Shown here in pieces: positions 1-64,000 of a DNA stretch of 64,000 bases (position 1 is the first letter of the stretch; the number at the start of each line of letters is the position of its first letter). Source of the DNA: Nitrosopumilus sp. b1 (GTDB taxonomy: Archaea > Thermoproteota > Nitrososphaeria > Nitrososphaerales > Nitrosopumilaceae); the NCBI RefSeq assembly GCF_014078545.1, contig NZ_MU078707.1, positions 1 to 64,000 of the forward strand, read 5' to 3'. A model generated the notes under the pieces. The model was not told where the DNA came from. It searched no databases and saw nothing but the letters and a program-made list of their open reading frames with translations. Position numbers and translations under genes: made by a program.

Positions 1-834
1 GTACGTACTTCCCAGGCGGCAAACTTAACGGCTTCCCTGCGGCACTGCACTGGCCACAAGCCAATGCATCACTGAGTTTGCATTGTTTACAGCTGGGACT
101 ACCCGGGTATCTAATCCGGTTTGCTCCCCCAGCTTTCATCCCTCACCGTCGGACGTGTTCTGGTAGACCGCCTTCGCCACAGGTGGTCATCAATAGATCA
201 AAGGATTTTACCCCTTCCTACCGAGTACCGTCTACCTCTCCCACTCCCTAGCTGTACAGTATTCCCGGCAGCCCATACGTTGAGCGTATAGATTTAACCG
301 AAAACTGATACAACAGGCTACGGATGCTTTAGGCCCAATAATCCTCCTGACCACTTGAGGTGCTGGTTTTACCGCGGCGGCTGACACCAGAACTTGCCCA
401 CCCCTTATTCATCGGTGATTCTACGACCGACAAAAGATTTCTTTAGCAGAAATCACTCGGATTAACCTTGTCGTGCTTTCGCACATTGCAAAGTTTTCTC
501 GCCTGCTGCGCCCCATAGGGCCTGGGTCCGTGTCTCAGTACCCATCTCCGGGCCACTCCTCTCAGAGCCCGTACCTGTAATTGTCTTGGTGGGCCATTAC
601 CCCACCAACAAACTGATAGGCCGCAGTCCCATCCTACGGCGATAAATCATTTGGACCATAAACCATTCCAGGAGTTATGATCTATCGAGTATTATTCTCA
701 GTTTCCCGAGGTTATCCTCGTCCATAGGGTAGATTGACTACGTGTTACTGAGCCGTCTGCCTTGTATTGCTACAAAGACTCGCATGGCTTAGTATCAATC
801 CGATAGCAGTCAGGTCCGGCAGGATCAACCGGAT
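1..834 (-). rRNA. 16S ribosomal RNA, 5' portion (continues beyond window start)
   Basis: The plus strand is the reverse complement of an archaeal small-subunit rRNA. Read on the minus strand, the 5' end carries the universal TCCGGTTGATCCTGCCGG near 834-815. The plus strand also shows GGACTACCCGGGTATCTAATCC (the 785-805 region in E. coli numbering, near 91-112). About 830 nt of the 5' domain and central domain are present; the 3' part lies outside the window. The exact 5' end is uncertain by a few bases. No intron is apparent in the visible part. Confidence 0.97.
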
Positions 835-925
835 TCAGTGGATTATAGAAGTACTATTGTACTTAATTGGAATTGAACGGAATGCACATAATCTTCACAT
901 TTCAGATTTGATCATTTGATCAGAT

Positions 926-1022
926 CCTCATTTTGTATGCGTAACTGGAGGCTTGGGAATCATAAAATGGTCCAATACCATACTTCATCACAAGCGCCGC
1001 TCTTGCGTTACGTATGCAGAGG
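926..1022 (-). ncRNA. Leader hairpin at the 5' end of the pre-rRNA
   Basis: Bases 934-945 pair with 1007-1018 over 12 bp (two G-U pairs as read on the plus strand). Inner helices GCTTG 951-955 / CAAGC 991-995 and GGAG 947-950 / CTCT 1000-1003 extend the stem. CCTC 926-929 can pair with GAGG 1019-1022. From the predicted promoter, this would be the first structure made in the rRNA transcript. Archaeal 16S processing stems normally pair leader with 16S-23S spacer, so this self-contained hairpin is a separate element. Its role is unknown. Confidence 0.5.
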
Positions 1023-1037
1023 GTGAAGTTTCTCAAA

Positions 1038-1050
1038 TACATATAAACCA
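1038..1050 (-). promoter_or_regulatory. rRNA operon promoter (TATA box)
   Basis: On the minus strand, about 200 nt upstream of the 16S 5' end, there is a TTTATATG box (about 1041-1048) in an AT-rich tract. A start about 26 nt downstream would fall near 1018, just at the beginning of the leader hairpin at 1018-934. The next gene (1115) is divergent. Position and box sequence fit an archaeal TBP site; the start site is inferred. Confidence 0.6.
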
Positions 1051-1114
1051 TGCCAAGAAGTTTCGATCTTTGATTAAATTGACGATCAAATAATAGAAAA
1101 TAGGACTGAAAAAA

Positions 1115-2419
1115 GTGGATTATATTTCAAAATACAAAAAAATGACAAGGAGATCCTCAAAGATTTTTGCAAGATCACAAAAATTTCATGTTGGCGGAGT
1201 AAGTCACAACATTAGATTTTTTGAGCCATATCCATTTGTTGTAAAATCTGCCAAAGGCAAAAATCTGATTGATGTCGATAATAACAAATTTGTAGATTAT
1301 TGGATGGGGCACTGGAGTTTAATTCTTGGACATGCTCCAAGCTCAGTAAAAAATAGAGTCCAAAAACAAGTAAACAATGGATGGATGTTTGGTACAGTCA
1401 ACAATCCAACAGTTGAGCTATCAAGCACAATACAAAAGACAGTGCCGGCTGCAGAAAAGATTCGCTATGTAACATCAGGTACTGAGGCCACAATGTATGC
1501 AGTAAGATTAGCTCGCTCAGTCACTGGAAAAAAAATTGTTGCAAAGATTGACGGAGGATGGCATGGATACACATCTGAGCTTCTAAAAACTGTCAACTGG
1601 CCGTTTAGTAAATCAGAAAGTAGTGGACTAGTAAATGAGGAAAACATAATATCAATTCCATACAATGATGTAGAAAAATCAATTGAAATTTTAAATTCTG
1701 TCAAAGAGGATTTGGCATGTACCATTATTGAGCCAGTACTAGGAGGCGGAGGATGTATTCCAGCAACTCAGGAATACCTCAAGGCAGTGGAAGAATTTGT
1801 ACATAAAAACAATTCATTATTTTTACTAGATGAGATTGTTACAGGTTTTAGATTCAGATACGGTTGTCTTTATCCAACAATGAAACTTGATCCTGACATT
1901 GTCACTTTGGGAAAAATTGTAGGAGGCGGGTTCCCAATAGGAGTCCTGTGTGGTAAAGAAGAGATAATGGAGTATGCAAACACCGGAAAATATGCTAAAG
2001 AAGAAAGATCATATATTGGAGGCGGAACATTTTCTGCAAATCCTATTTCAATGACATCAGGTCATGCAACCCTAACAGAGTTAAAGAAAAAATCAATCTA
2101 CTCAAAGATTAGCAAACTAGGAAATTATGCAAGAAGAGAATTAAAGAAAACATTTGGTGATAAAGTAATCATCACAGGAAAGGATTCATTATTTATGACC
2201 CACTTTGTCAAGGATGGAGTCACACAAATCAATAATGCATCAGATGCAGCAAAATGTGACGTAGAGTTATTGCATAGATATCACACGGAATTAATTGCAA
2301 AAGATGGCATCTTCTTTTTACCTGGAAAGCTTGGAGCAATATCTAATGCACATTCAATTTCAGATATCAAAAATTTGGTTAATGCCACACAAAGATTTAC
2401 AGAAGATTTCCATCATTGA
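1115..2419 (+). CDS. Class III aminotransferase, glutamate-1-semialdehyde 2,1-aminomutase-like
   Basis: A 434-residue PLP enzyme of fold type I, class III. Visible motifs are SGTEA (121-125, phosphate binding), [10 protein letters not shown] (238-247, with the PLP-ring Asp/Glu region) and [12 protein letters not shown], with the Schiff-base lysine at about K267. Its length and the GGGFPIG context resemble HemL, the glutamate-1-semialdehyde aminomutase of tetrapyrrole synthesis. However, no other hem gene is nearby, and many archaea carry HemL-like paralogues of other function. The start is GTG at 1115. The gene is divergent from the rRNA operon. Exact substrate is not decidable from sequence alone. 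Confidence 0.8.
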
Positions 2420-2459
2420 GAATTTGAAAATTATTAAGTACTAAGGATATTGAAATAGC

Positions 2460-3278
2460 ATGATATTTTTTGGAAAAAAAGAGGACCCAGAAGACTTAAT
2501 CTATCAAGGAGTGGCTTTTCTTGAAAAGAATCAGCCCAAGGCGGCACTAGTACTGTTTTCCAAAGCCCTCAAAAACGACCCAGAAAATTTGTCTGCCCTA
2601 CACAAAAAAGGCCTAACCCTAAATCAATTAAAAAAATATCAAGATGCGATAACATGCTTTGATAAAATTATCGAGATAAAGAAGGATGATCCTGATGCGT
2701 ATAACAACAAGGCAATTGCTCAAGCAGAACTTGGCAATACAGATGGAGCATTGGAATCATATGACAAGGCAATTGCTACAGATTCAAAGTATGCTGCTGC
2801 ATATTTTAACAAAGGAGTGCTTTTTGATAGACTTGAAAAGCATGAAGAAGCATTAGTGATTTTAGATGAAGCTATAAAATTAGATCCCAGAAAGCCAAAT
2901 GCATTATTTTACAAAGGAATTGTATTAGGAAAGCTTGCAAGACATGAGGAGGCACTTAATTGCTTTGAGAAAGTATCAAAAAACAATCCAAGTCATCTTG
3001 ATGGTTTGTTTCACAAGGGAATTGAACTAGCAGAACTAGGAAAGCATGAGGAAGCAGTAAGAGTTTTTGATAAAATTTTAGAGAAGCATAAAGACAATGT
3101 CAATGTAATTTATGCCAAAGCAAGAAGTAAAGCTGCATTAGATGAGGTCAGTCAATCTCTAGAATTACTAAAGAGGGCAATAATGAAAGAGCCAAAAACC
3201 ATAAAAAAATGGGCAAGAGCTGAAAAAATATTTGAAAGATTTGAAGACGACGAACGATTTAGAAAAATGGTAAAATAA
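2460..3278 (+). CDS. Tetratricopeptide-repeat protein
   Basis: A 272-residue protein made almost wholly of TPR units of about 34 residues, from residue 10 to 245. Typical pieces are 'AYFNKGVLFDRLEKHEEAL' and 'LFYKGIVLGKLARHEEALNCF'. No signal peptide or membrane segment is seen, so it is probably a cytosolic scaffold for protein-protein contacts. It lies 40 nt after the aminotransferase on the same strand and may be co-transcribed. Partners are unknown. Confidence 0.9.
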   Translation: MIFFGKKEDPEDLIYQGVAFLEKNQPKAALVLFSKALKNDPENLSALHKKGLTLNQLKKYQDAITCFDKIIEIKKDDPDAYNNKAIAQAELGNTDGALESYDKAIATDSKYAAAYFNKGVLFDRLEKHEEALVILDEAIKLDPRKPNALFYKGIVLGKLARHEEALNCFEKVSKNNPSHLDGLFHKGIELAELGKHEEAVRVFDKILEKHKDNVNVIYAKARSKAALDEVSQSLELLKRAIMKEPKTIKKWARAEKIFERFEDDERFRKMVK

Positions 3279-3279
3279 A

Positions 3280-3987
3280 TTACAAAATTTTGTTTCTTAC
3301 AGCATCTATTCGGAGGAGTTCTACTTTCTTTTTTGGACCTACAATTCGTGATTCGTAAATTGGAACATAGATCTCATAAACTTCATCAATAGTAAAATCT
3401 TCTCTTAAATCTCTAACATTTTCGACATCAAGTTGTTTTAACTTAGTTTTTAATTTCGTCATAGCATCTTCTACAGACAAATCTGGTTTTTTTACACCAG
3501 ATTGATTTTTTTGTAAAACTCTTGTAGGATAGTTTTCTAAATTTTTAGAATCCAATTTGAAGGGAAATTTTATTTCGGTCCCATGTTGATCGAAATACAT
3601 TGAATCAGAGTTTACAGTGTAAGCGTGCTCTTCCATTTGAATATCTACTTTGTTCTTTCCTTTTTTACCTGAAAGCATTTTAGCAAATTTCGATTTTTCA
3701 CGAATAGGAAATGTTCCGTCACCCAAAACTACCTCACTAACATTATGGTCTACAGATATCTCATGAGTTGCTTTTCTATAGTAATCAGCAGTGTAAGTAC
3801 CAGAGACATAGAGTACTCCCTCATAGATTAAATCAGTTGATGCAACATTGACCTCGTCTGCTTTAGGTTTTGAGAAGAGACTCTTAAAGACACTAATCTT
3901 TTTTTGTTCTGTTATCTTTGTTGCTTCGAATTTATCGAGATTTACTTTTAAAACAAAGGTCTTACTCTCATAATCAACATTTGACAA
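3280..3987 (-). CDS. Conserved hypothetical protein
   Basis: 235 residues, charged, without a membrane segment or a recognised motif. The middle is rich in beta-type sequence and the last 70 residues look helical (DAMTKLKTKLKQLDVENVRD). It is convergent with the TPR gene, with one base between them. An AT-rich promoter region separates it from the divergent cupin gene at 4076. Function unknown; probably restricted to Thaumarchaeota. Confidence 0.75.
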   Translation of the reverse strand: MSNVDYESKTFVLKVNLDKFEATKITEQKKISVFKSLFSKPKADEVNVASTDLIYEGVLYVSGTYTADYYRKATHEISVDHNVSEVVLGDGTFPIREKSKFAKMLSGKKGKNKVDIQMEEHAYTVNSDSMYFDQHGTEIKFPFKLDSKNLENYPTRVLQKNQSGVKKPDLSVEDAMTKLKTKLKQLDVENVRDLREDFTIDEVYEIYVPIYESRIVGPKKKVELLRIDAVRNKIL

Positions 3988-4075
3988 TAATACATCAAAG
4001 TTGAATCAACTTTTAAAGATTGCATGCAAGTCAGAATGATTAAAACAGATAAAACACAGTCAGATAAGGAAAATT

Positions 4076-4534
4076 ATGGAAATTCAAAAGACGAATCTTG
4101 CTCAAGTTAAAACAAAAAATGCCGACAGCGTATATTTTACAGGAAAGACAGTAATGAAAGAGATCACCAGCAAAATAAAATCAAATGATGAAAAATTATA
4201 TCATGTAACCTTCAAAAATGGTAGTAGGACGAAACTACATTACCATACAGGTGGTCAGACGTTAATCGTTACAGAAGGAATTGGCAGTCTCGAAATTTTT
4301 AAAAAAAATACAAAAACAAAGAACTCATTATTTGAAATAAAATTAATCAAAACGACTTCTTTAAAGAAAGGAGACATTGCATATATTCCGGCAAAAACAC
4401 TGCACACACACGGTTCTGTAAGCAAGAAGACTTTTTCTCATTTTGCCATTAATGCATATATGCCATCAAAGAAAGAGCCAAAAACCATTTGGTTTGAATC
4501 AGACTTTAATTCAAAAGTGATAAAGAAATTATAA
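4076..4534 (+). CDS. Cupin-domain protein
   Basis: 152 residues with a single cupin barrel. Motif 1 is TKLHYHTGGQTLIVTEGIG, in which His-X-His and a Gln replace the usual H-X-H...E ligands. Motif 2 is GDIAYIPAKTLHTHG. This arrangement is common in small quercetinase-like or 'cupin 2' proteins that bind a divalent metal. It is followed after 21 nt by a second cupin gene on the same strand, so the two probably form an operon. Substrate unknown. Confidence 0.85.
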   Translation: MEIQKTNLAQVKTKNADSVYFTGKTVMKEITSKIKSNDEKLYHVTFKNGSRTKLHYHTGGQTLIVTEGIGSLEIFKKNTKTKNSLFEIKLIKTTSLKKGDIAYIPAKTLHTHGSVSKKTFSHFAINAYMPSKKEPKTIWFESDFNSKVIKKL

Positions 4535-4555
4535 TTATTCATCCTATAGTGTGTT

Positions 4556-4918
4556 ATGTCGTTTAAAGATCTAAACGAAGTGGAAACAATTCATGGAAAT
4601 GAAGGAACTATTATTCGCCAATTATTTCATCCACACAACACTTTGGATGGGATAAGGTATAGTATTGCACATTTTACTTTGAATCAAGGAAAAAAATCAT
4701 CAAAGCACAAACTAAAGTCATCTGAGGTCTATTATTTTCTAAAGGGTAACGGAATCATTCATGTTGATGATACATCATTAAAAGTCAAAACTGGCAGTGT
4801 GATTTACGTGCCACCCATGTCACCGCAACATGTAGAAAACACCGGAAGCGAAAATTTGGAGTTTTTATGTATAGTAGATCCTGCTTGGAAACAAGATGAT
4901 GAGATCATAATAAAGTGA
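4556..4918 (+). CDS. Cupin-domain protein
   Basis: 120 residues covering one cupin 2 barrel. Motif 1 is KKSSKHKLKSSEVYYFLKGNG (K/H-rich first strand plus the conserved Glu) and motif 2 is GSVIYVPPMSPQHVENTG. The second His of the H-X-H pair is replaced (KHK), so metal binding is less certain than in the neighbour. It may pair with the upstream cupin. Function unknown. Confidence 0.85.
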   Translation: MSFKDLNEVETIHGNEGTIIRQLFHPHNTLDGIRYSIAHFTLNQGKKSSKHKLKSSEVYYFLKGNGIIHVDDTSLKVKTGSVIYVPPMSPQHVENTGSENLEFLCIVDPAWKQDDEIIIK

Positions 4919-4960
4919 GACACAAATTGTTTTTAAAATAGCCATGGCTTTAGGAGATTA

Positions 4961-5638
4961 GTGAATACATCCCAAGCTTACCAGACTTTGGAAATAAAGA
5001 ATGATGCATCTTTTGATGAAGTAAAGATAGCATACAGAAAGTTGGCCCTAGAATTACACCCAGATAGATCAAAGGGAGATGATAAAAAATTCAAACTTGT
5101 AACAGAAGCATATCATATTTTAAAAAATAATCAAAGCAATCAATCAAAGAACAAGAGTTGGGATTTTACTGATGATGAAACAAAACAGAGAAAAGATATC
5201 AGAAAAAATAATTCACAGTGGGGAGCTCCACCAAAAAATGATCCACCCCAACAAGACTGGAGCAAGTATACTCAAGACTTTGAAGATGAAAATCCAGGAT
5301 TTTGGAAAGAATATGAAAGAAAGTTTTGGGAAGCATATGATGCAAAGGTTAACAACAATGGAAAAAATGAAGAATTTGAAAAAACAAAAGAGCCCAAAAA
5401 GCAACCCAATCTTTTTGTCAATGTCGACCCAAGCTTATGCATAGGATGTTGTAGTTGTGAGATGATTGCACCAAATGTTTTTGAAGTTGATAGATTATCA
5501 AGGATGAATCCAAAATCAAAAGTTCACAACATGAAAGGAGCAGGCATAAATAAAATTATGAATGCAGCAGAGACATGCCCCACAAAGGCAATCATAGTTG
5601 AAAACCTAGACACTAAAGAGAAACTATATCCCCATTAA
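4961..5638 (+). CDS. DnaJ-ferredoxin fusion protein (DnaJ-Fer)
   Basis: 225 residues. An N-terminal J domain (about 1-60) carries the HPD tripeptide in LELHPDRSKGD, which stimulates DnaK ATPase. A charged linker rich in Lys, Asn, Asp and Trp follows (about 65-145). The C-terminal ferredoxin has a CIGCCSCE cluster and a distant AAETCPTKAI cysteine, fitting one [4Fe-4S] cluster. J-domain/ferredoxin fusions are known from plant chloroplasts and Thaumarchaeota, and transfer between them has been proposed. The GTG start at 4961 follows a TAGGAG ribosome binding site. An iron-sulfur-linked chaperone role is inferred. Confidence 0.92.
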   Translation: MNTSQAYQTLEIKNDASFDEVKIAYRKLALELHPDRSKGDDKKFKLVTEAYHILKNNQSNQSKNKSWDFTDDETKQRKDIRKNNSQWGAPPKNDPPQQDWSKYTQDFEDENPGFWKEYERKFWEAYDAKVNNNGKNEEFEKTKEPKKQPNLFVNVDPSLCIGCCSCEMIAPNVFEVDRLSRMNPKSKVHNMKGAGINKIMNAAETCPTKAIIVENLDTKEKLYPH

Positions 5639-5639
5639 A

Positions 5640-6047
5640 TTACATAATTAACTTTTTAAAAATTTCTTCAGTTGTTTTGTTATCTGGTTTTGGTGTGTTT
5701 TGAAACATGCTATGAACAGGTCCTGCAGAATCATCATCACTCCTAGGAATCAGGTGAACATGTACATGAGGTACTTCCTGCCCGCTTTGCTTACCATTAT
5801 GTATAGCAATCAAAGTTGCACCCGTTAATTGATCAATTTTTGATGTGACCATCCTCACTGTCTCAAAGAGGTCTTTATTTTCCTCAGAGGGAAGATCTTG
5901 TACTTTTTCATAATGATTTCTTGGAATTACCAGACAATGACCTGCAGTTACTGGGAATGCATCTAAAAATGCCAGAGATTTTCCTGTTTCTAGAATTTTT
6001 TTTGATGGAATCTCACCGCTAACAATTTTACAAAAAATACAATCCAT
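5640..6047 (-). CDS. HIT-family nucleotide-binding protein
   Basis: Histidine-triad hydrolase or transferase. The motif HVHVHLIPR near the C-terminus is the HxHxHxx signature, and the N-terminal CIFCKIVSGEIP contains the usual Cys pair that can bind zinc. The start is taken at the ATG at 6047 (MDCIFCKI), which matches the family's usual N-terminus; an upstream start would add seven residues. Members hydrolyse AMP or nucleoside phosphoramidates. It is convergent with the DnaJ-Fer gene, with one base between them. Confidence 0.93.
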   Translation of the reverse strand: MDCIFCKIVSGEIPSKKILETGKSLAFLDAFPVTAGHCLVIPRNHYEKVQDLPSEENKDLFETVRMVTSKIDQLTGATLIAIHNGKQSGQEVPHVHVHLIPRSDDDSAGPVHSMFQNTPKPDNKTTEEIFKKLIM

Positions 6048-6082
6048 AGTCGATAGTGGAATTATCAAGATATTAAATTCAA

Positions 6083-6370
6083 CTACGGTGTTACTATTTC
6101 AGCCCAAGCTAAATCTCGTCCAAATTTAATAGTAACAGTATCACCAACTTGGGCATTACAGTTTTCTATGGTTTTAGGGACATTGTCTTGGGTTGCAACA
6201 TAGCAAACACCATCTTTGTTTGAGAGAATTTCAACTTCCTCAAAAACATCTTCACGAATCAAATTCCAAAAAGGAAACACCACAGTAGCCAAAACCAAGC
6301 CTGCAATGATAATTGCACCTCCAAAAATTAATCCATGCTTTTGTGATTCTGATAGTTCCAAAATTACCAA
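6083..6370 (-). CDS. Small membrane-anchored protein of unknown function
   Basis: 95 residues. One hydrophobic segment (about 13-35, GLIFGGAIIIAGLVLATVVF) is followed by a soluble domain of about 55 residues containing two cysteines (GVCYV, ENCNA). The TTG start at 6370 overlaps the end of the zinc-finger gene just upstream on the same strand, which suggests translational coupling. Function unknown. Confidence 0.65.
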   Translation of the reverse strand: MVILELSESQKHGLIFGGAIIIAGLVLATVVFPFWNLIREDVFEEVEILSNKDGVCYVATQDNVPKTIENCNAQVGDTVTIKFGRDLAWAEIVTP

Positions 6371-6528
6371 AGACCCCCATCACTACCTTTAGGGTCCAAT
6401 TTTTTTGCAGGTACATTTCCATGTGCCTTCTTTAGATGTCTCTTTAGGCGTTCAGGGTCATGTAATTCCATACCACATTCTTTACATTTTGTTTGATTTG
6501 GATCTTCTTTTTTTCGTAGTAATCCCAT
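6364..6528 (-). CDS. Small C2H2 zinc-finger protein
   Basis: A 54-residue ORF. It reads MGLLRKKEDPNQTKCKECG and continues MELHDPERLKRHLKKAHG, a classic C-X2-C-X12-H-X4-H zinc finger, with a short basic/Gly-rich tail. The ATG is at 6528 and the stop TAA at 6364-6366. The membrane-protein gene follows with overlapping codons. It could bind nucleic acid. Several similar mini zinc-finger genes occur in this window. Confidence 0.8.
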   Translation of the reverse strand: MGLLRKKEDPNQTKCKECGMELHDPERLKRHLKKAHGNVPAKKLDPKGSDGGLW

Positions 6529-6582
6529 TACAGATTAAAATTTTGAAATATATTATAAAGGATACTAGTTTTCATCAAACAT

Positions 6583-7722
6583 ATGGCGATTAAGAATATT
6601 ACAGTTTTAGGTTCAGGAATAATGGGTCATGGGATTGCTCAAGTTTCTGCAATGTCAGGGTACAGTGTTGTCTTACGAGATATTGAGCAGAAATTTCTTG
6701 ATAAAGCAATGGAGAAGATAAAGTGGAGTTTAGATAAACTAGTATCAAAACAAAAAATTACAAAAGAACAGTCTGAGGACATTTATTCACGAATAGTTCC
6801 TATCGTTGACTTGAAAGAAGCAGTAAAGAATGCAGACATGGTCATTGAGGCAGTTCCAGAGATCATGGATTTGAAGAAAAAAGTATATGCAGAGCTAGAT
6901 GAGGCTGCTGATGAAAATGTTATCTTTGCATCAAATACAAGTACACTACCAATTACAGAGATTGCAAACACAACAACCAGACCTGAAAAATTTATTGGAA
7001 TTCATTTCTTTAACCCACCTCAACTAATGAAACTGGTGGAGGTAATCCCAGGAGAAAAAACTGGAAAGGATATTTTAGATATAACAAATAACTATGTAAA
7101 ATCAGTAAACAAGCAACCAGTAGTTTGCAGAAAAGATGTTCCAGGATTTATTGTGAACCGATTATTCATTCCACTTGTTCACGAAGCATGTTACGTTATG
7201 GGTAGATTTGAATACGATAAGACAGAGATTGATTCTGCTGTAAAATTCAAGCTTGGTTTCCCAATGGGAATATTTGAGCTTGCAGATTTTACTGGAATGG
7301 ATGTCATACACAAAGCTACAATTGAGATGCATCTGAGAGATAAAAAAGTAATCAACCCACATCCGACAATTGAAAAATTATTTAACGAAAAGAAATTAGG
7401 TCAAAAGACTGGAGAAGGGTTTTACAAATACTCAGATGACAAATATGAGAGAATTCCTTTATCAGAAGATCTTGCTAACAAATGTAACCCCATTCAAATT
7501 GTTTCAAATATTTTAAACAATGCAGCATGGTTAGTATCAAATGGGGCAAGCGACATTGAAGAGATTGAAAAAGCAGCACAATTAGGATTAGGACTCAAAA
7601 AGCCATTGTTTGAAACAGCAAAAGAAATTGGAATGTCAAACATTGTAAATGAGTTAAACCAGTTGGCGCAAAAACATGGAAAGTTTTACGAGCCTGATCC
7701 ACTACTAGTTTCTATGAAGTAA
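6583..7722 (+). CDS. 3-hydroxyacyl-CoA dehydrogenase (3-hydroxybutyryl-CoA dehydrogenase of the HP/HB cycle)
   Basis: 379 residues. The Rossmann domain starts with VLGSGIMGHGIAQ (residues 8-20, NAD binding). IHFFNPPQLMKLVEV contains the catalytic His, and the first C-terminal 3HCDH domain follows (about 185-285). A second, shorter 3HCDH-like segment (300-379) makes it longer than the bacterial 280-residue enzyme. In ammonia-oxidising archaea, a dehydrogenase of this type oxidises (S)-3-hydroxybutyryl-CoA in the 3-hydroxypropionate/4-hydroxybutyrate CO2-fixation cycle. It could equally serve PHA-related chemistry. Confidence 0.92.
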   Translation: MAIKNITVLGSGIMGHGIAQVSAMSGYSVVLRDIEQKFLDKAMEKIKWSLDKLVSKQKITKEQSEDIYSRIVPIVDLKEAVKNADMVIEAVPEIMDLKKKVYAELDEAADENVIFASNTSTLPITEIANTTTRPEKFIGIHFFNPPQLMKLVEVIPGEKTGKDILDITNNYVKSVNKQPVVCRKDVPGFIVNRLFIPLVHEACYVMGRFEYDKTEIDSAVKFKLGFPMGIFELADFTGMDVIHKATIEMHLRDKKVINPHPTIEKLFNEKKLGQKTGEGFYKYSDDKYERIPLSEDLANKCNPIQIVSNILNNAAWLVSNGASDIEEIEKAAQLGLGLKKPLFETAKEIGMSNIVNELNQLAQKHGKFYEPDPLLVSMK

Positions 7723-8242
7723 TTTTAGATAGAATTAACTTTACAGCATCCTTAGGATTATCCGCACCAAGAATCTTAACATTATTTCTGTGGTCCAGAT
7801 ATTTGTCAACATACTGTTGAGATACACCGCCGGTATTTTTTATGACCACCATTGGTTTTTTGTGCATGTATGCAGCTGCCATCTCAGAGAGAGTTCCAGA
7901 ACCTCCACCAATTACAATTATTCCATCAGCAGAAAGTGCATTTAGAAAATCACGAGTTAGTCCCATTCCACTCGGTATAACAATATCACAAAATTCATTT
8001 GCAAATGTTGGATCATCTTGAGGAATTATCCCTACAGTCAAACCTCCAGCATCTCTGGCCCCATGACAAGATGCCCTCATGACACCACCTAGACCACCAG
8101 ATATCAATACGGCGCCTGATTTTGCAATCTCAGATCCAGTCTCGTAAGCAATTTTTTCATGCTCCGGAGTACATCCATTATCGTTATGACCTATTACCAA
8201 AATTTGGATTCGTTTTGTCATGTCTGCCATGATAAGCATCAT
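7712..8242 (-). CDS. TIGR00725-type Rossmann-fold (SLOG superfamily) protein
   Basis: 176 residues. The signature GGLGGVMRASCHGARDAGG and the later GGGSGTLSEMAAAY are those of the LOG/TIGR00725 family of nucleotide-binding proteins. Relatives are cytokinin-activating phosphoribohydrolases or possible sensors of nucleotide ligands. The start may be at 8242, 8230 or 8221 (ATG each); the TATA-like box at 8271-8280 favours 8242. It overlaps the convergent dehydrogenase gene by 11 bases. Confidence 0.85.
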   Translation of the reverse strand: MMLIMADMTKRIQILVIGHNDNGCTPEHEKIAYETGSEIAKSGAVLISGGLGGVMRASCHGARDAGGLTVGIIPQDDPTFANEFCDIVIPSGMGLTRDFLNALSADGIIVIGGGSGTLSEMAAAYMHKKPMVVIKNTGGVSQQYVDKYLDHRNNVKILGADNPKDAVKLILSKITS

Positions 8243-8296
8243 ATCAAAAATCTTTCCAATCGTAAAGGATATTAAATAAAAAAAAGATAGTAAAGT

Positions 8297-8422
8297 ATGG
8301 AAAAACGCTCAATGCCAATTTGCTTTTCAAATGATCAATACAAGATGATCGAAGAATTTGCAAAAAAACATGGTATGGTTAATGCAAGCCAAGCAATAGA
8401 AAAGATTATTGAACAAGCCTAA
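8297..8422 (+). CDS. Mini ribbon-helix-helix-like protein
   Basis: A 41-residue ORF: MEKRSMPICFSNDQYKMIEE, then FAKKHGMVNASQAIEKIIEQA. A short beta strand (SMPICFS) and two helices in this spacing match the ribbon-helix-helix (CopG/Arc) DNA-binding fold. The ATG at 8297 lies about 22-26 nt after an ATTAAATAAA box (8271-8280), so the mRNA is probably leaderless. The same box could serve the divergent SLOG gene. Targets unknown. Confidence 0.7.
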   Translation: MEKRSMPICFSNDQYKMIEEFAKKHGMVNASQAIEKIIEQA

Positions 8423-8502
8423 ACGGCCTATATTCATTTTTGATATTTGTTTTAGATTTAGACAGGGTAAACTATTTTTTAGACCTGAATATACAGTCAA
8501 AG

Positions 8503-8913
8503 ATGCGATTATTCAGTAGAGGTCCTACATATTGCGCAGTTTGTAACAAAGAGATCACTCACAAACACAAGCCAAAAAGAGAGTGGAATATCAAGGGCTC
8601 ACTTTGTGGAAACTGCCATGTGGATAAGAGTAAGGAGTATTTTGAAGCAAAATCGCGTCAGCCCTGTGCACAATGCGGAATAACGAAAAAAATTTCAGAT
8701 TTATGGGAGCCAAGATGGCAATGGGATATGGACGGATTGCTTTGCAAGGAATGCTTTGATAAAAAAGAGACAAGTCATAAAAATGAAAAAAATTTCTGTA
8801 GTGTCTGCGGAAGCAAGATGGGTTTTATCAGATATAATCCAAAATCAAAGTGGAAGATGACAGGACAGCTTTGTAGAAATTGTTGGGACGAACAAAAAGC
8901 AAAATCAGGATGA
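8503..8913 (+). CDS. Triple zinc-ribbon protein
   Basis: 136 residues from the ATG at 8503. Three CxxC...CxxC units are visible: CAVCNKEI...LCGNCH, CAQCGITKK...LCKEC and CSVCGSKM...LCRNC. Each unit has a Trp between the cysteine pairs (EWNIKG, RWQWDMDG, KWKMTG), so it is an internal threefold repeat. An upstream in-frame TTG at 8440 would add 21 residues of unlikely sequence. It probably binds three Zn2+ and nucleic acid or protein. Function unknown. Confidence 0.8.
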   Translation: MRLFSRGPTYCAVCNKEITHKHKPKREWNIKGSLCGNCHVDKSKEYFEAKSRQPCAQCGITKKISDLWEPRWQWDMDGLLCKECFDKKETSHKNEKNFCSVCGSKMGFIRYNPKSKWKMTGQLCRNCWDEQKAKSG

Positions 8914-8917
8914 GTTA

Positions 8918-9112
8918 ATGTTTTTTAAAAAAAATGTATGCGAAATATGTAAAGCAAAATTCTCAAAGATAGAAGAGCTCATGCAACATCAACAAGTAAC
9001 ACACTACAAGGACCTTCCATACGATTGTAAAGAATGCAATGAATCGTTTTCAAATATGGAAGATATGAGAACTCATCTACAAAGAGAACATAGTTACAAA
9101 AAAGACAGATAG
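8918..9112 (+). CDS. Two-finger C2H2 zinc-finger protein
   Basis: 64 residues with two C2H2 fingers: CEICKAKFSKIEELMQHQQVTH and CKECNESFSNMEDMRTHLQREH. The spacing is C-X2-C-X12-H-X4/5-H in each. It begins 4 nt after the triple zinc-ribbon gene and is probably co-translated with it. Eukaryote-like fingers of this kind are frequent in Thaumarchaeota. A nucleic-acid binding role is likely but unproven. Confidence 0.88.
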   Translation: MFFKKNVCEICKAKFSKIEELMQHQQVTHYKDLPYDCKECNESFSNMEDMRTHLQREHSYKKDR

Positions 9113-9313
9113 CTATACTGCGTTAACAGATTTTACTACTGGTGGACGTACTTTATTGAATACTCTAAATCCACAAATGCATTTTATTTCTGGCAAGCGA
9201 GTCAATTCGGTATTTGATACAGTTGTTCCACATCTAAGACAAGAGTAGATTACTTCAAACTGCTCAGAGGGTGCAGATTCCTCCATAGATACATCAGGGG
9301 TTTCTTCAGACAT
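9113..9313 (-). CDS. rpoP: DNA-directed RNA polymerase subunit P (Rpo12)
   Basis: 66 residues. The zinc ribbon YSCLRCGTTV...IKCICGFRVFNKVRPP is the signature of archaeal Rpo12/eukaryotic Rpb12. An acidic N-terminal stretch of about 18 residues precedes it. It lies downstream of rpsJ and EF-1alpha on the same strand, so it belongs to a translation/transcription gene group. The gene abuts the convergent zinc-finger gene with no spacer. Confidence 0.92.
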   Translation of the reverse strand: MSEETPDVSMEESAPSEQFEVIYSCLRCGTTVSNTELTRLPEIKCICGFRVFNKVRPPVVKSVNAV

Positions 9314-9352
9314 GATATTTGCTCACTTTGCTGTAATTTAAGGCTAACAAAC

Positions 9353-9661
9353 CTAAGTTAGTGATAATTCGATGTAGACATCATCAGGAATCTTTAGTCT
9401 CATTAATTGCCTAATTGCCTTATCGTCTGCATTAATATCAATAATTCTTCTATGCATTCTCATCTCCCATTTCTCATAAGTTTCTGTTCCGTTTCCACAA
9501 GGAGATTTTCTTGTAGCAACATGCAATCTTTTTACAGGAAGTGGAGTTGGTCCTTTTACTCTAACACCAGTTTTCTTTCCAATCCCCATTATCTCGCCAC
9601 AAACACCATCTAGTTTAGGGAGACTGGTGCTTGTTAGTTTGATGCGAGCAGATTGAGTCAT
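9353..9661 (-). CDS. rpsJ: 30S ribosomal protein S10
   Basis: 102 residues, the usual archaeal S10/eukaryotic uS10 length. Typical pieces are TGVRVKGPTPLP, VATRKSPCGNGTETYEKWEMRMHRR and IIDINADDKAIRQLMRLKIPDDVYIEL. It lies 10 nt after the EF-1alpha stop codon on the same strand, the arrangement seen in most archaea. Part of the small-subunit head. Confidence 0.98.
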   Translation of the reverse strand: MTQSARIKLTSTSLPKLDGVCGEIMGIGKKTGVRVKGPTPLPVKRLHVATRKSPCGNGTETYEKWEMRMHRRIIDINADDKAIRQLMRLKIPDDVYIELSLT

Positions 9662-9671
9662 CTACTCCTAC

Positions 9672-10970
9672 CTATGGTTTGTGTTCTTCAGTAATTTCTT
9701 TAACAATACCAGCAGCGATTGTTGCACCCATGTCCCTTAGAGCAAATCTGCCCATCTCAGGGAAATCTTGGAATGTTTCAATTGGGGTTGGTCTTACTGG
9801 TCTGATTTTTACAATTGCAGAATCACCAACTTTCAAGAATTTTGGATTCTCTTCTTCTACTGCACCACTTGCTGGGTTTATCTTTGAGACAAACTCTGTA
9901 ATTGTTGCAGCGACTTGAGCTGTGTGACAGTGCATTACTGGTGTATATCCAGGAGCTAATGCCGTTGGATGGTGTATAACAATAATTTGTGCTTTGAATT
10001 CTTTTGCAACTTTTGGTGGAGCGTCGGGTGTTCCCATTACATCTCCTCTCTTGATGTCTTTCTTTTCAATGCCTCTTAGGTTAAATCCAATGTTATCTCC
10101 AGCTTCTGCAGATTCCATTTGCTGGTGGTGTGTTTCGATTGATTTGATTTCACCAACTGCGCCTGAAGGCATTACAATGATCTTATCGTTAGCCTTCATC
10201 TTACCGGTTTCAACTCTACCTACTGGTACAGTTCCCACACCAGTGATGGAGTATACGTCTTGAATTGGAACTCTGAGTGGCTTGCCAATTGGCTTTTCTG
10301 GCATCTTAAAGTCATCAAATGCTTCTAAGAGTGTCTTTCCTTTGTACCAAGCCATGTTTTCAGATTTCTTTACCAAGTTGTCTCCTTTCCAACCAGATAC
10401 TGGAATGAAAGGTACTTGATCAATTTTGTAACCTACAGATTTGATTAATTTCTCACCCTTCTCTTTTGCTACCTTGAAGGCTTCTTCAGAGAAATTGCTG
10501 TCATCCATCTTGTTGATAGCGACAATTAATTGGTTTACGCCTAGGGTTTTAAGCAGGAAAGCGTGTTCTCTTGCTTGTCCACCAGGTGCAATTGCAGTGT
10601 CAGTTTCACCCTCTTTTGCAGAGAGTACTAGAACTGCACAGTCAGCCTCAGAAGCACCAGTAATCATGTTTTTGATAAAGTCTCTGTGTCCTGGGGCGTC
10701 AATTAGGGTAAAGAAGAATTTAGGAGTTTCAAACTTTTGAAATGCGAGATCGATTGTGATACCTCTCTCTCTTTCGTCTTTAATATTATCCATAACCCAA
10801 GCATACTTGAAGGTATCACCTTTTCCAGTTTCTTCAGATGCTTTTGCATGAGCTTCAATAGTTCTTTCATCCACAACACCTAGATCCATTAAGAAGTGAC
10901 CCATTGTGGTGGATTTTCCGTTATCGATGTGACCTGTAACAATCAGGTTCAAGTGGTCTTTATTAGCCAT
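9672..10970 (-). CDS. tuf: Translation elongation factor EF-1alpha (aEF1A)
   Basis: 432-residue GTPase that delivers aminoacyl-tRNA to the ribosome. G1 is GHIDNGKST (residues 13-21), G2/switch I lies in ERERGITIDLAF, G3 is DAPGHRDF, G4 is NKMD and G5 is near VSGWKG. Two beta-barrel domains follow (about 230-432). The ATG at 10970 lies about 26 nt after a TAATAAAT box at 10994-11001 (minus strand), which suggests a leaderless mRNA. First gene of the EF-1alpha-rpsJ-rpoP group. Confidence 0.98.
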   Translation of the reverse strand: MANKDHLNLIVTGHIDNGKSTTMGHFLMDLGVVDERTIEAHAKASEETGKGDTFKYAWVMDNIKDERERGITIDLAFQKFETPKFFFTLIDAPGHRDFIKNMITGASEADCAVLVLSAKEGETDTAIAPGGQAREHAFLLKTLGVNQLIVAINKMDDSNFSEEAFKVAKEKGEKLIKSVGYKIDQVPFIPVSGWKGDNLVKKSENMAWYKGKTLLEAFDDFKMPEKPIGKPLRVPIQDVYSITGVGTVPVGRVETGKMKANDKIIVMPSGAVGEIKSIETHHQQMESAEAGDNIGFNLRGIEKKDIKRGDVMGTPDAPPKVAKEFKAQIIVIHHPTALAPGYTPVMHCHTAQVAATITEFVSKINPASGAVEEENPKFLKVGDSAIVKIRPVRPTPIETFQDFPEMGRFALRDMGATIAAGIVKEITEEHKP

Positions 10971-11101
10971 ATCGAAATCGTAGATGGAGGGGATTTATTA
11001 CCTTTCCGATTTTTTGAAGAAAGACAAGATTTTTTTCAATTTTTTTGGGATCATCAATTTTGATAAATTACACATAAATCAAAGAGATATTGAGACAAAT
11101 C

Positions 11102-12238
11102 ATGAAAATTACTGTATCAGTTATCAAAGCAGATGTTGGTGGAATCGGAGGACATACTAGACCAAGTGATGGATTAATCAATGCAGTTAGAAAGACTGTA
11201 GAATCTGCAGGAAATTTGTTGCTTGATCATTACATCGGATATTGTGGTGATGATGTTCATATTGTCATGACACATACCAAAGGTGTCGAAAATAAAGAGA
11301 TTCATCAATTAGCATGGAATGCATTTGAAGCTGGTACTAAAGTTGCCAAAGAAGAAGGACTGTATGGTGCAGGTCAAGATCTTCTCAAGGATTCATTTTC
11401 AGGCAACATCAAAGGAATGGGTCCAGGAGTTGCTGAAATGGAATTTGAAGAAAGACCCAATGAAGCATTTACAGTTTTTGCTGCAGATAAAACAGAGCCT
11501 GGCGCATTTAACTATCCATTATACAGATTATTTGTTGACGGATTAAGCAACACAGGGTTAATTGTAAACAAATCCCTTGCAAAAGGAGTTAACATAAGCG
11601 TGATGGACGTTGAAGAAGGAAAGATTGCAAAGTTATCATTGTGGGAAGACAAGCCTACTGTTGAAGCTGCATTGATGTATCCAGGAAGATATGTCATATC
11701 AACAATTGAAACTAAAGAGGGAGAACCAATCCTAGCTGCTTCAACAGACAGATTACACAACATTGCAGGAACTTATGTAGGAAAGGATGATCCAGTTTGC
11801 CTTATCAGAACACAAAAGAATTTTCCCGCTACGGAAGAAGCAGGTAGTGTTTTTAATAATCCACATTACGTTGCTGGAAATACACGAGGAAGTCATAACA
11901 TGCCTCTAATGCCAGTAAAGCTCAACACAGCTGCAACAATTGACTTTTGCATTCCAATTGTATCTGCTCTAGTATTTAGTATGCATAATGGAAAACTTAC
12001 TGGTCCCTTTGACGGATTTTCAACACCAGATTGGGATTATGTCAGAGAGATTGCAACAAAGAAAGCCCTTGCAATGAGAAGTCAGGGATTTATCCATCCA
12101 GCTACACTAGTCCCATCAGAACTAGAATATGCAGAAGGATATCGCGCAAGAATGGATATTTTGGAGCAGAAGATGAAACCAATTGAGGAAGGATCTTCTT
12201 CTGGTCAGAAAAAAGAAAACTATGAAGATCCAGATTAA
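11102..12238 (+). CDS. Bifunctional fructose-1,6-bisphosphate aldolase/phosphatase
   Basis: 378 residues from the ATG at 11102. The N-terminus MKITVSVIKADVGGIGGH and the conserved blocks GDDVHIVMTH, FFADKTEPGAFN-like (AADKTEPGAFNYPLYRLF) and GSHNMPLMPVK identify the archaeal FBPA/ase. The enzyme makes fructose-6-phosphate directly from triose phosphates in gluconeogenesis, using Mg2+. It fits an autotroph that builds sugars from fixed carbon. An in-frame TTG at 11090 is a less likely start. Confidence 0.97.
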   Translation: MKITVSVIKADVGGIGGHTRPSDGLINAVRKTVESAGNLLLDHYIGYCGDDVHIVMTHTKGVENKEIHQLAWNAFEAGTKVAKEEGLYGAGQDLLKDSFSGNIKGMGPGVAEMEFEERPNEAFTVFAADKTEPGAFNYPLYRLFVDGLSNTGLIVNKSLAKGVNISVMDVEEGKIAKLSLWEDKPTVEAALMYPGRYVISTIETKEGEPILAASTDRLHNIAGTYVGKDDPVCLIRTQKNFPATEEAGSVFNNPHYVAGNTRGSHNMPLMPVKLNTAATIDFCIPIVSALVFSMHNGKLTGPFDGFSTPDWDYVREIATKKALAMRSQGFIHPATLVPSELEYAEGYRARMDILEQKMKPIEEGSSSGQKKENYEDPD

Positions 12239-12294
12239 TGTCATTTCGTGAAAATCTAGTAAAGGGTTAAAAGCAAATACAAAGAAGTATATTC

Positions 12295-12705
12295 ATGAAT
12301 AAGGCATTTTTGCTTTTTGAGATAAAGACATACATTTTAACAGCAATTGCAATTATATCATTTTCTCAGTTTGTGGGTCAGTTATTTGGAGTCACAATAC
12401 CCAATTTCATATGGACATTCTTCAAGAGTTTTGGCGAAGTTGTAATTTTAGCAGCAGTCTTTGCTTTTGCATTTGCATGGCTTCTAAAAGCAAGACCACA
12501 CAACAAGCCAAAGAGCTATACTGTTGTAATCTTTGATGTATACGGTAAAGAAACTCAGATTGATGGCATTAGAAAAGATTTCAAAACACACGATGTAGCA
12601 TGGAGTTTTATGAAAGACTACAAGAAATCATATCCACTGCACAATTTTGCCCTAGTATCAGATGTGAAAAAGTCTGAAAAAAAGACAATTTTCAGATACA
12701 TCTAG
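12295..12705 (+). CDS. Membrane protein of unknown function
   Basis: 136 residues. Two hydrophobic segments (about 14-36 and 43-67, FGEVVILAAVFAFAFAWLL) form a hairpin in the membrane. They are followed by a basic cytosolic domain of about 65 residues (SYTVVIFDVYGKETQIDG). No known family was recognised. It sits between FBP aldolase/phosphatase and DNA ligase on the same strand. Confidence 0.7.
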   Translation: MNKAFLLFEIKTYILTAIAIISFSQFVGQLFGVTIPNFIWTFFKSFGEVVILAAVFAFAFAWLLKARPHNKPKSYTVVIFDVYGKETQIDGIRKDFKTHDVAWSFMKDYKKSYPLHNFALVSDVKKSEKKTIFRYI

Positions 12706-12742
12706 TTCAAACTTTTATTTTAGTCACAGTAGAAATCCCTAA

Positions 12743-14512
12743 GTGCAATTCTCAATTTTATCAGAATCTTTTGAACGAATGGAAAAAACCACAAAGAGAT
12801 TAGAGCTGACAAGCATTCTAGTGGAGTTATTCAAAAATACCCCACCAGATGTTATTTCAAAAATTGTTTATCTGATTCAGGGAAAATTAAGACCAGACTT
12901 TGAAGGAATAGAGTTGGGTGTTGCTGAAAAGCTGGCAATTAGGGCAATATCAAAATCATCAGGAATTCCCAGTAAGAAAATAGAGCAAGAGTATCAAGAT
13001 GGAGGAGACCTTGGACATGCAGCATCAAAAATACTAGAACAAAAAACACAGACTACATTTCTTGTCGAAGACATTACCGTCGAAAGAGTTTACGAGACAT
13101 TGTATAAGATTGCAAAGCTTGAAGGGGCCAGATCACAAGACATGAAGATGAAGTACATCTCTAGTCTACTTAATGACGCAAACCCACAGGAGTCGAGTTT
13201 TATTTTAAAAATTTTGTTAGGAACATTACGATTAGGAATTGCAGAAAACACAGTAATGGATGCATTGGCAATTGCTTTTACCGGTTCAAAAGATAATCGA
13301 AAGTTTTTGGAGAATGCATACAACGTTTCAAGCGATTTAGGAAAAGTTGCAGAAACAATTGTAGCAAAAGGCATTGAGGGAATAAATGATTTTCACATTA
13401 CACTGTTCAATCCGATTAGACCAATGCTTGCTGAGAGAGTAAAGAGTGAAGCTGAAGCCATTGAAAAATTAGGAGATAAATTTTCAGCAGAATACAAATT
13501 GGATGGGGAACGGGTTCAGATTCACATTAAAGATGATGCAGTAGTTTTATTCTCAAGAAGTTTAGAGAACATTACAAATTATTATCCAGACATTGTAGAA
13601 AATATTCCAAAAAGAATCAATTCAAAGCAAGTCATCTTAGAAGCTGAAGCAGTAGCAATTAATGAAAACACAGGAGAGTTTCTTCCATTTCAAGAATTAA
13701 TGCACAGGAGAAGAAAGTACAAGATAGAAAAAGCGGTAACCCAATATCCAATTTCAGTAAATTTGTTTGATGTGTTGTATTATGATGATACGAGTTGCCT
13801 AGAGAATTCTTATGAGAAGAGAAGAGGCATATTGGAAAAGATCACCCAGGAGGATGAATTTGTAAAGCTTATTCCAATGACAACAGTCCAAAATGAAATT
13901 GAGATAGAAGATTTCTTGGAAAATAGTATCAATGCAGGTTGTGAAGGACTAATGCTGAAAACGCTAGATGGCCCGTACAGAGCAGGTTCGAGAGGAAATC
14001 TTTGGTTGAAGCTAAAACGAGAATACCGCAACGAGCTTGGAGATAGTTTAGACCTTGTAGTAATTGGGGCATTTTTTGGAAAAGGAAGAAGAACTGGAAG
14101 ATACGGCACATTACTTCTTGCATCCTACAATGAAGATATGGATGAGTTTCCAAGCATATGCAAAGTTGGAACAGGATTTACTGATGAGGATTTAGATCAA
14201 CTCTATCAGATACTATCTAACAAAGTGACAATCAAAAAGAATCCAAGAATAATTAGCGAGATGGAAGCAGATGTTTGGTTTGAGCCAGAGCTAGTAATAG
14301 AGATAGTCGCCTCTGAAATTACATTAAGTCCAATTCACAAAACAGCATTTAATGAATTACGAAAGAATGCAGGGCTTGCATTACGATTTCCCAAATTCAC
14401 TGGAAAGATAAGGGCAGAGAAATCTGCTGAAAATGCATCAACAGATCAAGAAGTCATCACACTTTTTCGTGGCCAAAAGAAGGTAACACAAAACGAGGCA
14501 GAGCAGTATTAG
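12743..14512 (+). CDS. lig: ATP-dependent DNA ligase
   Basis: 589 residues, matching archaeal/eukaryotic ligase I. There is an N-terminal DNA-binding domain (1-215), an adenylation domain with the active-site lysine in EYKLDGERVQIH (about K252), and later motifs SRSLENITNYYPD, LEAEAV, EGLMLK and WLKLKREY, followed by an OB-fold domain. It seals nicks in replication and repair. The start is GTG at 12743. Confidence 0.97.
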   Translation: MQFSILSESFERMEKTTKRLELTSILVELFKNTPPDVISKIVYLIQGKLRPDFEGIELGVAEKLAIRAISKSSGIPSKKIEQEYQDGGDLGHAASKILEQKTQTTFLVEDITVERVYETLYKIAKLEGARSQDMKMKYISSLLNDANPQESSFILKILLGTLRLGIAENTVMDALAIAFTGSKDNRKFLENAYNVSSDLGKVAETIVAKGIEGINDFHITLFNPIRPMLAERVKSEAEAIEKLGDKFSAEYKLDGERVQIHIKDDAVVLFSRSLENITNYYPDIVENIPKRINSKQVILEAEAVAINENTGEFLPFQELMHRRRKYKIEKAVTQYPISVNLFDVLYYDDTSCLENSYEKRRGILEKITQEDEFVKLIPMTTVQNEIEIEDFLENSINAGCEGLMLKTLDGPYRAGSRGNLWLKLKREYRNELGDSLDLVVIGAFFGKGRRTGRYGTLLLASYNEDMDEFPSICKVGTGFTDEDLDQLYQILSNKVTIKKNPRIISEMEADVWFEPELVIEIVASEITLSPIHKTAFNELRKNAGLALRFPKFTGKIRAEKSAENASTDQEVITLFRGQKKVTQNEAEQY

Positions 14513-14580
14513 GTTTTTTCCTCTTAATTTGACAAAGATCTAATGATTTAATTAGGCTCACAAAATTACAAATTTCTGAA

Positions 14581-15234
14581 ATGTATAGCGGGGAACTTGA
14601 AGTTCAAGCTAAGAGAAAGGCTATTGCCGTCTTACAAGATGAAATAAACAGAATCCTAAATGCATCAAGAGAATTGGCCACACTACCAGATCTCATGATG
14701 AAAAAAGACAAGACCGGAATTAAGAATACCTTAGAACAAATTTCTACTATCGAGGAGGAAGTAGAAACACTACGACGCAAGATTACTCGTGAGGTGGCAG
14801 ATGTTGGAGGACTCATTATGAATAGAGAAAACCTTCTCAATACGGCATACACAATGGATGAGATTGCAGGTTACATCACTGGAATTTCATTTAAACTTGC
14901 AAATATCAAACCGGCCACACTAAAGAATTCAAAGTTAGACAAAGATCTTACAAAACTCATTGAACTTGTAGTGGACGAAGTTTACAAACTAAATGAGGTG
15001 ATTAGAAGTCTAAACACCAATGCATCAAATGCAATCGAATTAGCCCAAGAAACTCAAGCAATTGAAAGAGAGATCGATATCAAATATCGCGAAGCCACAA
15101 TCACAATCCTCAATGAAATCACAAATACCAAGGAACTCCTACTAGTTAAGGACGTCATTGAAGGAATTGAAGAGATGGCTGACAAATGTCAAAGAGTATC
15201 AGATTCATTCATACTATTAGCATTAAGCCTATAG
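14581..15234 (+). CDS. PhoU/DUF47-family helical protein
   Basis: 217 residues, almost entirely alpha-helical with heptad-like leucines. The layout of paired three-helix bundles (EIAGYITGISFKL...IEGIEEMADKCQRVSDSF) resembles DUF47/PhoU proteins that accompany phosphate transporters. The final EDMADKC-type helix is typical of DUF47. No phosphate transporter is next to it here, so the role is inferred only from fold resemblance. Confidence 0.75.
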   Translation: MYSGELEVQAKRKAIAVLQDEINRILNASRELATLPDLMMKKDKTGIKNTLEQISTIEEEVETLRRKITREVADVGGLIMNRENLLNTAYTMDEIAGYITGISFKLANIKPATLKNSKLDKDLTKLIELVVDEVYKLNEVIRSLNTNASNAIELAQETQAIEREIDIKYREATITILNEITNTKELLLVKDVIEGIEEMADKCQRVSDSFILLALSL

Positions 15235-15302
15235 TCAAGTGAATCTAGTTATTTTTCTATTCTAACCTAACAAATAATACCAAATGTTAGAGGAGACAAT
15301 TC

Positions 15303-15839
15303 ATGAAGAGTGAGCTAATAGAGAATCGAGTAATTATTTGGGATATTGAAAATTCTAAAAAACTTTTTTCAAGTGGATACTATGGAAAGCCAATTGGAAT
15401 GCCAAAACCAAAACTTGAGGAAATCAATGTTCCATTGATTTTGGATCTCATAGAAAGCTATTATTTGATGCAAAATGGAAAAATTACAGTTTATCAATTA
15501 AAAAAGAAAATTTCAGATGAGCAAATGTTAAAGATTTGTAGAAAAGAATATCATGATTTTGATAAAAAATTTACAGTGTACAAAAATTTTAGAGATAATG
15601 GCTACATTGTCAACCCTGGGATAAAATTTGGATGTGATTTTGCAGTATATGAGAAAGGTCCAGGAATTGATCATGCACCGTATTTAGTTCAAGTGTATAA
15701 CAAAAAAGACATCATCACTAGTACAGGAGTAGTACTTGCTGGAAGATTAGCAACAACAGTAAGAAAGCAATTCATCCTTGCAATTCCACACGGAAAAGAT
15801 AATGTTAGTTTTCTTGCGCTAGATTGGTGGCGAGCCTAA
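15303..15839 (+). CDS. endA: tRNA-intron (splicing) endonuclease EndA
   Basis: 178 residues, the length of the basic archaeal subunit. The C-terminal nuclease domain carries the catalytic triad Tyr116 (GCDFAVY), His124 (GIDHAPYLV) and Lys155 (TTVRKQF). The N-terminal domain is about residues 1-85. The enzyme cuts bulge-helix-bulge RNA structures in pre-tRNA, pre-rRNA and some mRNAs, two nucleotides into each 3-nt bulge. Whether it acts as a homotetramer or with a second subunit cannot be told here. It is the likely partner of the predicted intron in carB at 51541-51561. Confidence 0.95.
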   Translation: MKSELIENRVIIWDIENSKKLFSSGYYGKPIGMPKPKLEEINVPLILDLIESYYLMQNGKITVYQLKKKISDEQMLKICRKEYHDFDKKFTVYKNFRDNGYIVNPGIKFGCDFAVYEKGPGIDHAPYLVQVYNKKDIITSTGVVLAGRLATTVRKQFILAIPHGKDNVSFLALDWWRA

Positions 15840-16210
15840 AGTGATTTGATGTGGCCAGCTATTTTATCATAGATTTCAAACATTTCTTTTGAAATATCGA
15901 AATCCAAGTGGTTCTTCCATTTGTTATGAATTCTAATTCCAGTCTCAGTTGGCTCTACAAATATTGATGCATCCTTGATTGATTGTTTTGCAATGGACTC
16001 GTTTAATGCAGAATCAGAGTTTAGTGCTTCTGCGAGTTTTCCGCCATTCCAGGATACGGATACAACTTTTTTGTCTCCAAAGTGTCCTGAGGTCTTGAGA
16101 ACAGTTTTTGCAACAAAGGCAGAAGTATCATTTCCAGCATTTTTTCGTACAATAAAGTGTGCTTGAAATCTATCAAGTGCGCCCCAAGGTAGTGGATTTG
16201 GATCTTGCAT
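15836..16210 (-). CDS. Conserved hypothetical protein
   Basis: 124 soluble residues with Trp-rich patches (VVSVSWNGGKLAEAL, GIRIHNKWKNHLDFDI). No catalytic motif was recognised. It overlaps the end of endA by 4 bases (convergent) and follows another small unknown gene by 2 nt on the same strand, so the two are probably one operon. Confidence 0.7.
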   Translation of the reverse strand: MQDPNPLPWGALDRFQAHFIVRKNAGNDTSAFVAKTVLKTSGHFGDKKVVSVSWNGGKLAEALNSDSALNESIAKQSIKDASIFVEPTETGIRIHNKWKNHLDFDISKEMFEIYDKIAGHIKSL

Positions 16211-16212
16211 TT

Positions 16213-16449
16213 CTATCCCTTTTGAATAATTTGTATTACGTCAATGTTGGAGTTTTTTACTTCCAAGCTTCCCTTGTTTGTAACCATTCGTGGGGTTTGA
16301 GAAAAGTACCTACTGTAATAATCATCATTTTCAACATCACCGGATGCTATTTCATTGGATTTTGAATCAATACCGATTTCTTTTAACATGTCTGAGAATT
16401 TTTCTGGCCATGTTTTTGAAACAAATGTATCTGGTTCAGAATCATGCAT
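16213..16449 (-). CDS. Small hypothetical protein
   Basis: 78 residues from the ATG at 16449 (MHDSEPDTFV). A TTTATT box at 16473-16478 on the minus strand lies about 26 nt upstream, supporting a leaderless start there rather than at 16473. The protein is acidic, with no recognised domain. The gene is divergent from the double-SDR gene. Confidence 0.6.
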   Translation of the reverse strand: MHDSEPDTFVSKTWPEKFSDMLKEIGIDSKSNEIASGDVENDDYYSRYFSQTPRMVTNKGSLEVKNSNIDVIQIIQKG

Positions 16450-16540
16450 GTCATTAATCAAACAAGCCCACAAATAAAGATATCAAGGAATCAAACCGAT
16501 CAATCCAATTAAATATCACAAAAGATTGGAACTGTTGTTC

Positions 16541-18316
16541 ATGCTAAAATTTCAAGGAAAGGTTGCTCTAATCACCGGAAGTGGAACGGGTATTGGTAAA
16601 GCCATTGCAAAAAAGTTTGTAGAAAATGGTGCAAGTGTGATAATTTTAGGTAGAAGACGAGATCCCTTAGAAGAAGCTGCAAAAGAGCTAAACGACATCA
16701 TCTCCAAAGTACAAAGCAATGGAAAGGTGACAATTTTTGATGGAGTCGATGTCAGTGATGAAGATGGAATTAATGGAATGTTTGATGAATTACAAAAAGC
16801 CAATGTCAATGTAGATGTAGTAGTAAATAATGCAGGAGTTTCAGGTCCGGTCACATGTTTTGCAAATTCTTCATTAAAGGACTTTAGAAGCACTGTAGAT
16901 ATTCATCTAACTGGAACATTTTGGACTTCTGTGCAAGCATTACGAGTAATGAAAAAGGGAGCAAAGATAATTACAATTTCGACATTCTTCACAGAAGAAA
17001 GACCCTTAGAACAAAGACCATACAGATTCAGAGATCCATATACAGCATCTCAAGGTGCAAAGAATAGATTAGCAGAAGCAATGTCATGGGAATTAACAGA
17101 GAAAGGAATCATATCGATTGCAACAAATCCAGGTCCAGTACATTCAGATAGAATTTACAAGACAGTTTATCCAAAGGCAGCTGCTGAATTTTTGCGCGTT
17201 AGTGGATTTGAAGACTTGACACCAGTTGAGGTTGAGTCAGTAAATAATGAATTGTTTGATTTACTTGGGGAAGATGATGCAACTGTAAAAGCAGGAATAG
17301 CAAAAGCCGCAGAAAATCTCGTAAAACGAAGAGGAGGAGATGTAGAAAAATCATCAAAAACTATAGCTGCGTTATTATCAAAGATTCAAACCATAGCAGA
17401 AAAAGTTCAAACAAACACATCCAAAATGATTGCAGATGAGCAATTTCTATCACAAGAACAAGTAGCAGAAACTGTTTTGAAATTATCCGAAGATAAATTG
17501 GCTGCCATCTTAAATGGCAAAGTCATTCCAGGGGACAGGGTGTTTTATCCAGTAAGGGCACATATTGCAAACAAGACACCAGGGGTGCATCAACCAGATT
17601 GGAAAGGAAAAACATTTGTCTTTACAATTAATGCTACTGAAAAAAGTGATGCAGATAGAGCAGAAGCACTAGCAGCACATGTTGAAAAGAATGGCGGAAA
17701 AGCAGTATGCATCATTTCAAATGATACGCAAAAAGAATTACAAGATTCTATTTCTGGAAAATTCCATTCACATGTTAGTGATTTAAAAAATCCAGAGGAG
17801 ATCAAAAGATGGCTAGAAGCTGCAAAGAATATGGGCGAGATAGCAGCAGTTGTACATTTGACGGGAAATATTCCAAATGTTTCAAAGTTCGTAGAGTTAT
17901 CAAGAAAAGATTGGGACAATCTGGTTGACAAATTTATTAACACTCCTGCAACTGTTATTCAGCAAGCTCTAGAGCATTTTGTTCCAGGAGGAGGAAAGGA
18001 TCCAAGATTGTTCCAAGGTAAAAAAGGAACGATTGTCACTATTGGGCCAGACCTTCCCGTAGGAAGAAAGATTTCAGGTGAAGATAGAGCAAGAGTTGAA
18101 GTGTTCAGAGGAGCATTAAGACCATTTACAACAACCATTAATCAAGAATTAAGTGATGTCTTAAAATCAAATGTGAGGTCATTTTTGGTGTTACCAGGCA
18201 CAGTTGATGGCGGAGAGCCAAATGTAGAGAATATCTCACAAGCGTTGAACTTTTTTGTTTCTGAATCTGCTGCGACATCATCAGAAGTAACCTTCTGTGT
18301 AGACGAATCAAGATAG
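16541..18316 (+). CDS. Double-SDR oxidoreductase resembling a half of Chloroflexus-type malonyl-CoA reductase
   Basis: 591 residues from the ATG at 16541. SDR domain 1 has GSGTGIG (13-19), a basic LGRRR after strand 2 (NADPH preference), NNAG (96-99), ISTFF (Ser147) and Tyr167. After NPGPVHSDRIY there is a long helical insert (about 205-310) and then a second, degenerate SDR domain (about 355-590) lacking the glycine motif. This layout, the 20-residue Ser-Tyr gap and the PGPV.sDR segment recall each half of bacterial malonyl-CoA reductase. The usual YxxxK lysine is Gln171; Lys174 gives a FabI-like Y-X6-K. Substrate is inferred only. A MaoC-like gene follows after 2 nt. Confidence 0.75.
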   Translation: MLKFQGKVALITGSGTGIGKAIAKKFVENGASVIILGRRRDPLEEAAKELNDIISKVQSNGKVTIFDGVDVSDEDGINGMFDELQKANVNVDVVVNNAGVSGPVTCFANSSLKDFRSTVDIHLTGTFWTSVQALRVMKKGAKIITISTFFTEERPLEQRPYRFRDPYTASQGAKNRLAEAMSWELTEKGIISIATNPGPVHSDRIYKTVYPKAAAEFLRVSGFEDLTPVEVESVNNELFDLLGEDDATVKAGIAKAAENLVKRRGGDVEKSSKTIAALLSKIQTIAEKVQTNTSKMIADEQFLSQEQVAETVLKLSEDKLAAILNGKVIPGDRVFYPVRAHIANKTPGVHQPDWKGKTFVFTINATEKSDADRAEALAAHVEKNGGKAVCIISNDTQKELQDSISGKFHSHVSDLKNPEEIKRWLEAAKNMGEIAAVVHLTGNIPNVSKFVELSRKDWDNLVDKFINTPATVIQQALEHFVPGGGKDPRLFQGKKGTIVTIGPDLPVGRKISGEDRARVEVFRGALRPFTTTINQELSDVLKSNVRSFLVLPGTVDGGEPNVENISQALNFFVSESAATSSEVTFCVDESR

Positions 18317-18318
18317 GA

Positions 18319-18768
18319 ATGAAAAAATTCTCAGAGATGAGAATAGGTGATGAGTTTTTTTCCACGTGTAGTATATCAGAAAAGGAGTTAGAAGACTATC
18401 TTAATTTCTCGAGAGTGAAAAACGCATTACTTGATTCCGGTAAAGAAAATCACATGGTGTCTGGAAGAGCAATACTATCAAGAATGGAAGGAGAATTCAC
18501 TAGATTAAGCCAGATTTATGGAAACCATATGTTATTCATTGGGACTGATGGAGATACTGATTGGGAAAGCAGAAACACGCGGTTTGTAAAACCACTTAGA
18601 GTAGATGAAGTTCTACAAATAAAATTTACAATTTCAGATAAGAAAGACATTGATGAAGAAAATGGAAAAATTGCAGTAGATTTTGAAGGAACTAAGCAAA
18701 ATGGAGAAGTAGTAGTTATTTCCAAAAAAAATCTCTATAGACTAAAAAAAGATCCAGAGTCAAATTAA
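18319..18768 (+). CDS. MaoC-like hot-dog fold protein
   Basis: 149 residues with MaoC/FAS1-dehydratase style segments: MRIGDEFFSTCSISEKELEDYLNFS at the start, then VSGRAILSRMEGEFTRL and FVKPLRVDEVLQIKFTISDKK. The hydratase 2 motif D-x-N-P-x-H is not present in its normal form. It may therefore be a non-catalytic or altered hot-dog protein. It starts 2 nt after the double-SDR stop codon, so the two are surely co-expressed and may act on the same acyl-CoA. Confidence 0.75.
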   Translation: MKKFSEMRIGDEFFSTCSISEKELEDYLNFSRVKNALLDSGKENHMVSGRAILSRMEGEFTRLSQIYGNHMLFIGTDGDTDWESRNTRFVKPLRVDEVLQIKFTISDKKDIDEENGKIAVDFEGTKQNGEVVVISKKNLYRLKKDPESN

Positions 18769-19518
18769 ATTTTCTGCAGAATCAATGAAGAGCTTGATTG
18801 CAGCAATGATAATAACAACAGAAACTAGGATTTGCAAATATTTTTCTTTAATATCTATTGAGAGCCTAGCGCCGACCATACCTCCGGCAAATGCACCTAT
18901 TGCAAGATAGAGTGCTTGGAGATAATCAGGATGTCCAAGTATTGAATGAGTGATTAATCCTGAGAATGATGCAAATAACAAAATAAATTGGGATGTAGGA
19001 GCAGCTTTTTTCATACTCATTCCCATAGCTACTACCATCAAAGGTACAAAGATCGTTCCTCCGCCTATACCAAAAAAGCTAGAAATTATTCCAGCAAAAA
19101 AACTTGCCCCAATTGCAAGAATCATTATTTGCTTTGATGTGTTAATTGACTTTGATTCAATTTTTCTTTTTAGAAAAATGTAGATGCTGGAAGAAACTAA
19201 AACTAGTCCAAACAATATTTTAAAAATTTCTGGTGTGACGTCTGCTGAAATAAAGGCTCCAAGAATTGTTCCAGGAATACTAAGAAGACCTAATCGTAAT
19301 CCTATGGTGTATTCAATTCGCTTTTGTTTAGAATAAGAAATAGTAGATGCAATTGCATTGCTAAATGCCGCAAAAAGACTATTACTTGCTGCTGCAGTTG
19401 GTGGGAATCCAAAAAATGTTAAAACAGGAACTACGATTATTCCTCCCCCTAGGCCAATTATAGAACCTAATGTTCCAGCTGCAAATCCAAGGGGAATTAA
19501 CCAAATATGATCTAGCAT
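18760..19518 (-). CDS. TauE/SafE-family membrane permease
   Basis: About 252 residues from the ATG at 19518, with seven to eight hydrophobic segments. The duplicated GxxGGG motifs (GLGGGIIVVPVLTFFGFPP near 25 and GIGGGTIFVPLMV near 155) are the family hallmark. Members move sulfite, sulfonates or other small anions across the cytoplasmic membrane. It overlaps the convergent MaoC-like gene by 9 bases. Substrate unknown. Confidence 0.9.
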   Translation of the reverse strand: MLDHIWLIPLGFAAGTLGSIIGLGGGIIVVPVLTFFGFPPTAAASNSLFAAFSNAIASTISYSKQKRIEYTIGLRLGLLSIPGTILGAFISADVTPEIFKILFGLVLVSSSIYIFLKRKIESKSINTSKQIMILAIGASFFAGIISSFFGIGGGTIFVPLMVVAMGMSMKKAAPTSQFILLFASFSGLITHSILGHPDYLQALYLAIGAFAGGMVGARLSIDIKEKYLQILVSVVIIIAAIKLFIDSAENLI

Positions 19519-19571
19519 TGTAAACGTCAAATTATTAGATTGATGCTATATTGTGTTTTTGGTAAAGAACT

Positions 19572-20519
19572 CTATGGAATTCTCACAGTTTGTTTATGTT
19601 GAATTCTAGGCAAAGTGATTGAAAACACAGTTGGGTTTTGTCTAAAATGAACATGACCAGAATGCTGCTCTACCATATTTTTTACAGTTGCCAATCCCAA
19701 TCCAGTACCACGGGATTTTGTAGTGAACAGAGGATCAAAGATTTTTTTAGTTAATTTTTCTGGAATTCCAGGTCCCTCATCCTCCACTTCAATTGTAACA
19801 TGCTGTTCATCATCAAATATTCTAATTGTGATGGTACCTTGGTTATTCATTGCCTGAATACCATTCATAACCAAATTGGAAAAGATTGCCTCGAGTTTGC
19901 GAGGATCACAATCAATTTCTGCATCAATTGTTGGTTTTATTATTTTAATGTCATCAGGAATCACAATACGGTACAAAGATGATGTAATAATATCGCGTAA
20001 GGATTTTTTTTCAAATTCCAACGGGGCACTTCGAACAAAGTTAAGCACCTCATCTAATTGAAATGCCATTCTTGAAGTAGCCCGGTCCACCATCAAAAAC
20101 AAATTTTTTACATCTGGATTCAGAGAATCTTGATGCTTCATTTTTATCAAATCAATTGTATTTAGAATTATTGACAGGGGGTTCCTCATATCATGTGCCA
20201 ATCTTGATGATAGTTCACCTATTGCAGAAAGTCTTTCACGTTTTAGCAAATCTGTTCGTATTTCGCCAATCATTGTGATTTTTTTAGTTAATTCATCTAG
20301 TAACCAATCTCTTTGTTCAGCAGCATCGCCAATCTTGTGTAGTTTTCTTTCCAGGCTTGCAATATGATTATCCTTACTTTGATGTTCTTGGACTAGACGC
20401 TTGTTGGTAGTCTCAAGATATGCGATTTTTTTCAATAATGCATCCTTTGAAGAATTTGGCAATTCGTGTATCAGTTTGTTTGGTAAACTTTGTCCCAAGC
20501 CCAATCGAGATTTTCTCAA
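19572..20519 (-). CDS. Soluble sensor histidine kinase
   Basis: 315 residues. An N-terminal coiled coil (about 20-80, LLKKIAYLETTNKRLVQEHQ) precedes the HisKA domain, with the phospho-acceptor in SRLAHDMRNPLSIILN. The HATPase domain has N, G1 (DEGPGIPEKL) and G2 (GTGLGLATVKNMVEQHSG) boxes. No membrane segment is present, so it senses a cytosolic signal or is recruited by partners. It starts with TTG and has no adjacent regulator gene. Confidence 0.9.
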   Translation of the reverse strand: MRKSRLGLGQSLPNKLIHELPNSSKDALLKKIAYLETTNKRLVQEHQSKDNHIASLERKLHKIGDAAEQRDWLLDELTKKITMIGEIRTDLLKRERLSAIGELSSRLAHDMRNPLSIILNTIDLIKMKHQDSLNPDVKNLFLMVDRATSRMAFQLDEVLNFVRSAPLEFEKKSLRDIITSSLYRIVIPDDIKIIKPTIDAEIDCDPRKLEAIFSNLVMNGIQAMNNQGTITIRIFDDEQHVTIEVEDEGPGIPEKLTKKIFDPLFTTKSRGTGLGLATVKNMVEQHSGHVHFRQNPTVFSITLPRIQHKQTVRIP

Positions 20520-20562
20520 TTTATCTAATAATAGGCTGTGTGTTTGAAATAAACAAACTCTA

Positions 20563-21192
20563 CTATGTGGCGATCAAGGAAATAACCAGAGTCCAAAGGT
20601 ATCCATCTTCATTCTCAGATAACTCCAAGTAGAGATCCTTGCTTTCTAAAGAATCAATATTTGATTTTATTACTTTTGACTCGTTTTTCATATTTGCCGT
20701 TGCAGATATCCAATCAGAAACGCTTGTAAAATCACCTGGAGATTTTTCTTCCCAGCAATCACAGACTAAAACTTTGATTGAACTATCAAACAGAGAATCA
20801 ATTGAATCTAAATTATTCATAGAGGAATCAGATTGTGCAATAATTATGATTGAATCGACTTGCTGATTGGTACCAATCATGTGAATATTTCCTAAAAAGT
20901 TACCATTAGAATCTTTTATCTCAGTAGAGGTACAGTGCTCAATTGCATCAATTTTTGAATCAGCAAAAAAGTTACAGTACTTTAAGATTGATTCAGGAGT
21001 TGATATCTTTATAGGATTTGACATTTGTAATTGATTTTCAGATAGTAATTTTTGTAATTCAAAATTAAGTGAGCTGTATTGAATGGTGAGAGGATTGAGT
21101 TTAATTGCTTCATCCTCAGCTGGAAAAGAATAGGCCAAAATTACTATCAGCCCAATAACAACAGCAATGATTCCAGAAATCAAAATTTTCAT
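20563..21192 (-). CDS. Membrane-anchored extracytoplasmic protein of unknown function
   Basis: 209 residues. One N-terminal hydrophobic helix (about 4-24, SGIIAVVIGLIVILAYSF) is followed by a soluble domain rich in Ser, Asp and Ile, with four scattered cysteines (YCNFF, EHCTS, VCDCW). Probably anchored with the domain outside the membrane. It has the same orientation as the DUF192 gene 40 nt upstream, so the two may be one unit. Confidence 0.7.
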   Translation of the reverse strand: MKILISGIIAVVIGLIVILAYSFPAEDEAIKLNPLTIQYSSLNFELQKLLSENQLQMSNPIKISTPESILKYCNFFADSKIDAIEHCTSTEIKDSNGNFLGNIHMIGTNQQVDSIIIIAQSDSSMNNLDSIDSLFDSSIKVLVCDCWEEKSPGDFTSVSDWISATANMKNESKVIKSNIDSLESKDLYLELSENEDGYLWTLVISLIAT

Positions 21193-21232
21193 TTAATCAA
21201 AAAATGATACTAAGTAAGATAAGCCTTTGGGA

Positions 21233-21724
21233 TTAAATTGAAATTATTTCCAGAACAGAATCCTCTGTAATGTTAAATTTCTCAACAAACCCTCCAGTCA
21301 CTTCGAGGATATAAGAAGCAAATCCACCGGGGGATTTACCAGTACATGTTGCAGTCTCAAGTGCAGTCTTACAAGGAGGTACATTTTCTTCAATGTGAAC
21401 GACTCTTCCTTGTTCATCAAACCAAATCATATCAAGTGGAAACTGCATGTTTAACATCCAAAGAGAATATTGCCCAGGAGTATCAAAAACAAATAGCATC
21501 CCCTCATCATATGGTAATTGATTTTGGAACATTAGACCTCTAACTCGACGAGGCTCAGTATCTGCAATTTGTACCTCAAGTACCATTCCATCAAGTTTTA
21601 TGGTCCCTTTTGGAAATTGGACCGCTTCTAGTTTTGCATCAGTGGGAATGTTAAGCATTGCAACAACTCCAATGATTACGGCAGCCACACCAATAGGAAG
21701 AAGAGTCTGAGTTCTTGTTACCAC
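21233..21724 (-). CDS. DUF192 family protein, membrane anchored
   Basis: 163 residues. An N-terminal transmembrane segment (about 8-26) precedes the DUF192 domain with its typical blocks RVRGLMFQNQLPYDEGMLFVF, YSLWMLNMQFPLDMIWFDEQG and VHIEENVPPC. The domain is compact and secreted in many bacteria and archaea, with no settled function. A short Cys pair (PPCKTALETATC) may form a disulfide outside the cell. Confidence 0.9.
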   Translation of the reverse strand: MVTRTQTLLPIGVAAVIIGVVAMLNIPTDAKLEAVQFPKGTIKLDGMVLEVQIADTEPRRVRGLMFQNQLPYDEGMLFVFDTPGQYSLWMLNMQFPLDMIWFDEQGRVVHIEENVPPCKTALETATCTGKSPGGFASYILEVTGGFVEKFNITEDSVLEIISI

Positions 21725-21765
21725 AAATAATATGCAAATCTAGCTTTTAAAATACCATTATCTTT

Positions 21766-22119
21766 TCAAGACTGCAATACACTCTTAAAATCATTAATTG
21801 AGGACATTGTCTCTTTTGTTTGGTTTCCTACATCTGCAATAGTAGCGCTGTTGTATTTTTTCTCCATGTACCTACCAGCAAGAATCATTGGACCACCGAC
21901 TGCAGCTGTAACAAATGTTGGCTCAGGTACCCAAAGCAGAATAAACCCAATCTTTTGAAGTTTCTTTCCAGGTGCAGGTGCTTTTTGCAATGCACGAAGG
22001 GGCTGAGATGGATGATGAGCGTGGATTTTTGCAATATCAGAGTATAGTCCTGCTCTGCGTTTTGCTGAATCTGAATATGCGCGTAGTTTTCCTAATCTGT
22101 GCTTTAGTGCATCCTCCAT
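21766..22119 (-). CDS. Conserved hypothetical protein with one membrane segment
   Basis: About 117 residues from the ATG at 22119 (MEDALKHRLGKL). A basic amphipathic N-terminus (1-65) is followed by a hydrophobic stretch GFILLWVPEPTFVTAAVGGPMILAG and a polar tail. A TTTATT box at 22184-22189 would start transcription near 22160, so the upstream in-frame ATG at 22179 would not be in the mRNA. Function unknown. Confidence 0.6.
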   Translation of the reverse strand: MEDALKHRLGKLRAYSDSAKRRAGLYSDIAKIHAHHPSQPLRALQKAPAPGKKLQKIGFILLWVPEPTFVTAAVGGPMILAGRYMEKKYNSATIADVGNQTKETMSSINDFKSVLQS

Positions 22120-22245
22120 GGCCAACCAGAATCTAGCAGAAATTAGATAAGAGCAAATGATCAAGTTCGATAACTCCATTGTCAATAAAGGATAACCTTA
22201 CAAGAACACTAAATTATATCAGGAACGAATCAATATCAGGAGACT

Positions 22246-22707
22246 TTGAAGAAAGGAAAAGAGCGCCTTGAATCAATAAAGGCTGCTCACCAATCAGTAA
22301 GAAACCAACACAGTACAAGAATGGAAGATTACCTAGAAGTAATTGCAGAGCTTGTGGAGCTAAAGGGATATGCAACTACCCTTGATGTATCAAGATACAT
22401 GAATGTTAGTGCCCCAAGTGTCACAAAGATGCTAAAGAGATTAGATGAGAGTGGATTTTTAGAATATGAGAAATATCACGGAATAAACCTTACACAAAAG
22501 GGCTCACAAGTTGCAGAAACCATAAGACAAAAACACGGCATACTAGTAGAATTTTTTGAAATTTTAGGTATAGGGCATGATACTGCCAATCAAGATGCAG
22601 AAGGTGTAGAGCACCATCTAAACCCAAAAACTATCAAGCAGTTAAGAAAATTCATTACTTTTCTTAAAGCAAACCCCAAGGTTTTAGATAATTTTAAAAA
22701 TCTTTAA
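22246..22707 (+). CDS. DtxR/MntR-family metal-dependent transcription regulator
   Basis: 153 residues. A winged helix (about 26-90, MEDYLEVIAELVELKGYATTLDVSRYMNVSAPSVTKMLKRLDESGFLEYEKY shape) precedes the metal-binding and dimerisation domain with ligands in LTQKGSQVAETIRQKH and GVEHHLNPKTI. The lack of an SH3-like third domain fits MntR rather than IdeR. It probably represses Mn or Fe uptake genes. The start is TTG at 22246. It is divergent from an unknown gene and overlaps the PIN-PilT gene by 14 bases. Confidence 0.9.
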   Translation: MKKGKERLESIKAAHQSVRNQHSTRMEDYLEVIAELVELKGYATTLDVSRYMNVSAPSVTKMLKRLDESGFLEYEKYHGINLTQKGSQVAETIRQKHGILVEFFEILGIGHDTANQDAEGVEHHLNPKTIKQLRKFITFLKANPKVLDNFKNL

Positions 22708-24511
22708 TGTAAATTTGAATGTCGTTTTTAGAGGATGCAAGATCCATTAATTTCTGTGCAGAGTCAGAACGTTTTGGAATTTTGATTTGCCCCTTTCTTC
22801 CTATTCTAGATGAAGTGACATATCTATCTGCAACGTAAATGTCTGCATGCATTCCAGTATATTCTCTGCTAACGGTTAGAACTATCCCGGTCTTTGATTC
22901 TGAAAAGGTGTAAGGAATTTCAGCGTCGGGAAATGAGTCATCTTCATCATTTTCCTCTACATCAATGTGCACATTTAGCAACTTTTGAAGGTCGTTGATT
23001 GTAGAGCCGCCTTTACCAATTATTGATGGAATGTATTGCTTCTGAACTTTGACTCTAATGTTATTATCAGATAAAATTTCAATATGTGCATTGGGATCAA
23101 ATCGTTTTATCACATCTCGAATTCTGTCTTCAGCAAGTTTTTCAATTCCATGTTTTTTGCCACCCTTCTGTACAGGAACAATAACGTTTTCCTCACCAAA
23201 AGTGTAAATTTCGTGTTCTAGAACATGGTTCTCAAAATTTCTAATTTCTATTACAGGTCTTGCTAGGTCTTGCTCAAACATTCCTGATGGGACTTTAACC
23301 TTTAGTTCAAGCTCATAAACTTTTGATATCTTTCCATCTTTAACAAATACTACAGTATCAATAACATTTGGAATTATCCCAAGCTCAATTTTACCAATAA
23401 ATCGTTGAATGGCATCTAATGGAGAATTTGCATGTACTACACCAACCATTCCCACCCCAGTTAATCGAAGATCAGAAAATATTCGAAAGTCCTCCCTTCT
23501 CCTAACTTCATCAAATACGGTGTAATCAGGTCGAACCAAAAGTAAAATGTCTGCAGAATTCTCAAAGCTTCCATCAAGTCTAGTGTATTGTGTGATTGCG
23601 GGATCAACCCTCAGATCACGAGGTGACTCGAATGTTTTGACTATCTTCCCAAGACCATTGTAATAGTTTGCCAATCCAGATGCAAGAGTACTTTTACCAG
23701 AACCAGGCGCGCCAGAAATTAGGATTCCTTCTGCACCACTAGAGAATCTTTTCATCAATTCATCAGAGACATGATAATCATCAAGAGAAAGCTGTACAAT
23801 TGGATGTACGATTGTAATTTCATATTTTTCTGAAAAGGGAGGCCTAGTAATTGCAATCCTATAATCACCGTACTGGATTACCAATGCACCAGGCTTTGAT
23901 ATCTCAACGTTTCCAGAATCAGAAATCTTTGTTGCCTCTAAGATTTGAGTTGACATCTCATGCAGATAGTCACGGGTGAGAACATCCTCGCCAATTTGAG
24001 TGAGTGTTATATCCCCAGGTTTTCCTTTTTTTGCCATAGGAGTAATTCCTTCTTTTAGATGAATGCTCATGGTTTCATCATCAAAGAATTTTAGAAATTC
24101 AAGTTTTTCAGAGATTATTTTTGGGGCATGATAAACCACAGATACACCTTCAGCCTCAGCTACTAGTGCTTGAACTCTGTCGGAAGTGTAAAGTATTGCT
24201 TCACTCTGCTTTGCAATGTCTTTGATAATTGCATCAATTCTTCCACGACCAGACAGTTTGATATCATCTACGCTTGGTCGCATTCCCTCATAGGACAAAG
24301 TGATGTTGTGAGGTACGATAATTTCTTGTAATTTTTTTAATTCCTCAAGACCAATCAAACCTTGTTCTTTATTTTGAGTTGCCTGAGATTGAAGCTCATC
24401 CAAAGTAGCAGTTGGAATTATGACATCACAGTCAGAAATTTCACCAGAAGAAACAAGATGCACTAACTGACCATTAATCACTATGCTAGTATCTGCAACT
24501 ATTTTTTTCAA
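22694..24511 (-). CDS. PIN domain - PilT-type ATPase - KH domain protein
   Basis: 605 residues. An N-terminal PIN nuclease-like domain (1-150, VADTSIVING with acidic residues) is followed by a secretion-type ATPase with Walker A GAPGSGKSTLASG and the box EVRRREDFRIFSDLR. The C-terminal KH RNA-binding domain has the GxxG loop SIIGKGGSTI. The same three-part protein is conserved across archaea (COG1855) and its role is not established. RNA or ribosome-related remodelling is plausible from the domain set. Confidence 0.92.
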   Translation of the reverse strand: MKKIVADTSIVINGQLVHLVSSGEISDCDVIIPTATLDELQSQATQNKEQGLIGLEELKKLQEIIVPHNITLSYEGMRPSVDDIKLSGRGRIDAIIKDIAKQSEAILYTSDRVQALVAEAEGVSVVYHAPKIISEKLEFLKFFDDETMSIHLKEGITPMAKKGKPGDITLTQIGEDVLTRDYLHEMSTQILEATKISDSGNVEISKPGALVIQYGDYRIAITRPPFSEKYEITIVHPIVQLSLDDYHVSDELMKRFSSGAEGILISGAPGSGKSTLASGLANYYNGLGKIVKTFESPRDLRVDPAITQYTRLDGSFENSADILLLVRPDYTVFDEVRRREDFRIFSDLRLTGVGMVGVVHANSPLDAIQRFIGKIELGIIPNVIDTVVFVKDGKISKVYELELKVKVPSGMFEQDLARPVIEIRNFENHVLEHEIYTFGEENVIVPVQKGGKKHGIEKLAEDRIRDVIKRFDPNAHIEILSDNNIRVKVQKQYIPSIIGKGGSTINDLQKLLNVHIDVEENDEDDSFPDAEIPYTFSESKTGIVLTVSREYTGMHADIYVADRYVTSSRIGRKGQIKIPKRSDSAQKLMDLASSKNDIQIYIKDF

Positions 24512-24569
24512 TCAAGTAAACAGATAACCGGCTGCTTTTAATCATATCTAATTTTATTGTGTAAGAGAA

Positions 24570-24932
24570 TTATTTTGATGAAGTGTTCTTGATTACTTTA
24601 AGCACATTGTCAAAATCAAAAGGCTTAGAAACATATGCAGTGGCACCTGCAGCTAAACAATCTTGGATAACTTTTTCATTATCACTTGCAGTAATTAGAA
24701 TGATAATTGCATCTGGAAATTTGTTTACAATTTCTCTAACTACGGTGAGTCCATCTTTTTTTGGCATTGCAAGATCAAGCAACATTGCATCGGGTTTTAA
24801 TTCTGAGAATTTTTCAACAGCATCCTGACCATCTATAGCTTCCCCAACAATCTCATGCTCTCCAATTGCCAATATATCTCGCATTACAAGACGAATAGAT
24901 TCAGAATCATCTGCAATGAGAATTTTGCTCAT
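24570..24932 (-). CDS. CheY-like response regulator
   Basis: 120 residues, a single receiver domain. Acidic pocket residues D8 and D9 (LIADDSES), phospho-acceptor D53 (LLDLAMPKKDG), Thr in ILITASDN and Lys in YVSKPFD are all present. No output domain, so it acts through protein contacts. It lies beside an Hpt gene and a membrane histidine kinase and is likely part of one phosphorelay. Confidence 0.95.
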   Translation of the reverse strand: MSKILIADDSESIRLVMRDILAIGEHEIVGEAIDGQDAVEKFSELKPDAMLLDLAMPKKDGLTVVREIVNKFPDAIIILITASDNEKVIQDCLAAGATAYVSKPFDFDNVLKVIKNTSSK

Positions 24933-24968
24933 GTCACATAATTAATGAATTATTATTTAAAATCGCCT

Positions 24969-25331
24969 TTATTTCAAAGCCTCAGGGAACTGCTTACCCA
25001 TAGAGTCAATGAATGTCTTTGTATCGCAATTAATGTTACCCATTGATTTTTGCATGAGAATTGTTGCATCAACTACAATTGTACGAATGTTAGAAATTTT
25101 GTTTCCCTCAATGATTTTTTTCATCAAGTGGTCCACAATGGTTGAAATTTTTCCTACATCCTCTTTTCCCATCATTGGTGCAAGCCCCTTTATTTTATGA
25201 AGGTGTTTCTCAATTCCAACAGACTTGTTCTCAATATCGGCATCATTAGTTGAGGACTTTATTAAATCAGATATCGAAGACAGTTCTTCCATTATTTCCT
25301 TTGTTGCAACACGAATAAATTCATCGGACAT
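24969..25331 (-). CDS. Hpt-domain phosphotransfer protein
   Basis: 120 helical residues. The motif HLHKIKGLAPMMG contains the HxxKG signature of histidine phosphotransfer proteins, with His45 as probable phospho-acceptor. It is divergent from the histidine kinase (25397) and upstream of the CheY gene on the same strand. It would pass phosphate between kinase and receiver. Confidence 0.85.
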   Translation of the reverse strand: MSDEFIRVATKEIMEELSSISDLIKSSTNDADIENKSVGIEKHLHKIKGLAPMMGKEDVGKISTIVDHLMKKIIEGNKISNIRTIVVDATILMQKSMGNINCDTKTFIDSMGKQFPEALK

Positions 25332-25396
25332 TGCTATTCATCAAAAAGGATTCACCCGTCATTTTTATACTCTATGTAAGTTTTAACCATAAAAGC

Positions 25397-27271
25397 ATGA
25401 AGCTAATCTACAAGACTTACTTACTAGTTGGAATTGTAATTGTTGCCGCAATTGTAAATTTATTTCTGCTTTACCAGGTTCAGGAAATTGGAACGTCTGA
25501 ATCATATTCTATTATCAGGGCAGGAGATCTTAAAGTAAAGACAGAGACTGTATCAAGTCTTGCAAGCTCGATTGCAGGTGGCAATGACGCGGACAGAGAC
25601 AATCTAAAAAAAGAAACAGATGATTTTGATAACGTACTAAAGATTTTCAAAAATGGTGGAACAATCAGAGGAGAATCAATAGTTACAATTCCAAATCAGA
25701 TTAACCCAGAATATAATCAAGTTCTAAAGGCTTGGGAGAATTACAAAATGAGTGCAAATCAAGTTCAAAAAACATCGGTTTTTGATCAAAATGCAGTAAA
25801 CTCGTTGAATTATGTATTAGAGAAAAACGGAGAGTTAATTCTCACTACAAATTCTCTAGTCAAAGATTTAGAGGTGCTAGATAGAGACTATAATCGCCAT
25901 AAAGCAATTGCAAATGAGCTTCAAGAGCTTGCAAATAGAATTGGTCAACAGGCACTTCTCATATCTATTGGAGAAGGAGAAGGAGCACAAGTGCAACTAA
26001 AACAAGATAGATTATCTTTTGAGATAGGATTAAGAAAATTATTGCAAGTACCAATTGATGGATTAGATTATCAATCAGTAGGAAAAGAGCCAGAAGATTT
26101 GATTCCTACTCCACGTGAAAATTCAGAATCACTAAGGGAGTTAGATCCCCTTTGGGAAGCAGTTCAGCTAAGAATTCAAACCTTGGAGGAGAGATCATTA
26201 CTATCTCCAGAGTTTGACGTAGCACGAAAGAATCTTGAGAAACAAAAGAGCATTCTGCTTGATGCACTAGATAACTTTTTGGATGCATGGAATAGGCAAT
26301 TGAATTTAGGTGAAGCACAACAGCAAACCATCATTCAGGTATTATTAGCAGTAGACGTCATAGTATTCTTTTTGGTAATTTTTGTTATCAGACAATCACT
26401 AAACCCATTGGAGATGATTACATCTGCACTCTCAAGGGTCAAAGAGGGAATCTATGGAGAAAGGATAGAGTATAACGCATCAGATGAGGTCGGACAGCTT
26501 GTCAATACATTCAACATAATGTCAGATACTATCAAACAAAAAGAGGAAGAGGCAAAAAAGACAGACCTTGCAAAAGATGAATTCTTAGCGATGATTACAC
26601 ATGAATTAAAGACGCCTTTGGTACCAATTCAAGGCTATGCAGACATTCTACTCGGGGAGCATTTAGGAAAATTAACCGACAACCAAAAAGAGAGATTGAG
26701 AATAATAAAATCAAGCTCATCATCGTTACTAGATATTATTTCTGACTTGCTTGATGCGCAAAAATTAGACTTGGGCCAATTAAGAATGAAAAAGGAGAGC
26801 ATCAGTATTAAAAAGACCATAGAAAAGGCAGTGACATCATTCAAGCCAGAAGCTGAAAGAAGGGGAATCAAACTGAATCATTCAAGCCCAGAAATAATTG
26901 TAGTTCATGATTCAGAGAGAATAGGGCAGGTACTTAACAACTTAATTAAAAATAGCATGATTGCAATTCATTCTGACAAAGGATCAATTGACATTGATGT
27001 CACTGAAAATAATGACTACGTAGAGATTTCAGTAAAAGATAATGGAATCGGTATTCCTTTAGAAAAACAAAAAGATTTGTTTAAGAAGTTCTACCAAGTT
27101 GATGCTTCACTGACAAGAGAGAGAGGTGGTAGTGGACTAGGACTTGCAATCAGTAAAGGAATAGTCGAAGGGCATGGAGGCAAAATTCGTGTTGAGAGTA
27201 CGCCAAATATCGGTACAAAGTTCATTTTCACCCTACCAAAAAACCCCCCTTTGGGCAATCAAGCTAAATAA
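25397..27271 (+). CDS. Membrane sensor histidine kinase
   Basis: 624 residues from the ATG at 25397 (MKLIYKTYLL). There is an N-terminal membrane helix (about 6-24), a large extracellular helical sensor (about 30-310), a second helix (VLLAVDVIVFFLVIFVI), then HAMP (RQSLNPLEMITSAL). HisKA has MITHELKTPLVPIQGY, and HATPase has NNLIKNSM, DNGIGIPLEKQ and GSGLGLAISKGIVEGHGG. It is divergent from hpt/cheY and is likely the kinase of that relay. Signal unknown. Confidence 0.95.
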   Translation: MKLIYKTYLLVGIVIVAAIVNLFLLYQVQEIGTSESYSIIRAGDLKVKTETVSSLASSIAGGNDADRDNLKKETDDFDNVLKIFKNGGTIRGESIVTIPNQINPEYNQVLKAWENYKMSANQVQKTSVFDQNAVNSLNYVLEKNGELILTTNSLVKDLEVLDRDYNRHKAIANELQELANRIGQQALLISIGEGEGAQVQLKQDRLSFEIGLRKLLQVPIDGLDYQSVGKEPEDLIPTPRENSESLRELDPLWEAVQLRIQTLEERSLLSPEFDVARKNLEKQKSILLDALDNFLDAWNRQLNLGEAQQQTIIQVLLAVDVIVFFLVIFVIRQSLNPLEMITSALSRVKEGIYGERIEYNASDEVGQLVNTFNIMSDTIKQKEEEAKKTDLAKDEFLAMITHELKTPLVPIQGYADILLGEHLGKLTDNQKERLRIIKSSSSSLLDIISDLLDAQKLDLGQLRMKKESISIKKTIEKAVTSFKPEAERRGIKLNHSSPEIIVVHDSERIGQVLNNLIKNSMIAIHSDKGSIDIDVTENNDYVEISVKDNGIGIPLEKQKDLFKKFYQVDASLTRERGGSGLGLAISKGIVEGHGGKIRVESTPNIGTKFIFTLPKNPPLGNQAK

Positions 27272-27336
27272 TTCAAACCTCATTACACAAATTATCTTAC
27301 TCTAAAAGAGAAATTAACGAAAGAAAAGGCAGTGCA

Positions 27337-27477
27337 ATGAATAACATCTCAAGCCAAAAGAATAATGAATTTTATGCAAATTGCACAGAGTACTTCATGG
27401 GTTTACGAAAAAAAGGAAAAACAGACTATGGGTTTGAGGATGAATTCTACTATACAATCCCAACAAAGAAAAAATAA
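27337..27477 (+). CDS. Small protein of unknown function
   Basis: A 46-residue ORF: MNNISSQKNNEFYANCTEYF, then MGLRKKGKTDYGFEDEFYYTIPTKKK. It lies between the histidine kinase and the TldD gene on the same strand. Its codon use is like its neighbours'. The composition (many Tyr and Lys) gives no family clue, and it could be a spurious ORF. Confidence 0.45.
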   Translation: MNNISSQKNNEFYANCTEYFMGLRKKGKTDYGFEDEFYYTIPTKKK

Positions 27478-27513
27478 AGATACAGTGATTTAGGAAACAT
27501 TAGATATTAAATC

Positions 27514-28932
27514 ATGAATTTTGAGGATTTTGTAGACAAGTCTATCCAAATTTCACTGGACTTGGGGGCTGAGTATTGCGATGTCAGATCAGAGTCATAT
27601 TCATCAAAGAAGGCAATAATAGAAAATGGGCAAACTGAGCAGTGTGACTCGATAATAGATGCAGGAATTGGGATACGAGTTCTAAAAAATGGCGTGTGGG
27701 GTTTTTGCTCAATATCAAATCCAGGCTCATTTGAGATAATAAGAGAAAAAATAATAGATTCCATAAATTCCACTCAGAGATTTTCTAATAAAATAAAATT
27801 CTCAAAGGAAAAGACACATCTAGCAAAAAAGGACTATCCAGTAAAAAAAACTCCAGCCTTAGAAGAATTGATCAAAATTGGAACTGAGTGCGATTCTATC
27901 ATCAGAGAAAAAAGAAGCATCATAAAATCAACAGTTAATCTTTATTTTAAGACCACATCAAAATATTATGCAGACAGTTATGGCTCAAGGATTAGTCAAA
28001 ACTATACTGATACCATAGTAGATCTGATAGCTACTGCAAGGGATTCTGGAATTACACAATCAATCAATATTACAGAAGGAGGAAGAGGAGGAATTGAAAA
28101 AATTTCTGACGAAATCGACTTGTTAAAAGTTGCAGATGAGATTTCAGATAAAGCATCCAAACTAGTATACGCAAAACCAATCAAAGAAGAGAAAACAACA
28201 TTGGTGTTTAATCCAGATTTTGTAAGCTTGCTAACTCATGAGATTTTAGGTCATCCATCTGAAGCAGACAGGGTTTTGGGAAAAGAAATGGCATGGGCAG
28301 GAGGTTCATGGTGGGCAGGAAAACTCGGCGAGAAGATTGGTTCTAGTGAATTAAATGTCTTTGATGATCCTTCAGTAGAAGGAACGCTAGGCTGGTATGA
28401 GTTTGATGATGAAGGGATAGAGTCATCAAGGACTAATATTATCGAGAAAGGAGTATTGAAAAGGCATTTGCAAAATAATGAAACAGCAAAAATTTTTGAG
28501 GTAGAATCTAATGCAAACATGAGAGCAGCATCATACAAGTTCATGCCACTGATTAGGATGGCATGCACTTGTATTGATGGTGGAGATTGGAATCCAGATG
28601 AAATTATCAAAGATGTAAAGTCAGGATATTTGATTTCAAACATGAAGATACCATCAATCGATATGAAAAGGTACAACTGGAGTATCTCTTGCCAATATGC
28701 AAATAAAATTGAAAATGGTGAAATCACTGACCTTCAAAGAGATGTAATTGTAATGGGCACTGCTCCTGAATTTTTCAGATCAATTGACGCATGTGGAAAT
28801 GACTTTACCATAAGACCAATTACAAATTGTGGAAAGGGTGATCCTATGCAGTCAATGATGATGGGAAACGGCGGACCAACCATTAGAGCGGTAGCCACCG
28901 TAAAAAGTACGGGAGAGGCAAAAAATGCCTAG
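27514..28932 (+). CDS. tldD: TldD-type zinc metalloprotease
   Basis: 472 residues. The active-site motif is in LTHEILGHPSEADRV, the HExxxH metal site of TldD. The N-terminal domain and the C-terminal block (FRSIDACGNDFTIRPITNCGKGDPMQSMMMGNGGPTIR shape) are those of the TldD/PmbA family, which degrades unfolded peptides in concert with TldE. No TldE partner is next to it. Its last codons overlap the start of the uracil-DNA glycosylase gene by 8 bases. Confidence 0.93.
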   Translation: MNFEDFVDKSIQISLDLGAEYCDVRSESYSSKKAIIENGQTEQCDSIIDAGIGIRVLKNGVWGFCSISNPGSFEIIREKIIDSINSTQRFSNKIKFSKEKTHLAKKDYPVKKTPALEELIKIGTECDSIIREKRSIIKSTVNLYFKTTSKYYADSYGSRISQNYTDTIVDLIATARDSGITQSINITEGGRGGIEKISDEIDLLKVADEISDKASKLVYAKPIKEEKTTLVFNPDFVSLLTHEILGHPSEADRVLGKEMAWAGGSWWAGKLGEKIGSSELNVFDDPSVEGTLGWYEFDDEGIESSRTNIIEKGVLKRHLQNNETAKIFEVESNANMRAASYKFMPLIRMACTCIDGGDWNPDEIIKDVKSGYLISNMKIPSIDMKRYNWSISCQYANKIENGEITDLQRDVIVMGTAPEFFRSIDACGNDFTIRPITNCGKGDPMQSMMMGNGGPTIRAVATVKSTGEAKNA

Positions 28933-29470
28933 CATTGAGGAGATAAAAAACCAGGTCACAAAATGTACAAATTGTCAATTATGTGAGACAAGGACCAATG
29001 CAGTTCCAGGCAAGGGAAACCTTCACTCAAAGGTAATCTTTGTAGGGGAAGCACCAGGAAGAAGTGAGGACAAAAATGGAGAGCCATTTGTTGGTGCTGC
29101 AGGAAAGAAACTCACTGCAGCACTAGAGTCGGCAGGAATTGCTAGAGAAGATATCTACATTACAAATGTTGTAAAATGCAGACCACCTAACAACAGAATC
29201 CCCAGTACGGGTGAAAGAGAGGCTTGCTCTAATTATTTAGAATCTGAAATAAAGGAGATAAATCCAAAAATTATTTGCATCATGGGAAACACTGCATATG
29301 GTTCTATTCTAGGAGGCAATAACATTACAAAGAATCGAGGAAGGATAGTGGAGCATTTGGGAAATAGATACTTTATCACCATTCACCCTGCAGCAACGAT
29401 TTACAATCACGAATTACTAGATGTGCTAAAAAAAGACATGAAAAAAATAGCTAGTATTATAAAAAAATAA
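28925..29470 (+). CDS. Type-4 uracil-DNA glycosylase
   Basis: 181 residues. It has the N-terminal [4Fe-4S] cysteines CTNCQLCETR, motif GEAPGRSEDKNGEPFVG (active site) and the C-terminal ITIHPAATIYN. Two further cysteines (KCRPP, REACSNY) complete the cluster. This is the thermophile/archaeal UDG family 4 that removes uracil from DNA. It is translated in coupling with TldD upstream and the alkyladenine glycosylase downstream (1 nt). Confidence 0.95.
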   Translation: MPSIEEIKNQVTKCTNCQLCETRTNAVPGKGNLHSKVIFVGEAPGRSEDKNGEPFVGAAGKKLTAALESAGIAREDIYITNVVKCRPPNNRIPSTGEREACSNYLESEIKEINPKIICIMGNTAYGSILGGNNITKNRGRIVEHLGNRYFITIHPAATIYNHELLDVLKKDMKKIASIIKK

Positions 29471-29471
29471 G

Positions 29472-30029
29472 ATGAGACCATTACCAAGAAAATTTTATTC
29501 AGATGATACTGTAGATGTTGCAAAGAATCTACTAGGTAAGATTCTAGTTAGACAGATTGGAGAAAAGACCTTCTCAGGAATCATCATAGAGACTGAGGCT
29601 TATAGATTCAATGATGATCCTGCAAGTCATGCGTTTAGAGGAATGACTGAACGCAACAAAGCAATGTTTGGAGAAGTGGGTAGAGCATATGTGTATTTTA
29701 CTTATGGTATGTATTATTGCGTCAATGCAGTTGCAAGAAATGATAATTATGATGCAGGGGCAGTACTAATTCGAGCAATAAAACCTGTGCAAGGATTAGA
29801 TCATATGATAAAAAATAGAAAAAACAAAAAAATTGAAGAGTTAACAAATGGTCCTGCAAAGCTGACTCAAGCATTAAAGATTACAAAAAAACAATACGGT
29901 GTGGATTTGACAAAAAAATCAGAGTTGTTTATTTCAGATACGCAAAATGATTGTAAGGTATATTCCAGTCACCGAATTGGAATAAGAAACGGATTAGACA
30001 AGAAATGGAATTTTAAAATTAATCTTTAG
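29472..30029 (+). CDS. 3-methyladenine DNA glycosylase (AAG/MPG family)
   Basis: 185 residues. Diagnostic blocks are KNLLGKILVRQIG, GIIIETEAYRFNDDPASHAFRGMTERNKAMFG and AYVYFTYGMYYCVNAV. These are typical of the mammalian-type alkyladenine DNA glycosylase. It forms a base-excision repair pair with the UDG gene that ends one base upstream. The catalytic Glu is in ETEAY. Confidence 0.95.
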   Translation: MRPLPRKFYSDDTVDVAKNLLGKILVRQIGEKTFSGIIIETEAYRFNDDPASHAFRGMTERNKAMFGEVGRAYVYFTYGMYYCVNAVARNDNYDAGAVLIRAIKPVQGLDHMIKNRKNKKIEELTNGPAKLTQALKITKKQYGVDLTKKSELFISDTQNDCKVYSSHRIGIRNGLDKKWNFKINL

Positions 30030-30690
30030 AGTCTTTTTTATCGTCATTGACATCATCTAATGTCCAAGGAGCAAATTTACCTAAAATTTTTGCCCAGTCT
30101 AGTCGTAAAAGTAAAATCACAACACCAGTAAGCATTCCTCCAAAACCAATTATTCCAATGTAAATTGGGGTTGCGTCATCAATGTCTTCTAGGAATGGGT
30201 CTACAAGAGACAACCCCAAAAAATGAGATATTAGAACAATCACATAGCTAAGCACGAGTTTTCCAGTAAATGTTGCAATAAAGAATCGTTTTGGATTATA
30301 CTTTGCAAGTCCCAGTGGAACATATACTAGATCATCAGGTATAGGAGTAGCTGCTGCAAAAAAGGCAGCCCCTGCACCATATCGTTTTACTAGTCTTTCA
30401 AATGGCCTCATACGTTTTCTTGTTTTTTCAGTAATTATCTTGCGGCCACCATAACTGACATAGAAGATGATTTGCTTTGCAGCGGTAGATGTAATAGCAG
30501 ATATTATTGCAAGAACATGAATGTTGAATTGGTCCCCAACGGCCATTGTTGCCAGTAAAAGAAACGATGGAAGAGGAACAAATGGGACAAGAGAACCAAA
30601 AAAGCTCACCAGTGTTAAACCAAAGTAACCAACTTCAGGTGCGAATGGAAACAAATCAGAAAAATCCACACAACAACGAGTGGTCAGCAT
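30019..30690 (-). CDS. DedA/VTT-family membrane protein
   Basis: 223 residues with about five hydrophobic segments. The motif FFAAATPIPDDLVYVPLGLAKYNPKRFF corresponds to the re-entrant loop (E/D-x-x-x-P...G) of VTT/SNARE-associated proteins. In bacteria these act as lipid scramblases or in membrane homeostasis. It overlaps the convergent glycosylase gene by 11 bases. Confidence 0.88.
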   Translation of the reverse strand: MLTTRCCVDFSDLFPFAPEVGYFGLTLVSFFGSLVPFVPLPSFLLLATMAVGDQFNIHVLAIISAITSTAAKQIIFYVSYGGRKIITEKTRKRMRPFERLVKRYGAGAAFFAAATPIPDDLVYVPLGLAKYNPKRFFIATFTGKLVLSYVIVLISHFLGLSLVDPFLEDIDDATPIYIGIIGFGGMLTGVVILLLRLDWAKILGKFAPWTLDDVNDDKKDSKD

Positions 30691-30764
30691 TATTTAACTA
30701 TAAAAAATGAGATACATGTTTAATTTTCATAATCATTAAAATAACATATTCTGGTGAAACTCCC

Positions 30765-31139
30765 ATGGTCAAAAAAAATTTTAGTGAAATCCCAATAGCT
30801 ATTGCAAAGATTAGTCCATACATTAGATTTGTAGGAGTAATTGGTTCAAGCGGTGAATTATTATCATATTATAGAAGATCAGATCTAAAGCCACTTCTAA
30901 ATGCAAAAAATACACATTACCAATTCTCTCATATTGCAATTAAAACTGATTTAGAAGCATTTTTTGATAAGAGTTTAGGAGAGGTTGAATTTGTTTGGGA
31001 AGAAAGAAAAAAGGTTCAAACCATCTCATTTGCAATAAAAAAGATCAGAATTTGGATATCTATTGACAAAAAAGTTGTTCGTAGCGAAGTGTTAAGAATT
31101 ATAGATTCTTGTCTTCCAATAGTGAAGCTCTACTCATAG
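30765..31139 (+). CDS. Small thaumarchaeal protein (DUF6659-like), divergent paralogue
   Basis: 124 residues. It shares the layout of the proteins at 32106-32465 and 46883-47254: IRFVGVIGSSGELL near the start, F(D)xxLGEVEFVWEERKKVQ in the middle, then a beta strand and a C-terminal helix. It lacks the 'GGMKEG' piece of the others and is the most diverged. It may be a roadblock/PAS-like small sensor fold; the function is unknown. Confidence 0.65.
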   Translation: MVKKNFSEIPIAIAKISPYIRFVGVIGSSGELLSYYRRSDLKPLLNAKNTHYQFSHIAIKTDLEAFFDKSLGEVEFVWEERKKVQTISFAIKKIRIWISIDKKVVRSEVLRIIDSCLPIVKLYS

Positions 31140-32062
31140 AGCCAACATTTTACGTATCCGGTTTCAGTTGAAAAATTTGGAGGATCTTTTTTACATTTTT
31201 CAAATGCCATTGGACATCTATCAATAAATCGACATTCTGATTTTGGTTTTAATAGACTTGGGGGATCACCTGGAATAAATTTTGGTTTATCACCATGTAG
31301 TCTTGGAATAGATTCCAACAATCCTTTTGTGTATGGATGTTTGGGATTTTTGTAGATATCATTTGAGGAACCAAATTCTATCATTTGACCGCCATACATG
31401 ATTCCAATCACATCTGCAATCTCAGATAATATTGCAAGATCATGAGTGATAAGCATTATTGACATACCTTCTTTTTTTAAATTCTTTAGCAAGTTGATTA
31501 TTTGTGCCTGAATAAGAACATCTAATGCAGTAGTAGGTTCATCGGCAATTACAAATTTTGGTTTTAGCAATAACCCCATTGCTATAATTACTCGTTGTTT
31601 CATACCACCACTTAGCTCATGGGGATATTTCTGCAAAACAGATGCATCAAGATTAACTGCTTTCATTACATCAAGAATCACTTTTTTTGAGTCCCCATCA
31701 AAATGATGTTGTTTTAGTATTTCTTGGAATTGTTCATTTATTGAAAAAACAGGATCAAGGGAATTCATTGCGCCCTGAAATATCATTGAGATTTTTTTCC
31801 ATCGAAAAACTTTCTCAAATTTATTTTCAGGTAAATCCAACAAAGAGTCATCCTCAAAGAGTATCTTTCCAGAAGTGATTTTACCACCTTGTAACATTCG
31901 GATTATTGAAAGTCCAAGAGTACTCTTTCCACATGCACTCTCACCGGCAATTCCTATTGATTGTCCATTCTCTAAATCAAATGATAGATTCTCTACTGCA
32001 TGGATATTTCCTTTTGAAGTAGGATAAACTACTGATAATCCACTAACTGAGAGAAATGTCAT
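31130..32062 (-). CDS. Oligopeptide ABC transporter ATP-binding protein (OppD type)
   Basis: 310 residues. It has Walker A GESACGKSTLGLS, signature LSGGMKQRVIIAMGL, Walker B FVIADEPTTALDV and the switch His in ITHDLAI. The C-terminal oligopeptide extension has the cysteine-rich ECRFIDRCPMAFEKCKK...C motif, which may bind an iron-sulfur cluster. No permease, second ATPase or binding protein is adjacent, so the rest of the transporter must be elsewhere. Confidence 0.93.
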   Translation of the reverse strand: MTFLSVSGLSVVYPTSKGNIHAVENLSFDLENGQSIGIAGESACGKSTLGLSIIRMLQGGKITSGKILFEDDSLLDLPENKFEKVFRWKKISMIFQGAMNSLDPVFSINEQFQEILKQHHFDGDSKKVILDVMKAVNLDASVLQKYPHELSGGMKQRVIIAMGLLLKPKFVIADEPTTALDVLIQAQIINLLKNLKKEGMSIMLITHDLAILSEIADVIGIMYGGQMIEFGSSNDIYKNPKHPYTKGLLESIPRLHGDKPKFIPGDPPSLLKPKSECRFIDRCPMAFEKCKKDPPNFSTETGYVKCWLYE

Positions 32063-32105
32063 GTATACTCAAAGGTACGGAAGTATTTTGGTTTTAATTG
32101 AAACT

Positions 32106-32465
32106 TTATTTTATTATTTTTAGAATTTTTTTTGGTAAAGCACCATAGTCGGCATCAGGCTCGGCTACCACATACAACACATCATTACCATGTAGAAAAC
32201 TCAATGCAAGTGCTCTCTCTCGGGCGGCCAAGGCAAACTGAACCGAGCCTAGTTGTCTATCAAACTCTTTTCTCATCTTTACTCTCAAAGCTAGTTCCAT
32301 AAACAGCATTTCGTCGTCTTTTTCTGTCTCTAGTGGTTCAACACCTTCTTTCATGCCGCCTGCAATCAGTCTTCCACGCTCATTAATCACTGCAGCAAAA
32401 CGGACTTTTGGGTCTAAATCCTTAATTTTCGCACAAATATCCTCTAGTTTACTTATATCGGCCAT
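32106..32465 (-). CDS. DUF6659-like small protein
   Basis: 119 residues. It matches its paralogue at 46883-47254 over the blocks KVRFAAVINERGRLIAGGMKEG, RVKMRKEFDRQLGSVQF and REKALALSF-like, followed by a strand and a helix. It appears to be a mixed alpha/beta roadblock-like domain. It is divergent from phaE with a short shared promoter region. Function unknown. Confidence 0.72.
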   Translation of the reverse strand: MADISKLEDICAKIKDLDPKVRFAAVINERGRLIAGGMKEGVEPLETEKDDEMLFMELALRVKMRKEFDRQLGSVQFALAARERALALSFLHGNDVLYVVAEPDADYGALPKKILKIIK

Positions 32466-32520
32466 ATCTCAACTTTCAGTCAATACAGCTATTTATTGCG
32501 ATCGAATTATAACGTTCAAC

Positions 32521-33096
32521 GTGAAGAATCAGTTTTCAGATCCTAAGGATTACTATAAACACGTATCATTATTTTGGACAGACCTCATCAATTTGATGTA
32601 CAGTAAGCCGCAAGCCCTGATGTCAGTAGGGCCAATGAGAAACTTTGCTGAAAATGCAAAGAAAATCTCAATAGAGTTAATGGAGTCAAATGAGGATTTG
32701 GCGGAATTTAATGAACACCTTACCGAATATTACAAGCAGCTAAATGAGACATGGGTAGAGGCTCAAAAGAAGGTAAACCTAAAGATTCCCGAAATTCCCC
32801 AAGACGCTGAAAACTATGAGGCATACAAGAGAGTTTGGATTGACATCTTTGATAATGACTTTACAGAATTATTTGATTCCAAGCACTTTGGAGAAAATTA
32901 TGGTCACCTTGTTTCAAAGGAGTTGGAATTAACAAAACATTGGAATAATATAATGAACGTAGTCTTACAATCGGCGAATCTGCCAAACAAACAAGAGATG
33001 GATGAGGTTTATAGGGAAATTCATTCATTAAGAAAACGAGTATCAAAACTAGAGTCAAAGGTTAGACAGTACGAGTCAAAAGAAAAGGGAAATTAA
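32521..33096 (+). CDS. phaE: PHA synthase subunit PhaE
   Basis: 191 residues, alpha-helical. The C-terminal DEVYREIHSLRKRVSKLESKV coiled coil is the hallmark of PhaE of class III polyhydroxyalkanoate synthase. The GTG at 32521 lies about 26 nt after a TTTATT box (32492-32497), so a leaderless start is likely; the longer upstream reading frame overlaps the divergent gene and is not real. The stop is 1 nt before phaC. PhaE activates and docks PhaC at the granule. Confidence 0.88.
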   Translation: MKNQFSDPKDYYKHVSLFWTDLINLMYSKPQALMSVGPMRNFAENAKKISIELMESNEDLAEFNEHLTEYYKQLNETWVEAQKKVNLKIPEIPQDAENYEAYKRVWIDIFDNDFTELFDSKHFGENYGHLVSKELELTKHWNNIMNVVLQSANLPNKQEMDEVYREIHSLRKRVSKLESKVRQYESKEKGN

Positions 33097-33097
33097 A

Positions 33098-34171
33098 ATG
33101 AAAAAAATTTCAAATGAATTAAACATAGACCCAAAGATGGTAGAGAATATTCTAAGATTTAGTAGTAATATCTCTAGAGCATCTGAATTAGTATCAGCCC
33201 CAGATGAGTTTAATTTTGAGAGTACAGAATATGATGTCGCATATCAAGAAGACAAAGCCAGACTGCTTCACTACAAACCATTAACAAAGACACAACACAA
33301 AACTCCAATTATTATTGCATATGCATTGATCAATAGATATCACATTTTAGATATTCATCCAAAAAAGAGTTGGGTGAAGAATCTTTTGGAGCAAGGATTC
33401 AATGTATATATGCTAGACTGGGGAAGTCCATCAAACATTGACAAGTATCTTGATTTTGACGATTATGTTAACGGATACTTGCACAATTCTGTTGAATTTA
33501 TTAAAAACGAATCTAGTGTAGAACAGGTTTCATTACAAGGGTATTGTACAGGCGGAACTATAGCAACAACATATGCAGCACTGCATCCAGAGAATGTAAA
33601 AAACTTCATTGCAACCGCGCCAGTAATTGATGGTTGGAAGGACACTACTGTGATTAGCAACCTTGCAAAGCACATGGATGTCGATAAAATGGTTGAAATT
33701 GTCGGAAACATGCCTCCAGAATTCATGTATTACTGCTTTTCAGTTCTAAAACCATTTGAGCAGGGAATTGAAAAGTATCTGAACTTCTTTAACAATATAG
33801 AAAATGAGAATTTTGTAGATAATTTCATGAGAGTCGAAAAATGGCTATCAGAAACACCGCCTATTCCGGGAGCACTATTCAAGCAATGGATTAGAGACAT
33901 CTACCAAGAAAATCTTTTGATTCAAAACAAGATGTATGTTGGTAACCAACATGTATCGTTGAAAAATATCACCATGCCGATTTTCACTCAGGTTGCCGTA
34001 GGTGATCATCTCGTATCACCAGAGTGCAGTATGCCATTGCATTACGGAGTAGGAAGTGAAGACAAAACCATACGAATCTATCCAACAGGACACGTAGGAA
34101 TGATTGCAAGTTCATTATCACAAAAAGTCGTACTGCCAGAATTGGGCGAATGGCTTAAGGAAAGATCATAA
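33098..34171 (+). CDS. phaC: Class III polyhydroxyalkanoate synthase PhaC
   Basis: 357 residues, the short class III size. The lipase-like box GYCTGGT has Cys in place of Ser, as the catalytic nucleophile. The Asp is in VAVGDHLVSPE and the His in YPTGHVGMI. It polymerises 3-hydroxyacyl-CoA (here probably 3-hydroxybutyryl-CoA) to polyester. It is operonic with phaE. Facing genes 34218-35874 encode phasin-like proteins and a hydrolase. Confidence 0.95.
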   Translation: MKKISNELNIDPKMVENILRFSSNISRASELVSAPDEFNFESTEYDVAYQEDKARLLHYKPLTKTQHKTPIIIAYALINRYHILDIHPKKSWVKNLLEQGFNVYMLDWGSPSNIDKYLDFDDYVNGYLHNSVEFIKNESSVEQVSLQGYCTGGTIATTYAALHPENVKNFIATAPVIDGWKDTTVISNLAKHMDVDKMVEIVGNMPPEFMYYCFSVLKPFEQGIEKYLNFFNNIENENFVDNFMRVEKWLSETPPIPGALFKQWIRDIYQENLLIQNKMYVGNQHVSLKNITMPIFTQVAVGDHLVSPECSMPLHYGVGSEDKTIRIYPTGHVGMIASSLSQKVVLPELGEWLKERS

Positions 34172-34217
34172 AATAAAAGAAAAATTTTAAAAAACAAAAA
34201 GAATGGATTCTAGCCTT

Positions 34218-34634
34218 CTATTTTGAAGGGGTAAATGTAGAAATCCAGGATTGCATGATATTTTTGTTCATATCTGCAAAGGTTTTTGCATTATCGTTGA
34301 ATGTCTTGATGTTTTGTTGTGTTGCATTAATTGCTGCTAATGCTACTTGATTGTTAACTGCTGTACCTTTTAGTAGTTGTTCTGTGGTCTCATCAATTAC
34401 TTTTAGGGTTGCTTCTGGAATGTTGGAAGTAATTCCTGCTCTTCTAGAAGTCTCTTTCTGTGTGGTAAATGATGAATTTACTAGATTCTCAACTGCTTGT
34501 AAGTATTCTTGTTGTACATTAGAAATTGCTTGATGATATTGTGGTACTGCTTTCTTTATTGAATCAATACATTTGTCAACGTTTTGCTGATATACTGCGA
34601 AGATATCTTTTGGACTATTGTTTGTGCTACTCAT
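34218..34634 (-). CDS. Phasin-like protein
   Basis: 138 residues of low-complexity, amphipathic helices rich in Gln, Asn, Ala and Thr (EYLQAVENLVNSSF, NNQVALAAINATQQNIKTFN). This is the usual look of PHA-granule phasins. It overlaps the AbrB-domain gene upstream by 4 bases (ATGA), and both lie next to phaEC in opposite direction. The role, granule coating or size control, is inferred from position and composition. Confidence 0.7.
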   Translation of the reverse strand: MSSTNNSPKDIFAVYQQNVDKCIDSIKKAVPQYHQAISNVQQEYLQAVENLVNSSFTTQKETSRRAGITSNIPEATLKVIDETTEQLLKGTAVNNQVALAAINATQQNIKTFNDNAKTFADMNKNIMQSWISTFTPSK

Positions 34635-35053
34635 TGTTTCACCTCCTTATTGGTTGACTTTTTTGAAATTGGAAGGATAACGACCTGAATAAGATCCCCT
34701 TCCTTGATTCCGAGTGCATCGCGTTCGGCCTCTGGAATTGAAATTCTACCGTTACTTCCAACGGTAGTTTTGTAAGCTCCCCAATTTAGGAAATTTGGGA
34801 GATTTTGATTCATTTGGAAAATTTGTTCAAATCCTTTGGATTGCATATTATTCATGTTTTGCATCATATTCTCTTGGGCTTCAGTAGTCTTGTTTGCAAC
34901 TTCCTGTAGGGTTACTAGGGGATCAAACTTGTTCTGGTTTTGTTGCATAAGGTCACCAAAATTTTTCATAAATTCTGCTTGCGCCTTTCCACTCTTTTGA
35001 ATCCATTCTTTGAACATTTCAGCAGGATTATATTGGTATTGATTACCACTCAT
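34631..35053 (-). CDS. Phasin-like protein with C-terminal SpoVT/AbrB domain
   Basis: 140 residues. An N-terminal helical, Gln/Asn/Met-rich region (1-90, MFKEWIQKSGKAQAEFMKNF) resembles phasins. The C-terminal part, TTVGSNGRISIPEAERDALGIKEGDLIQVVIL, is a SpoVT/AbrB swapped-hairpin DNA-binding domain. A granule protein that also binds DNA, like haloarchaeal or bacterial PHA regulators, is possible. It overlaps the next gene by 4 bases. Confidence 0.78.
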   Translation of the reverse strand: MSGNQYQYNPAEMFKEWIQKSGKAQAEFMKNFGDLMQQNQNKFDPLVTLQEVANKTTEAQENMMQNMNNMQSKGFEQIFQMNQNLPNFLNWGAYKTTVGSNGRISIPEAERDALGIKEGDLIQVVILPISKKSTNKEVKQ

Positions 35054-35091
35054 AGGTAATAGAAGGTCATATGTGGAATATAAAGGTATTG

Positions 35092-35874
35092 TTATTCATC
35101 AAGAAAATTAATCACCGTTTCTGTAAATAATTCTGGATTATCGACGTAAGGAGTATGCCCAGAATGTTCCATGTTAAAAAACCTGCAATCACGAATTGCC
35201 GAAACAAAACTACTAGAATATTCTAGAGGAATTACAGGATCCTTATCCCCCCAAATTATCAATGTTGGAGATACTATTTTTTTTAGATGATCAGTAATGT
35301 CGTTACTATTTTTTAGTCCAAGTAAAGTAGACATGAATGCCATCTTTGCATTTGGTAGCTGCATTCTCTCTATGAAGCCGTTTATGATTTTTGGATCTAT
35401 TTTTTCATCTCCCGCCATATGCTCAAATGCATTTTTTGCCCCTTCTTCAGTTGGATATAATGCAGCCATCACGTATGCTTCCAATGCAGGAGTTGATTGA
35501 GACATTGCACCAGAGGGCGAAACAAGAACTAGTTTTTTGACATTATCATACTTTGAAACATATTCTGCGCAGACTTGCCCCCCAAATGATGATCCGATCA
35601 AAATTGGTGATGAAATAGAGATCTCTTTTAAGAAGTGAGAAAGAAAATCTACAAAAAACTCTTGAGTATAATCAACTAGAGGTTTGTCACTATACCCAAA
35701 TCCTATTAGATCAGGAACTATCAATCGATAGTGTTTTTCAAAAATGGGAATGACATACTCCCACCTTTCAGCTGATGCGCCCAATCCATGGATAAGCACC
35801 AAAACATCGTTTCCCTTTCCAGATTCAAGGTAACGAATTTTGTTTCCGTCAACGGAAACAAATTTCTCCTCCAT
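35092..35874 (-). CDS. Alpha/beta hydrolase
   Basis: 260 residues from the ATG at 35874. The nucleophile elbow is LIGSSFGGQVCAEY (GxSxG), the acid is in IIWGDKDPVIP and the His is in MEHSGHTPYVDN. The oxyanion HG is in LVLIHGLGAS. Its place upstream of the phasin genes suggests a PHA or hydroxybutyrate-oligomer hydrolase, but the fold is too general to fix the substrate. Confidence 0.85.
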   Translation of the reverse strand: MEEKFVSVDGNKIRYLESGKGNDVLVLIHGLGASAERWEYVIPIFEKHYRLIVPDLIGFGYSDKPLVDYTQEFFVDFLSHFLKEISISSPILIGSSFGGQVCAEYVSKYDNVKKLVLVSPSGAMSQSTPALEAYVMAALYPTEEGAKNAFEHMAGDEKIDPKIINGFIERMQLPNAKMAFMSTLLGLKNSNDITDHLKKIVSPTLIIWGDKDPVIPLEYSSSFVSAIRDCRFFNMEHSGHTPYVDNPELFTETVINFLDE

Positions 35875-35990
35875 CAAATGCGTGATGAAAAGTAGGTAGA
35901 TAAATTTTCTTGTTTAGTAAAATTAGATTCGAAAAACGTTTTTGGGACCAAGGGATATAAACAACTTTATTTGAAATTATGTGATTTATC

Positions 35991-36509
35991 ATGCAAGTTC
36001 CAATTTGTGGTTTTGATGCAAAAAATGCAGTTTTATGTCCACAATGCGAGTCAAAGGTAGAATCAGGAGATCTTACTAAAGCAGATGTGGATGCATCAAT
36101 TATCTTAGCTAGATTGGCAAAGACGCACCCACAGATTGATCAATTTACCTTACATGGGTGCAAAGAGATAGATGGAAATTTCATACTGCGATTTAGTAAA
36201 CAAGATATTCAAAAAATCAGACAAAGTAGAACATTATACGGATTAATTCAGGGAGAGTTTTCAGGAAAAATTTGGCTTGTTGAAGAAGGAGAAAATAACA
36301 AGCGATTCATAGAGGACCTCTTCTTTCCAACAAAGGTATTATCGATAAATTCAGTTTGGGCCCCAGGAGGAATTGAGAAGACAAAGGCCGTAATTTCAGG
36401 CAAGTGGACTCCTAGATTCCCCATTGATGTTAAAAAGGTCTCTCAAATAGTCAAAAATGCTAGAAATCTTGATATCGAAATCGAGTTTGAAGAATCACGG
36501 AGAAACTAA
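35991..36509 (+). CDS. NusA-like KH-domain protein
   Basis: 172 residues. The N-terminal CGFDAKNAVLCPQCE zinc-binding piece is followed by KH-like segments (LHGCKEIDGNFILRFS and PTKVLSINSVWAPGGIEKTKAVIS). It resembles archaeal NusA-like proteins annotated as transcription elongation factors, which often sit by tRNA-synthetase or polymerase genes. It is followed after 2 nt by aspS. Confidence 0.75.
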   Translation: MQVPICGFDAKNAVLCPQCESKVESGDLTKADVDASIILARLAKTHPQIDQFTLHGCKEIDGNFILRFSKQDIQKIRQSRTLYGLIQGEFSGKIWLVEEGENNKRFIEDLFFPTKVLSINSVWAPGGIEKTKAVISGKWTPRFPIDVKKVSQIVKNARNLDIEIEFEESRRN

Positions 36510-36511
36510 TT

Positions 36512-37798
36512 TTGGGATTTGCAAAGACTCACGATATATTAGATGTCAATTCTTCTTTGATTAATTCGGAAGTCAAGCTTGGCGGATGGATAGAGGATTT
36601 ACGAAAACTTGGCAAGATGACATTTCTCACATTACGAGATGTCTCTGGAATCATTCAGGTAATTGTAAAAGGAGAATTAAATGACAAGCTTGAAGGACTA
36701 AACAGACAAAGCGTAGTTTTCATTAAAGGTAAAGTTCAGGATACCAAAGCCAAGGATTTTGATTGTGAAATATTAGCACTGGAGATAGATGTTTTAGGAA
36801 AAGCAATTCATCCTTTACCAATTGATCCTATTGGCAGATTAGAAAGTAACATCGACAACAGGTTAAACTCTAGAGCACTAGATATGAGGAATCAAAAGAC
36901 TGCATCAATCTTCAAGCTTCGTCACCATGTTTTAGCAATATTACGAAAGACATTATCAGACAAACGATTCATCGAAATCACTACACCGAAGATTATTGGT
37001 AGTGCAAGTGAAGGTGGTGCAAATCTTTTTTCACTTGAATACTTTGGCAGAACCGCATACCTTGCACAGAGTCCGCAGTTGTACAAGGAACAGATGACAA
37101 TAGGACTAGAGCGAGTCTTTGAGATTTCAAACTTTTATCGAGCAGAAAAGTCACACACCGGAAGACACCTTAGTGAATTTACAAGTGTAGACATTGAAGC
37201 TGCATTTATGGATTATACAGATGTGATGAATGTTCTAGAGTCACTTGTCATGGAAGTTTACAAATTTACATCAGAGAATTGCAAAAAGGAACAAGAAGAG
37301 ATTGAATATGAGATCAAAGTTCCAAATGCACCATTTGATCGTGTTGCATATTCCCAAGTAGTTGATGAGTTAAAATCACTTGATCAGAAGATAGAATTTG
37401 GAGACGACCTTCTTGATTCTCATTTAAGACTAGTTGGTGAAAAGCATCCAGGATTTTATTTTCTAACAGACTGGCCATTGAAGCTAAAACCATTTTACAT
37501 TAGAGAAAAGGACGAGGATGCAACATTGTCTCGCTCCTTTGATTTACAATATGGATACTTGGAGTTATCATCTGGAGGAACGAGACTGCATGATCCTGCA
37601 ATACTCAAGGCACGACTAGCAGAACAGGGATTAGACCCTGCCTTGTTTAAGGACCACTTGCAAGCATTTGATTGGGGAATGCCTCCTCACTCTGGATGGG
37701 GATTAGGTCTTGATAGACTAATGACTACTCTGATTGGAATTGACAATGTAAGAGAAGTTGTACTCTATCCTAGAGACCCAGACAGATTAAGACCCTAA
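36512..37798 (+). CDS. aspS: Aspartyl-tRNA synthetase (archaeal type)
   Basis: 428 residues, without the bacterial insertion domain. An N-terminal OB fold (1-105) is followed by the class II core. Motif 2 is FEISNFYRAEKSHTGRHLSEF and motif 3 is GWGLGLDRLMTTLIG. In archaea lacking AsnRS this enzyme may charge tRNA-Asn as well. The start is TTG at 36512. It is co-transcribed with the NusA-like gene. Confidence 0.97.
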   Translation: MGFAKTHDILDVNSSLINSEVKLGGWIEDLRKLGKMTFLTLRDVSGIIQVIVKGELNDKLEGLNRQSVVFIKGKVQDTKAKDFDCEILALEIDVLGKAIHPLPIDPIGRLESNIDNRLNSRALDMRNQKTASIFKLRHHVLAILRKTLSDKRFIEITTPKIIGSASEGGANLFSLEYFGRTAYLAQSPQLYKEQMTIGLERVFEISNFYRAEKSHTGRHLSEFTSVDIEAAFMDYTDVMNVLESLVMEVYKFTSENCKKEQEEIEYEIKVPNAPFDRVAYSQVVDELKSLDQKIEFGDDLLDSHLRLVGEKHPGFYFLTDWPLKLKPFYIREKDEDATLSRSFDLQYGYLELSSGGTRLHDPAILKARLAEQGLDPALFKDHLQAFDWGMPPHSGWGLGLDRLMTTLIGIDNVREVVLYPRDPDRLRP

Positions 37799-37832
37799 AA
37801 AGATAAATTCGAAAAAGCCACATTTTGTATTA

Positions 37833-38189
37833 TTGCAACAATGCAGTTTTTGTGGTTCTGTATTTGGGGATAGGAAATGCTACTTTTGTGATGCAAGATG
37901 TTGTACATCATGTATGACTGATGACAGAACACGGTGCAAACAGTGCTACATCAAAAAACGTAGATTAGGAGTAAAGAAGCTGTTAAAGAAAAACAAAATC
38001 GTTCTTGGATTTATTGGATTTTTGTGGTTTTATGCAGTGTATCCAGGCCCATTTCTACCAGGACTAGACCCAAACTTTTACTATCTGACATTAATTGCTG
38101 CAGTTTTAATCATGATACCAGTAGGATTAGCTTTGTTCTTTTGGTCCCTACATCCACCATCATCAGATCTTAAAAAAGAAAAAGACTAG
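37833..38189 (+). CDS. Zinc-finger membrane protein
   Basis: 118 residues. A N-terminal cysteine cluster (QCSFCGSVFGDRKCYFCDARCCTSCMTDDRTRCKQC, eight or more cysteines) fits two bound zinc ions. Two membrane segments (about 55-72 and 83-105) follow, with a basic stretch between finger and membrane. The start is TTG. The gene overlaps the convergent leuB-like gene by 4 bases. Function unknown. Confidence 0.75.
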   Translation: MQQCSFCGSVFGDRKCYFCDARCCTSCMTDDRTRCKQCYIKKRRLGVKKLLKKNKIVLGFIGFLWFYAVYPGPFLPGLDPNFYYLTLIAAVLIMIPVGLALFFWSLHPPSSDLKKEKD

Positions 38190-39202
38190 ACCAGTCTTGA
38201 AACGATCTCTTTTGTAAATTCTTCAGTTGTCTTGTCTCCGCCAATATCCTTTGTTTTAATTCCATCCTTTACTACATCATAGACGGTCTTTTCCAGAGTG
38301 TCACCAACTTGTCTGCATTTTTCATCATTGTACTTTTGTGACAACCAATCAAGCATCATCCTCATCGATAAGATAAACGAGGATGGATTTGCAATGTTCT
38401 TTCCAGCAATATCAAATGCAGCACCATGCACTGGCTCAAAGAGTGCAAAGTCATCACCAATATTTGCAGCAGGTGCCATCCCCAAACCCCCTACAACTTG
38501 AGATGACTCATCAGATAAGATATCACCAAAAAGATTTGTGGTAACTATGACATCAAATAATTCGGGCTGTCGAATCAAATTCATGGCACATGCATCAACA
38601 TACATCTGCTCAAATGTCACATCAGGATAATCTTTTGCAACTTCTGCACACGCTTTTGAAAACAAGCCATCAGTTACTCGCATTACATTTGATTTGTGTA
38701 CACAGGTTACCTTTTTTTGTAAATTCCTATTCTGTGCAGTCTCAAAGGCATATTTTGCAATCCTTTTTGATGCAGGTTCAGAAATGATACGCATGGCAAC
38801 AGCAGCATTGTCAATTAAGAACTCTTGGCCAGTGTACAAATCCTCCGTGTTTTCCCGGACAATTACCATGTCAATGTCCTCACGTAATGCAGGCATGTGT
38901 GGATACGATTTTGCAGGTCGGATATTTGCATAAAGGTCTAGTGCACGACGTAATACAACTATGACATCTGCTGCACTCTCACCAACAGGTGCTTTGAGAC
39001 ACACTTGGGAATTTTTGATTGCAGACATTGTCTCATCAGGCAAGGCCTTGCCAGTATTTTTCAAAGCCTTATCACCTGCCTCTAGTCGTTTTATTGAAAA
39101 TTTCAAATCAAGCTTGTCATGAATTGTCTTTAGAATAGTAACTACAGATTCTGATAATTCAGGTCCGATTCCATCTCCAGTAATTAATGAAACGTTATAC
39201 AT
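38186..39202 (-). CDS. leuB: 3-isopropylmalate dehydrogenase (isocitrate/IPMDH family)
   Basis: About 338 residues from the ATG at 39202. Features are LITGDGIGPEL, VLRRALDLYANIRPAKSYP, VIVRENTEDLYTGQE, TVVHKSNVMRVTDGLF-like and EPVHGAAFDIAGKNIANP. It oxidatively decarboxylates a 2-(hydroxyalkyl)malate using NAD. The upstream leuA, ilvN and ilvB on the same strand make the leucine pathway the likely role, although an isocitrate or homoisocitrate dehydrogenase cannot be ruled out. Confidence 0.85.
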   Translation of the reverse strand: MYNVSLITGDGIGPELSESVVTILKTIHDKLDLKFSIKRLEAGDKALKNTGKALPDETMSAIKNSQVCLKAPVGESAADVIVVLRRALDLYANIRPAKSYPHMPALREDIDMVIVRENTEDLYTGQEFLIDNAAVAMRIISEPASKRIAKYAFETAQNRNLQKKVTCVHKSNVMRVTDGLFSKACAEVAKDYPDVTFEQMYVDACAMNLIRQPELFDVIVTTNLFGDILSDESSQVVGGLGMAPAANIGDDFALFEPVHGAAFDIAGKNIANPSSFILSMRMMLDWLSQKYNDEKCRQVGDTLEKTVYDVVKDGIKTKDIGGDKTTEEFTKEIVSRLV

Positions 39203-39239
39203 CTTTACCAACTCTTTTAGAATATTTGAGGATTTAAGA

Positions 39240-40757
39240 TTAGTTTCCTATCTGTTTTTCCTTTAGCATTTTTTTGAGCATTAATCTGTTAATTCCAGCA
39301 ATTACTGCCTGAACACTAGTAGTGACAATATCCTCACCAATTGATTTTGCAGAGACATGATTCCCTTGTGCATCCTCAACTCGTATAGTTACTTCACATA
39401 ATGCAGTGGAGCCACCAGAGATTGATGCCAAACCATAATCTTTGATTCTAACTTCTGCAATTTTTCCAGTAACCTTTTGAATTGCATTTAGTGCAGCATC
39501 AACGGGGCCTACACCATAATCAGTTGCCGAGAGTTCTTGTCCATCAATGTTTAGCTTGACAAAAGCATATGGCATCGTTCCGATGCCAGTAGAAACAGAA
39601 AATCCAGTCAACTGGACAATTCTCTTTACGCCTTGTTCTTTTAGAATATCACTAGCAATGGATAACAACTCGACATCAGTTACTTGTTTTCCTTGATCAC
39701 CTAAGCTCTTTACTTTTTCAAGAATCTCTTTTGCCTGTTCCTGTGTTGGTTTGATTCCATACTCATCTAGCATTGCATTCATTCCATGAATTCCAGCATG
39801 CTTTCCTACCTGCAACCATCTCTTTCTGCCAACTAGTTCAGGACTGATTGGCTCATACGTCAATGGATTACTCAAAACACCGTGTGTGTGGATTCCGGAT
39901 TCGTGGCCAAATGCATTTTCGCCAACTATAGCCTTGTTTGGTTGGACTTGAATTCCAACTATTTTTGAAACAAATCGTGATGCGTCATAAAGTAGTTTAG
40001 AGTTGATGTTAGTCTCGTATTTTTCCCCATATGGTAAGCATTGCAATGCCATAACAAACTCCTCTAATGATGCATTTCCTGCACGCTCACCAATGCCATT
40101 AATTGTTACATGTGCGCATTCAGCTCCTGCATGAATACCGGCAAGTGCATTTGCAACTGCCAACCCAAAGTCATTGTGACAGTGCACACTGATTGGAAGA
40201 TGTGTTGCATCAACTGCATCCTTTGTTATTTGTGATATGTATTCTGGAGTTGAATATCCAACAGTATCTGGAATGTCAATTCTGTCTGCACCTGCCTTTG
40301 CAACCTCGCCAAATACTTTTTTGAGAAATTCTCTATCGGTCCTTGTTGCATCTTCTGCAGAAAACTCTACTTGTAATCCACGTGACTTGCCATACTCTAC
40401 AGCCTCTATAGCTTTTTCCAATGCTTGTTCCCTTGTCATTTTGAGCTTGTACTCCAAGTGAATGTCAGATGTTGCAATAAAGGTGTGAATGTAGTTTAGA
40501 CCAGAGTCTACTGCAGCATCAATGTCCTTTTTGTTTGTCCTGGCTAGTCCACAAATTTCAGATTTGAGATTTGCTTGAGTAATCATCTTGATTGCATTTT
40601 GCTCTCCCTTTGAAATCACTGGAAAGCCAGCCTCAATTGCATCAACTCCTAGATCATCTAGCTTCTTTGCAATGGATAATTTTTGATCAGGAGATAATGA
40701 AATACCAGGAGTCTGCTCTCCGTCACGTAATGTAGTATCAAATACTCTAACTTTCAT
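39240..40757 (-). CDS. leuA: 2-isopropylmalate synthase
   Basis: 505 residues from the ATG at 40757. The catalytic [12 protein letters not shown], then [25 protein letters not shown] and the LeuA-type allosteric domain (residues about 390-505) are visible. It condenses acetyl-CoA with 2-oxoisovalerate, the first leucine step. Its start overlaps the end of ilvN by 11 bases. A citramalate synthase would have a similar core, so the substrate is inferred from context. Confidence 0.93.
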
Positions 40758-41238
40758 GAGAACCTGCCCTCTGTAATGCAGCAATCCCTGTTCTTGCAGT
40801 CTCTATAATCCCAAATGGCTTTGCTAATTCCTCAAATGCCCTAATCTGATCAGGTGTTGCAGTAAGCTCAACCATAATTGATTCCTTTTTGACATCATGG
40901 ATTTTGCCGCCATATGCGTTTGCCATCTTGTTAATCTCCATGCTATCGCTTGGACTGTTTATCTTTATTTTGAATAGAATTAATTCTCTGTAAACCGTTT
41001 TGTGCTCATCTAACTGACGAACCTCTACGGTATCTATCATTTTGTCAAGTTGTTTTACGATTTGTTTAATTTGTTTTTCATCTCCATACGTAGTAATAGT
41101 CATTCTTGATATATCAGGATCAGCTGTTACGCCTACAGAAATACTATCTATGTTAAAGTTTCGTGAACGAAACAACTGAGTAATCTTCCACAATATTCCA
41201 GGTTTGTTTTCAACTAGGATTGATAAAATTGCCCACAT
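40747..41238 (-). CDS. ilvN: Acetolactate synthase small (regulatory) subunit
   Basis: 163 residues from the ATG at 41238. The N-terminal ACT domain is WAILSILVENKPGILWKITQLFRSRNFNI; the second ACT-like half begins near GREL (YRELILFKIKINSP). It confers feedback inhibition by branched-chain amino acids on IlvB. An alternative GTG at 41247 overlaps the ilvB stop codon. Third position in the ilvB-ilvN-leuA-leuB run. Confidence 0.95.
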   Translation of the reverse strand: MWAILSILVENKPGILWKITQLFRSRNFNIDSISVGVTADPDISRMTITTYGDEKQIKQIVKQLDKMIDTVEVRQLDEHKTVYRELILFKIKINSPSDSMEINKMANAYGGKIHDVKKESIMVELTATPDQIRAFEELAKPFGIIETARTGIAALQRAGSHES

Positions 41239-41243
41239 TTTGA

Positions 41244-42932
41244 TCACGAAGGTAAAATCATTTCCTTTAATGAAGTTCCAGGTGCTACAAATGGCAATAC
41301 ATCCTCTTCAGGATCAATTGGAATATCAATGACTGTTGCAACATCACTCTTGAGACCAGCTTTGATTGCATGCTCTAACTCATCAAGTGACTGAGCACGT
41401 ATTCCTTGTGCGCCGTATGACTCTGCTAATTTAACATAATCAGGACAATGTTTTTGATCAACGCCAATCATTCTTCGGTCATAAAATGTTCTCTGCCACT
41501 GTGCAACCATTCCAAGTGTGTAGTTATTTACCAAGAATACAATGACTGGTAAATTCTCCAAAACAGACGTTGCAAGTGAGTTCTCAGTCATGTTAAAGCT
41601 TCCATCTCCTGCGATGTCAACTACAGGAACATCAGGTTTTGCAGCCTTTGCACCTATTGCAGCAGGGAATCCCCAACCCATTGTACCCAATCCAGTTGAG
41701 CTAAAGAAAGTTCCAGGCTGTATAACATCATAGAATAATGATGCCCACATTTGGTGTTGCCCTACTTCTGTTGTGACAATTGATTCCTTTGGTAAAACAT
41801 CACGGAGTTTTCTTAGAATTCTTGCAGCACTCATCTCGCCGGGATGTAGTTTCAAGTTTTCTCTCCAGTATTCCTTAACTTCCTTTACATGTTTTAGCCA
41901 CTCATTGTTTTCGTCTTGTTTTAGTGCCTTTTGCATAAGCATCTTTACCATAATTCTTAATGATGCACGGACATCTCCAACTACTGCAATCTGACTTGTT
42001 TGGTTCTTGTCAATCTCTGCAGGATCAACATCCATGTGTATAATCTTCAAATTTTTCTCAAACTCTTCAAATGTTCCAACTGACCTATCAGAGAAACGAG
42101 TTCCAATTGCTAAAACACAATCAGCTTCAGTCATTAGCTTGTTTGCTTCTGCATGACCGTGCATACCAATTGGTCCTAATGATAGTGGATGATTCTCAGG
42201 AAATGCACCTTTTCCCTTAAACGTTGTAACAACTGGAATCATCAACATCTCTGCAATAGCTTGCAACTCTGCAAAAGCAGAAGAAATTATAGTACCACCG
42301 CCTGCCAAAATTATTGGTCTGTCAACTGATAACAACATGTCAATTGCTTTTTCAATCTTTGAGATATCAGGATCAGTCCATGGATGATACCCACGAATTT
42401 TAAATTCTTCAGGAAATGTCATCTTTGCTTCATTTTGTTGAACGTCTTTTGGAATATCCAATAGTACAGGACCAGGCCTTCCAGTCTCGGCAATGTAAAA
42501 TCCCTTTTTGACAACTTCGGGTATTTCTGATGCATCTCTTGGTTGAAATGCATATTTTACAACAGGGTTTGCCATTCCGATGATATCACTTTCTTGAAAT
42601 GCGTCTCGTCCAATCATTTTGACTGGAACTTGACCCGTGATTGCAACCATTGGTGCAGAGTCTGCTTGTGCTGTGGCGATTCCTGTTAGAATATTTGTTG
42701 CTCCAGGGCCTGATGTTGCAAAACAGACACCTGGTTTTCTACTTACACGGCCAAAGCCGTCTGCCATGTGAGCTGCAGACTGCTCATGTCTTACAAGAAT
42801 ATGCCTAATGTTTGACTTGAATAGCTCATCATACATTGGTAGGTTTGCACCTCCCGGTAACCCAAAGACTTCCTTAACGCCTTCTTTTTCCAATGCTTTC
42901 ATCAATGCAGCGGCACCAATCATATTTTCCAT
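41244..42932 (-). CDS. ilvB: Acetolactate synthase large subunit
   Basis: 562 residues, a ThDP enzyme. GxPGGANLPMYD, RHEQSAAHMADGFGRVSRKPG, TSGPGATNILTGIATAQADS and the ThDP motif GDGSFNMTENSL...NNYTLGM are all present. It makes acetolactate or acetohydroxybutyrate for valine, leucine and isoleucine. It is the first gene of a minus-strand operon with ilvN, leuA and leuB, and has a 218-bp upstream region. Confidence 0.97.
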   Translation of the reverse strand: MENMIGAAALMKALEKEGVKEVFGLPGGANLPMYDELFKSNIRHILVRHEQSAAHMADGFGRVSRKPGVCFATSGPGATNILTGIATAQADSAPMVAITGQVPVKMIGRDAFQESDIIGMANPVVKYAFQPRDASEIPEVVKKGFYIAETGRPGPVLLDIPKDVQQNEAKMTFPEEFKIRGYHPWTDPDISKIEKAIDMLLSVDRPIILAGGGTIISSAFAELQAIAEMLMIPVVTTFKGKGAFPENHPLSLGPIGMHGHAEANKLMTEADCVLAIGTRFSDRSVGTFEEFEKNLKIIHMDVDPAEIDKNQTSQIAVVGDVRASLRIMVKMLMQKALKQDENNEWLKHVKEVKEYWRENLKLHPGEMSAARILRKLRDVLPKESIVTTEVGQHQMWASLFYDVIQPGTFFSSTGLGTMGWGFPAAIGAKAAKPDVPVVDIAGDGSFNMTENSLATSVLENLPVIVFLVNNYTLGMVAQWQRTFYDRRMIGVDQKHCPDYVKLAESYGAQGIRAQSLDELEHAIKAGLKSDVATVIDIPIDPEEDVLPFVAPGTSLKEMILPS

Positions 42933-42979
42933 ATTATATCACCAAACAAAACTTCCATAATTTTAATTGTTAAAATTTG

Positions 42980-43066
42980 GACTGACTTTACAGTAGTACA
43001 ACCAGCAGAAAAAGTGCTGTTTTATCAGTCGATTTATTCATATCAGTCAGAATAAAGCTTCTCTGA
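42980..43066. promoter_or_regulatory. Repeat-bearing region upstream of ilvB
   Basis: The segment between ilvB (minus) and the NTF2-like gene (plus) has two exact copies of TATCAGTC, at 43023-43030 and 43041-43048, spaced 18 bp apart. A partial inverted GACTGA occurs at about 42983-42988 and CTGATAA at 43062-43068. A CAGCAGAAAAAGTGCTG hairpin lies near 43003-43019. The pattern fits operator-like sites. No regulator is known; this is an observation, not a proven site. Confidence 0.35.
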
Positions 43067-43150
43067 TAATTAATAAAGATTGCTAGGAGAATTGCAAAAA
43101 GACAGACATCCTAAGAAGGTTTAACTTGCTATGGGAAAACGGAAAAACAA

Positions 43151-43555
43151 ATGGCAGACACCTCAGAGATTATCAAAGTTATTGAGACATTTTTTGAATC
43201 AGGAAAGACAAAGGACCTATCATCGCTAAGTCAGATTCAGTTAGATGATCCAAATTTTTCAAGCTTTAGTGATGTGCCGCCATATGATCTAAAAGACTAC
43301 AAGACCACAATTGCACTAGAAGAGCTTCGCTTTATCAGCATATCAGATTATTCCTATGAGATAAAAAATCCAAAGATCAGCATTTTTGATAATACCGCAG
43401 TGGTTGCATTTGAGCTAAATCAGAAAGGAATGCTTGTTGACAACAAGGCATTCACTGGAGAGCACATCTCAATTAATGGCAGAGCAACATTTGTGCTAGT
43501 CAAAAAGCCAACATGGAAGATAGCACATATTCACCTGTCAAAGATAGGCTCTTAG
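43151..43555 (+). CDS. NTF2-like (SnoaL-type) small protein
   Basis: 134 residues. An N-terminal helical part (IIKVIETFFESGKTKDLSSL) is followed by alternating strands (RFISISDYSYEIKNPKISIFDNTAVVAFEL, GRATFVLVKKPTWKIAHIHLS). The final W-KI-HIHLS strand is typical of SnoaL/NTF2-like folds. Small members bind ligands or act as accessory domains. It is convergent with the LsrF-type gene, one base apart. Confidence 0.8.
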   Translation: MADTSEIIKVIETFFESGKTKDLSSLSQIQLDDPNFSSFSDVPPYDLKDYKTTIALEELRFISISDYSYEIKNPKISIFDNTAVVAFELNQKGMLVDNKAFTGEHISINGRATFVLVKKPTWKIAHIHLSKIGS

Positions 43556-43556
43556 A

Positions 43557-44483
43557 TTATTTTTTAGATTTATTTTTGTTCTGATTTGGTTTGTTTTGTG
43601 GTTTGTTTGGTTTTTGTTTGTTTTTGTTTTGATTCTGCTGTGGTTTTGGTTTGTTTTGATTTTGTTTGTTTGGGTTTTGTTGGGGGTTTCTCTTTGGGGA
43701 TTCCTTGACAAATTTCTTGTACAATTCATAGGCTTTGTTTACATTTGCATTGCCATGAACTATTGCTCGCACGGCTTTAATCATCGGTACAGGATAATCA
43801 GATTGCCAGATGTTTCTTCCCATATCTACGCCGACTGCGCCTGCTTTGATTGCATTATATGTTAATTTTAGTGCGTCAAGTTCTGGAATCTTTTTTCCAC
43901 CAGCGATAATCACTGGCACAGGGCAAGAGTCTACAACTTTTTCAAAGTTATCACAATAGTATGTCTTGACAATGTGAGCACCCTGCTCTGCTGCAACGCG
44001 GCATGCAAGTGACAGATATCTTGCATCTTTTCCTAATTCTTTTCCAACTGCAGTAACTGCCAATACAGGAATGCCATAGTCTTCTGCCTCATTGACTAGT
44101 TTACCCAAATTTACAATTGTTTGATTTTCATATTTGGAACCAACAAAGACAGACATTGCCAATGCACTCGCGTTTAATCTGATTGCATCTTTGATGCTAA
44201 CTGTAATTTGCTCTTGTGAAAGGTCCTCACCAATAATGCTTGGACCTCCAGAAACGCGTAAGACGATAGGAATCGGATATCTAGAGTCTACGGATGTTCT
44301 CTGTACTCCTCTTGTGAGCATTAGTGAATCACAGTATTTCAAGAGCGGGGCAATTGTCTTTCTTGGATTCTCTAGTCTTTCTGTAGGACCCAAAAAGTAT
44401 CCGTGATCAACTGCTAGCATTAATGCCCGATTATCTTGAGGTTTGATGATTCGTGCTAGTCTGTTTTTTAATCCCCAGTCCAA
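43557..44483 (-). CDS. LsrF/DeoC-type class I aldolase with Asn/Lys/Gln/Pro-rich tail
   Basis: 308 residues. The barrel part (1-262) matches the LsrF family: AVDHGYFLGPTERLENP, MLTRGVQR, HIVKTYYCDNFEKV (Schiff-base Lys), VIIAGGKK and GVDMGRNIWQSDYP. In bacteria LsrF is a thiolase acting on a phosphorylated ketone in autoinducer breakdown; archaeal relatives include ADH synthase and FBP aldolase. Residues after about 262 are only N, K, Q, P with few S, R (43557-43700), a disordered, very basic tail not found in LsrF. Reaction in this organism is not decided. Confidence 0.85.
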   Translation of the reverse strand: MDWGLKNRLARIIKPQDNRALMLAVDHGYFLGPTERLENPRKTIAPLLKYCDSLMLTRGVQRTSVDSRYPIPIVLRVSGGPSIIGEDLSQEQITVSIKDAIRLNASALAMSVFVGSKYENQTIVNLGKLVNEAEDYGIPVLAVTAVGKELGKDARYLSLACRVAAEQGAHIVKTYYCDNFEKVVDSCPVPVIIAGGKKIPELDALKLTYNAIKAGAVGVDMGRNIWQSDYPVPMIKAVRAIVHGNANVNKAYELYKKFVKESPKRNPQQNPNKQNQNKPKPQQNQNKNKQKPNKPQNKPNQNKNKSKK

Positions 44484-44529
44484 TTTACTTCGATTTTAAA
44501 AGAAACGAAATACCTTTCTTAAGCCTTTC

Positions 44530-45558
44530 TCATTTTGTGATAATTATTTTCATTGCATTTAATCCGGTTTTTGCATGCTCAAATGCCTTTTGAGAATCTG
44601 CAATATTGTACTTGTGAGTGATTAATTGTTTTACATCAACTCTAGAATTTGCAATGAGCTCCAGTGCTTCTTTTGTATCATTATCAGATGCGGCATAACT
44701 AGTAAGCAGCGTTATCTCTTTGGAGTAGACTGCACTCATGTCAAGATTTATCGTATCACCCTTTGATGGAACACCAAACATCATTACTGTTCCTCCTTTT
44801 CGCACAAGGTCAATTGCATCAAGTAAAGCATTTAGATTTCCAGTGGCAACAATTGCAACATCAACTCCACGTCCGGATGTCTCCTCTAGAATAATCTCTT
44901 TTCTGGAATTATCAGTAGAATGAAGTGTTTTAGTAACATTGAATTTTTTTGCAAAGTCTAATCTATACTCATTGACATCAAGACAGAATATTTTGTCAAA
45001 TCCGTATGCCTGTGAAAGCATAACATGCATCATTCCTGTTGGTCCAACACCAAAAATTGCTACAGAGTCTCCTTTATGATAATCAATCTTTGACCATGCT
45101 CTGGTACAGCACGCAAGGGGCTCAATCATTGATGCCTCCTCAAAGCTCATAGAGTCTGGAAGTTTTAGTACACCATCATGTGTTACGTTCCACTCGGGTA
45201 CAATGTACTGCTCTGATAATCCACATGGGGAGAGATTTGTCTCATAGTATTTTTTGCACATTGTTTCATTTCCATGCGTACAGTAATGACATGAATAACA
45301 AGGAACGTGATGATGAGTAAAGACACGATCACCTTTTTTAAAATCAGTCACATTACTGCCAACTTCTAAGACCGTACCAGCTGGCTCGTGTCCTAATTTC
45401 ATTGATGGTTGACCGTATTGACCAAACACTTTTTCAACATCAGAGCCACAAATTCCACAACACTGCATTTGCACTAGAATATCACCAGGACCTAATTCTG
45501 GTAATGAGGTATCCTTGATTGAAACAACTGATGGTTTTTCAACAAAGGCAGTCTTCAT
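44530..45558 (-). CDS. Zinc-dependent alcohol dehydrogenase (MDR family)
   Basis: 342 residues. Catalytic zinc ligands are in CCGICGSDVEK and GHEPAGTVLEVG. The structural zinc set is CYSCHYCTHGNETMC. The coenzyme motif is VAIFGVGPTGMMHVMLS, followed by an acidic residue after strand 2 (LDVNEYRL), favouring NAD. It resembles sorbitol/threonine dehydrogenases. Substrate unknown. Confidence 0.9.
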   Translation of the reverse strand: MKTAFVEKPSVVSIKDTSLPELGPGDILVQMQCCGICGSDVEKVFGQYGQPSMKLGHEPAGTVLEVGSNVTDFKKGDRVFTHHHVPCYSCHYCTHGNETMCKKYYETNLSPCGLSEQYIVPEWNVTHDGVLKLPDSMSFEEASMIEPLACCTRAWSKIDYHKGDSVAIFGVGPTGMMHVMLSQAYGFDKIFCLDVNEYRLDFAKKFNVTKTLHSTDNSRKEIILEETSGRGVDVAIVATGNLNALLDAIDLVRKGGTVMMFGVPSKGDTINLDMSAVYSKEITLLTSYAASDNDTKEALELIANSRVDVKQLITHKYNIADSQKAFEHAKTGLNAMKIIITK

Positions 45559-45684
45559 AAAAAAATGACGGCTGATGAGTATAAGTACATTAATGAAAAT
45601 GCAAAAAATGTTTATTTTTTCGTAACAATTTGGCCAATGTGAACATGAATTTATTCATATTCTATTTTTTTGCAGCATAATTAG

Positions 45685-45918
45685 ATGGCACGCTGGGATA
45701 ACTATGAGCCTGACTGGGTAGAGTCTGAAGAGGAATCAAAGCTGATAGAAAAATTCAATCAGTATGTGGATTTGCAAAGGGAGCAGACAAAAAAGGAAAA
45801 AGAATCAATAGACAAGACTCCAAAGTTTCTAAAAAATCAAAATATGCTAATTGGAATAATTGAAGGAGTTATTCTATCAGGATTAGCAGTTGCTTTTGCA
45901 ATAATGGTTACTAGTTAG
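45685..45918 (+). CDS. Small tail-anchored protein of unknown function
   Basis: 77 residues. The acidic, helical N-terminus (WDNYEPDWVESEEESKLIEKF) is followed by a C-terminal hydrophobic helix (about 54-74, IGIIEGVILSGLAVAFAIMV), so it is likely inserted by its tail. It overlaps the convergent atpF gene by 4 bases. No family recognised. Confidence 0.7.
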   Translation: MARWDNYEPDWVESEEESKLIEKFNQYVDLQREQTKKEKESIDKTPKFLKNQNMLIGIIEGVILSGLAVAFAIMVTS

Positions 45919-46208
45919 ACACCCAAAATCTTTTTGAGCATTACACGATAGTCAACTTCGGTCTTTTTGCTTCCAACAGAGGGTAAGGCAAATACCAATG
46001 TTGATGATTGTGCACGAAGATCTGTGAGCTGATCATTTATTGGCTCTGAGATATCATCGCTGACAAGAATTAATCCAACATCAGAGTCACCAGATAATTT
46101 TTTGATTTCATCTAGTGCTCCCTCTGGAGTCTCTGAAATTATTCCTGGAACTCCAGCCAATTGAAAGCTTGTGACAAATGACCTGCTGCCAACAGTTACT
46201 ATCTTCAC
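45915..46208 (-). CDS. atpF: A-type ATP synthase subunit F
   Basis: 97 residues. MKIVTVGSRSFVTSFQLAGVPG at the start, ALDEIKKLSGDSDVGLILVSDDIS in the middle and the C-terminal LVFALPSVGS match V/A-type ATPase subunit F, a regulatory element of the central stalk. It stands alone here; the other subunits are not in this window. Confidence 0.9.
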   Translation of the reverse strand: MKIVTVGSRSFVTSFQLAGVPGIISETPEGALDEIKKLSGDSDVGLILVSDDISEPINDQLTDLRAQSSTLVFALPSVGSKKTEVDYRVMLKKILGV

Positions 46209-46298
46209 AGATCGAAAGATGAATCATACCAATTTAACCCTTTTTGGAATGGATCGCAGATTAGCAAGATTGATTAGTCAAGTTTTGAGAAAATTGTC

Positions 46299-46592
46299 AT
46301 GTCAGTAGATACACAGAAGCAAGTTTACTTGTTTACTCATGGAAGAATGGACTTGCAAGAAAAATCCATCAATGCTCTAGTTGCAAAAGGTTTTTCAAAA
46401 GACAAGATAGTCATGGCATCTCCAAACAAAGTTGGAAATGTTGGCGATTATATGGCAATGCTGTGGATGCCTCCAAATCCTGATCACATCAAAATCCAGG
46501 TGATTACCAAAGTAGAAGAGGTAAAACCAGAAGGAATGATTGGTTTGTGGAAGGGAGTATCAAAGGATGACTTGTTTACAGTTCCGCTGTAG
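46299..46592 (+). CDS. Conserved hypothetical protein
   Basis: 97 residues, alpha/beta. 'VYLFTHGRMDLQEKSINALVAKGFSKDKIVMASPNKVG' suggests a small Rossmann-like or ferredoxin-like fold; no catalytic motif was seen. It is convergent with an unknown gene two bases downstream. Function unknown. Confidence 0.7.
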   Translation: MSVDTQKQVYLFTHGRMDLQEKSINALVAKGFSKDKIVMASPNKVGNVGDYMAMLWMPPNPDHIKIQVITKVEEVKPEGMIGLWKGVSKDDLFTVPL

Positions 46593-46594
46593 AT

Positions 46595-46846
46595 TTAGCT
46601 AAATCCTGCACCAAAATTGTCACCCTTTTGTAGTGGATCAAAGTCATCATTACTTTTTAGTTTCAGATACAAGAGTGCTTCATAGACTAGCTGCAATGCA
46701 GATTCATCATTTAATGAAAAGTTTGTCTTTGCATAGTTGTGATACTTTTCTAGCTTTTTTGGATCCTGCTCATCTGGAGATAGATTGTCCTGAGTCATTA
46801 TAGTTGAAATCTTTTCAATTTTGGAATCATAACCAGAATCAGACAA
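46595..46846 (-). CDS. Small hypothetical protein
   Basis: 83 residues, acidic and helical (SALQLVYEALLYLKLKSNDDF). No known domain. It follows the DUF6659-like gene by 36 nt on the same strand and may be co-transcribed with it. Confidence 0.6.
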   Translation of the reverse strand: MSDSGYDSKIEKISTIMTQDNLSPDEQDPKKLEKYHNYAKTNFSLNDESALQLVYEALLYLKLKSNDDFDPLQKGDNFGAGFS

Positions 46847-46882
46847 TAACTATCAAAAGTATCCAATGCTTTTAAGTTGTAT

Positions 46883-47254
46883 CTAGATTTTTGAGACTAT
46901 TTTTTTGACAGTGTTAACGATTGAGACTTTTTTTGTAATGCTAAGCTCTGGTTCTACAGTTACAAAGACAGTATACTTTGGAGTATACACAACTAGCTGG
47001 GTTACCTTTTCTCGCTCAACGTGAACGTAACGTACCTTTCCTAGAGTTTTATCAAATCCTTTTCTCATCTTTCTGCGTTCTGCTACTTGTTTGCAAAAGT
47101 GTTCCTCTTCTCTTTGAGATTCAAGTGAGGTCTTTCCCTCTTTCATTATTCCCTCCACAATGTTTCCCTTGAGGTCAATTATTGCAACAAAACGTACCTT
47201 GGAATCAATCTTGATAATCTTTTCTGCGATTCCCATCAGGTCTTTTCCAGCCAA
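46883..47254 (-). CDS. DUF6659-like small protein
   Basis: 123 residues. KVRFVAIIDLKGNIVEGIMKEG, ERRKMRKGFDKTLGKVRYVHVEREKVTQLVVYT and the C-terminal helix repeat the plan of the protein at 32106-32465. Several positions are identical between the two (KVRF, MKEG, KMRK, FD, LG.V). The paralogue at 30765 is less close. Role unknown; a signalling or regulatory sensor is possible. Confidence 0.72.
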   Translation of the reverse strand: MAGKDLMGIAEKIIKIDSKVRFVAIIDLKGNIVEGIMKEGKTSLESQREEEHFCKQVAERRKMRKGFDKTLGKVRYVHVEREKVTQLVVYTPKYTVFVTVEPELSITKKVSIVNTVKKIVSKI

Positions 47255-47295
47255 GTGATCATGGCTTTACTGGCGCAAATATAATGTTTAGTGCA

Positions 47296-47592
47296 CTATA
47301 GATCGGCAAATATTCCAGAAATAAATGCTGAGAACTCTTCGTCTGAGAAAATTATCTTTTCAAATTTATTTTCTTTTTGTGCAATTCGGATTGCCTTTAG
47401 ATGATAACACTCTTTTTTGTCATTTAATTGACCAAAATAAAATCCAGGACACGAGCAATAATCCATTTCAGGATAAATCCAGTGTTCTTTTCCTTGTCCC
47501 ACGATAGTCCAAATTTTTCTCTGACTGGGTTCAAATAGGTGTAGTTTGATTCTGTTTTCTTCAAGTGAGCTCTGAATCTTTTCTTTAGTCAC
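47296..47592 (-). CDS. SWIM zinc-finger protein
   Basis: 98 residues. The CSCPGFYFGQLNDKKECYHLKAI segment gives the C-X-C...C-X-H pattern of the SWIM zinc finger. The family takes part in DNA or protein binding, e.g. in recombination (Shu complex in eukaryotes). The beta-rich N-terminus (KIWTIVGQGKEHWIYP) suits the SWIM fold. Archaeal members are poorly studied. Confidence 0.82.
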   Translation of the reverse strand: MTKEKIQSSLEENRIKLHLFEPSQRKIWTIVGQGKEHWIYPEMDYCSCPGFYFGQLNDKKECYHLKAIRIAQKENKFEKIIFSDEEFSAFISGIFADL

Positions 47593-47626
47593 AAGGGTTT
47601 AATTGAAAATCTAGGGTATATTTTTG

Positions 47627-48376
47627 ATGGTTTCTACAAGAATTGTACCTCTCAAGCCAGCCTTGATTCTAGAGGGAGAGAAAAAGAATCTCATAGTATC
47701 TGATTTACACATTGGATTTGAGTCAAATTTTTCTGCAAATAAGATTTCCTTGGGAAAAAACACATCCACAAAAGAGACAATATCTGAAATTTCAGAATTA
47801 ATCAGATCAGAAACTCCAGATACAGTAATTTTGCTAGGAGATGTAAAATCCAGTATCAAAAATATTTCAAAAAACGAATGGGATGATGTCCCGATGTTCT
47901 TTAATGAAATCAAAGAAAGGGCAGAAGTGATTCTAGTTCCTGGAAATCATGATGCAAACATTCAGCGACTTGTACCGGAAGGAGTTACAATGATTAGCTC
48001 AACTGGATTAGTAATCGATAATGTTCTTTTGACACACGGTCATACAATGCCATCTGAGAACTTTGCGCATGTAGATAAGATCATCATGGGTCACATTCAT
48101 CCAGTGTTTTTTTCAGAAGAGTCAGTGCTAAACGGTCAAAGAGTTTGGGTATCAATAAAGACAGAAAAACAAAATATTTTTCCATCAAGCAACGGAGAGA
48201 TTGAAATTACAATCATCCCTTCATTTAACAGATACTTTTATGCGACACATAGAAACAAATTCAAAAAATCCATCTCGCCAATTATTCAAAAGATCAAAGA
48301 AATATCAGCTGCAAGAATTGTAACACTTGATGGCACCATAATAGGTGATGAATCAAACATCAAAGAAGTGATCTAG
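47627..48376 (+). CDS. Metallophosphoesterase (calcineurin-like)
   Basis: 249 residues from the ATG at 47627. The five metal motifs are seen: VSDLHIGFE (D-x-H), LLGDVK (GD), PGNHDAN (GNHD), THGH and GHIHP (GHxH). It resembles the archaeal phosphoesterase of COG1407, sometimes adjacent to helicase Hel308/Lhr genes. Substrate unknown. The stop overlaps the carB stop (convergent, 4 bases). Confidence 0.9.
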   Translation: MVSTRIVPLKPALILEGEKKNLIVSDLHIGFESNFSANKISLGKNTSTKETISEISELIRSETPDTVILLGDVKSSIKNISKNEWDDVPMFFNEIKERAEVILVPGNHDANIQRLVPEGVTMISSTGLVIDNVLLTHGHTMPSENFAHVDKIIMGHIHPVFFSEESVLNGQRVWVSIKTEKQNIFPSSNGEIEITIIPSFNRYFYATHRNKFKKSISPIIQKIKEISAARIVTLDGTIIGDESNIKEVI

Positions 48377-51300
48377 GGAATTGGGTCATATGGCTCGATT
48401 GGATCCCGTGTTGTCTTGTTTTTTTGCAGCCAATCAAGCGTTTTTACAAAAGACTCTGCAAATTCAGGTGTTGTCAAGACTGGAACGCCAAGCTCAAGTG
48501 CCTTACGTCGAATCAGATACTCATCATCTAGCATGTCAACGTACTTTTCAAGTGTTGATGTACTTGGGATGTTTATGATAAAGTTGATTTTCCTATCATA
48601 AAGTAAATCTGCAATGTTTGGCTTGCGCTCTGGCTCACTAATCTTGTGTACTACCTGAATATTTCCAACCTTTTCTTCAAAGAATTCAGCAGTGTGCTCT
48701 GTTGCCAAAATCTCAAAGCCAAGTTTTTTGAGCAATGCAATAGTTGGAAGTAAAATTTCCTTGTTTTCAGAACCCCCAATAGTCACCAAAGCCGTGCCTG
48801 ATTTTGGCAGATTATACCCTACAGAGGTAAAGGCCTTTGATAATGCATCATAAAAGCTGGTACCAAAACATGCAGCCTCACCAGTTGATTGCATCTCAAC
48901 GCCTAGCACAATGTCAGCTCCGGATAACTGCATAAATGAAAACTGCGGTACCTTGATTCCATAATTATGAATCTTCTTCCACTGATCGTGTGGGATTGGT
49001 GGTAATGGTTTTCCTAAGATTGCCTGAGATGCGAGATTAATCAAATTTGTCTTAACAAGCTTTGATACAAACGGCATTGAGCGGGACGCTCTAATGTTTA
49101 GCTCAATGACATACACCTGTCCTTCATGAATTAAAAATTGCAGATTAAATGGTCCTTTGATGTTAAACTCTAGTGCAATGTTATTTGTATATGTTGTAAT
49201 TGTTTCAATGACTTTGTTGTTTAGTCGCCATGGCGGAATGCACATCATTGCATCACCAGAGTGAACACCCGCATTGTCAATGTGCTCAACAATAGCACCA
49301 ATGATTACATTTTTTCCATCAGATACTCCATCAACGTCTACCTCAAGTGAATTTAGCATGAACTTTGAAATGACTACAGGATGATCAGGTGATACTGTTG
49401 TTGCCTCTTGGATGTAATGTTTGAGCTCATCTTGTGACCATACAACCTTCATTGCAGCTCCACTTAGCACATATGATGGTCTAACAATTACAGGGTATCC
49501 AACTTCTTGTGCAAAACTTTTTGCCTCATTAATGTTTGAGAATGCCTGCCACTTTGGTTGCTTTATGTGCAGCTTGTCTAGTATTGCACTAAATGTTGAA
49601 CGATTCTCTGCCCTGTCAACATCTTTTGCACTGGTTCCAAGAATCTTTACGTTGTTTGCAGCAAGTCCCGGCGTGAGATTGTTTGCCGTCTGTCCTCCAA
49701 CACATGTGATGACGCCCTTTGGTGATTCAAAGTCTACAATATCAAGAATTCTTTCTTGTGTTAGCTCCTCAAAGTATAATCTACTTGGAATGTCATAATC
49801 AGTAGATACTGTTTCAGGATTACAATTAACTACGGTGATATTTTTCTCTCCATTATCCTTGAGCCCCCATACCATGTTCACTGTACCCCAATCAAACTCT
49901 ACACTGCTTCCAATTCTGTATGGACCAGCACCCAAAACCATCGTCCCACGCTCAGAATCATCAATTTTGATGTCGTTAGTATTTCCGCCATATGTCATGT
50001 AGAGATAGTTTGTCTTTGCAGGCCATTCAGCCGCCAGTGTATCAATTTGATTTACAACAGGAATAATTCCGGCATCTTTTCGTATCTTTCGTATTTCTTC
50101 AGGAGTCTTTTCTACTGCACGAGCAATCTGATTATCTGAGAAGCCAAGATGTTTTGATTCACGTAACAGTTTTTCATCAAGATTTTTTTCTTTTAGTCTC
50201 TTTTCTATCTGTACAATATTGTTAATCTTTTCAATAAACCACGGGTCTATTGCAGAGAGTTTGTAAATTTTTTCAACTGAGATCCCTTTTTTGAGTGCTG
50301 CTGCAACATAATACAGAATCAGATCATCAGGCTTTGAGAGATGATTCTCAATGTCTTCCTCATCGTATGTCTTGCCGTTTAATCTATTCAGTACTAGTCC
50401 ATCGTTTCCAATATCAAGCATCCTAATTGCCTTTTGTAGGGATTCCTCAAATGTTCTGCCAACTGCCATTACTTCCCCAACTGACTTCATTGTAGGACCT
50501 AGTTTTCTGTTTACAAGCTCAAACTTTGAAAAGTCCCAACGAGGATGTTTTGTTACAACATAATCAAGGGATGGCTCAAAGCATGCAGTGGTAGATTTTG
50601 TAATTTTGTTTACAAGCTCTGGCAATGAATAACCCAATCCAATCTTTGCAGACATGTATGCTAGTGGATAACCAGTTGCTTTGCTTGCAAGTGCAGATGA
50701 ACGTGATAGTCTAGGGTTGATTTCTATTGCAACGTATCTATCAGATTCAGGTTCCAATGCATACTGGATGTTGCATTCACCAACTATTCCAACATGAGAT
50801 GTTGCTCGCAATGCAGCAGAACGCAACATATGATATTCATGATTATCAATTGTTTGGGATGGTGCAATGACAATGTTATCGCCAGTGTGAACTTTCATTG
50901 CAAGGACATTTTCCATATTACACACAATTACACTGTTGCGCTCAAAGTCACGCATCACCTCATACTCGATTTGTTTCCAGTGTCCAATGTATTCCTCGAT
51001 TAGTACCTGACCAACTAGACTAGCATTTATTCCTCTATCAACTATTTCGTGCAGCTCAATCTCATTGTACGCAACACCACCACCTTTTCCACCAAGGGTG
51101 TATGCCACTCGTATAATCACAGGATATCCTAATTCCTCGGCAACCTTTTTTGCATCGGTAAAATTAGTCACAGTCTTGCTTCGCAGTACTGGAACGCCAC
51201 ATTCAGTCATGGAATCTTTGAATAGTTGCCTGTCTTCTGTGCGCTGGATTCCAGGTACCTGAGTTCCCAGTACATTTACGCCGTATTTTTTGAGAACCCC

Positions 51301-51636
51301 AGTCTCCTCTAGTTTAACGCCACAGTTCAGTGCAGTCTGTCCTCCATATGCAAGCATAATTCCATCTGGTCTTTCTGATTCCACAATAGATTCAACATAT
51401 TCTGGATTAACAGGAAGCAAGTACACCTTGTCTGCAAATCTAGTATCTGTTTGGATAGTAGCAATGTTTGGATTAATCAGTACACTCTTGATTCCATCTT
51501 CGCGAATTGCCTTGAGGCATTGGCTACCGGAGTAGTCGAATTGGCGGTCGTTTTAGCGACTCTCGCCGGCTTCTCCGATTTTAATTGCCCCACTACCAAG
51601 AACTAGAATTTTTTTTATCGACTCATTTTTTGGCAG
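48373..51636 (-). CDS. carB: Carbamoyl-phosphate synthase large subunit, interrupted by a predicted 21-nt intron
   Basis: Without the 21 nt at 51541-51561 the frame runs 1080 codons, the normal CarB length (two ATP-grasp halves and a C-terminal MGS-type domain). With them it carries a TAA between GSGAIKIGEAGE and FDYSGSQCLKAIRE, a nearly invariant motif. The rest (1017 codons) is intact, so simple decay is unlikely. The start is inferred as CTG at 51636 (MPKNESIKKILVLGSGAIK), 6 nt after GGAGGAGG; no ATG, GTG or TTG lies in frame before the insertion. It makes carbamoyl phosphate for arginine and pyrimidines, with carA 13 nt overlapping upstream. Confidence 0.9.
51541..51561 (-). other. Predicted 21-nt archaeal (bulge-helix-bulge) intron in carB
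   Basis: The minus-strand RNA can fold as: exon-1 GGCG (51567-51564), bulge AGA (51563-51561), GUCG (51560-51557), loop CUAAAA, CGAC (51550-51547), CGCC (51546-51543), bulge AAU (51542-51540). GGCG/CGCC is a 4-bp central helix flanked by two 3-nt bulges; GUCG/CGAC is the inner helix. EndA cutting after the second base of each bulge excises exactly 51561-51541 and rejoins GAG|TTC, giving GEAGEFDYSG. A further 7-bp helix (51573-51579 with 51526-51532) closes the structure, although it is separated by an internal loop. Splicing is inferred, not observed. Confidence 0.82.
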
Positions 51637-52795
51637 ATGTTCCCTCCTCCATTAGGTGTCTCAGCTTTTCAAAAACGAACTTACAATCATAAGGTCCCGG
51701 TGATGCTTCCGGATGAAATTGCACTGCAATGCATCTTTTGTCTTTGTGTTTAATTCCCTCAACAGTTTGATCATCGGCATTCTTAAACCACAGCTCAAAC
51801 TCGGAATTGCTTAACGAATCAGGATCAATACAGTATCCGTGATTCTGACTAGTAACATAAACTTGATTATTCTCTAAATTGATACATGGTTTGTTTTGTC
51901 CTCGATGTCCGTATTTTAGCTTGTATGTTTGGGCATTTCCTGCAAGACCAATTATCTGAGCCCCAAGACAAATTCCCAAAGTAGGAATGTTTTGTTTTAT
52001 CAATTCCTTTGCAGTGTTAATCGTATCAGGACAGCTGAGGGGGTCCCCAGGTCCATTGCTAATTACCACTCCCTTTGGTTTGTAGGATAGAATTTTATCA
52101 ATCGATGCATTCCAGGGTAACTTTACAACCTTGTATCCAATGTCACGCACGTTTCGCAGTATTGCATTTTTTGCCCCAGTGTCTATTACCACAACACAGT
52201 CAGAATCATTACCATAGGTCTCTTCTTGTTTGGTAGAGACGACATCCATAAATTTTTCAGAGTTGTATGGTGTGACGTTTTTTAGCTGCTCCTTGACTTG
52301 TGCATCATCAATTGGAGTATCAGATACTACAAGGGCTGCCATCATGACACCTTGGCTTCGTAGCTTTGTAGTCAGTGCCCTAGTATCAATTCCAGAAATT
52401 CCTGGAATCTTTTCATTGTACATCCACTCATCAAGAGTCATCGATAATGTCCAGTGACTGGCAGTAAGAGATAATTCATGAATTACGAGTCCACGGGCCT
52501 GAATTTTCCCGGATTCAAAGTATTTTGGAATCCCGGATTCGTCATTTGTTTTAGGGTCAGGAACACCATAGTTTCCAACTAGAGGATAGGTTAGAGTTAG
52601 AATTTGGCCGCTGTACGAAGGATCGGTAAGCGTTTCGGTGTATCCGACCATTCCTGTATTGAATACAATCTCGCCAAATGTTGTTGTAGAATAACCAAAG
52701 CCCATCCCTTCAAGAACGGTTCCATCATCGAGGATCAGCTTCCCAAACTTGTTGGCGTGTTGTGATTTTTTAGTGGAAATTGTGACCCTCGACAA
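51623..52795 (-). CDS. carA: Carbamoyl-phosphate synthase small subunit
   Basis: 390 residues. The N-terminal domain (GKLILDDGTVLEGMGFGY, VFNTGMVGYTETLTDPSY, IPGISGIDTRALT) and the glutaminase domain with LGICLGAQIIGLA (Cys nucleophile) and FHPEASPGP (His/Glu) are intact. It supplies ammonia from glutamine to CarB. The TTG start at 52795 is about 22 nt after a TTTAAATT box (52812-52819), a probable leaderless start. Its stop overlaps the carB start by 14 bases. Confidence 0.97.
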   Translation of the reverse strand: MSRVTISTKKSQHANKFGKLILDDGTVLEGMGFGYSTTTFGEIVFNTGMVGYTETLTDPSYSGQILTLTYPLVGNYGVPDPKTNDESGIPKYFESGKIQARGLVIHELSLTASHWTLSMTLDEWMYNEKIPGISGIDTRALTTKLRSQGVMMAALVVSDTPIDDAQVKEQLKNVTPYNSEKFMDVVSTKQEETYGNDSDCVVVIDTGAKNAILRNVRDIGYKVVKLPWNASIDKILSYKPKGVVISNGPGDPLSCPDTINTAKELIKQNIPTLGICLGAQIIGLAGNAQTYKLKYGHRGQNKPCINLENNQVYVTSQNHGYCIDPDSLSNSEFELWFKNADDQTVEGIKHKDKRCIAVQFHPEASPGPYDCKFVFEKLRHLMEEGTSAKK

Positions 52796-52846
52796 GTACT
52801 TTTGATAGATGATTTAAATTTTGTGAGCGGTGATCGCAGTTTTTGA

Positions 52847-54040
52847 TTATAATGCTTTGAATTCTTCGCTCCACTTGTAGTATGCGCGAATCATTTCCAT
52901 TGAAACACTTGGCTTTCTTTTTGACATGATATCCCTAAAGTCAGCCATAGATAGATCGCGTGGTTGTGTAGCTTCTTCACCTTCAACTGGTTCATGATAA
53001 TCAGGAGAGCTAAACAACTCATGAACTGCCTTTAGTTGCGCACCTTGGCATACATCTTTGATATCACTGGCACTGTATCCATCAAAGAGTTTTGCAAGCT
53101 CTTGTGACTTTACTTTTAGATCTTTTCTGAGTGGTGCAGTGTATAGCTCAAAGAGATTCTGTCTTGCCTCAAGTGATGGCAATGTAACATAGATTCTCTT
53201 TTGGAATCTTCTAAGGAATGGCCAATCCAAACTCCATGGTTTGTTTGTTGCACCAATAACATACATCTTGATGTCTTTACCTTTTCCATTGACACCATCC
53301 ATCTCAGTTAGGAATTGGTTTTTAGTTCTGATTTCTCCACCTACTTCACCATTTCGTGCTCCAAGTAGGGAATCAATCTCATCAACAAATAGAATGACTG
53401 GCTTGTTTTCTTTTTCTGCATGACTTCGAGCCATGTGGAATAATTTTGATACGTTCTTTTCTGCCTCACCTAACCATTTGCTCATCAGTGCGGATGCATC
53501 AACGTTGATAAAATAACCGTCAAGCTCACTAGCTGTAGCTGCTGCAAGAATTGTCTTTCCACATCCAGGTGGTCCATACAGGAGCAGTCCACGTGGCCAT
53601 CCAAGTGGGAACAGGTCTGGCCTCTTTGTTGGATAAACAATAGATTCTCGTAATGCATTTTTTGCATCATCTAATCCGATTACTTCATTCCAGCTAACAT
53701 CTGGCTTTTCCTTCATTATAAGGTCATCAAAATCATTTAGCTCTTGTTGGTGTGAAACAGATTTTTTTTGCTCTTCTGGAGATGCCTTTGGGTCTACTGC
53801 AGGCTCTACACCGTGAGCCTCTTGCAGTGCTTTAATTCTATTATGATACGACGTGGTCCTGTCTTTGTAAATTGGATTTAGTTTGCTAGTAGGGTATAAT
53901 CTCATTAGTTTTACCAGTGAGTCTATTGCCTTTTGATAATTGGCAATTGCCATTCCGCGAGCACCTTGTGAATCGAACTTTATAGCATCAGACGCATATC
54001 TGCTTGCGCTATTTTCTAATTCTTGCGGTGCTAGACTCAT
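52847..54040 (-). CDS. cdvC: Cell-division AAA ATPase CdvC (Vps4 homologue)
   Basis: 397 residues. An N-terminal MIT domain (about 1-80, ALNYQKAIDSLVKLMRLYP-like helices) is followed by a linker with PDVSWNEVIGLDDAKNALRE. The AAA domain has Walker A GPPGCGKTILA, Walker B ILFVDEIDSLLG and sensor region NKPW. A Vps4 C-terminal helix ends MEMIRAYYKWSEEF. It remodels ESCRT-III filaments in thaumarchaeal division. The ESCRT-III-like gene lies upstream on the same strand. Confidence 0.93.
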   Translation of the reverse strand: MSLAPQELENSASRYASDAIKFDSQGARGMAIANYQKAIDSLVKLMRLYPTSKLNPIYKDRTTSYHNRIKALQEAHGVEPAVDPKASPEEQKKSVSHQQELNDFDDLIMKEKPDVSWNEVIGLDDAKNALRESIVYPTKRPDLFPLGWPRGLLLYGPPGCGKTILAAATASELDGYFINVDASALMSKWLGEAEKNVSKLFHMARSHAEKENKPVILFVDEIDSLLGARNGEVGGEIRTKNQFLTEMDGVNGKGKDIKMYVIGATNKPWSLDWPFLRRFQKRIYVTLPSLEARQNLFELYTAPLRKDLKVKSQELAKLFDGYSASDIKDVCQGAQLKAVHELFSSPDYHEPVEGEEATQPRDLSMADFRDIMSKRKPSVSMEMIRAYYKWSEEFKAL

Positions 54041-54079
54041 TATCTATTCAGGCATAAGTTTAGCTATAGGTTGGTATCC

Positions 54080-54538
54080 TTAGGTGTAAACAGGGATCGA
54101 AGATTTGGTTAAATTAATTGAACCATTTTTCTTAGAATCAACCTCATCAGGTTCTGGGCGGCGTTTTTGGGTTTCATTTAGAACGAAATTATCAGATACG
54201 TTTCCCTGTAGCTCCTTGATATTTTTTGTATGATCTTCAGCAGACATTACTAGCTCATCAATCTGATCATTTAGGTCGCCAAGCGAATATGATGAATTAT
54301 TCACAATGTCTACAAAATCTTTTAAAAGCGAGTGCACTACCTTGCGTTCTTCATATTTACAAAGTAGATAATCTGCAAACTGGAGAATTTTATTAAAATC
54401 CTGCAGCTCCTCGTAAGTTAGTTTTTCAATCTTTTTCTCATCATCTAGTTGGCCCAATTTTTTTTCTACAATGTTAGAGAATCTTCTTACCTTTTCCAAA
54501 TCCTTTTGAGTGTCCCTAGAGTGATGCAGTATTGTCAA
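54080..54538 (-). CDS. Coiled-coil protein, possible ESCRT-III-associated
   Basis: 152 residues, helical throughout with heptads (EKVRRFSNIVEKKLGQLDDEKK, FNKILQFADYLLCKYEERK). The C-terminus ends in a Pro/Lys-rich, disordered tail. It overlaps the ESCRT-III-like gene by 4 bases (ATGA), so it is probably co-expressed with it and cdvC. It could be a CdvB-like fragment or a partner; no firm family assignment. Confidence 0.6.
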   Translation of the reverse strand: MTILHHSRDTQKDLEKVRRFSNIVEKKLGQLDDEKKIEKLTYEELQDFNKILQFADYLLCKYEERKVVHSLLKDFVDIVNNSSYSLGDLNDQIDELVMSAEDHTKNIKELQGNVSDNFVLNETQKRRPEPDEVDSKKNGSINLTKSSIPVYT

Positions 54539-55098
54539 GTATCAGATAGTTTTGGAAAATCTAGATTAGGGTACTGCTTGTTTATTTTAGAGTCCACCAT
54601 CAATTTTGCTTCATCTAGTATTAGCCATGAGGCATTGTTGTGTTCTGAAAAATCAAATTTTGCACCAGTTATAGTGCCTGAGTCCATCACCACACTGCCC
54701 AAAACAGTAGATAATTCAGATAATTCATGACTGGTCTTTGGCATTATCTCATAAAGACTGGCGCTGATAGTACGGATTACTAGAATTGCAGAAGGTAAAA
54801 CTGCTGGAAATGTATCAATTGTGGATAAATTTTGAATTTTTTTATAAATTTGATTCAGTGATTCTATTGCAAAAGAGATTGTCTTTTCAGTTTCTATTCT
54901 TGCGAGGTCTTCTTTTTCATAATCGGTGCTATTCTTTAATGTAGATGTATTCACCTTATTGAGTACAGATTGTTCCTTTTTTAATTCTGAGAGTAGTTCT
55001 GAGAAGCGGTCAATGGTATATGATAACCGCGGCATGATTGTGGAATTGTAGGAGATATGGGGGTATCTATAGCCACTACCAAACCGCTGTGTCATCAT
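54535..55098 (-). CDS. ESCRT-III-like (CdvB/Snf7-type) protein
   Basis: 187 residues. The central part, PAVLPSAILVIRTISASLYEIMPKTSHELSELSTVLGSVVMDSG, has the alternating helix pattern of the CdvB/Snf7 fold; the N-terminal helices (residues 30-90) are charged and long. The C-terminal tail could hold a MIT-interacting motif for CdvC, which is encoded nearby. It is one of several CdvB paralogues expected in Nitrosopumilus-type archaea. Assigned on pattern only. Confidence 0.65.
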   Translation of the reverse strand: MMTQRFGSGYRYPHISYNSTIMPRLSYTIDRFSELLSELKKEQSVLNKVNTSTLKNSTDYEKEDLARIETEKTISFAIESLNQIYKKIQNLSTIDTFPAVLPSAILVIRTISASLYEIMPKTSHELSELSTVLGSVVMDSGTITGAKFDFSEHNNASWLILDEAKLMVDSKINKQYPNLDFPKLSDT

Positions 55099-55257
55099 AA
55101 TGTGTAAGAATCAAAAATTTGCTATATCAGGACAATGTAATTTCGGAATTAGTAACTGCAGTGACACTATTCTGAGGATACATTTTGTAATTTTTTTGAG
55201 CATTTGTGCAAAGGAATTTAGCTTTGAGTCTTACCTAATGATTAGTATATAGAAATC

Positions 55258-56415
55258 ATGGTCGATGAGAATGCTTTATCAGTTAGCCTAGAGGAATTTG
55301 GACTCAGCAAGTACGAATCAAGAGCATATGTCAGCTTACTTACAAAGGGAAGCATTTCTGCAAGTGAGTTATCATATTATTCTGAAATTCCAAGAACCAA
55401 GGTTTATCCTGTGTTATTAAAATTAGAGAAAAAAAGGCTAGTTATTCTATCAAAGAGTAAACCAATCATCTGCACACCAATTGCACCAGAAGATGCATTT
55501 GATGATATTGTACATGAACAGATTAACAAAGTAAATGCAATGAATAGTCTCGTATCAAATTTAAAACAAGTAAATGAGGCAAGCAAAAAATCTCGTGGTT
55601 CTGAAGAGAAGCGATACTTTCATGTCTCTGCAAATAATGTATTGAACCAGTTACGAACTATGATTGATGGTTCAAAGAGTTCAATTCAGATTATGGCAGA
55701 CCAATGGGGAATGGGCTTGTTAGCAGAATGCAAAGATGAGTTACTCTCTGTTTTACGACGAGGGCTCGAAGTTAAACTAATCATTCCTTCAACGTTGATT
55801 GGTTCTGAATCATTTAAGATAATTCCAAATGAAGTAAAGATTCGCATATCAGAGACAACGCAAAACTGCTTTATCTTTGATCAAACAGAGCTGCTAATAA
55901 TAGATAGTGATAATGGAAAGGGTGCAACCTTTTCATCAACAGACATACTTGGAGCAAATCAAACAAAGTTATTTGCCCAAGTTTGGAAGAGTGGAATCAA
56001 AGTAAACAGTATGTTTGATATGACAAAGGCAGAGGCTCAGGAAATTTACAGAATTATTAAATTGGTAAATGAGGGAGCTTTAGGTCATCTACTCACCACT
56101 ACAATATCATCAAAGGATTCTCAAACTGAAATTCTCAAGATGCTTGAAAGTAACGGTGTAAACATCAAAGAAAAGACATTAGATGATGTTTTGGAAATCA
56201 TGGATGTTGCACTAGAAATAATGTGTTCAGGCAGAGTTACATTTGATACTAAAAATAAAAACATCTCAATAGAGTCAAAGATGAATAGCGGTCACTCTTT
56301 ACCATGGGTAATGATACTAGATGAATACCTAAAGAGTAACGGATACAAGACTCGCCTTGTATACCAAAGCCAGCAGCAAAAAGGCGAAAAGACACACATT
56401 AAGATCAGCTCTTAA
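55258..56415 (+). CDS. TrmB-family transcription regulator
   Basis: 385 residues. A winged-helix N-terminus (SLEEFGLSKYESRAYVSLLTKGSISASELSYYSEIPRTKVYPVLLKL shape) is the TrmB motif. The central part (about 110-245) resembles the PLD-like or sugar/effector-binding domain; the C-terminal 100 residues are an added domain. TrmB proteins control sugar and other genes in archaea. Effector unknown. Confidence 0.87.
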   Translation: MVDENALSVSLEEFGLSKYESRAYVSLLTKGSISASELSYYSEIPRTKVYPVLLKLEKKRLVILSKSKPIICTPIAPEDAFDDIVHEQINKVNAMNSLVSNLKQVNEASKKSRGSEEKRYFHVSANNVLNQLRTMIDGSKSSIQIMADQWGMGLLAECKDELLSVLRRGLEVKLIIPSTLIGSESFKIIPNEVKIRISETTQNCFIFDQTELLIIDSDNGKGATFSSTDILGANQTKLFAQVWKSGIKVNSMFDMTKAEAQEIYRIIKLVNEGALGHLLTTTISSKDSQTEILKMLESNGVNIKEKTLDDVLEIMDVALEIMCSGRVTFDTKNKNISIESKMNSGHSLPWVMILDEYLKSNGYKTRLVYQSQQQKGEKTHIKISS

Positions 56416-56446
56416 ATTTAAAAACAAGTCAAATTCTTGATTACTT

Positions 56447-56899
56447 GTGATTGATGAAAAGATCGAATCATTAGGAATTACTTTACCGGATCCACCAACT
56501 CCAGCAGGATCCTACATTCCAGTAGTGGTTACTGGAAATCTAGCATTCGTATCAGGACAGATTCCAATGCAAAACGGAAAGGTCCTCTTTACCGGTAAAG
56601 TGTCTAATGATAATATTGATGAGGCAAAAAAATCAGCAAAAATTTGCGCTATCAATATTTTGGCACAACTAAAACGAGAATTAGGTAATCTAGATAGAGT
56701 GACACGAATCGTCAGATTATCTGGATTTGTAAATTCAACTCCAGATTTTACTGCACATCCCAAAGTCATCAATGAGGCATCTGATCTAATCCATGAAATT
56801 TTTGGAGAGAAAGGAAAGCATGCAAGAATTGCGCTGGGAGTATCGGCGCTTCCACTTGATTCTATGACTGAAATTGATGCAATAGTAGAGTTTTCTTAA
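56447..56899 (+). CDS. RidA-family (YjgF/YER057c) protein
   Basis: 150 residues. The fold blocks VVVTGNLAFVSGQIPMQNGKV, AKICAINILAQLKRELGNLDRVTRIVRLSGFVNSTPDF and ARIALGVSALPLDSMTEIDAIVEF match the YjgF clan. The common catalytic Arg is replaced within the ARIALGVSALP segment context. It removes reactive enamines/imines from branched-chain amino acid and threonine metabolism. The start is GTG with a TTAAATTTAAA box 24-30 nt upstream. Confidence 0.92.
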   Translation: MIDEKIESLGITLPDPPTPAGSYIPVVVTGNLAFVSGQIPMQNGKVLFTGKVSNDNIDEAKKSAKICAINILAQLKRELGNLDRVTRIVRLSGFVNSTPDFTAHPKVINEASDLIHEIFGEKGKHARIALGVSALPLDSMTEIDAIVEFS

Positions 56900-56953
56900 A
56901 TTTCTAAAAACATTTGGAGATTTTTTTAAATAAATTTTAGAAGAATAGATACC

Positions 56954-57151
56954 ATGACACAGACATGCAAAGGATTGTGTTTTAGATTCAAAGAATCAGG
57001 AGTTGTTGGGAAACTACGATATAAGATTGGACAAAAATGGTGTTCTCTGTGTGCATTATTCTTCTTTACACAAGAGCACATGTGTCCATGTTGTAAAACA
57101 AGATTACGCTCAAAACCAAGAAGTAAAAACTACGAAGTATCAAGAATTTAA
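56954..57151 (+). CDS. Small zinc-ribbon-like protein
   Basis: 65 residues. Cysteines lie as C-X3-C...CSLC...CPCC (TCKGLC, WCSLCALFF, MCPCCKTRLRSKP), which fits a bound zinc, with a basic tail. The ATG at 56954 follows a TTTTTTAAATAAAT tract by about 25 nt. It is thaumarchaeal in style; function unknown. Confidence 0.75.
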   Translation: MTQTCKGLCFRFKESGVVGKLRYKIGQKWCSLCALFFFTQEHMCPCCKTRLRSKPRSKNYEVSRI

Positions 57152-57212
57152 TTTAAAATAAAAAAGAAAAAGGAAAGAAAAGAACTGGAATCATTTTAGA
57201 TGTTCAGTTAGA

Positions 57213-57263
57213 TTAATTCTGTGGTGGTTGAGTACCTTTTGATTTCTTTTGTTTTTTGTCCAT
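57213..57263 (-). CDS. 16-codon ORF with strong ribosome binding site
   Basis: MDKKQKKSKGTQPPQN, starting at the ATG at 57263 and ending with TAA at 57213. The sequence GAGGAGGTG lies 6 nt before the start, a near-perfect Shine-Dalgarno sequence, unusual in a genome with many leaderless genes. The peptide is short, basic and polar. It may be a leader peptide or a real microprotein; no similarity was recognised. Confidence 0.45.
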   Translation of the reverse strand: MDKKQKKSKGTQPPQN

Positions 57264-57270
57264 ATTGACA

Positions 57271-57297
57271 CCTCCTCATAAAGCACACTCAAGGAGG
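57271..57297 (-). promoter_or_regulatory. Hairpin that contains the ribosome binding site of the 16-codon ORF
   Basis: CCTCCT at 57271-57276 pairs with AGGAGG at 57292-57297. On the minus-strand transcript the AGGAGG of the ribosome binding site is inside the stem and CCTCCT upstream covers it. Such a structure would hide the site from the ribosome until opened. This arrangement resembles translational switches. Direction and function are inferred. Confidence 0.4.
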
Positions 57298-57395
57298 CAA
57301 CTTTCAAAGGGAATAGGCAATACAAAGTAACACTCTTCGCTAGGAGTAGTGTAGACAATGTAAAAGGAACTTTGAAAATTCCGATTTACCATATC

Positions 57396-57418
57396 AGTGT
57401 GCTCGGCAGTTGCACACT
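57396..57418. repeat. Hairpin with 7-bp stem
   Basis: AGTGTGC (57396-57402) and GCACACT (57412-57418) form a perfect 7-bp stem with a 9-nt loop. A second copy of GCACACT at 57283-57289 could compete for the same strand. It is one of several structured segments in the 57152-57659 intergenic region. Confidence 0.45.
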
Positions 57419-57488
57419 ATCAATCCATGAATTAAAAGATATCGCATTCTTTATTCTTTGAAAAATTAGCGTTAAATCTTTCATAGAG

Positions 57489-57507
57489 TTTTGTAATTAT
57501 TACAAAA
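57489..57507. repeat. 19-bp perfect palindrome (operator-like)
   Basis: TTTTGTAAT, one central T, then ATTACAAAA: 9-bp perfect arms. It lies about 155 bp before the secreted-protein gene at 57660. Perfect inverted repeats of this size in AT-rich archaeal DNA commonly bind dimeric winged-helix regulators, but no regulator is known here. Confidence 0.5.
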
Positions 57508-57540
57508 TTAAATGAAAATCTTTTATGGTTTTTTAACCCA

Positions 57541-57557
57541 CGAATAGTTTTGATTCG
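57541..57557. repeat. Inverted repeat CGAAT/ATTCG
   Basis: CGAAT (57541-57545) and ATTCG (57553-57557) flank a 7-bp AGTTTTG. It lies about 35 bp from the larger palindrome and 100 bp before the gene at 57660. It may add to a regulatory region. Weak on its own. Confidence 0.25.
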
Positions 57558-57623
57558 ACAAAACAGATTCTTAATCCAATGACGTAGCAAGTGTTCATCA
57601 GTTAATCAACTGTCATGCAATGC

Positions 57624-57640
57624 TTGGTTTAATCGAGAGA
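57624..57640 (+). promoter_or_regulatory. TATA-like box of the secreted-protein gene
   Basis: GGTTTAATC at 57626-57634 is centred about 28 bp before the ATG at 57660, which suits a leaderless archaeal promoter. The rest of 57152-57659 has no gene apart from the short minus-strand ORF; it holds the hairpins and palindromes listed above. Confidence 0.4.
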
Positions 57641-57659
57641 TCTCATCTATAGCAAATTC

Positions 57660-58214
57660 ATGATTGCCTTAAAACGCAGTTACTTAATTTTGCTCATAGG
57701 TGCAGGAACACTTGTGGCAGGTTCAGTAGTTTTAGGAGTCAATTCTAGTGCGTTAGCAACTGATTTTCTTGCAAACAACCTAATCATAAAGCAAACACAC
57801 CTAGAATCAGGTCAACAACACCAAACAGACATGGTGGCAAAATCAAGCGATACAGTCTCGATTTTGCTTAGAGGTCAACCATTCAATGCACAACTGCAAG
57901 CTACAGTCACTGAAGCTGGTACGGCAGTTTGGCAAACATCATTTAATGGAGACCACATTGGAAACTTCCAACCAGTTGAGGGTCACACCTACAGTATTGT
58001 AATCAAAAATGTAGGTACTGAAACTGCAACGGTTGATGCTATAGTAGGCAATGTTCCATTCTTAGGTCAAGGCAACGGGGATAAACTTGGCAATGTTGCC
58101 GGTACTCTTGCAGGCCTAGGTGTAGGATTTATTGGAATCGCTCTCCTTGTAATAGGCGGAGTAGTATTCTTTGTTGATAGAAGAGCAGTAAAGAAAATTG
58201 CTCCAACTAACTAG
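57660..58214 (+). CDS. Membrane protein with extracellular domain
   Basis: 184 residues. An N-terminal hydrophobic segment (about 7-27, possibly a cleaved signal) is followed by a beta-rich domain of about 100 residues (SVSILLRGQPFNAQLQATV, YSIVIKNVGTETATVDAIVG) and a C-terminal membrane helix (about 152-172, GVGFIGIALLVIGGVVFF) with a basic end. It is probably anchored in the membrane with the domain outside. Function unknown. Confidence 0.8.
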   Translation: MIALKRSYLILLIGAGTLVAGSVVLGVNSSALATDFLANNLIIKQTHLESGQQHQTDMVAKSSDTVSILLRGQPFNAQLQATVTEAGTAVWQTSFNGDHIGNFQPVEGHTYSIVIKNVGTETATVDAIVGNVPFLGQGNGDKLGNVAGTLAGLGVGFIGIALLVIGGVVFFVDRRAVKKIAPTN

Positions 58215-58264
58215 ACTCTAAAACACAATATTTTCTTTTTTTGTTTTCAAGTGGTGGGTATTAC

Positions 58265-59539
58265 CTATACTACTTTGTGAGAGAGACGATGCTTCAAGTA
58301 CGATCTAAATGTCAATAAAGAGAGAAAGATACCAATTGAAGCAATAGTAAATGCTACAGGATAATTTATCGAGTTTGCAACAAAGCCAGATGTGATTGCA
58401 CCCAAGAAGATACCCAATCCCACCATAAAGCTGTTCACACCCAAGAATCTTCCTTCAAAACCTCGCGGTATAGTCTTAAAGAGAATCACAGAGCTTGCAG
58501 TACTAAATATTGAAAATGCAGACACCATTAAACTAGATGAAACGGCAGCAACAATAAATGAATCAAATCCACTTGCCATTGGAATTAGCGCGGATGCAAT
58601 AATTATTCCAAGAATTCTTGGCAAGTATGCAATTTGTGCAGCTCTTTCTTCTGAGATCTTTGAAATCAATTTTGGAACTACAAAAAATATTGCAAGCAAA
58701 GTAATTGTCTGAATTAGATATATGATAAAGACTTGGGAATCAGTAAAGCTGTACTCTTTTAAAAATGGAATAAATGCAGTAAAGTAGATGTTACTTCCAA
58801 AGTAAAAAAGAAAATTTGTAAAATATAGAATTCCAATCTCATGAGACATTTTTCTTTGAAAGAGTGAAGTAAGATGCTTAAAATCGTATTTTTTTGGAAT
58901 CTTGGTAAATATTAACTGAAAATTATAACGATTGTGATTAAAGACGTGCTTTAGACCATAAACAGAATGAACCAAAGTTTCCCTCTCAAGAAAGCTCTTG
59001 CTTCCCACAAGAATACTAAACAGTACTGCACCTGCACTAGTTAATGCACAAAATAGAAAGTATGGCTTCAAATCAAAAAATGAATCCCATACAGATCCTA
59101 CAACAAAGGCAATAAGACTACCAAATCCGGTAAGAATTGAGATGTTTGCAAATAATTTACTCCACTGATTGTTAGGAACAGATTCCATTACAAGAAGTTG
59201 TGTTACAGGGTTTTTACCAATAATAAAGAACCCAGCAATCGAAGAAATGATGAAAACGATACTTAATTCTGTTATAAAAAATAACCAAATACAACATGCA
59301 GTTATTACAGAAAAACTAACGAGTAGAATTATCCTCTTTACGTGATACTTGTCAATTATCTTTCCCCAGAAAATTGATCCAATGGATGAAAATGCATAAT
59401 GCAATCCGATAACAATTCCAACATCAGCTACATTTCCTCCAAGAAATAAAACGTATAACGGTATTGCAATGTGCAGTCCTTCTGCTGCAATGCTGGAAGG
59501 CATGATGAAAAATAACCATTTTTTATTACTTTGAAACAT
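58265..59539 (-). CDS. Major facilitator superfamily transporter
   Basis: 424 residues with about 12 hydrophobic segments. The MFS loop 2-3 motif is seen in the form FWGKIIDKYHVKRIILL. The central loop (about 195-235) is long and basic. Substrate is unknown. It faces the gene at 57660 and precedes a membrane/DUF3179 group in the same direction. Confidence 0.9.
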   Translation of the reverse strand: MFQSNKKWLFFIMPSSIAAEGLHIAIPLYVLFLGGNVADVGIVIGLHYAFSSIGSIFWGKIIDKYHVKRIILLVSFSVITACCIWLFFITELSIVFIISSIAGFFIIGKNPVTQLLVMESVPNNQWSKLFANISILTGFGSLIAFVVGSVWDSFFDLKPYFLFCALTSAGAVLFSILVGSKSFLERETLVHSVYGLKHVFNHNRYNFQLIFTKIPKKYDFKHLTSLFQRKMSHEIGILYFTNFLFYFGSNIYFTAFIPFLKEYSFTDSQVFIIYLIQTITLLAIFFVVPKLISKISEERAAQIAYLPRILGIIIASALIPMASGFDSFIVAAVSSSLMVSAFSIFSTASSVILFKTIPRGFEGRFLGVNSFMVGLGIFLGAITSGFVANSINYPVAFTIASIGIFLSLLTFRSYLKHRLSHKVV

Positions 59540-59589
59540 GAGAAATGCTAGATTATATCATTGACAACTTTCTAATTTTAAGTTACTAA

Positions 59590-60084
59590 TTATCTAAGAT
59601 TCTGTAGTTTGTGAGATTTCTTTTCTTTATACAGCTTGATAGCAGTTAATACATTAAATCCAAAGATGACTAGTAATCCAAGATATGCCAATGGTTGACT
59701 ATACTGAATCAATACAGCAGAAACACCTGTACCTAAAACACTTGGAAGCAAAGATAGAACGTAGAGCCACCAACCACAGCATCCCAATGGAACTAATGAG
59801 AAGAAGGAAAAAAAGGAAGTTAAAGCAGTGCTTCCAGAGTTTCCGCCAAAGGTCTTTCTTTTAACATCTAATCTGCATCCAAGTTTTTTGCTTTGTTCAG
59901 AAAGAAATATCTGAAGTCCAACTCCAATGCCCATTCCAATAATTACAATTGAGTTTAGCTCAAAGGCTGCATTTATTGCAGCAGCAGCTGGTAATGCAGG
60001 AGTTGTAAGCACAACTACTGAAAGATATACAATAATCGTTACAATCCCAACAATAGCAGCTTTTGCAATAGGTTTGAGAGTCAT
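59590..60084 (-). CDS. Four-helix membrane protein of unknown function
   Basis: 164 residues with about four hydrophobic helices (residues 8-28, 45-62, 92-120 and 128-150) and short polar loops. A FFSLVPLGCCGWW segment lies in the third helix. Its start overlaps the DUF3179 gene by 4 bases (ATGA), so the two are translationally coupled. Function unknown. Confidence 0.7.
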   Translation of the reverse strand: MTLKPIAKAAIVGIVTIIVYLSVVVLTTPALPAAAAINAAFELNSIVIIGMGIGVGLQIFLSEQSKKLGCRLDVKRKTFGGNSGSTALTSFFSFFSLVPLGCCGWWLYVLSLLPSVLGTGVSAVLIQYSQPLAYLGLLVIFGFNVLTAIKLYKEKKSHKLQNLR

Positions 60085-61223
60085 TCACCATACACTAATG
60101 TTTGAGGATGAAATGCAACCCATTCAAACCAAAACCCGGGATTAAAACCGAGTCTAGTTAGCTGTGCGTCTTTGAGTGGCCCAGAGATTGCTAAACCATC
60201 ATAGTTCCATTCGGAATTTGTATTTGTATCAATTATTTTTCCATCAGAAAATTCAAAGGTTAGAGTGTGATCAGAAATAGTTCTATCAAATGCCCTAGCA
60301 TTTTCATCATATAATGAAACAAGAAGAAGAGAAGTTTTTTCTATTTCATCATTTATTACAATCATTTCTTCAACATCATTTTGTCTATATGCCTTGTATG
60401 TACCATCCATATCAAATCCCAAAATAATCTCTTTTGGATGCATTCTATCATCATTATTTTCTACTGGAAACATAATTCGATTGTCAGTATAGTAGTTGCC
60501 ATATGGATCAACACCATAAGCCCTAACATGACCAGTATCAGTAGTTAAAACCAATGTATCAGGATGTAATTTCTTCCATTCCCCAAATGATATGACATCA
60601 AAAGGAACAATTTTGAGGGAATGCCCTGTTAGATCACCCTTGATTGCCATACCAAGTGCTTGACTCCAATACGAGCCTGTTAAACGGTCATACATGACAA
60701 GGTTGCTGTTGAATAATTTTCCTGATGTGCCAAACTCTACCGCTATCCCATCTATTATGCGTTCAAAGACTTGATTTGTAAAACATAGAGGACAGTATGT
60801 CACAGATACTGGTACTCCACCTACCTCATCATTTACAATTTCATGCCAGACAAGAATAAACAATGGATATGCCCTTACATCACCATTAATCTCCAAGCCA
60901 ATAACCAAATCAGAATCAGAGAGAGTAGCCTCAGAAGCACGTACAAATTGGGGTTCATCAATTGATGGAATTCCATCAGGCGGAGGACCTCCACTTTTTA
61001 TCTTGTCTAATGGAACAAGATGCTTTTCTCCATTTGTCTCCATAATTTTCATCATAGAGTTTTTTATTTCATTTTCATCTAATGAAAATTCTTCAGAAGG
61101 AACAGAGTCATTTGCTTTAATATTTTGAGTCAGACTATCAGAAAATGCTATCACAATAACAAGAATCAATATTCCCGCACAGCCTCCAATAGAGGCCACT
61201 AGCTTTGAGTTCAAAATTACCAT
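60081..61223 (-). CDS. DUF3179-domain protein, membrane anchored
   Basis: 380 residues. An N-terminal membrane helix (about 8-28) is followed by the DUF3179 domain, with its hallmark VTYCPLCFTNQVFERIIDG, GTSGKLFNSNLVMYDRLTGSYWSQ and the later HVRAYGVDPYGNYYTDN segments. The CPLC cysteines could bind metal or be oxidised. The domain is common in marine archaea and bacteria with no proven role. Confidence 0.87.
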   Translation of the reverse strand: MVILNSKLVASIGGCAGILILVIVIAFSDSLTQNIKANDSVPSEEFSLDENEIKNSMMKIMETNGEKHLVPLDKIKSGGPPPDGIPSIDEPQFVRASEATLSDSDLVIGLEINGDVRAYPLFILVWHEIVNDEVGGVPVSVTYCPLCFTNQVFERIIDGIAVEFGTSGKLFNSNLVMYDRLTGSYWSQALGMAIKGDLTGHSLKIVPFDVISFGEWKKLHPDTLVLTTDTGHVRAYGVDPYGNYYTDNRIMFPVENNDDRMHPKEIILGFDMDGTYKAYRQNDVEEMIVINDEIEKTSLLLVSLYDENARAFDRTISDHTLTFEFSDGKIIDTNTNSEWNYDGLAISGPLKDAQLTRLGFNPGFWFEWVAFHPQTLVYGE

Positions 61224-61270
61224 TATGAAGTCAAGAAATTATTAAAGAATTATTCCAGATTTGAAAAAAT

Positions 61271-61744
61271 GTGGATGAGATTTGGGTAAAGTCTTTTATG
61301 CAAAAATTCAAATCGCAACCCATGCAAGTTGGAACATCATATTCCAGTAACAAGTGGCATGAGATTACTCATTGGGGAGTAAGAGCGTCAATTGGTGCAA
61401 TCTTTCTTGTACATAGTTTAAAGAAATTTGATCCTAGCTGGCAAGAATGGCTTATCAGTATCGGAATTCCACCAGAGTTACAGCTACCAATTGCACTTGC
61501 AGAGTTCATAGGAGGAATTCTACTAATCATTGGAGTTTTGACTAGAATTACCGGAATAGTATTTTCTGTTATTTTACTTGGAGCAATATTTCACATACGA
61601 TGGGACAAAGGTTTCTTTGTTTCACAAGGCGGATGGGAATGGGATCTTGTAATGTTAGCTGCTGTGTTATCAATAATCGCTGTTGGTGCAGGAAAAATTT
61701 CGATTGTAAGAATCATCAAAAAGATTCCAAAGTTTTTGGAATAA
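61271..61744 (+). CDS. DoxX-family membrane protein
   Basis: 157 residues with four hydrophobic segments (about 38-54, 70-88, 95-112 and 125-143). The conserved LAEFIGGILLIIGVLTRITGI and GIPPELQLPIALAE are typical of DoxX. A TATTAAAG box at 61239-61246 lies about 28 nt before the GTG at 61271, favouring that start over the ATGs at 61298 and 61322. DoxX proteins take part in redox or sulfur metabolism, but the function here is unknown. Confidence 0.85.
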   Translation: MDEIWVKSFMQKFKSQPMQVGTSYSSNKWHEITHWGVRASIGAIFLVHSLKKFDPSWQEWLISIGIPPELQLPIALAEFIGGILLIIGVLTRITGIVFSVILLGAIFHIRWDKGFFVSQGGWEWDLVMLAAVLSIIAVGAGKISIVRIIKKIPKFLE

Positions 61745-62770
61745 TTAATTTAATTTTTTATTGAATTCTTTGAGGAATGATTTCATCTTTGGTTTTGGAA
61801 TGACAGCACCACACGCCTTATCATGCCCACCACCAGATCCACCAAGTTCTGTAGCCAAGTCATTGACTATTTTTCCTAGGTGAACATTACAAGATTTAGA
61901 GCCACGAACAGATACTGCATAGATTCCATGGTCAACTCTTTCTTTGAATGCAACGCCAACATCTTTTCCGGATAATCCAAGTACAAAATTAACAGCACCA
62001 CTTGCACCTGCATCTGTAATCTCCATGTAGCCAAGATTCTTCATAGTCTTCATACCCTTTTTGACTTTGGCAATCATTTCTGCAAGTTTACCGACCTGAA
62101 TTTGTGCAAATTCGTATGTGTTTGGGATTTCATGAGGATACTTGCCATCTGCAAGTTCCTCTGTAAGGTATAGCAGGTAATCAGGGTCCTTTTGGTGCCC
62201 TACAATGTTGTAAGTCATAACAGTGGCACTAATCAGGGCAAATTGTCTGTCATAGATTTGCAATAGTTTTGAGCCTATTGGTCTGTCTTCCATGTAATCA
62301 GTAATTGCAGCACATGCAGCAACAAAGGCTGCATGATCAGTTAGTTTTGATTTGAATTTATTGTAAACCTGAACGGTAGTACATTCATTGATATCATGAA
62401 TCATCTTTACTTTGAGCTTTTCTAGTTGTTTGGTAATCTTGGGATCAATATCATGATGATCAATGTATGTAATTGATACTCCTCTCTTTCTTAAGGTTCC
62501 CATCATCTCAACAAATTGGTCCTGATTCTTTTTGCTCAGACCCAAATCACAGATGTATAATGCTTTTAGTTTCTCATCAGCTACCAAGGACTCGAGTGCC
62601 TCCATCTGTCCTGGGTAATCAACCAACAGAGAATCTCCTCCAAAGGCTTGTCGAATTAATGCAGCAGAGCTTATTCCATCACAGTCTTCTTTGTGAGAGA
62701 GACAAATAATTTTTGTTTTTAGAGATTTTTTCTTTGTTGTCTTTGTGGTTTTTGCCTTTTTTGCTGCCAT
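61745..62770 (-). CDS. DHH/DHHA1 phosphoesterase (RecJ/NrnA-like)
   Basis: 341 residues from the ATG at 62770. A basic, Lys/Thr-rich N-terminus (AAKKAKTTKTTKKKSLKTK) precedes SHKEDCDGISSAALI and the DHH box VSITYIDHHDIDP. The C-terminal DHHA1 domain ends in GGSGGGHDKACGAVI. These proteins degrade nano-RNA, pAp or single-stranded DNA; the exact substrate is open. A TTTAAATG box at 62794-62801 supports this leaderless start. Confidence 0.9.
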   Translation of the reverse strand: MAAKKAKTTKTTKKKSLKTKIICLSHKEDCDGISSAALIRQAFGGDSLLVDYPGQMEALESLVADEKLKALYICDLGLSKKNQDQFVEMMGTLRKRGVSITYIDHHDIDPKITKQLEKLKVKMIHDINECTTVQVYNKFKSKLTDHAAFVAACAAITDYMEDRPIGSKLLQIYDRQFALISATVMTYNIVGHQKDPDYLLYLTEELADGKYPHEIPNTYEFAQIQVGKLAEMIAKVKKGMKTMKNLGYMEITDAGASGAVNFVLGLSGKDVGVAFKERVDHGIYAVSVRGSKSCNVHLGKIVNDLATELGGSGGGHDKACGAVIPKPKMKSFLKEFNKKLN

Positions 62771-62811
62771 AGGAGTAAAAACCATACAGCCCTCATTTAA
62801 ACCAAGAATGG

Positions 62812-63072
62812 TTATTTTTTATTTTTATTTTTAAGAGATTGCGCCTGTGTAATTGATTTATGATCATATGATTTTGAGTTCACAAGAGCATCATAGATAG
62901 TTGTTCCATTTAGCTGATTGTCAAGATCCACTTTTTGCATCTGCTCTAATTCTTCGGGAGTTGCATTGAGTATCTTCTCATCAATGTTTTTCATGTGTTC
63001 ACGTTCAATTGGAGACATCTGCTTATGCTGAAAAATTTTCATTATATCGAGCAGTGTTGATAGATTAGACAA
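62812..63072 (-). CDS. Small hypothetical protein
   Basis: 86 residues, helical and highly charged (SPIEREHMKNIDEKILNATPEELEQMQKVDL), with a Lys-rich C-terminus. No domain recognised. It is divergent from citrate synthase and upstream of the DHH gene by 42 nt on the same strand. Confidence 0.55.
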   Translation of the reverse strand: MSNLSTLLDIMKIFQHKQMSPIEREHMKNIDEKILNATPEELEQMQKVDLDNQLNGTTIYDALVNSKSYDHKSITQAQSLKNKNKK

Positions 63073-63147
63073 AATGCTAAATTCAGAGGTGTTTTTTTGA
63101 CAAATACAGAATATAAGATATTATAGATGAGTCAATAAACGAGCAAT

Positions 63148-64000
63148 ATGGATACAAAAAATATTGGTCTGCGAGGAGTTGAAGTTGCAGATACCAAGAT
63201 TTCAAATATTGACGGTGAGCGAGGGAAGCTAATCTATCGTGGATATGACATTTTAGATCTTACAAAAAATTCCAATTTTGAAGAGACTGCATATCTATTA
63301 CTACATGATGATTTGCCAAATCAGGCCCAGTATGATGATTTTGTTCATAAAATGAGAGAGGCGAGCTGGATTCCAAAGAGAATGCAGATCAACATGGCGA
63401 ACTGGAGAAAGGATGCAGACCCAATGGATATGCTTCAGGCATTTGTTGCAGCACTTGCAGGATACTATGATGAAGAGTTTTCAAACAAAGAGGCAAGTTA
63501 TGATAGGGCCATCAATCTAATTGCAAAGGTTCCAACAATCATTGCAAGCTGGCAGAGAATCAGAGACGGGCAAGAGACTGTAGATCCTGATTCCAAATTA
63601 TCTCATGCTGCAAACTTTCTTTACATGATGTCAGGCGAAGTACCAGACAAAGAGATTGAAAAGATTTTTGATATTTGCCTAATTTTACATGCAGATCATA
63701 CATTTAATGCATCAACGTTTACTGCCAGACAAGTAGCCTCAACTAGAGCACATATGTATTCTGCTGCAAGTGCAGCCATAGGAGCCCTTAGTGGAGAATT
63801 ACACGGAGGTGCAAATTACGAAGTAATGCGAATGCTCTTAGATATTGGTTCAGAAGACAAGGTTGAATCATGGATAAAAAATAGAATGGATGAAGGACAA
63901 AGAATAATGGGAATGGGTCATGCAGTGTATCGAACTTATGACCCAAGAGCTCAAGTGTTAAAAGAGCTTTCAAGAAAGCTAGCAGAAAAAACTGGCGACC
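63148..64000 (+). CDS. Citrate synthase, 5' part (gene runs off the window)
   Basis: 284 codons are visible from the ATG at 63148. Diagnostic segments are LRGVEVADTKISNIDGERG, YRGYDILDL, LILHADHTFNASTF, ELHGGANYEVM and MGHAVYRTYDPRA, which include two of the three catalytic residues (His in LHGGAN and GHAVYR). The enzyme condenses oxaloacetate with acetyl-CoA, supplying the oxidative branch of the TCA cycle for 2-oxoglutarate. The 3' end is outside the window. Confidence 0.97.
   Translation, partial: MDTKNIGLRGVEVADTKISNIDGERGKLIYRGYDILDLTKNSNFEETAYLLLHDDLPNQAQYDDFVHKMREASWIPKRMQINMANWRKDADPMDMLQAFVAALAGYYDEEFSNKEASYDRAINLIAKVPTIIASWQRIRDGQETVDPDSKLSHAANFLYMMSGEVPDKEIEKIFDICLILHADHTFNASTFTARQVASTRAHMYSAASAAIGALSGELHGGANYEVMRMLLDIGSEDKVESWIKNRMDEGQRIMGMGHAVYRTYDPRAQVLKELSRKLAEKTGD

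Follow-up and report, generated by a model that had tools for sequence, protein, structure and literature searches.

A gene in the 64,000-nucleotide stretch of DNA analysed here (the window) encodes a double-SDR protein that is the best candidate, and a well-supported one, for the malonyl-CoA reductase still missing from the CO2-fixation cycle of ammonia-oxidizing archaea (AOA). The protein is probably a divergent relative of a single half of bacterial malonyl-CoA reductase (MCR), most likely catalysing the NADPH-dependent conversion of malonyl-CoA to malonic semialdehyde in the HP/HB cycle of Thaumarchaeota. The basis is the predicted fold, motif conservation, phylogeny, distribution and the absence of candidates from two known enzyme families; from these we infer the substrate, the cofactor and every catalytic step. 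Given that it has neither the catalytic Lys nor a four-domain fusion, the protein stands as a sister to the MCR halves and not as a strict member of MCR. The invariant Gln171, His122, the weak sequence link, an insert with no clear counterpart of MCR-C Arg799 and the lack of linkage to HP/HB genes in the compared flanks count against a simple MCR assignment. The preliminary description of this DNA had proposed a reductase acting on malonyl-CoA or acryloyl-CoA, an interpretation that is partly supported by our results.

Its premise that malonyl-CoA reduction had no assigned gene in AOA was correct: papers from 2018 and 2020 state that no gene had been identified for malonyl-CoA reductase in N. 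maritimus (PMC6038301, PMC6964070), and a marker-gene resource from 2026 lists a second variant of the cycle with a separate malonic semialdehyde reductase marker and none for malonyl-CoA reductase (PMC12894919). According to a 2021 paper, Thaumarchaeota carry out these steps with enzymes that share no homology with their crenarchaeal counterparts (PMC7845616). No published assignment of an AOA malonyl-CoA reductase was found in the open-access literature covered by the search.

Gene and domain architecture

The source organism is an ammonia-oxidizing archaeon; its genome encodes a single archaeal AmoA, and its close relatives are AmoA-bearing genomes of family f1. The open reading frame (ORF) begins with the ATG at 16541, and its stop codon ends at 18316; a longer form starting from a TTG at 16526 is possible, and the homologue alignment begins at the ATG (Table 1). 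Conservation at 44–98% identity across four AOA families excludes a chance ORF. Pfam adh_short covers residues 7–203 (1e-42), and none of the 25 NCBIfam models listed scored above its cut-off. An AlphaFold model built with 33 homologues (pLDDT, 89.1; pTM, 0.90) begins with a Rossmann domain, followed by a helical insert and then by another, Rossmann-like domain (approximately residues 355–591) in which neither a TGxxxGxG nor a YxxxK motif was found. Pfam and the model thus bear out the previously described plan, in which a long insert separates a catalytic SDR domain from a degenerate one.

Table 1. Features of the candidate gene and its product, with positions in the window (aa, residues of the protein)
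Feature	Position	Strand	Evidence
CDS, 591 aa, double-SDR protein (candidate malonyl-CoA reductase)	16541..18316	+	ORF, homologues, AlphaFold model, Foldseek
SDR domain 1, catalytic Rossmann (aa 1-208; model ~1-205)	16541..17164	+	Pfam adh_short; model
Nucleotide-binding TGSGTGIG (aa 12-19)	16574..16597	+	T12, G13, G15-G19 invariant in homologue alignment
R38-R39, predicted NADPH 2'-phosphate site	16652..16657	+	Invariant; R38 aligns with RfxMCR Arg41 and Arg616 (roles: PMC10470521)
Active-site block, aa 145-176 (T148, Y161, R164, Y167, Q171 for SDR Lys, K174)	16973..17068	+	Invariant, 37/37
GPVHSDRIY (aa 198-206), including S202 and R204	17132..17158	+	Invariant in homologues
Insert, mostly helical (aa 207-354; model ~207-350), located where MCR-C has its extra domain	17159..17602	+	Model secondary structure
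SDR domain 2 (aa 355-591), degenerate, predicted not nucleotide-binding	17603..18313	+	Model; Foldseek alignments to MCR halves

Relationship to bacterial MCR

A Foldseek search with the model against 350,542 PDB chains returned bacterial MCR for all 25 best matches (best, 4.8e-26), including C halves, N halves and full-length structures from Chloroflexus, Roseiflexus and another bacterial MCR; this was the comparison by structure prediction that had been suggested. The double-SDR enzyme MFE-2 followed at 2e-17 and single SDRs from about 1e-14. Because the alignments to MCR span 634–706 columns, both domains and their arrangement match those of MCR, and the global rmsd of 5.6–9.3 angstrom indicates that domain placement is similar, not identical. 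Bacterial bifunctional MCR (Chloroflexus and Roseiflexus; PDB 8hjw, 8hi4; KEGG K14468) shares with the AOA protein the order of catalytic SDR, insert and degenerate SDR, the Thr/Ser, Y-x2-R-x2-Y and GP[VI]x[SG]xR[IL] elements, the predicted NADPH site and a common clade. It differs in being a four-SDR fusion of about 1,220 residues, whereas the AOA protein corresponds to one half (two SDR domains, 591 residues), shows about 20% identity in structural alignment, has Lys at +7 and carries an insert without clear extra-domain residues.

In sequence searches against all PDB chains (phmmer and profiles), full-length MCR ranked first through two matching domains, and hhalign of the AOA profile gave 99.7% with the MCR-N profile and 99.6% with the MCR-C profile. 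The MCR-C profile ranked the double-SDR protein first, narrowly, in the source genome and not first in four other AOA; reciprocally, the best match of the AOA profile was MCR in four of five MCR genomes. These reciprocal searches were only partly supportive of kinship; pairwise or profile scores alone do not clearly single out MCR, and the link is weak when judged on sequence alone. The case for kinship rests on architecture, fold, motif and tree taken together. In a tree that included 50 further SDRs (from bacteria, AOA and archaea other than AOA), a single clade (98/92) united the AOA proteins with the two MCR halves, and it stood when either half was removed (95–96 SH-aLRT); an earlier tree with 22 other SDRs also recovered it (99/99). 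The two trees disagree on whether the AOA protein lies nearer the N or the C half, one placing it as sister to MCR-N (97/77). A plasmid search for bacterial MCR gave no match. Fold, motif and tree agree with the earlier likening of the protein to the halves of Chloroflexus-type MCR.

Active site

Structures and mutants of RfxMCR define functional residues in MCR-N (T165, Y172, R175, Y178, K182, S213 and R215) and MCR-C (S731, Y743, R746, Y749, K753 and R785); the SDR Lys is essential in both halves, and mutation of residues that hold malonate or malonic semialdehyde lowered activity (PMC10470521). In our alignment, T148/Y161/R164/Y167/Q171 correspond to T165/Y172/R175/Y178/K182 of MCR-N and S731/Y743/R746/Y749/K753 of MCR-C, and S202/R204 to S213/R215 of MCR-N, with R204 also matching R785 of MCR-C. 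T148, Y161, R164, Y167, S202 and R204 are invariant among the 37 homologues, so that all of the residues that hold malonate or the semialdehyde in MCR are invariant in AOA except the Lys. The Ser/Thr-Tyr-Lys triad is therefore incomplete: T148 and Y167 are kept, and the site at which each of the 22 comparison SDRs has Lys is Gln171 in 37/37 homologues. His122 occupies the SDR Asn position. The YTASQ sequence with a Lys three residues on, as first described, is real, as Lys174 is likewise invariant (37/37); MCR-C has Gln at that position, and Lys and Gln are thus swapped, one helical turn apart.

The motif pair Y-x2-R-x2-Y-x3-[KQ] and GP[VI]x[SG]xR[IL], framed after the alignment had been viewed but with Tyr and Arg positions that are those reported for MCR, occurs in 37/37 AOA proteins, 19/20 MCR-N and 23/24 MCR-C sequences. 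Both motifs together were found in 0/74 other SDRs, mostly from AOA, their relatives or MCR-bearing genomes. By sequence, the insert could not be clearly matched to the extra domain of MCR, and it has no clear equivalent of MCR-C Arg799, the nearby invariant R219 aligning inexactly. A Ser-to-Tyr spacing of 20, noted previously as common to both MCR halves, holds for S147–Y167, but the aligned catalytic residue is T148, 19 residues from Y167; the corresponding spacing is 18 in MCR-C (S731–Y749) and 13 in MCR-N (T165–Y178), so of the two halves only MCR-C resembles the AOA protein in its long spacing.

Distribution and genomic context

Each AOA lineage that was sampled has the candidate gene. 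Of the 201 genomes taken from the order, 107 carry AmoA together with this gene, 2 carry AmoA only, 3 the gene only and 89 neither. The gene is therefore present in 107/109 AmoA-bearing genomes (one of the two exceptions is 67% complete) and absent from 89/92 AmoA-negative genomes, the other three all belonging to the AOA family f8; presence in AOA and absence from relatives had been proposed as a check, and this is the pattern observed. In a sample of 398 genomes from the phylum, all matches lie in AOA families, with none in the 325 other genomes of that sample. A 4-hydroxybutyryl-CoA dehydratase-type gene is more widespread (148/201 genomes, including relatives without the candidate), so the candidate tracks AOA and not the 4HB half-pathway. 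Many non-AOA genomes of families f4 and f9–f12 have a protein of this type (HpaB_N) and neither AmoA nor the candidate. As ammonia oxidation and autotrophy coincide in this sample, the distribution fits both equally. One homologue (G013:C6:27978-29752) is broken by an apparent frameshift near its C terminus, giving two overlapping matches.

In the flanks that we compared with the window, the candidate showed no linkage to genes of the HP/HB cycle. A MaoC-like hot-dog ORF (18319-18768, +) begins 3 bases downstream and has no Pfam match and a weak NCBIfam match. It adjoins the candidate only in part of family f1 and is missing there in many AOA, on which basis we rejected it as an obligate, MFE-2-like partner. 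Two small conserved ORFs of no known family (15836-16210 and 16213-16473, both -) are divergent from the candidate and stay beside it in many f1 AOA and in f3.

Other enzyme families for the missing steps

The malonyl-CoA reductase of Sulfolobales is an ASADH paralogue. This malonyl-CoA/succinyl-CoA reductase (K15017) performs the same step in the crenarchaeal HP/HB cycle, but its fold is unrelated to that of the AOA candidate, an SDR; no second ASADH was found over the cut-off in AOA, which have one copy, the same as in their non-AOA relatives, and we rejected an ASADH-paralogue MCR in AOA. Aldehyde dehydrogenases of the CoA-acylating type were rejected as an explanation for AOA in general: PF00171 proteins are absent from several near-complete AOA, among them G002 and G020 (each a single contig), although AmoA, 4-hydroxybutyryl-CoA dehydratase and the candidate gene are kept there. 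With no second ASADH, and no aldehyde dehydrogenase in some AOA, both families fail as general explanations. A PF00171 match (E up to 1e-15) is missing in ten AOA genomes (G002, G005, G007, G011, G012, G017, G020, G026, G029 and G036), and their succinyl-CoA reductase should therefore also come from another family. A semialdehyde-reductase-type Fe-ADH is a separate gene in most AOA (f1 and f8). G037 and G053 (f2) and G038 (f3) have the candidate and no strong match to a malonic-semialdehyde-reductase-type Fe-ADH, so another enzyme, or the candidate itself, would do the semialdehyde step there.

Alternative functions

Loss of the catalytic Lys, the MaoC-like ORF downstream, the rank of MFE-2 as the next structural match after MCR and a distribution that fits ammonia oxidation as well as autotrophy could each be read as signs of an AOA-specific SDR with another role (in lipid metabolism, or in an MFE-2-like metabolism of 3-hydroxyacyl-CoA alongside the MaoC-like neighbour) or of a pseudoenzyme. 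We regard this as unlikely. The neighbour is not beside the gene in many AOA, an invariant active-site block ill suits a decaying enzyme, and MFE-2 lies far below MCR in the fold search. Peroxisomal MFE-2, a (3R)-hydroxyacyl-CoA dehydrogenase (PDB 2et6), resembles the AOA protein in its two tandem SDR domains, but the fold match is much weaker (rmsd, 18.5), and both of its SDR domains are catalytic with a standard YxxxK, which is found at the catalytic position of neither domain of the AOA protein. MFE-2 further combines its SDR domains with hydratase 2. It is quite improbable that the candidate is wholly or chiefly a succinyl-CoA reductase: the structural and motif matches are all to malonyl-CoA enzymes, and the gene is missing in non-AOA relatives that keep 4-hydroxybutyryl-CoA dehydratase, even though the chemistry is the same, a carboxylate-bearing CoA thioester suits the carboxylate-holding pair, AOA without any aldehyde dehydrogenase need a non-ALDH enzyme for this step and the gene is unassigned in AOA (PMC6038301).

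An MCR-N-like malonic semialdehyde reductase, catalysing the alcohol dehydrogenase step, would account for T148 and S202-x-R204-I, which are common to both proteins, for the sister position to MCR-N in one tree and for the lack of Fe-ADH in f2 and one f3 AOA genome. We give it little probability, as the protein lacks the Lys on which MCR-N depends, the two genes occur together in most AOA and a malonic semialdehyde reductase has already been reported (Nmar_1110; PMC4510362). The acryloyl-CoA reductase of the cycle, also unassigned (PMC6038301), is a very improbable role. Acryloyl-CoA was disfavoured as a substrate since it has no carboxylate for Y161/R164, the pair that holds one in MCR, and no enoyl reductase was among the best 60 PDB sequence matches or the 50 structures listed. 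SDR enoyl reductases do exist (FabI), and the altered Lys position, seven residues after a Tyr as in FabI-type enoyl-ACP reductases, had suggested such a likeness. The resemblance is out of register: the FabI Lys occupies the SDR Lys site, which Gln171 and not Lys174 fills here, and Lys174 lies 24 residues from the Gly of the next Pro-Gly, compared with 27 for the Lys of FabI and FabG, as counted on their known sequences. The spacing from Y167 to Pro-Gly equals that of FabG, counted in the same way, and the likeness to FabI is therefore coincidental. We rejected a FabI-like enoyl reductase on grounds of this register and of substrate.

Proposed mechanism and implications

For the preferred role as a malonyl-CoA reductase, NADPH would bind domain 1 (R38, D70), and the free carboxylate of malonyl-CoA would be held by Y161, R164 and Y167, with the thioester carbonyl positioned by T148 and Y167. 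Hydride attack would then expel the CoA thiolate, which Y161–R164 may help to protonate, as proposed for RfxMCR-C. Gln171, in place of the catalytic Lys, probably only holds the nicotinamide ribose, and the insert and domain 2 may close the pocket over CoA. The semialdehyde would subsequently be reduced by the separate Fe-type alcohol dehydrogenase. A bolder and doubtful proposal is that malonyl-CoA and succinyl-CoA are both substrates of the lysine-less site (His122-Thr148-Tyr167-Gln171 plus Tyr161-Arg164) and that bifunctional bacterial MCR originated by duplication of an ancestor resembling the single-half form; if so, one enzyme would supply two of the steps still missing from carbon fixation in AOA.

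The analysis singles out one gene, present across AOA, as a well-supported candidate and names particular residues in its product. If confirmed as a malonyl-CoA reductase, it would offer a genetic marker of the HP/HB cycle in Thaumarchaeota, represent an unusual SDR active site and indicate that AOA reduce malonyl-CoA by a route related to the bacterial enzyme and not to that of Sulfolobales.
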